20,125 bases of DNA from a virus. A program made the translations under genes and the position numbers. Location of the stretch: IMG/VR virus record IMGVR_UViG_3300017964_000113, positions 1-20,125 of that record; one strand, 5' to 3'. Below the pieces are notes generated by a model. The model was not told where the DNA came from and ran no database searches. It worked only from the letters and a program-made list of their open reading frames with translations. This document shows positions 1 to 20,125 of the stretch, one piece after another; position 1 is the stretch's first letter, and each line of letters begins with the position of its first letter.

Positions 1-162
1 CGTGTTCCTACCATAGACGAAACAAATAAAATAATTGTAAAAGACAAAAAAGACGAAGCTAAGTTAGACAAAGCACTTGCAATGGTGACACCAAAAAACA
101 AAAGATTTATGGATGTAAGGAGATTTGTTGAAATAGATCCGTCAAAGTTTACTGATATCTAA
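1..162 (+). CDS. C-terminal end of an unrecognised phage protein (partial)
   Basis: The first reading frame is open from base 1 to a TAA at 160-162 and gives 53 residues; the start lies outside the window. The visible part is highly charged (runs of Lys, Asp and Glu) and ends in a segment rich in Arg, Phe and Asp (RRFVEIDPSKFTDI). No catalytic or binding motif is visible and I do not recognise the family. Its last 21 bases overlap the 3' end of the reverse-strand gene that follows, so the two genes converge with no room for a separate terminator. In this context it is probably another phage late gene, but that is inference from position only. Confidence 0.6.
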   Translation, partial: RVPTIDETNKIIVKDKKDEAKLDKALAMVTPKNKRFMDVRRFVEIDPSKFTDI

Positions 163-429
163 ATTGCTACTAGCTGGTAAATCCCAAACTGCTTTCCTTT
201 CCTGACCTTTCCGCTGTGCAAACCTCTTTGCATCACAATTTCCGCATACATGAAACACATTGTTGTTGATCCTATTAGGATCCATCTTTCCTCTCGGCCT
301 TGTAAAAATTTCATTACAGCAATCACAGCGTAAAACAAGCTCTATACTATTCCTGTAGTAACTATGCTCTAATCCAGCTTTGGATTTCCTTACATATTTG
401 TTTTTCTTAATACGCTCATTTACAAACAT
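142..429 (-). CDS. Small zinc-ribbon protein, function unknown
   Basis: A 95-residue basic protein on the strand opposite to every other gene here. Two CxxC pairs, Cys35/Cys38 and Cys62/Cys65, lie 23 residues apart and look like a four-cysteine zinc ribbon; the stretch between them (RPRGKMDP) is basic and could contact nucleic acid. The N-terminal 20 residues are also Lys/Arg-rich. Such proteins are often DNA- or RNA-binding or transcription-related, but no specific family can be named with confidence. Its start faces the A-type carrier gene across a 62-base gap, and its stop overlaps the preceding forward gene by 21 bases. The reverse orientation suggests it may be expressed at a different time from the late genes. 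It could equally be a structural zinc protein. Confidence 0.75.
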   Translation of the reverse strand: MFVNERIKKNKYVRKSKAGLEHSYYRNSIELVLRCDCCNEIFTRPRGKMDPNRINNNVFHVCGNCDAKRFAQRKGQERKAVWDLPASSNLDISKL

Positions 430-465
430 ATAAGTATTTACTACATTAAGATTATAAAATTAACA

Positions 466-473
466 CATAAATA
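466..473 (+). promoter_or_regulatory. Candidate T4-type late promoter (CATAAATA)
   Basis: CATAAATA matches seven of eight bases of the T4 late promoter octamer TATAAATA and fits the looser NATAAATA form. It ends 18 bases before the ATG of the Fe-S carrier gene, in the short divergent gap after the reverse-strand gene. A start site about six bases downstream would leave a leader of roughly 12 bases containing the AGAGGT ribosome site. A T4-type late promoter would need the phage sigma factor gp55; that gene is not in this window, so the mechanism is inferred. Confidence 0.55.
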
Positions 474-491
474 TATTCATAAGAGGTAAAA

Positions 492-866
492 ATGTCATTT
501 GTAATTATCACAGATAAAGCAAAAGAAAAAATTAATCAATTATGCGAAGAAAATAATGTTTTTGCAATCACCCTAAATTTAAAAGGTGGCGGGTGTGCAG
601 GGTATCAATATGATTGGGGAGTAACTGATTCTCCAACACGGCATGACGAAGTAATTAACACAGGTGATGGAAATTTAGCTATAGGAAAAAAAAGTATGTT
701 GTTCTTAATGGGGACTGAAATAGACTATGTTACAAGCATAGTAGGATCAAATTTTGACATACGGAATCCGAATGCGAAATCGAGTTGCGGATGTGGAACG
801 AGTGTAAGTTTTGATGTAAGCACGTTACCTAAAAAGGAAAAACCAGTTTTTACGCCAACCTGGTAA
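492..866 (+). CDS. A-type Fe-S cluster carrier (IscA/SufA/ErpA/HesB family)
   Basis: A 124-residue protein with the full signature of A-type carriers, which accept Fe-S clusters from a scaffold and hand them to apo-enzymes in the cytoplasm. The three ligand cysteines are present: Cys35 in GGGCAGYQY, and Cys99 and Cys101 in SSCGCG, with 63 residues between the first two as in the family. The length is slightly above the usual 105-120 because of a Pro/Lys-rich tail. The start is supported by AGAGGT a few bases upstream. It lies 22 bases before the giant tail gene and probably shares its transcript from the late-promoter-like site at 466. Viral members of this family are known from marine T4-like phages. 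Whether it serves host metabolism or a phage enzyme or virion cluster cannot be told. Which of IscA, SufA or ErpA it resembles most is undecided. Confidence 0.93.
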   Translation: MSFVIITDKAKEKINQLCEENNVFAITLNLKGGGCAGYQYDWGVTDSPTRHDEVINTGDGNLAIGKKSMLFLMGTEIDYVTSIVGSNFDIRNPNAKSSCGCGTSVSFDVSTLPKKEKPVFTPTW

Positions 867-888
867 CAAAATCATAGGAGAATAATAA

Positions 889-3800
889 ATGGGTATACAA
901 ATAATCAATATAGGTGTCGAAGGAAATGACGGGACTGGTGATAGTATTAGAGAATCGTTTAGAAAAACAAATGAAAATTTTAATGAATTATTTGGATTAT
1001 TAGGTGACGAAGGAAACATAATTGAATGGACGAGATTAGGAGGTACTCCAGACGAATATGAATCTAATAAGGTACTATTTAGTGGCAATATAGATATTTC
1101 GGGAGGTACTCTTCCTACATTAAGTTGGGCAGGTTTTGTAAGTGACAACTATGTTAATTCTAACGATAATGATTCTATTTTAGTTTCATATGCACCTGGC
1201 GCGATAATATTAAGAGCAACATTTAATGAATTATCTCAAGACCCATCTCCTACATTAAGTGCTGGTTTAAATGCAGCTGGATCTGGAATAGCAGGTGTTG
1301 TAATAGACGCTGACGCTGTAGGACAATTTAATGCTGCACACGGCACATCATATACTGAAGATGACTTTGTAATGACAAGAAGGTATGCTGACGACCGTTA
1401 TATATCATCGGCACTTCCACAAGAAGGTGCTGAACAACCAACTGGTGTTTTACATTATACCCTTGAAATAGAAAGATATATAGACGGTGGAGCGCAAATC
1501 CTTTATCATTACAATGCAGCCCAAGAGCTACAAGAAAATGCCGGCCACGGGATAGATTCCGCATTTAACGGTTACGGATTCACATATTATGCAGAAGATG
1601 TCAAAAATCCTAATCTTATAGTAGGGCAAACTTATTATATTAGAGTGGTTAGTGATACATTACTATGGTTTTATGACGACAAAGGCAATGCCCAAACAGC
1701 CGACGAAAATATAGCAGCCAATACCCGTATAGATTTAACTCCAACTGGTGAAATCCTAATTGCCGATACTGATATTCATACAATAACTGATGCTAATTAT
1801 GATTCAACTCTCTCAGGCAGATACCTCGGTAATGAATTAATTCCGAGGAAAAATTTAATTTTAAGAGAAGGAGATAAACTTGTAGGACCGTTAGATTTAC
1901 ATGATCACCCAGGCGACCTAGCTGGAGTTAAAAGTACAGCAGTAGATGACTACCGATCAGTTACTAAATTCTATGTAGACAATACAGCAAATCATACTTC
2001 TCCTGAAAATATCTATGTAAGCACAGGCGGTGATGATTTAATGACAAATGTTCCTGTAGGCTTAGAAGGAACGTGCGAAAAATATGCATATGCAAGTATA
2101 AATGCAGCAGCTCGTAGAGCAGAAGAACTGATGCTTGCAGCACCTGTTACTCCAGGTCCTTACATGCAAACTTTAACTCATTCAAATTACACTGCTGCAG
2201 CTACAGTTTTAAAAGCAGAAATTGATATACCATCTGATAACACTGCACGGAAACTGATTGATGAAAATATTTTGTTTTTACAAAAAGAAAGTCTTGCGTT
2301 TCTAAAAAGCACTTATCCTAATTTTACATTTGAAGATAATGATATAGAACTTTACGTAGAAGAAATTTTATCAGCTATTTCTATGGATATAAATCGTGGA
2401 TCTCAATCTAATTTCCTAACAAAACGAGCAGCAAATAATTTTTATAGTTCAGTTTCTAGGCGCATTTTAATTAGGAAGCATCAAGCTGAATTTATTGGTT
2501 TGGTAAATTTTTTAAATAGATATCTTTTAGGTTCCGTTGGTCTCACAACAGGAGGTATCCTTAATAATTTAAGGTACCAAACAGTTAGCATAGCATCTAT
2601 TCAAACAAAAATAATTGATGAAAATAATTTAGAAGTAGCAGTAAGTCCGGCAATCTTAACTACCGATAGTTTACATGGCTGGCCTACTGGCGCAACTATA
2701 TTAATAGAGAATGCCATTGGTTTAGAATATCAAAATATTTCACAAATAAATGATAAAATCTTTTATATAAAACGTCTTACAGAAGACAATGAAATAAGCT
2801 TTGAATTATATTTAGATCAACAATTAAATACACCTTTTAATGGTTTCACTTATACAGATTATGCTGGAGGTGGTACAGTAAGTAGATTGTGGCAAACCGA
2901 TGAAATGCAAACTCTAGGAATTTTGGAATACCAAATTGCAGAAATTACGTCTACATTTCCTGCTCGTATTACTACAAATGTTGCACACAATTTAAATAAT
3001 TTTAGCAACGCTAACTCAGCAACTATTAGAATAACTGGTGTTCAAGAAACAAGTGATAACGGTCCGATCCTCGCCGACTTATTCAACGAAAAAGACTTTA
3101 CTATATTAACTACAGAAGATCCAAATCAATTTTACCTATTCAACGATAGCGGATTTAAATTAGCAAGAGTTAGTTCTATAAGTTTTAGTTCTAACCAAAT
3201 TGTAATTACAACTACCTCAGCCCATGACTTCATTGACGGTGAAGCTATTGTAATAACTGAAATTAATAGTCCTTCTGATTTAAACCAAGTACAATATTTC
3301 GCAAAGATAGATGAATCTAATTCGTTATATATAAAACTAGTAGACGATCTTGGTAATGATATCGTACCAGACCCTAGCTGGTCTTATACTGGTGGAGGTA
3401 TTATAACATCATCTGCAAATGCTATTAATTCTACAAATTTTATTCATGTTGCAGATACCGGAATATTTACAAAAGAAGAAGCTGGGGCAAATGAATCTTC
3501 ACTTATTGGAGTAAATAGTAGATTTGATACTTTTAGAAATATTATTAATCAAGGTTTAGGAGTATCAACTGATACAGTATATGGAAGCACCTATAAATTA
3601 GTACTCAATAATGGTACAGGTTATTACACTGATCAAACACAAGATACCAATGCAGATGCATTACCTGGGAAAGTTTTACGAGGTAAAACATCAAATGCTC
3701 TAGGAAAAATAGTTAATTTTTATAACAATGTTCAAAATGAAGCAACAGTTGCTGAATCAAATCCTACAGTTTTCCAAGTTTTCTTATTAACTCCAAAAGA

Positions 3801-6800
3801 CTTTACGATTGGTGAAGAATTAGAATTTGGTAATTATATCAATGATAAAGAAATTACAATTAAAATAGAAACTGGAATTTACGAAGAAGATTATCCAATA
3901 CGAATAATGAATAATGTATCAATTGTAGGCGATGAATTTAGACGTGTCATTATTAAACCAAAAACACAAGGAACAAGCAATATTGCTAGAATAAGCCAAA
4001 GCAAGTGGGCAACTAATTATTTCTACAGAGATAATGAATTTGACGGATTGCAAATAGCAAGAGGAGGAACAGATTTTATAAATCAAGTAGGTGAGTTGCA
4101 AGGAAAATTCGGATACCACTACTTGCAAGACCCAAGTAAACCCACCAATATTGGTGAAGATGGAGTCACAACTAATTATGGGGGTTACCAAACAAGTGCA
4201 GATATTATTGCTGCGAATAAAGATTACTTAATTGAAGAAACTAATTATTATTTAAAATCAGTTACGCCAGAAGTACCATATAACACAGAAAAATCAAGAA
4301 GAGATACAGGATATGTAATAGATGCTTTGATAGCGGATTTAAAAATAGGTGGAAATAGTAATATTTTAGAAATGCAAGGATCATTTTACGGAGGACAATT
4401 CACCGGACCAGAACAAGAATCTGCTTGTTCTGCCGCATTAAGTAACATAAAAACACTTGCTACCTCATTAGTTCAAAATATTGCTCCTACATATTTCATT
4501 CAACAACAAGCATTTACAGCAGAAACAGGAACAGAATATTTTCCAAGTAGTGGAGACCTAAGAATAATAATTGGGTCAGGTCACGGTTTAAATGTCGGAG
4601 ATTATATAGAAATTTTACCTGAATCGTTAGTTTTTACCTGTGAAGCAGATAACCATACTACTCTTCATTATTATCCTGACCCTGCATCACCTGCATACAA
4701 AACCAAAATACAAATTCAAAGTTTATATGATACTACAGGAATAGTGGTAAACGTTGGAACACACAATTCAATTACTGAACCTAGTATTGTTCCTCATATT
4801 TTTAGAAAAACAGAAAGCCAAGATAATAGTATTACAGTCAAAAGATACGAAGCTGGATCTACAGTTGTAACAGACATAGAACCAGTTGATTTACGTATCA
4901 CGGGCGAACCTGACGAACTTACTGCATATGCACTCAATGATCTTGAAACTAGAAGCTCTGTTATGTCTATTATAGATGTTTTAATTAATCAATTAGTTTT
5001 CGTGTTTGACCCTGACTATAATCCTCCACTAAGAAACGATGAAATGGATGTATTTTTGCTAGGTGACACAACTATTTTAAGGCAAATAACATGTAGAGGT
5101 CATGGCGGTTTTATGGCGGTTTTAGATCCTGACAATCAAATACTTACTAAATCACCATATATTCAAACAGCGAGTAGTTTTAGCAAGAGTATTAATAAAC
5201 AAACTTTCGCAGGAGGCATGTTTGTTGATGCCTATGTAGGAAATTTACCTACAAAAATTACCGGTGTTGTTGCAGAAAGCAGTAAAACTATTATACTAGA
5301 CGATGGAAGCAGCACACAAGGTTACTTCACTTTAGGTATTCAAAGTGATGTTGGAGAAGGTCTACGAATTAGAGAACCGCAATTACCCTGTCCATTTTAT
5401 TTAGACGGTAGACGTTTCCAAATTAACGCAATTTCTGATTACAATAGTTTTGCTGGCACAGCTAAAATTTATTTAGATGCAAGCTCTAATAATAAACAAG
5501 GATTTATACCTGAGCAAATACCTAACCTGATTTATCCAATGGGCATATTCCTACAAACTGCTGGTAATAGAAGTATATTAGGCAATGATTACACCCAAGT
5601 AAATGATCTTGGTTATGGACTGCTATGTACAAATGGTGCATTTTCAGAAATGGTTTCAATGTTTACCTATTATTGTCATGTTGCATACTATGCAGCTAAT
5701 GGTGCTGAGATTAGGTCACTAAACGGATCTAATGGATATGGAAATTTTGGTTTAGTGGCAGAAGGAGCTGATCCTAACGAGATTCCAGATCAAGTGGTTT
5801 TGACATATGATATGGTACAGCCATTAAAAGCGTTTACTACCTCACAAAATCCAAATGAATATGAACAAACAAGTATAACAGTGTATGACGCTAAAAGAAT
5901 GCCTACTGCTGGTAGTGAATTTACTGTTGATCATGGTACAGTCACAATTGACGGTACTCAAGTAGATGTTGGTATACTTAATTACGTTGTTTCAAGTGTT
6001 ACATCATTAAGTGATAGAGATGCATCTTCAACTCGATTAATTAGAATGGCAACTTCGCAAACATTCGCTGAAGGTACAAAATTACAGTTTAGTGGCGAAA
6101 TTACAGGCGTAGTTGCTGCAAACCATTACAATGACAATTGGTTATCTTTAAGATCATTAAGTAGCGAAATATCAACCCTAACAACTATTGTAGGTATATT
6201 GGATGCATCTAACGTACAAATAACAACTTATGATCCTGCAATTATAATTACAGAAGTAGACACAGATGGCATTGTAGGTATTGTAAACCAAGATGATGTT
6301 GTAAATGGAGGCGTAACTGCACTAGATACTAGTAATCAAGGTAGTATACTTGTTGCAGCTGGATTCCTGGGACTACAAAATGTTTTTACTAAAACAACAG
6401 GCGATGGTTATGGACTATGCGTAGATATAGGACCAGATCAATCTATTACTATTGTTACTACAGGACAAAATTATGCAGCTAATGATGCGATTACAATTAG
6501 TTTCAATGATGGATCCAATGATCTTGAAATTACTGGCATTACAGTTGATACTGTACACGGAACATCTAAAGGTATTTACAGTAACCTAGTTTATAGATTA
6601 GACATTATTGCAGATAATACAACACCAATTGATAAATTTCCTGTCCTACAAGGAGATATACCGCATGATACATATTTAGAATATAGAGATTACACTATCT
6701 TCCAATTTTCAAATGTAAATGATAGAGCTGGTTTGGTAACTAGACCTAGCACTGCGATCAATTTAGATGAAAGCGACGACGTTACGTATAGAAGTTTGGC

Positions 6801-9800
6801 TTTCCAAAGTGTGGATAGTATATCTAGAGATATCTTAACCAACGATGGAACACTTGCTACTGTTGAAGTTGGGTATGACTATATTACTTTACAAACGCTT
6901 ACTTTTAATTCTACAAATCCTACAAATGATTTTATAGGTGATAACTGCGGAAATACTATAGGCGACACTCGAATAGCAATTTTACCATTAGATGACGCTC
7001 AAGGTTTATATGGTCAAATTGCAAGAATAACAAAAGACACTACAAATTATTCTGCACATGGTATTATAACCGATACTACAGATCCTAATTACGTAGGAGG
7101 AATGATATTTACTCATCAAGGAAAAACCCATAGAATTATTAATTATAAAGAATTAGTTAAATTAACTCTGAGTACGCAGATTTCAGCAGTTCAAGATGAT
7201 ATGCTTACCCAAGCAAGCACAGGAGCTAGTGCCAAAATTGCAGCAAATTATTCATCCGAAAATATAATTTTTGTATATGATATACAAAATGAATTGACAA
7301 CAGGCACTGCGACAATAGACGGTGCCACAGTTACTATATCAAATATTAATATAGGTAGGAACGCCGCGTTTATAGATATTGCACCACTAGATTCAATAGC
7401 AAACGGAATAGGATGGACAGCGACCGATTTAACAGCTTCTAGCACTTATGGAATATCTGCCCCAATGCTTTCCGACGAAGCAAGAAAATTTTATGTAGGA
7501 TTACCTGCATTATCATCAGCAGAAATCACTGTTAGGATATCATTGTGTAGAGCAACTGGTCATGATTTTACACAAATAGGTACCGGAGGATTTAACACCT
7601 CAAACTATCCTAACGTAATATTAGGACCGCCCACAGAAAGTTTAGCAGATTCATACACATCAGCGCCTAATGCATTTAAAGCCCAAGTATGGGAAAGAAG
7701 AAAAGGAAGAGTATTTTGGGTAAGTACAGATCAATATGGATTTTTTAGAGTAGGAAAATTCTTCGAAGTTGATCAAGGAACTGGTGACATTACCTTCTCA
7801 GGACAAGTCGGTTTATCAAGTGCAAACTCTTTAGGATTTAAAAAAGGAGTAGTAATCGATGAGTTTTCGGCAGACGATACATTTGCAGATCTTTCTGGTA
7901 AAGCTGTACCAGTAGAAAAAGCTATCGCAGGATATATCAATCGCGTCCTAGGATATAATCCTCAGGCTTTAACTCAAATAACAGGGGCACAACGTATTGG
8001 TACAGGATTCCTTACCCTAAACGGTGTAACTCCATTGGAAGGTAACATAGATGCAAATCAATTTAGAATCACTAATGTTGGTCCTCCAACAGAACCAACT
8101 GACGCAATCACAAAAGCATATGTAGATGCTAATGTTGAAAGATTTAATTCTCTCGGAGTATTAAGAGATTTTTATGAAACACCTTTAGAAGGATCTGCAG
8201 GAGAACTCATAGTTGCTACAGGTAGATTTATAATGTATACAGAAATAGAATCAGGTGGTGGTGCATTTTCTGTAGGGCAGACTATAAAAGGAAATCAATC
8301 AGGAGCAACAGGTTTTATAGTCCACGTAGAAACTATTAACGATATACTGTTAAGTAACACAGGATCTGGTACACGTAAAATTATATATACTTTAACTAGT
8401 GCTACCAATTTTAATGCAGGTATAGATATAGTAAGCAATTGGACACCCGATGGTCAAACGCCAGAAGGAAGTTCTGCTGCAATGCTTACTAATAATATTA
8501 ATGAAGACCTAGGAGGACCGTATCAAGAGTATACCCATGCATCAGTAATATCTGATAGTGATGTGAAATGGTTAATTTCAAAACCTGCAGATGGACAAGA
8601 TGCGAATATTTCTAATACTAAAATAGATTTGACAATACAAAGCGAAGTTATTTTTGATAGCATGATTAATCCGGATGCTCGAATTAAACAAAGCAAACTA
8701 GATATGCAAAGTGCAACAGTTTATTCTGATACCTTCAGTAGCATAACACAGGCAGATTTAGGATTATCGGCATTTAATTCTAAAGAATTTTCAACCCTTG
8801 GAACAATCCGTTTAACAACTCCTATCACAGCGAATGAAGGTGACCCAATTACACAAGGAACGCTTGGAGCAACAGCGGAAGCAACAATTGCAAGAACAGT
8901 TACGAACAGTGATTTAATCACTATAAGATTAAATTCCGGCAATTTTATTGCAGGTACCAGCACAAATGAATTTCCTAACAACGTTGTCAAAGAAAATATT
9001 CTAGATTCTCCAGCTTCTGCTTCAGCTGTTGAAAATACAGGTTGGATAGAACTAAAAACTGCTACAAGTGATGCTGATGGTGTAACATTACCAAAACTGT
9101 CTTGGATGCAACAGTTTGAGGTAATAGGCAGAAAATCTGCTGTTGCAGGTAATGGGCATTCAACAGCAGAGCATGTAACATTCAAAGAAGTGATAAACTT
9201 AGGAGGAGGAGTTCACGACGATGATTTTGGAATATCTTACACAGCAGGACAAAATGATGTATTGTTAAGGAGTGCAGTTGGTACTTATGGTACAAAGAAA
9301 TTAGCATATCTTCCTACTCAAGACACCTTTGTTGTTAGAAATCCAACACCACCGCAGACTGGGGATCCGAGAGCAGGATCAATCCAAGTAAGTTCACTTA
9401 TTATTGGATCGAATGTCAATGCAGAAGTATTAGCTTTGTATGCTAATAATTCAAACCAAATAGAATTAAAATCACCTACTGGTAATAGGACAATCTTAAA
9501 AGCTGGTAGCAGTGATGCAGAAACTAGATTTACAGTAGAAATGCCTGATCAACTAAATGTAGGCGATGCAAGGTTCACGCACGGCACTGAGCGGCATTTA
9601 GTTGAGGTAAGCAGTGACATTCAATCTAACGCTAAAAACACTGCGCCAAATGCTTTAGAAGATTATACTAAGGGGTTTGTTGCTAGTAATTGGATCTACA
9701 CAAAAGGTATAGAAGCAATTGACGAAGCTAACATCAGAAATAGTACCAATACTGCTACAGTTGGAAATACTGGCGGGACTGGTATGGTATTTGGTGCTCA

Positions 9801-10887
9801 TACAGGTTTTAATGATAGTGCTTCGGATAATATCGTATTCTTTACAAACGGCGTAGCGGAGGCAAAATTAGACGGAACAGCTCTTTATGTAGATGAAGTT
9901 AGATCATTAACAGCAGATGGAAATTTTACTATCTATTACCCAAATGGGTACCCTGATGGACAGAACACTGGAAACGGAAAAGTAATAATTTATCCGGCTA
10001 CAGACTTACTAAAAAACGTAACTATAGGTACTGCAGCAACAAATGCAAGTTTAAGTGTAAATGGCAATTTTACTAGCACAGGAAAAAGCACATTTTCAAA
10101 AATATTTGACGAAAGTTTAAATGAAGAATTTCTAGTTGCAGGAAGATCAAAATTTGAAAATTCAGTAGAGATTACAGCAAGTACAACTATCGGCACAATA
10201 GATGTTGAGCAAGAACTCCATGTTTATGATAAAATAAAAATTTCAAAAAAGACTGAGGGTAATAATGCTAAATTATATACCGGTGACAATATTTTAGAAA
10301 TTAAGACAACAAACGATGAGTCAGATCCACAAGCAATTGCCTACGGAAGGATAGACTTATATAATGATGTAGTAGTAAAAAGGAACCTAACTGTTGATGG
10401 AAATATTAACCCAGATACTACTAATACAAGAATGATAGGTAGTGCAGATCTTAAATGGAATACTATTTATGCAACTACGTTTAATGGTACTGCATTAACT
10501 GCTCAATATGCCGACTTAGCTGAGAATTATTTAGCAGACAAAGAGTATGATGCCGGAACCGTGTTGATTTTTGGTGGTCAAAATGAAGTCACCGATACGG
10601 ATATAAAATGCAATAGACGTGTAGCAGGTGTAGTATCTTCTAATCCGGCTTATTTAATGAATGCTGACTGTACAGGAGAACATGTAACACCAATAGCATT
10701 ACAAGGGCGTGTACCATGTAAAGTCATCGGTATTGTAGAAAAAGGCGATTTATTAGTTTCTAGTGCAATGTCAGGCTATGCTATTGTTGATAACGATCCG
10801 CCAATAGGAACAGTCTTAGGTAAAGCAGTAGGAGAAAAAACCAACGACGGTAAGGGCGTTGTTGAAATTGTAGTAGGAAGAGTATAA
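889..10887 (+). CDS. Giant multidomain virion/tail structural protein (3332 aa)
   Basis: One uninterrupted frame starts at an ATG eight bases after AGGAG. Residues 5-33 form a short module (INIG...NDGTGD...R.SF.K.N.NF) shared with the gene at 14414. Residues about 590-830 hold three similar beta-rich segments around TT..H.. turns, like FCCH-type repeats. Around residue 1003, PIRIMNNVSIVGDEFRR resembles the entry to a right-handed beta-helix. Blocks near 1385 (NDEMDVFLLGD) and 1564 (NDYTQVNDLGYG) match segments I associate with large structural proteins of marine T4-like phages. Residues about 2263-2335 (QVWERRKGRVFW; EFSADDTF) are followed by a collar-like block near 2392-2413 (RITNVGPPTEPTDAITKAYV) typical of fibres. 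The last ~125 residues start at YADLAENYLAD (3207) and resemble the intramolecular-chaperone/Peptidase_G2-like end of phage fibres. It is likely a very long fibre or baseplate-periphery protein. The domain names are judged by eye. Confidence 0.9.
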   Translation: MGIQIINIGVEGNDGTGDSIRESFRKTNENFNELFGLLGDEGNIIEWTRLGGTPDEYESNKVLFSGNIDISGGTLPTLSWAGFVSDNYVNSNDNDSILVSYAPGAIILRATFNELSQDPSPTLSAGLNAAGSGIAGVVIDADAVGQFNAAHGTSYTEDDFVMTRRYADDRYISSALPQEGAEQPTGVLHYTLEIERYIDGGAQILYHYNAAQELQENAGHGIDSAFNGYGFTYYAEDVKNPNLIVGQTYYIRVVSDTLLWFYDDKGNAQTADENIAANTRIDLTPTGEILIADTDIHTITDANYDSTLSGRYLGNELIPRKNLILREGDKLVGPLDLHDHPGDLAGVKSTAVDDYRSVTKFYVDNTANHTSPENIYVSTGGDDLMTNVPVGLEGTCEKYAYASINAAARRAEELMLAAPVTPGPYMQTLTHSNYTAAATVLKAEIDIPSDNTARKLIDENILFLQKESLAFLKSTYPNFTFEDNDIELYVEEILSAISMDINRGSQSNFLTKRAANNFYSSVSRRILIRKHQAEFIGLVNFLNRYLLGSVGLTTGGILNNLRYQTVSIASIQTKIIDENNLEVAVSPAILTTDSLHGWPTGATILIENAIGLEYQNISQINDKIFYIKRLTEDNEISFELYLDQQLNTPFNGFTYTDYAGGGTVSRLWQTDEMQTLGILEYQIAEITSTFPARITTNVAHNLNNFSNANSATIRITGVQETSDNGPILADLFNEKDFTILTTEDPNQFYLFNDSGFKLARVSSISFSSNQIVITTTSAHDFIDGEAIVITEINSPSDLNQVQYFAKIDESNSLYIKLVDDLGNDIVPDPSWSYTGGGIITSSANAINSTNFIHVADTGIFTKEEAGANESSLIGVNSRFDTFRNIINQGLGVSTDTVYGSTYKLVLNNGTGYYTDQTQDTNADALPGKVLRGKTSNALGKIVNFYNNVQNEATVAESNPTVFQVFLLTPKDFTIGEELEFGNYINDKEITIKIETGIYEEDYPIRIMNNVSIVGDEFRRVIIKPKTQGTSNIARISQSKWATNYFYRDNEFDGLQIARGGTDFINQVGELQGKFGYHYLQDPSKPTNIGEDGVTTNYGGYQTSADIIAANKDYLIEETNYYLKSVTPEVPYNTEKSRRDTGYVIDALIADLKIGGNSNILEMQGSFYGGQFTGPEQESACSAALSNIKTLATSLVQNIAPTYFIQQQAFTAETGTEYFPSSGDLRIIIGSGHGLNVGDYIEILPESLVFTCEADNHTTLHYYPDPASPAYKTKIQIQSLYDTTGIVVNVGTHNSITEPSIVPHIFRKTESQDNSITVKRYEAGSTVVTDIEPVDLRITGEPDELTAYALNDLETRSSVMSIIDVLINQLVFVFDPDYNPPLRNDEMDVFLLGDTTILRQITCRGHGGFMAVLDPDNQILTKSPYIQTASSFSKSINKQTFAGGMFVDAYVGNLPTKITGVVAESSKTIILDDGSSTQGYFTLGIQSDVGEGLRIREPQLPCPFYLDGRRFQINAISDYNSFAGTAKIYLDASSNNKQGFIPEQIPNLIYPMGIFLQTAGNRSILGNDYTQVNDLGYGLLCTNGAFSEMVSMFTYYCHVAYYAANGAEIRSLNGSNGYGNFGLVAEGADPNEIPDQVVLTYDMVQPLKAFTTSQNPNEYEQTSITVYDAKRMPTAGSEFTVDHGTVTIDGTQVDVGILNYVVSSVTSLSDRDASSTRLIRMATSQTFAEGTKLQFSGEITGVVAANHYNDNWLSLRSLSSEISTLTTIVGILDASNVQITTYDPAIIITEVDTDGIVGIVNQDDVVNGGVTALDTSNQGSILVAAGFLGLQNVFTKTTGDGYGLCVDIGPDQSITIVTTGQNYAANDAITISFNDGSNDLEITGITVDTVHGTSKGIYSNLVYRLDIIADNTTPIDKFPVLQGDIPHDTYLEYRDYTIFQFSNVNDRAGLVTRPSTAINLDESDDVTYRSLAFQSVDSISRDILTNDGTLATVEVGYDYITLQTLTFNSTNPTNDFIGDNCGNTIGDTRIAILPLDDAQGLYGQIARITKDTTNYSAHGIITDTTDPNYVGGMIFTHQGKTHRIINYKELVKLTLSTQISAVQDDMLTQASTGASAKIAANYSSENIIFVYDIQNELTTGTATIDGATVTISNINIGRNAAFIDIAPLDSIANGIGWTATDLTASSTYGISAPMLSDEARKFYVGLPALSSAEITVRISLCRATGHDFTQIGTGGFNTSNYPNVILGPPTESLADSYTSAPNAFKAQVWERRKGRVFWVSTDQYGFFRVGKFFEVDQGTGDITFSGQVGLSSANSLGFKKGVVIDEFSADDTFADLSGKAVPVEKAIAGYINRVLGYNPQALTQITGAQRIGTGFLTLNGVTPLEGNIDANQFRITNVGPPTEPTDAITKAYVDANVERFNSLGVLRDFYETPLEGSAGELIVATGRFIMYTEIESGGGAFSVGQTIKGNQSGATGFIVHVETINDILLSNTGSGTRKIIYTLTSATNFNAGIDIVSNWTPDGQTPEGSSAAMLTNNINEDLGGPYQEYTHASVISDSDVKWLISKPADGQDANISNTKIDLTIQSEVIFDSMINPDARIKQSKLDMQSATVYSDTFSSITQADLGLSAFNSKEFSTLGTIRLTTPITANEGDPITQGTLGATAEATIARTVTNSDLITIRLNSGNFIAGTSTNEFPNNVVKENILDSPASASAVENTGWIELKTATSDADGVTLPKLSWMQQFEVIGRKSAVAGNGHSTAEHVTFKEVINLGGGVHDDDFGISYTAGQNDVLLRSAVGTYGTKKLAYLPTQDTFVVRNPTPPQTGDPRAGSIQVSSLIIGSNVNAEVLALYANNSNQIELKSPTGNRTILKAGSSDAETRFTVEMPDQLNVGDARFTHGTERHLVEVSSDIQSNAKNTAPNALEDYTKGFVASNWIYTKGIEAIDEANIRNSTNTATVGNTGGTGMVFGAHTGFNDSASDNIVFFTNGVAEAKLDGTALYVDEVRSLTADGNFTIYYPNGYPDGQNTGNGKVIIYPATDLLKNVTIGTAATNASLSVNGNFTSTGKSTFSKIFDESLNEEFLVAGRSKFENSVEITASTTIGTIDVEQELHVYDKIKISKKTEGNNAKLYTGDNILEIKTTNDESDPQAIAYGRIDLYNDVVVKRNLTVDGNINPDTTNTRMIGSADLKWNTIYATTFNGTALTAQYADLAENYLADKEYDAGTVLIFGGQNEVTDTDIKCNRRVAGVVSSNPAYLMNADCTGEHVTPIALQGRVPCKVIGIVEKGDLLVSSAMSGYAIVDNDPPIGTVLGKAVGEKTNDGKGVVEIVVGRV

Positions 10888-10894
10888 GAGTATA

Positions 10895-10902
10895 GCTAAA
10901 TA
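10895..10902 (+). promoter_or_regulatory. Weak candidate late promoter (GCTAAATA)
   Basis: GCTAAATA lies in the 43-base gap between the giant structural gene and the fibre gene at 10931. It keeps the TAAATA core of the late octamer but differs at the first two positions. The following AT-only run and AGGAT ribosome site leave a leader of about 22 bases. It is weaker than the other candidates, and simple read-through from the upstream gene is an equally good explanation. Confidence 0.25.
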
Positions 10903-10930
10903 TATATTAAGTATATTAGGATAAAAAAAC

Positions 10931-12619
10931 ATGGCTAACAGATTTCCATTAATTATAGACGAAAATGACAATAAAATCAAAGAAATTCCAGAGAATGATA
11001 ATTTGTCATTACAAAACAATAATATCATTGGAGTGGTTAACATTACATCAGAAGGCACCATTACTGCTGAAAGTTTATATATCAACTCAGAAACTGTCAA
11101 CATAAATGGAAAAAATTTTAGTAATGTAGCATTCACAGGAAAATACATAGATCTCGTAGAACGCCCTTTACTTTTTACCGGTAGTTACAATGATTTAACA
11201 GATAAACCTACACTGTTTACTGGTAGTTACAATGATTTAACAGATAAACCTGCAAATTTAAGTCAATTCAATAATGATGTTGGATTTTTAACGTTATCTG
11301 AATCACCAACACTTTCTTTAATTGGTACAACTCTTCGTATTTCAAATGGCAACAGTGTTGATTTATCTGGATTAGGAAGTAGTGGTGATGGTATAGGAGC
11401 AGTCAATGGTATTGTAAAAGCAGACGGTGCAGGTAATATATCAGCAGCCGTGGCAGGAACAGATTACAGTACATTCGACGGTGATTATAATAGTTTGACG
11501 AATAAACCAACTATACCAAATGCATTAACAGATTTAGGCATTATCGACGGAACAAATGGTCAAGTATTAACAACAGACGGTGCAGGTAATTTTAGTTTCA
11601 CAACAGTTACTAGCGGTACAAGTTATACTGACAGTGATGTAGATACACATCTTAACACAAGTACAGCAGGTGTCAATGAAGTATTAAGTTGGACTGGTAC
11701 AGATTATGACTGGATAGCACAAACTGGCAGTAGCGGTGTAAGTACATTTGGTATTGCTGGTAATACAGGTACACATACGTTTGATACATCAACAGAAACA
11801 TTAACATTCCTTGGCACAACAGGACAAATTAATGCAAGCATAGCCGCAAATAATGTTACGCTAGAACTAGATCCGAACATCAACAGTATTACAAGTATCG
11901 CGTTCGAAGGTACTACAGACGACAATTTTGAAACAACTATTAGTGCAATAGATCCAACTGCTGATCGTACAATACAATTCCCAGATGCTAGCGGTACAGT
12001 AGCACTTACTAGTGATCTTGGAAGTAGTACAGATACACTTAGTGATGTAACTGCACGTGGTGCTGTTACTAGCGATGCTGTTACAATTAACAATACACTC
12101 ACCGTAACAAGTTTAGATAGTACAGGACTTGGATTTGCAACATTACAAAGTGCAAGTGATATTAGTTTAAATGCTGTTGGTGATATCAATGCAAATAGTA
12201 GTAAAATTACAAACGTAGTAGATCCAATTGATTTACAGGATGCGGCTACTAAGAATTATGTAGATACTGCAATTAGTAACAATCTGCTAAGTTTTAATAT
12301 TACTGCACCAGATAGCAGTAGATACAGCTATACTGGTAGTGGATTTATTGCTGCAACTGATAACCCTGTACTATACTTATATCGTGGATTTACATATCTT
12401 TTTATTATCAATTCACCAGGTCATCCGTTCTACTTTACCACTGACAGCGGTGATAATTTTGCTAGCGGAACATACTTTGGCGAGTATACTGATGGTGTAA
12501 CTGGTTCAAGAACTGATAATGGTACGATTACATTTATGGTACCAATGAATGCTCCAGCAGACCTTTATTATTACTGTGGAAATCATTCTGCAATGAATGG
12601 TTCAATCAGGTGTAGGTAA
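10931..12619 (+). CDS. Tail fibre protein with tandem repeats and C-terminal cupredoxin-like domain
   Basis: This 562-residue protein begins MANRFPLIIDENDNKIKEIP, an N-terminus I associate with marine T4-like fibres. Residues 67-108 are three tandem 14-residue units (FTG.Y.DL...P), with a fourth diverged copy near 177-188 (FDGDYNSLTNKP). The middle is Ser/Thr/Gly/Asp-rich beta-fibre sequence with blocks such as DRTIQFPDASGTVALTSD and a collar-like ITNVVDPIDLQDAATKNYV. The last ~110 residues look like a small cupredoxin: His498 in GHPF, then Cys549, His552 and Met555 in YYYCGNHSAM, spaced as possible type-1 copper ligands after a beta-sandwich-like stretch. It probably forms a trimeric host-recognition fibre with this domain at its tip; metal binding is inferred. 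It ends 15 bases before the protease gene. The first ATG is supported by AGGAT upstream. Confidence 0.87.
   Translation: MANRFPLIIDENDNKIKEIPENDNLSLQNNNIIGVVNITSEGTITAESLYINSETVNINGKNFSNVAFTGKYIDLVERPLLFTGSYNDLTDKPTLFTGSYNDLTDKPANLSQFNNDVGFLTLSESPTLSLIGTTLRISNGNSVDLSGLGSSGDGIGAVNGIVKADGAGNISAAVAGTDYSTFDGDYNSLTNKPTIPNALTDLGIIDGTNGQVLTTDGAGNFSFTTVTSGTSYTDSDVDTHLNTSTAGVNEVLSWTGTDYDWIAQTGSSGVSTFGIAGNTGTHTFDTSTETLTFLGTTGQINASIAANNVTLELDPNINSITSIAFEGTTDDNFETTISAIDPTADRTIQFPDASGTVALTSDLGSSTDTLSDVTARGAVTSDAVTINNTLTVTSLDSTGLGFATLQSASDISLNAVGDINANSSKITNVVDPIDLQDAATKNYVDTAISNNLLSFNITAPDSSRYSYTGSGFIAATDNPVLYLYRGFTYLFIINSPGHPFYFTTDSGDNFASGTYFGEYTDGVTGSRTDNGTITFMVPMNAPADLYYYCGNHSAMNGSIRCR
11129..11254 (+). 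repeat. Three tandem 42-bp in-frame repeats in the fibre gene
   Basis: Three consecutive 42-base units start at 11129, 11171 and 11213. Each encodes 14 residues of the form (A/L)FTG.Y.DL...P... The second and third are almost identical in DNA, differing only at a few bases, while the first is diverged. The near-identity of two copies suggests recent slippage or duplication. Such units typically extend the fibre shaft. Confidence 0.85.
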
Positions 12620-12620
12620 A

Positions 12621-12634
12621 GGATAGGATAGGAT
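12621..12634 (+). promoter_or_regulatory. Repeated ribosome binding site (GGATA x3) for the protease gene
   Basis: The 15 bases between the fibre stop codon and the protease ATG contain GGATA three times in a row, with the last A being the first base of the start codon. Each copy gives an AGGAT anti-Shine-Dalgarno match at a different spacing. This supports the chosen ATG at 12635. The array may be simple slippage. Confidence 0.6.
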
Positions 12635-14182
12635 ATGAGTACTGAAGACCAAAACAGAGCCGTTGTTACACTACACAAAGGCGTAGATACAGAAGAATTT
12701 GTAAACCAGATGATGGATGCTGGATACGATTTACATGACGAAAAGCCCGGCAGTAAACGTAACTTTGACTTTGTTATGACTCAGGAACAAGCCGCCGAAT
12801 TACGAAAAGATCCACGTATTATAGATGTACGTTATGGTAGTAAAATTGAAAACGGATATCATCTCATTAATGCAAGTTTAGATGAAATTACACGAGCTTA
12901 TGAGAAAGGGAATACACTAGCATCTGATCAAGGCAATTGGGGACTATTAAGTTGTACTAGTGGTGCTGATCCATATGGTGGCATAAGCGGAACTGTTCCT
13001 TATAATTTTCCATATACACTAAGCGGTCAAGACATTGATGTAGTAATTCAAGATACTGGTATTCAACCAGATCACCCAGAATTTATTAGCGATGCTGACG
13101 GAGCAACAGTAAGATACCAACAAGTTGATTGGCCAAGTATCAGTGGACTGAGTGCTACATACACACAGCCAGCGCAATATCACAGAGATATTGATGGACA
13201 CGGAACACACGTTGCAGGTATTGCAGTGGGTAGACGATTTGGTTGGGCTCGTAATGCCAACATCTACAGTCTAAAAATCTTAGACGATCCTGGTAATACA
13301 TTTGGTACAAGTGCAAGTTTTAACATGCTAAGAGCTTGGCATAACAGTAAAAAGGCAAGTAACCCACAAGATGATAGTGTACCTATTCGTCCAACTATTG
13401 TTAACATGAGTTGGGGATATTTTGCTGTCTATGAAAATATTGTTGGTGGAGAATATCGCGGCGCATTATGGAGTGGTACTACTATGCAAGGACAGTATGG
13501 TATGATACAAGGTCAACAGTACGAAGGTGAGTGGACACATCCAATTCGTGTTGCTAGTGTTGATGCTGATATTCAAGACTGTTTAGATGATGGTATTATC
13601 ATGGTTGCGGCAGCCGGAAATGGCAGTCATAAATGTGATGTGCCTGGCGGACAGGATTACGACAACTTCTGGACTAGCAGTGTATACGGCACAACATATT
13701 ATCATCGTGGATCAACACCTATGGCTCAGCCAGGTGTTATCAGTGTAGGTAATATCAGTTATGTGTATGAGAGTGGGCAGGAACCGCTGTTTAACAGTAG
13801 TGAAAAGGGACCACGTGTAGATATTAGCGCACCAGGCGGTCCTATTATGAGTAGTATTGCAACAGGTAGTACAAAAGCATTGGCTAATGGAACATCAGCA
13901 CACCCAGATAATGCCAGTTGGGAAATCAGTAAACTAAGTGGAACCAGTATGGCATCTCCACAAGTTGCTGGTGTACTGGCATGTTTGTTGGAGGCTAGAC
14001 CACATTATACACAGGCTCAGTGTTTGCGTTGGTTACAGGAAGTTAGCGAAAGTAATAGACTGTATGATCCTACAACTGGTATTCCTAGTACAGACTATAA
14101 TAATAAACGTGCATTGCAAGGTGCTGCAAACCTTTATCTAAAAACTCCTTTTGTAGGAACTCAACCTTATAACGTAAGCTAA
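12635..14182 (+). CDS. Subtilisin-like serine protease (S8 family)
   Basis: A 515-residue protein with an intact S8 catalytic triad. Asp140 is in VVIQDTGIQPDHPEF, His189 in DGHGTHVAG, and Ser438 in SGTSMASPQVAG; Asn329 in AAAGNG is the likely oxyanion-hole residue. Residues about 8-75 look like an I9-type inhibitor propeptide (RAVVTLHKGVD...FDFVMT...RIIDVRYG), so it is probably made as a self-inhibited zymogen. No signal peptide is visible, which fits a protease acting inside the infected cell or packaged in the virion rather than secreted. It sits between fibre genes, so maturation of tail proteins is a plausible role, as is digestion of host surface material. G+C is higher than in the flanks (31 of 60 bases at 13201-13260) and CGT is favoured for Arg, unlike the AGA-rich neighbours, hinting at separate acquisition. 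Confidence 0.95.
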   Translation: MSTEDQNRAVVTLHKGVDTEEFVNQMMDAGYDLHDEKPGSKRNFDFVMTQEQAAELRKDPRIIDVRYGSKIENGYHLINASLDEITRAYEKGNTLASDQGNWGLLSCTSGADPYGGISGTVPYNFPYTLSGQDIDVVIQDTGIQPDHPEFISDADGATVRYQQVDWPSISGLSATYTQPAQYHRDIDGHGTHVAGIAVGRRFGWARNANIYSLKILDDPGNTFGTSASFNMLRAWHNSKKASNPQDDSVPIRPTIVNMSWGYFAVYENIVGGEYRGALWSGTTMQGQYGMIQGQQYEGEWTHPIRVASVDADIQDCLDDGIIMVAAAGNGSHKCDVPGGQDYDNFWTSSVYGTTYYHRGSTPMAQPGVISVGNISYVYESGQEPLFNSSEKGPRVDISAPGGPIMSSIATGSTKALANGTSAHPDNASWEISKLSGTSMASPQVAGVLACLLEARPHYTQAQCLRWLQEVSESNRLYDPTTGIPSTDYNNKRALQGAANLYLKTPFVGTQPYNVS

Positions 14183-14219
14183 GAGGTAACATGCTCAAAA
14201 TAGGCACACAATTAGCAAG

Positions 14220-14227
14220 GATAAATA
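14220..14227 (+). promoter_or_regulatory. Candidate T4-type late promoter (GATAAATA)
   Basis: GATAAATA matches seven of eight bases of TATAAATA and lies 25 bases before the ATG of the short frame at 14253, downstream of the protease stop. It could drive the following structural genes at 14414 and 15136. It is inferred from sequence match and position only. Confidence 0.5.
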
Positions 14228-14252
14228 CAAAAAGTAATTTAGGATTTTGCAT

Positions 14253-14405
14253 ATGGCGACAAGATATCCATTTGTAGGTATGGTAATGCCAGGATTTACA
14301 GTTTATCTGGGGGCGGAAATAAATCATTGTTCAGTCCATTTGGTAGACAGCCATCAACTATTAAAGAGAACAAATGTAAGTTTTACTGGAAATTTAACAA
14401 CTTAA
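14253..14405 (+). pseudogene. Short frame, possible remnant of a tail-fibre gene
   Basis: A 50-codon frame fills most of the 231-base gap between the protease and the next structural gene. It begins MATRYPFV, similar to the MANRFPLI start of the fibre at 10931, and ends TNVSFTGNLTT, reminiscent of the fibre phrase NVAFTGKY. Between these ends there is no fibre-like sequence. A late-promoter-like octamer and a modest AGGA site lie upstream. The simplest reading is a fibre gene that has lost its middle by deletion or frameshift. It could also be a real small protein or a chance frame. An overlapping 28-codon frame (14191-14277) with an AGAGGT site also exists but shows no recognisable sequence. 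Confidence 0.35.
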
Positions 14406-14413
14406 GGAAAATT

Positions 14414-15139
14414 ATGGCACTTAATACAATCAACGTAGGATACTTAGCCAATGATGGCACAGGCGACGATCTAAGAGAAGCATTTATCAAAGTCAATAAT
14501 AACTTCGACTACCTAGACAATAGGATAGTAAGCACTACTACTGGCATAGAAAACATAGGAAGTGGGGAAGGAATTTACGCCTATCAAGACGATGGAAATT
14601 ATAAATTCAAAAGTTTAAATGCAGGCTCTGGAATTACAATTACATCTTCAGCAAATACTATTACACTTGCAAGCAGCAGTGGTATAGAAAGATTAATTTT
14701 TGTAGCAGATGCTGGTTCTATATTGCAAGGTAACAGCACAGGACATATCAAGCTCTACGGCGAAAATAATGTAACCACCCGGACTGATCAAGAAGAAGCA
14801 AACACAATAAGAATTGGATTGTCAGGAGATAATCTTGTTGCTCTTGATCCTAATCCTAGATTAAGCGGACAGCTAAACGCAAATAGTCAAAATATTGTTG
14901 CAGCTAACGAAATAACTGCCAATACATTCACAGGTAATTTAACAGGACTAGTACACGGCATAGACATTAGACAAATAAACAATGTTATTGACAGCTTTGA
15001 TTTTGGCACTATCATACAAAATGCACAAAATATATTGGAATTTTTACTTTTTTCTTCTGACATAAATTTTGGTCCTTTTTTAGGTACAGCTGGATCTCCT
15101 GTTGTAGACATTACCATAGATGGCGGACCAATAGCATGA
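14414..15139 (+). CDS. Tail/baseplate structural protein with NDGTGD N-terminal module (241 aa)
   Basis: The frame is open further upstream, but the start chosen is the ATG at 14414. It follows AAGGA at good spacing, and the protein then begins MALNTINVGYLANDGTGDDL, lining up with the N-terminus of the giant protein (17 of 29 residues identical from INxG to the NF..L end). The middle is Gly/Ser/Thr/Asn-rich beta sequence (GSGITITSSANTITLASSSG), and a fibre-like stretch NANSQNIVAANEITANTFTG follows. The last ~45 residues (FDFGTIIQNAQNILEFLL, then a Gly/Pro-rich end) look like a terminal cap. I infer a virion structural protein attached through the same docking site as the giant protein. Its stop overlaps the next ATG as ATGA, implying coupled translation. 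The exact virion location is unknown. Confidence 0.82.
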   Translation: MALNTINVGYLANDGTGDDLREAFIKVNNNFDYLDNRIVSTTTGIENIGSGEGIYAYQDDGNYKFKSLNAGSGITITSSANTITLASSSGIERLIFVADAGSILQGNSTGHIKLYGENNVTTRTDQEEANTIRIGLSGDNLVALDPNPRLSGQLNANSQNIVAANEITANTFTGNLTGLVHGIDIRQINNVIDSFDFGTIIQNAQNILEFLLFSSDINFGPFLGTAGSPVVDITIDGGPIA

Positions 15140-17691
15140 AGATATTTTGGCAAATTTCAAATTTATTTAGACTTGCAGTAATTGAAGAGGGAATTTATAC
15201 AGAAATTTTACTTCCATTACAAGATCTAGGCATCCCATTTGAAGAATCTAATATCAGAATTAGTATTTTAAATGGTAGCATTCCAAAAGGAATGCGATTG
15301 GAAAATAATAAAATTCTTGGTACTCCTTTTGAAGTAGAAATAGATACGAGTTGTAAGTTTTTACTAAGGGCTGAAAGATTCGGAATTGTCGATGATAGAG
15401 AATTTGAAATTGTCATAAGAGGAGATGACGATCCGGTTTGGATTACGCCTAGTGGTACATTAGATGTAGGCCCAAATAATACATATTTTATTATAGATAG
15501 TTCTTTTGTTGATTATCAATTAGAAGGGTTTGATCCAGATACAATATCTGGAGACATACTTACATACTCTATAGATGAAAATGACGGACAACTGCCTCCA
15601 GGAATTGAACTTTCAGAATCAGGAAGATTATTTGGGGTTGTTGAACCGATCTTGGCTATTGAAAAATCTCAACAATCTGGTCACTTTGACACTCATTTAT
15701 ATGGCACATATCCATATGATTTTTACACAAAATCTAATAATGGATTTGATAGTTATTATTATGATGTAGAAACTTTTGATTTAAGTTTACCAACAGGATC
15801 TCCAAAAAAACTTAATAGACATTACGAATTTAGGGTAGGTATTACAGACGGCATCACAGTTGTAAAAAGAAATTTTACAATATTTGTAGTCGGCGATGAT
15901 TATTTTAGAGCAGATAATACTGTAATGACTGCAGCCACAGGAGTGTATAGAGCTGATAATACTTTCTTAAGGACTCCTCGATGGCTTACTCCTAGTGATT
16001 TAGGCGTAAGGAGAGCAAATAATTATATAACATTAATCCTCGACACTATTGATACAAATTTAATTTTAGGAACAACTTATTATACATTATTAGAAACAAA
16101 TCCGGACGGATCTCCTAGTATTCTACCACCGGGGACTAACTTAGATGCCAGTAATGGTGAGATTGCAGGTCGTGTCCCATATCAACCTGCAATTTCAAAA
16201 ACTTATAGGTTTACGATTAGAGCGACCAGATTGATTCCTAATTACTCTGCATCTAGTAATAGCGATAAAACCTTTACACTGAAAATTTTAGGAGAAGTTG
16301 AAAGCTTTTTGAATTTTACCACAGAATCAAATTTAGGAAGAGTAAGCAGTAATTACGCTAGTGAGCTGTCAATCCAAGCTACATCTACAGTGCCTGGCGC
16401 TACCTTATTATTTACCTTAACAGGAGGAAGACTACCTCCTGGATTAACAATGCTCTACACTGGAGAAATAATAGGTAAAATTAATAGCTACGGAAATAAT
16501 ATTACACCAGGTTTAACAATTTTTACTGATACAGACAATAACGCCAAGCAAATATTAACTTTTGATAATAACACAACTACTATAGACAGAAAATTTATTT
16601 TTAAAGTAAGAGTTCAAGACCATTATGGATTTAGTGCTATAACAAAAGAATTTTATATTTCTGTTGAAGATCCAAAAGATAAATTTTTTAGTAATTTATA
16701 TGTGGCTCCAATGCTGCCAGAAAACAAAAGATTAGAATACTTTGACTTCATTAGCCAAAACGAACTCATTCCTACAAATTTTATTTATAGACCTAATGAT
16801 CCAAATTTTGGTGTACAAAAGAAAATGAAGATGCTTATCTATGCAGGAATCGAAACTCGACTAGTAAGCGATTACGCAATAGCTTTTGCTAAAAATCATA
16901 AGAGAAAAAAATTTAAATTTGGAAAAATAGACTTTGCTATTGCAAAACGTCCTGGAACAAATGACATCATATATGAAATTATTTACATTAACATAATTGA
17001 TCCAGCAGACAAGATAGATGCTACAACAAGAGAAAAATTTACAATTAATACAAAAAAATTATTAACAGTTGACGTTGCACACTATGATGTCGAACCCGAC
17101 AACAAAGAAAATGAATTTCCAGCAGGAACTTACGTGCTGCAAAGAAACGGAAATATAGTTACGCATTTCTTTACACCAAATTTTGATATCTCTATTAGAG
17201 AAAACGATGTCGTCAATGCGTCAATATCACAGATACCCATTATTCCTAGAGTAGGTCCTGAATTAACTTTACAGTCTACCATACAAGCAACACCTGCTCC
17301 ATTTAGATTTAGACCTAATAATCCTAATCCTGTTACAATCGACAGCAATGCATTAAAAATAGATTCTAAAACTCAATATGAAAAATATTTAAGCAATCTT
17401 ACTAACATGAGAAATAAGATAAAAAATTTAGGAGAAACAGAAATTGAATATTTGCCTTTGTGGATGCGTTCTTCTCAACAAGGTCAGGTAGATTACATTG
17501 GGTACAAACCTGTTGTTCCAATATGTTATTGTAAACCTGGATATAGTGAAAGAATAATTGCAAATATCAAAAACAGTGGATTTGATTTTACAAATTTTAA
17601 TTTTGACATTGATAGATATATAATTGACAGCACAACAGGAATAAGTCAGGAACAGTATCTACTTTTTAACAACTACGAATATAATTTATAA
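15136..17691 (+). CDS. Structural protein with putative Ig-like (He_PIG) repeats (851 aa)
   Basis: At least four putative Ig-type units are marked by the P-P/K-G-L/I/M ... G.I.G signature: NGSIPKGMRLENNKILGTP (about 46-64), GQLPPGIELSESGRLFGVV (151-169), ILPPGTNLDASNGEIAGR (about 328-345) and GGRLPPGLTMLYTGEIIGK (about 429-447). Such domains are common in phage tail and surface proteins and often mediate carbohydrate or surface contact. The C-terminal ~85 residues form a different, compact-looking domain with EYLPLWMRS, a YCKPG segment and FDFTNFNFDIDRYIID, which I associate with a family of marine T4-like tail proteins. The start overlaps the previous stop (ATGA). The stop codon lies inside the late-promoter-like octamer of the next gene. 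No signal peptide or membrane segment is evident. The exact virion location is unknown. Confidence 0.85.
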   Translation: MKIFWQISNLFRLAVIEEGIYTEILLPLQDLGIPFEESNIRISILNGSIPKGMRLENNKILGTPFEVEIDTSCKFLLRAERFGIVDDREFEIVIRGDDDPVWITPSGTLDVGPNNTYFIIDSSFVDYQLEGFDPDTISGDILTYSIDENDGQLPPGIELSESGRLFGVVEPILAIEKSQQSGHFDTHLYGTYPYDFYTKSNNGFDSYYYDVETFDLSLPTGSPKKLNRHYEFRVGITDGITVVKRNFTIFVVGDDYFRADNTVMTAATGVYRADNTFLRTPRWLTPSDLGVRRANNYITLILDTIDTNLILGTTYYTLLETNPDGSPSILPPGTNLDASNGEIAGRVPYQPAISKTYRFTIRATRLIPNYSASSNSDKTFTLKILGEVESFLNFTTESNLGRVSSNYASELSIQATSTVPGATLLFTLTGGRLPPGLTMLYTGEIIGKINSYGNNITPGLTIFTDTDNNAKQILTFDNNTTTIDRKFIFKVRVQDHYGFSAITKEFYISVEDPKDKFFSNLYVAPMLPENKRLEYFDFISQNELIPTNFIYRPNDPNFGVQKKMKMLIYAGIETRLVSDYAIAFAKNHKRKKFKFGKIDFAIAKRPGTNDIIYEIIYINIIDPADKIDATTREKFTINTKKLLTVDVAHYDVEPDNKENEFPAGTYVLQRNGNIVTHFFTPNFDISIRENDVVNASISQIPIIPRVGPELTLQSTIQATPAPFRFRPNNPNPVTIDSNALKIDSKTQYEKYLSNLTNMRNKIKNLGETEIEYLPLWMRSSQQGQVDYIGYKPVVPICYCKPGYSERIIANIKNSGFDFTNFNFDIDRYIIDSTTGISQEQYLLFNNYEYNL

Positions 17692-17694
17692 ATA
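17687..17694 (+). promoter_or_regulatory. T4-type late promoter (TATAAATA)
   Basis: An exact match to the T4 late promoter octamer TATAAATA, overlapping the TAA stop of the Ig-repeat protein and ending 17 bases before the ATG at 17712. The leader would be about 11 bases and contains GGAG at 17702-17705. Exact match plus position makes this the best promoter candidate in the window. Confidence 0.72.
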
Positions 17695-17711
17695 ATGAAA
17701 CGGAGAAATAA

Positions 17712-18290
17712 ATGGCAAGCAATATAAACAGTATAGGTATAGACGAATTTTTTCCAATTGCAGGACAAGACAATGATAGCCAAGGTTTTAGAGATAATTT
17801 TAATATTATAAAAAATAGTTTATCTACAGCAAAAACAGAAATTACAAGTTTGCAAGATAATAGTGCAGATACTACACAAACGAATAATTTTAATAATAAT
17901 GTTATTATGAATGCAAATTTGCTATCTACTACTGAATTTGTATACACTGTGCAGAATGCTACAGAGCAAACAAATATATATTGGAATAACGGAAATTATC
18001 AAGTTATTCAAGCAGGAAATGATATTTTAATTACACTTAGCGGATGGCCTACAGATATATACGGTAACGACGGTATTGATCGATTAGCTAAATTACGTTT
18101 AGCTATTTCAGGTGACGGTAATGCAAGAACAATTACTTTTAACGATGCTAGTGGCAGAAGCATTAGGGTTCCATCAACTTGGCCAACTCCATTCCAAGTA
18201 ACAAATACCGATAGGCCAAAAATAGTAGATTTTTGGACAACAGATGCATTAGTGCTTTATGCCGACTATGTAGGAGAATTTGGAACCTAA
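17712..18290 (+). CDS. Small tail/baseplate structural protein with DNDSQGFRDNF module (192 aa)
   Basis: Residues about 13-32 (FPIAGQDNDSQGFRDNFNII) form an N-terminal module that I recognise from marine T4-like structural proteins. It appears to be a diverged version of the NDGTGD...R..F.K.N.NF module of the proteins at 889 and 14414. Residues about 33-55 look helical (IIKNSLSTAKTEITSLQDN) and could form a trimeric coiled coil. The rest is a beta-rich domain with aromatic residues (NIYWNNGNYQVIQAG; DFWTTDALVLYADYVGEF). The ATG follows GGAG and an exact late-promoter octamer. I infer a small virion protein sharing a docking site with the larger fibres. No enzyme motif is present. Confidence 0.8.
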   Translation: MASNINSIGIDEFFPIAGQDNDSQGFRDNFNIIKNSLSTAKTEITSLQDNSADTTQTNNFNNNVIMNANLLSTTEFVYTVQNATEQTNIYWNNGNYQVIQAGNDILITLSGWPTDIYGNDGIDRLAKLRLAISGDGNARTITFNDASGRSIRVPSTWPTPFQVTNTDRPKIVDFWTTDALVLYADYVGEFGT

Positions 18291-18291
18291 A

Positions 18292-18501
18292 ATGATATTA
18301 TCAGAATTTGATAAAAATTTTAAAGATATTACAGAAAAAGAAATATTAGAAAAATTAGTAGATGTAAATAAAAAATATTTCTTAACCAATAATCCGCAAG
18401 TAAAACATCAACTGGAACTAATTAAGTTTGAATTAGAAGAAAGATATGAGTTTTTAAAAAAACAACAAAATGAATTTGACAATTTAATCAAAATAGTTTA
18501 A
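18292..18501 (+). CDS. Small charged helical protein, function unknown (69 aa)
   Basis: The start chosen is the ATG at 18292, one base after the previous gene; an in-frame TTG at 18280 would add four residues but sits too close to AGGAG (18272). The product is rich in Lys, Glu, Leu and Phe, with a heptad-like pattern in the second half (VKHQLELIKFELEERYEFLK), so a coiled coil is likely. No known motif is seen. It sits between a structural gene and the DnaE-fragment gene with only 8 bases to the latter, so it is probably co-transcribed with them. It could be a small accessory or assembly protein; this is not supported by more than size and context. Confidence 0.65.
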   Translation: MILSEFDKNFKDITEKEILEKLVDVNKKYFLTNNPQVKHQLELIKFELEERYEFLKKQQNEFDNLIKIV

Positions 18502-18509
18502 AATTAAGT

Positions 18510-19037
18510 ATGGATTTTTCATTAAACAACATTCCAGTACTAAATGATGATGATTTAATTCATTACTTGTATACTGATCCTGCAATAAATTTAAATAATT
18601 TGTTTTGCAAACAATCTACTAACCTCTTAAAATTTAACAAGAATTGTGATAAGTTTGGTTTCTCTCCTTTAAACATTACTACTTTTGAGTGTGTAAATAA
18701 AATTAAAGACGAGGAGTTTTATAAAAACATATTAATTCCGGATGAGTATAAAAATATAAATATTGAAAAAGTTATATTAGATAAATGCACTACGATTGAT
18801 GAATTAGAAAGAGCAAAAAAAGAAATTAAATTATTTAAAGAATATAACTTATTAAACATATTAAAATTTATTATTTTTTTAGTAGATAAAATGCGAGAAA
18901 ATAAGATTGTATGGGGTGTCGGAAGAGGATCTAGTGTAGCAAGTTTCGTGTTATATCTTATAGGTTTAAATAAAATTAATCCTATGCGTTATCATATAGA
19001 GTATACAGAATTTTTTAGAAAGGAAAACAATGAATAA
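18510..19037 (+). CDS. Stand-alone fragment of bacterial DNA polymerase III alpha (DnaE-like)
   Basis: A 175-residue protein whose residues about 111-170 align by eye with the start of the DnaE palm. An amphipathic helix (LLNILKFIIFLVDKMRENKI) leads into WGVGRGSSVASFVLYLIGL and then INPMRYHIEYTEFFR. This mirrors the DnaE pattern GPGRGSGAGSLVAYALxI...DPL.FDLLFERFL, where the GRGS loop contacts the incoming nucleotide. In DnaE the catalytic aspartates (PDFDxDF) follow within about ten residues; here the protein stops at KENNE before them. No PHP domain precedes it. It cannot therefore be a polymerase by itself. T4-like phages replicate with a family B enzyme, so a nucleotide-binding, regulatory or unrelated structural role is more likely. 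The start has no strong ribosome site. Its end overlaps the next gene by 8 bases. Confidence 0.72.
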   Translation: MDFSLNNIPVLNDDDLIHYLYTDPAINLNNLFCKQSTNLLKFNKNCDKFGFSPLNITTFECVNKIKDEEFYKNILIPDEYKNINIEKVILDKCTTIDELERAKKEIKLFKEYNLLNILKFIIFLVDKMRENKIVWGVGRGSSVASFVLYLIGLNKINPMRYHIEYTEFFRKENNE

Positions 19038-19380
19038 AAATATGAAAAAAATGCATTACACAATGCGTGGTAAACCATTTAATATGGATCAACTGAGACA
19101 AAAAAATGAATTAACAATTGCAGTTGGTAATATGCCTGTAAATGCACGTGGAGACATAGTAGGTAAAGGCGGACAAATTATCAAAACTAAAGAATCTGTT
19201 AATGAAGAATATTACAGTAATCTTACAACATTACCAGACGAAACTGTAAATACAAAAAATAATCTTCCAGCCCAAGTTGCAACAGAAAGTACAGAGAAAA
19301 CAGTAGTAAAAAAAACAAGCAAAAAAGAAAAATGGGTCGAGGACGATAACGGAAATTTTGTGTTGAACAGTAATGCTTAA
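19030..19380 (+). CDS. Conserved-looking small phage protein with disordered Lys-rich tail (116 aa)
   Basis: The N-terminal half has a compact, motif-like sequence (MRGKPFNMDQLRQKNELTIA, then VNARGDIVGKGGQII) of a type I believe recurs in marine T4-like phages, but I cannot name a function. The second half is low in hydrophobics and rich in Thr, Glu and Lys (KTVVKKTSKKEKW), so probably disordered, ending in an acidic/aromatic patch. The start is supported by AAGGA a few bases upstream, inside the end of the DnaE-fragment gene, and the stop overlaps the next gene by 8 bases. It may be a small head or scaffold-related protein, but this is speculation. Confidence 0.7.
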   Translation: MNKNMKKMHYTMRGKPFNMDQLRQKNELTIAVGNMPVNARGDIVGKGGQIIKTKESVNEEYYSNLTTLPDETVNTKNNLPAQVATESTEKTVVKKTSKKEKWVEDDNGNFVLNSNA

Positions 19381-19624
19381 GAATTTTAAAAGATTTTATT
19401 TTATAAAATTAACAAAAAACTTTAGCATAGAACTAGATTTCCTAAAAAATTTTGCATCATTAAATTGGTTTCCAATTCTTAACCATAATTTTGACGTAAA
19501 ATTAAAAGGCTCACACAAGGGGATCTATTGGTCTTTTTATTTAATTGGCTTCAAAATTTTTGAAGTAAATATTTATGATAACCGACATGATGAAAAAGTA
19601 TACGACCCAATTATAGATTATTAA
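19373..19624 (+). CDS. Hypothetical protein, aromatic-rich (83 aa)
   Basis: An 83-residue basic protein with many Phe, Tyr, Trp and Ile residues (KGIYWSFYLIGFKIFEVNIY) and an acidic end. No transmembrane segment is clear-cut, although the aromatic strand pattern suggests a small beta-sheet domain. No motif or family is recognised. The ATG lies inside the last codons of the preceding gene with an 8-base overlap and no strong ribosome site, implying translational coupling. Six bases separate it from the co-chaperonin gene. Confidence 0.65.
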   Translation: MLKNFKRFYFIKLTKNFSIELDFLKNFASLNWFPILNHNFDVKLKGSHKGIYWSFYLIGFKIFEVNIYDNRHDEKVYDPIIDY

Positions 19625-19630
19625 GGAAAA

Positions 19631-19975
19631 ATGTACAAATCAATTAAAACAAGTTTAATGCCAATACGAGATAAAGTAATAGTTACAGACATGCATTTTG
19701 GAGAACAACGTACAGCTAGCGGAATAATAATCCGCGACGATGACGGGACAGCACATGGAGTTCATCCCAGATGGGGTCGTGTTTGGGCTAAAGGACATGA
19801 GAATGAAGAAGAATTTAAAGTAGGAGATTGGATTTTGATATCGCACGGTAGATGGACTCATGGAATAAAATTAGAACTAGACGATAAAGAAATAATTATT
19901 AGAATGGTTGATAATGATGATATCTTAGCATATAGTGAAACACGCCCAACTGATGTAATAATAGGAACAGAATGA
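19631..19975 (+). CDS. groES: GroES-like co-chaperonin (Cpn10; analogue of T4 gp31)
   Basis: The 114-residue sequence follows the GroES layout: an N-terminal strand (LMPIRDKVIV, 9-18), a region matching the mobile loop with the hydrophobic GIII tripeptide (31-34) that docks on GroEL, a segment GRVWAKG (49-55) like GRVLAVG, KVGDWILIS (63-71), and a C-terminal MVDNDDILAYSE (92-103) like the GroES end DILAIVE. It probably caps the host GroEL and, by analogy with T4 gp31, helps fold the major capsid protein. The roof loop is expanded and His/Trp-rich (AHGVHPRWGR), as expected if the folding cage is adapted for large phage substrates. A strong AAGGA site precedes the ATG. Its stop overlaps the next start as ATGA. 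Confidence 0.9.
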   Translation: MYKSIKTSLMPIRDKVIVTDMHFGEQRTASGIIIRDDDGTAHGVHPRWGRVWAKGHENEEEFKVGDWILISHGRWTHGIKLELDDKEIIIRMVDNDDILAYSETRPTDVIIGTE

Positions 19976-20125
19976 GTCAAATTGATTTAAACAAATACAA
20001 AGAATTTGTATCAGCAGTTACGTCAGCAGAAAGTAACGATACAAACGCTATGACAAAACGATTAAACAAAATTGAAACTGAAACTAACGTAAATATGGCA
20101 CTACTTTTAACAGGTGCTATTGGAC
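19972..20125 (+). CDS. Probable MazG-like NTP pyrophosphohydrolase, N-terminal part only
   Basis: A frame starts at the ATGA overlap with the co-chaperonin stop and runs open off the window end, giving 51 residues. The sequence (MSQIDLNKYKEFVSAVTSAE, later NVNMALLLTGAIG) resembles the N-terminal helices of a marine T4-like phage family with a MazG/NTP-PPase-like domain, where the LLTGAIG segment precedes the EAGE-type metal-binding motif. That motif would lie just beyond the window, so the assignment is tentative. MazG-type enzymes hydrolyse NTPs or (p)ppGpp-like nucleotides, and in phages are thought to alter host nucleotide pools. The tight overlap with the co-chaperonin suggests co-translation. 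Confidence 0.5.
   Translation, partial: MSQIDLNKYKEFVSAVTSAESNDTNAMTKRLNKIETETNVNMALLLTGAIG

Follow-up and report, generated by a model that had tools for sequence, protein, structure and literature searches.

The fibre gene and its neighbourhood

The window analysed here is a viral contig of 20,125 bases, and the fibre gene that it contains (Table 1) encodes a protein with a stalk, by which we mean the part N-terminal of its last domain, and a C-terminal cupredoxin domain. Residues 66-560 of this protein match the PHROG 677 profile, "baseplate wedge tail fiber protein connector" (E 1.4e-28), which places it among the gp9-type proteins, and the stalk resembles fibre segments of Synechococcus, Lentibacter, Roseobacter and Pelagibacter phages. 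The neighbours of the gene are consistent with a T4-like marine phage, a fit that is based on the 3332-residue ORF, the S8 peptidase, the gp9/10-like N-terminus and the GroES-like gene. No second copy of the cupredoxin domain was found within the window.

The S8 peptidase gene lies directly after the fibre gene, and peptidases of this kind recur beside the cupredoxin domain, or fused to it, in several cyanophages. The peptidase adjoins the domain gene in S-SCSM2R and forms one ORF with the domain in S-BM3, and the BFVD matches from ACG-2014e and ACG-2014h bear the name Peptidase S8/S53.

Table 1. Genes, predicted domain and candidate copper ligands in the 20,125-base window
Feature	Position	Strand	Basis or remark
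Fe-S cluster biosynthesis (IscA/ErpA-like) phage gene	492-866		PF01521, E 3.8e-17
3332-residue ORF	889-10887		No Pfam match; patches like marine phage tail-fibre proteins
Tail-fibre protein, 562 aa, cupredoxin domain at C-terminus	10931..12619	+	Complete ORF
Cupredoxin domain (type-1 copper, predicted), residues 452-562	12284..12616	+	AF2 model, Foldseek, VIA
His498, N-terminal ligand (predicted)	12422..12424	+	G-H-P-F motif, before model strand 49-52; 100% His in ligand-bearing copies
Cys549, thiolate ligand (predicted)	12575..12577	+	Y-Y-x-C-x2-H-x2-M; aligns with type-1 Cys of nitrite reductase, plastocyanin and amicyanin
His552, second His ligand (predicted)	12584..12586	+	Invariant in ligand-bearing copies; in register with PDB copper proteins
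Met555, axial ligand (predicted)	12593..12595	+	Invariant in ligand-bearing copies
S8 (subtilisin) peptidase, 515 aa	12635..14182	+	PF00082, E 1e-31
175-residue ORF resembling part of the DNA polymerase III alpha NTPase domain	18510-19037		PF07733, E 1.7e-11; much shorter than a complete polymerase
GroES-like co-chaperonin gene	19631-19975		PHROG 3188, E 4.8e-8; PHROG 931, head morphogenesis

Predicted fold, ligand residues and kinship to copper proteins

AlphaFold2, run on residues 452-562 with 78 sequences, returned a confident all-strand model of eight strands (pLDDT 97.1, pTM 0.89). Its top match in the PDB was rusticyanin, with a Foldseek value of 6.7e-5 and a VIA Z of 11.2 (2.1 A over 97 residues), and the other leading matches included AcoP, plastocyanin, small laccases and the type-1 domain of Hyphomicrobium nitrite reductase (HdNIR, Z 10.5); apart from one poor Foldseek row (CD45, rmsd 20.7), the leading matches were cupredoxins. 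Structure prediction had been proposed as a check in the first-pass annotation, which described the last part of the fibre as cupredoxin-like, and the model bears out a Greek-key beta barrel of the cupredoxin type. BFVD also yielded S8-peptidase proteins and giant-virus "beta-sandwich proteins" as matches, the latter from Pithovirus- and Marseillevirus-like viruses (A0A481Z6J5, A0A481YY19 and A0A481YWX9) and sharing the fold at Foldseek values of 4e-8 to 8e-8. Cupredoxin-like domains are also common as structural beta sandwiches.

The four candidate ligands are present exactly at the residues first named for them. His498 stands just before its model strand, and Cys549, His552 and Met555 come after strand 93-98 and before the last strand, an arrangement that we take to be the canonical one for type-1 ligands in plastocyanin, azurin and laccase. 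The spacing of the loop, C-x2-H-x2-M, is that of amicyanin. The protein has four His in all (240, 282, 498 and 552), and its second Cys, Cys561, lies outside the ligand loop, in or after the last strand and near the chain end.

Searched directly against the PDB with phmmer, the window domain gave chance matches only, and it reaches no Pfam or NCBIfam copper model at cut-off, including Copper-bind (PF00127) and amicyanin (TIGR02657). The family profile matched nitrite reductase (E 0.0048) and plastocyanin (E 0.0061) in the PDB with Cys, His and Met in register. Of 78 relatives, 29 reach the amicyanin model of NCBIfam (best 4.9e-8) and 23 reach Pfam Copper-bind (best 5e-5), and one divergent cellular relative matches amicyanin at 2.2e-4. 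Around the N-terminal ligand, the aligners pair a conserved Pro, instead of the His, with the P-H-N of amicyanin; when hhalign was run against nine bacterial multicopper oxidases, H498-P fell on the type-1 H-P and Cys549 on the type-1 Cys, in a weak match from a single comparison (E 0.015). No sensible register emerged when the profile was aligned with azurins. Judged from these searches, the cupredoxin subfamily of the window copy sits beyond the reach of current Pfam cut-offs and, since this copy matches no Pfam family for the domain, the present annotations of many fibre proteins leave it out.

A metal other than copper (Zn, Ni, Ag or Fe), or a redox-labile Cys in place of copper holding, seems to us quite improbable. 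His2Cys sites are able to bind Zn or Ni in vitro, and the presence of Cys561 close to the chain end could be read in the same direction, but a cupredoxin fold that has His/Cys/His together with an axial Met bears the signature of type-1 copper, and the best profile and fold matches of the relatives are copper proteins.

The site was initially described as type-1 or CuA-like. The first half of that description stands, on the complete type-1 ligand set and on a cupredoxin fold seen in the model, in the profile matches and in the concerted retention or loss of the ligands described below; the second half does not, because the loop holds one Cys. A CuA domain requires two Cys in this loop, where only Cys549 is found, and a plastocyanin (PetE) requires C-x2-H-x4-M and a free soluble carrier. 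That the domain is a CuA-like binuclear site, or a true plastocyanin taken from a host as an auxiliary metabolic gene, is hardly credible, although one phage copy is annotated as PetE and cyanophages do have genuine petE genes: with its single loop Cys and its C-x2-H-x2-M spacing, the window domain is fused to a fibre stalk, and genuine phage petE forms a separate gene cluster of 324-369 bases (T4-GC225; PMC3037559), distinct from that of gp9 (T4-GC398). Two further assignments were rejected on the absence of HxH motifs from the window protein, namely a multicopper oxidase, which has HxH pairs in its trinuclear type 2/3 site, and an iron-binding phage fibre of the T4 gp37 type.

Spread of the domain and joint retention or loss of its ligands

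A tblastn search found the domain in 343 phage records, nearly all of them from Synechococcus or Prochlorococcus phages, with all identities below 60% (best 46%). This spread, together with H, C, H and M columns that are 100% conserved in ligand-bearing copies, shows that the arrangement of the ligands is not a product of chance. Most phage copies are annotated as gp9, "baseplate wedge tail fiber connector", and T7-like carriers such as P-GSP1 and P-SCSP2 are among them. Isolates with the domain include S-SM1, Syn9 (gp102) and Bellamy (gp29). Our results do not agree with the initial view that such a domain is unusual on a phage fibre, since marine T4-like and T7-like phages commonly carry it; it is widespread on phage fibres yet seemingly unrecognised. 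Relatives are encoded in more than 500 viral-contig stretches and in 81 stretches of bacterial and archaeal genomes. Some of the cellular relatives resemble small secreted proteins and lipoproteins, and others look like phage fibres inside metagenome bins. One of the latter, in a Neomarinimicrobiota bin (L126:866-4252), is a fibre of 1129 residues with an N-terminus like that of the window fibre and the same cupredoxin domain at its end, and is probably a phage contig that carries a hint of its host.

The location at the tip of a tail fibre, as given in the first-pass annotation, holds in so far as the domain is C-terminal in the window protein, and the tip itself is deduced only from this C-terminal place. 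Of the 95 ligand-bearing ORFs with a visible end, 56 have the domain at their C-terminus and the others have it internally or at the N-terminus, and in the two nearest relatives of the window copy (L404 and L383) about 290 residues follow it. Ligand-free copies mostly lie within larger proteins, and one of seven is terminal. Tandem ligand-free cupredoxin-like repeats, some of the FCQM type, were seen in large baseplate-like phage proteins (L313, L316, L367, L369, L401 and similar). In the cryo-EM structure of P-SCSP1u, the distal fibre is unresolved (PMC10575957).

Searches that contain the ligands are unable to test ligand conservation, so the domain was sought with two ungapped DNA patterns that contain no ligand codon, each scan being limited to 120 stretches; the ligand counts of the motif-based scans, whose search pattern included Cys and His, were set aside as evidence. 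Among the matches listed in the first scan there were 103 distinct copies with all four ligands and four full-length copies that lacked His, Cys and His together (SSYM, FATM, FAVM and ESSH), the remaining copies being either cut by contig ends or members of a subfamily with a diverged C-terminal half. The second scan brought many ligand-free copies, often as repeats within large baseplate-like proteins. When the two scans were pooled and thinned to 80% identity, 105 of the 137 copies among the matches listed had all of His, Cys and His, 28 had none and four were mixed. The few intermediates comprised two FCQM copies, which keep the Cys and have lost both His, one MCHM and one HSS-, which has the first His only. 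Shuffling of the three ligand columns gave a mean of 71 mixed copies and a minimum of 59, against the four observed, a statistic that ignores the relatedness of the copies and that a tree corrects in part, on few columns. In that tree, which leaves out the ligand columns, eight changes are needed to account for the ligand-free state, at least four of them forced by well-supported (starred) branches, and the window copy falls inside a ligand-bearing clade (97*). By this reconstruction, the putative copper site was lost in several lineages.

The scaffold residues P, F, I, YY and G are the same in the ligand-bearing and ligand-free sets, and it is the ligands that are replaced in the latter. Met alone is not diagnostic, since half of the ligand-free copies also keep it. 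In the ligand-bearing copies, the H, C, H and M columns show no variation, unlike the positions beside them. A model built solely from ligand-free copies (pLDDT 83) still had cupredoxins as its best matches, with Z values that are middling taken alone (8.2 for rusticyanin and near 8 for laccases). Free variation of the ligands on a conserved fold had been named at the outset as the observation that would speak against a copper site, and what we found instead is that His, Cys and His are nearly always kept or lost jointly.

These data also bear on the possibility that the domain is metal-free, that is, an old cupredoxin fold used as a beta-sandwich spacer or receptor-binding module in which the ligand residues are kept for packing. 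The 28 copies without His/Cys/His among the matches listed, and the persistence of the cupredoxin fold in the model made from such copies, favour this view, and the ligand-free copies, which make up about a fifth of the ligand-blind sample, make it clear that the fold does not need copper to be of use. However, the other 105 copies show no change at H, C, H or M even though adjacent positions vary, and packing alone hardly explains the joint loss of residues that are 50 positions apart. The ligands act as one unit on a scaffold that survives either way, which is how a metal site behaves. We therefore regard a metal-free domain in the window protein as improbable, and copper binding as likely, given that the pattern is the one expected if a metal site serves a purpose in some copies and others can do without it. 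The reuse of the fold that was suggested at first is true of some copies and probably not of this one.

Proposed role of the site and comparison with known systems

The explanation that we favour, with a good degree of confidence, is that the fibre ends in a genuine cupredoxin domain in which His498, Cys549, His552 and Met555, with a short loop like that of amicyanin, bind one copper in a type-1 (blue) site, and that this domain would serve as a copper-clamped displayed head. The type-1 copper reading is a well-supported prediction and likely to be correct, so far as sequence and model can tell, and the fibres of marine phages probably carry copper. As to its role, we infer a copper-stabilised, surface-displayed head. 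Each fibre subunit would terminate in a compact Greek-key beta barrel, in which copper would clamp the loop between the last two strands onto the loop preceding the strand that follows His498. This would make the head rigid and stable; exposed on the virion, it would engage in surface contacts, probably with the host envelope. The domain would fold in the cytoplasm and take up copper later, once the virion has left that reducing compartment. As an alternative, the domain may conceivably transfer electrons to, or dock with, a protein of the host envelope.

The hosts of marine cyanophages have plastocyanin, and the copper could also be a handle on the host, if the fibre head mimicked or docked with redox or copper-handling proteins of the envelope and copper-loaded virions bound better, in a copper analogue of the "Ferrojan/Trojan horse" idea put forward for iron. 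The domain is often C-terminal in fibre or connector proteins, it retains all ligands across low identity and it is concentrated in marine cyanophages, and metal in fibres has a precedent in the HxH iron of T4 gp37, also proposed for R22Y (PMC11705849). Nonetheless, relatives also exist outside cyanobacterial systems, including many cellular secreted proteins, and the domain is sometimes internal or near the N-terminus, distant from the tip, so that we consider a host handle possible but rather unlikely. A broader form of the idea, in which marine virions would bear many redox-active blue-copper fibre sites and use them to dock onto, or to draw on, proteins of the host surface that handle copper or transfer electrons, and several lineages would drop the site as a block when the target changes, is speculative and, in our opinion, also unlikely.

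In the open-licence literature we found no description of a cupredoxin on a phage fibre or virion, the nearest idea found in print being that of HxH iron in fibres (PMC11705849). If the copper-clamped head is real, some of the commonest viruses of the sea are copper proteins on their outside, which would bear on attachment to picocyanobacteria and other hosts, on the copper held in viral particles and on the reading of phage "plastocyanin" genes. The ligand-bearing and ligand-free copies found in the same type of module offer a ready comparison for the purpose of the metal.

Among known copper proteins, rusticyanin and AcoP resemble the window domain in the placing of their ligands, with a single His ahead of a mid-domain strand and the Cys, His and Met in the last loop, but they are periplasmic electron carriers of acidophiles rather than virion proteins, with 18-19% identity, and the ligand loop of rusticyanin is longer (Cys138, His143 and Met148). 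Amicyanin (TIGR02657) has an identical C-x2-H-x2-M spacing (CTPHPFM in the amicyanin alignment), although it is a soluble partner of methylamine dehydrogenase. Iron is held by HxH motifs at the tip of T4 gp37, and the same has been proposed for the fibre of Alteromonas phage R22Y (PMC11705849); these fibres share with the predicted window site a metal on a phage fibre and a possible link to ocean trace metals (PMC11705849), but their metal is iron and it is bound by HxH pairs. The "PetE" of S-SCSM2R (L177:2800-3306, PQ898602.1) has the domain with all ligands and an adjoining S8 peptidase gene, as the window does, but it is named as a photosynthetic plastocyanin. The N-terminal half of this protein resembles a fibre, and its best relative, at 66% identity, is the gp9 of S-SSM7; for these reasons the PetE label is probably wrong. 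The gp9 proteins of T4-like cyanophages (T4-GC398, PHROG 677), whose annotations mention neither copper nor cupredoxin, have the same domain with all four ligands in the same virion module and are up to 46% identical to the window copy, from which they differ in the stalk.

Follow-up and report, generated by a model that had tools for sequence, protein, structure and literature searches.

A 175-aa open reading frame (ORF) in the window, the 20,125-base stretch that makes up the virus record IMGVR_UViG_3300017964_000113 of IMG/VR and represents a genome fragment, is very probably one half of a split DNA polymerase III alpha (Pol III alpha) core. In this reading, large T4-like phages build a minimal C-family Pol III alpha from two pieces, of which the protein would be the N-terminal one, and a palm that ends before its own catalytic residues would be explained by an enzyme split over two genes. 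The split is already known from sequence, having been described for group 2.2 jumbo phages in 2021 (Viruses 13:63, PMC7824862, in the sections consulted), and the window adds a further example. Added here are co-occurrence counts, complementary structural models, fixed neighbourhoods by replisome genes and the spread of the pair in viromes.

The window protein matches the Pol III alpha palm up to the catalytic aspartates

The NTPase domain of Pol III alpha (PF07733) matched residues 97–174 of the ORF above the Pfam cut-off (E=1.7e-11), and the PHROG family phrog_11127 ('DNA polymerase', 171 positions) matched residues 13–170 (E=6.9e-45). A profile of the family, built from 94 ORFs, aligned to residues 319–393 of E. 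coli DnaE (E=2.1e-6, probability 89%). In E. coli DnaE, GRGS lies at 361 and the three catalytic Asp residues at 401, 403 and 555; the alignment stops at ERFLN of DnaE, and D401 comes eight residues further on. No match to a PHP domain was found in the 175-aa protein. Where a full-length DnaE would hold a PHP domain, PDFDxDF and fingers in one chain, the window protein is limited to the part that precedes PDFDxDF, as expected of a separate N-terminal NTP-binding half that ends before the catalytic Asp. These matches bear out the initial annotation, which had read the protein as the GRGS part of the Pol III alpha palm, ending just before the catalytic aspartates and free of a PHP domain.

Table 1 Features of the window that bear on the putative split polymerase
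Feature	Position	Strand	Length
Probable first half of a split minimal Pol III alpha (N-terminal; GRGS, nucleotide-binding), phrog_11127	18510..19037	+	175 aa
Stretch of homology with the DnaE palm, residues 97–173 (about 319–396 in E. coli DnaE)	18798..19028	+	
GRGS loop, residues 138–141	18921..18932	+	
Conserved downstream neighbour, phrog_14844	19030..19380	+	116 aa
GroES-like co-chaperonin (PF00166; phrog_931 'head morphogenesis')	19631..19975	+	

Conservation of the GRGS loop among homologues, which had been proposed as a check, was complete: G136, G138, R139, G140, S141, S145, R101 and E105 were invariant in 104/104 aligned rows (88 of them distinct, the repeats including a second copy of the window). 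Identity between the window protein and the other relatives compared was at most 46%, with one exception, a contig end of IMGVR_UViG_3300017962_003408 (locus L001, 5001–5231) that encodes residues 1–77 of the window protein at 100% identity; it looks to come from another sample of this phage or of one very close to it. Rows for the RSV F protein that appeared in the search with the window protein were taken as chance matches of residues 78–148.

A second gene in related phages encodes the remainder of the palm

When named relatives were searched with phrog_405 (full DnaE), 8/13 genomes were found to hold a second ORF of about 190–215 aa with the later DnaE blocks, the best E-value per genome lying between 4.5e-6 and 0.12. 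This second half corresponds to phrog_11778 ('DNA polymerase'), which the first eight examples fit at E=1.7e-63 to 5.9e-104. Its translations show D-[IV]-D-I-D near the N-terminus, followed by K-x-D, which holds the third Asp, by an IRP block and by a fingers block, F-K-K-x-H, in which variation is rare. Twelve positions (D6, D8, D10, H36, G39, K68, D70, R137, P138, K140, H170 and Y174) were invariant in 100/100 aligned rows, 87 of which are distinct. Judged by sequence only, the fit of the second half to DnaE was weak: one of eight second halves matched the Pfam fingers domain above the cut-off, the second-half profile found PDB sequences at E 0.25 through four collinear blocks, and in hhalign comparisons with DnaE each piece was weak singly.

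The two halves occur together. A tblastn search with the first half gave 58 strong phage records (E 7e-14 or better), the best 58 of 82 matching, outside which stand two weak records that were listed and 22 that were unlisted. The carriers are large phages of the RaK2, GAP32, PBECO4, PA5oct and Munch kinds, together with SCTP-2, Atu_ph07, XacN1, Phosso and a Vibrio phage. The same search with the second half of Paride matched 63 records, including the remaining 5/13 named genomes, and 60 of the 63 were listed and compared. By accession, 58/58 strong first-half records also carry the second half, although many of these phages are nearly identical, which leaves closer to a dozen independent cases. 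The second half alone was listed for two records, one of 109 kb and the 141-kb Alishewanella phage Slicko01; in Slicko01 a profile search found the first half as well (E=1.8e-19). Across the 13 named genomes the distance between the halves ranges from 15 to about 220 kb, and none of the 94 first-half and 100 second-half hits was an ORF fusing the two.

In the six frames of the window, a fragment of 20 kb, the second-half profile gave nothing better than E=0.31; judging from its relatives, the window's phage probably encodes a second half. Trees of the first half leave the position of the window unsettled, and genomes with both halves occupy many of the surrounding branches. Beyond named phages, relatives were recovered from IMG/VR as the best 80 of at least 595 matching stretches for the first half and the best 80 of at least 599 for the second, the stretches beyond which may include ordinary DnaE; the split pair is widely spread in environmental viromes.

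Some annotated starts in these genomes appear misplaced. For the second half of Atu_ph07 (YP_009611739.1; L032, NC_042013.1 58304–58798, minus strand), the annotated start lies too far downstream and drops the DIDIDF motif, and a start codon is available in frame at 58879. The first half of Vibrio phage 2.275.O (L006, 6073–6441) is apparently annotated 49–57 residues short, with frame and homology extending upstream to an ATG at 5926 or a GTG at 5902. Separately, PF07733 also matched across positions 132–226 in four genomes, with internal stops, over two adjoining ORFs unlike DnaE, and a fifth weak match of that kind was seen in genome W04; the four were set aside.

The first half is a maintained gene in a conserved neighbourhood

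Gene order around the first half was scored at 79 placed loci on viral contigs (same strand, within 9 kb, E 1e-5), using a succession of the 116-aa family, the GroES-like gene and the clamp loader gene gp44 that was defined in this analysis rather than taken from a published definition. Among loci with room, the phrog_14844-type family lay downstream in 72/72, the GroES-like gene in 64/64 and gp44 in 41/41, and the 116-aa family directly adjoined the first half in all but six of 77. The window shows the first two of these genes in order, and the position of gp44 would fall past its end. The 116-aa neighbour in the window carries a conserved NARGD block. Upstream, the ORF at 18280–18501 had no relative among seven upstream neighbours in other phages.

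Selection on the first half was estimated from 129 pairs at 80–99.5% identity, which have sequences in common and so are not independent; the median dN/dS was 0.12 (range 0.05–0.24). The C-terminal end is likewise kept, with 93/93 complete ORFs stopping 0–5 residues past the end of the profile. The ORF is a maintained gene, and the initial annotation was right to regard it as such rather than as debris, given the gene order kept around the placed loci and the low dN/dS.

The truncated look of the protein could be put down to decay of a full-length dnaE into a remnant, or to a sequencing artefact in such a gene, and the consulted part of the CBB genome paper terms its own 172-aa Pol III alpha 'truncated' (PMC5259590). 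We consider this hardly conceivable. The fixed end point and the dN/dS values speak against it, as does the ORF that follows, which is phrog_14844 and not DnaE, and conservation across phages already refutes it. The initial annotation had also allowed for a neighbouring frame supplying the rest of the polymerase across a sequencing error. This does not agree with a break that is conserved across phages, or with another half lying so far off in the named genomes.

Long contigs that appeared to lack the second half

We searched 38 viral contigs of at least 40 kb, and then 10 more of at least 85 kb, for both halves and for their neighbours. The second half was present in 16/38 and 2/10, and gp41 was present in exactly those 18 of the 48. 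In most cases only a few kb separate the second half from gp41, so that the match largely reflects the absence of that region from the other contigs. Among 34 contigs picked by the first half, four reach gp41 and 4/4 hold the second half (G008, G023, G039 and G044), while the remaining 30 have neither. Conversely, three of the 14 contigs picked by the second half reach gp44 and 3/3 hold the first half (G026, G028 and G033), which is carried by G029 as well. Altogether, the second half is present in 8/8 long viral contigs with the first half and gp41, four of these having been picked by the second half.

Two large contigs, G003 (200 kb) and G006 (156 kb), might be taken as counter-examples, because a sensitive profile search found no second half in either. 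Blastp searches of the two for gp41, gp61 and UvsW also found none of these, and the second half is present on a 357-kb contig whose first half is 100% identical to that of G006. We therefore rejected them as counter-examples; both look like truncated contigs, a reading that for G003 is an inference. Elsewhere in the set, the 118-kb contig G017 (IMGVR_UViG_3300032288_004815) carries two oppositely oriented copies of the first half and of gp44, apparently an inverted duplicate made in assembly. On G016 (C1:40704–42095, minus strand) gp44 matches in two pieces (positions 1–73 and 50–306) within one 468-aa frame, which suggests an insert such as an intein.

These counts bear on the suggestion, made in the initial annotation, of a stand-alone domain that serves as an inhibitor, mimic or decoy of host DnaE. 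Taken by itself the first half is indeed without the catalytic aspartates, as such a protein could be. However, the complementary half is present in every one of the strong named records, in Slicko01 and in all four long contigs that were chosen for the first half and reach gp41, and the rest of the palm, with its three catalytic Asp intact, is found in the second gene of those relatives whose sequences are sufficiently complete. A stand-alone inhibitor or mimic is therefore very improbable, and one half of a two-piece enzyme is the simplest interpretation.

Predicted structures cover adjoining parts of one DnaE core

AlphaFold models were built from alignments of 62 sequences for the first half (pLDDT 85.6, pTM 0.59) and 67 for the second (pLDDT 91.4, pTM 0.76). 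In Foldseek searches of the PDB, Pol III alpha chains ranked top for both models, with best E-values of 0.11 for the first half, which is weak, and 8.2e-4 for the second. Superposition on the palm of E. coli Pol III, which the initial annotation had called for, gave a clear match: using VIA-align, residues 63–173 of the first-half model fitted residues 271–396 of 2hnh (Z 9.5, rmsd 3.4, 104 aligned), and residues 1–194 of the second-half model fitted residues 397–787 (Z 8.8, rmsd 3.7, 184 aligned), with the best-ranked chains from outside Pol III alpha and PolC at Z 2.6 and 3.2. Because the matched stretches of E. coli DnaE abut, the two models represent neighbouring portions of a single DnaE core. 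The structural matches leave out roughly the first 60 residues of the window protein. Relative to DnaE, the interval from the second to the third Asp (the thumb region) is shorter by about 90 residues, and the fingers by about 85–90.

Replication context and proposed role

A family B polymerase was found in 13/13 named relatives, as two frames in Paride and Atu_ph07, and also in contigs G003 and G006; in the window's own phage, such a gene would fall beyond the 20-kb fragment. In the named genomes the first half lies close to gp44 and mostly to the GroES-like gene, and the second half lies near gp41 and, where annotated, the gp61 primase and UvsW. A DnaQ-like 3'–5' exonuclease (PF00929) was located 2.4–4.7 kb from the second half in 9/14 genomes (the named phages W03, W04, W06–W11 and W13), of which eight are related, being RaK2-like or Vibrio phages, so that their independence is low. 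In two of the 14 the PF00929 match lay elsewhere, away from the second half, and in three there was no match at E 0.001.

In the mechanism that we propose, the two proteins would bind each other and so rebuild one nucleotidyltransferase active site, in which the GRGS loop of the first half would face the triphosphate of the dNTP, while the Mg-binding aspartates and the fingers would come from the second half. With lower confidence, the complex may be a short-patch DNA polymerase of low processivity that serves in repair, in gap filling or on one strand beside the family B replicase, and any proofreading might come from the separately encoded DnaQ-like exonuclease. Processive synthesis by the pair is unlikely because most of the thumb has been lost and no clamp-binding part is kept.

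The paired halves could instead keep the palm fold as a nucleotide- or DNA-binding scaffold, or as a regulator of the replisome, and not as a polymerase. This would suit the loss of the PHP domain, of most of the thumb and of everything beyond the fingers, as well as the presence of a family B polymerase in every named genome and the location of the genes near gp44 and gp41/gp61. By contrast, the three catalytic Asp, GRGS and the Lys, Arg and His of the fingers are invariant across divergent phages, which is unexpected for a mere scaffold, and we regard a scaffold or regulator as unlikely, if worth bearing in mind. A working enzyme is the best explanation for an active site that is conserved although two genes share it. 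We regard it as somewhat more likely than not that the pair is an active polymerase.

The fuller proposal, of an active C-family polymerase reconstituted in trans, without a PHP domain and with a near-absent thumb, that works alongside PolB in a T4-like replisome and relies on a DnaQ-like protein of its own gene for proofreading, is put forward tentatively, its chances falling a little short of even. If true, a bacterial-type and an archaeo-eukaryotic-type polymerase would serve one phage fork, the former having about one third of the length of E. coli DnaE. An active pair would provide a test of the minimal size of a C-family polymerase, and of the reason for retaining a C-family enzyme in a phage that has a family B replicase.

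Relation to known systems

In its consulted sections, PMC7824862 describes an N-terminal NTP-binding half and a C-terminal Mg- and template-binding half encoded by distant genes beside a family B polymerase, and names Atu_ph07 as a member of group 2.2. The system studied here agrees with that description in the NTP-binding half being a separate gene, and the same phages are among the relatives; it differs from the jumbo phages described there in that the pair also occurs in Slicko01, with a genome under 200 kb. Compared with bacterial DnaE, the GRGS palm segment is retained in the first half, and DxDxD, K-x-D with its third Asp, the IRP block and F-x-K-x-H are retained in the second gene, whereas the PHP domain, most of the thumb and all that follows the fingers are missing, and about 370 aa in two chains stand against 1160 in one for E. 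coli. In PHROG the halves are full-length matches of phrog_11127 and phrog_11778 respectively, two separate families that are unlinked in the scan output.

Other reports touch on parts of this system. For Atu_ph07, a Pol III alpha (gp316) and an epsilon subunit (gp671) are listed in the consulted part of PMC6102473, and PF07733 was found in 51.9% of one cluster of marine jumbo phages, the split or full form being unspecified in the portion consulted (PMC9123017). The intein-split PolB of MIJ3 (PMC6892783) and the split polymerases of OM43 phages (PMC10580990), as far as the consulted excerpts go, are different matters. The consulted text of PMC12926913, on bacterial polymerases, contains nothing on this split, and the literature searched yielded no experimental work on the pair.

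Other genes in the window

Half of the window is taken up by one ORF of 3332 aa (889–10887, plus strand). An ORF at 492–866 (plus strand) encodes a protein resembling A-type iron-sulphur carriers (PF01521, E=3.8e-17). A 515-aa ORF (12635–14182, plus strand) contains HGTHVAG and GTSMASPQ, which we take to be motifs as in subtilisin-like proteases.
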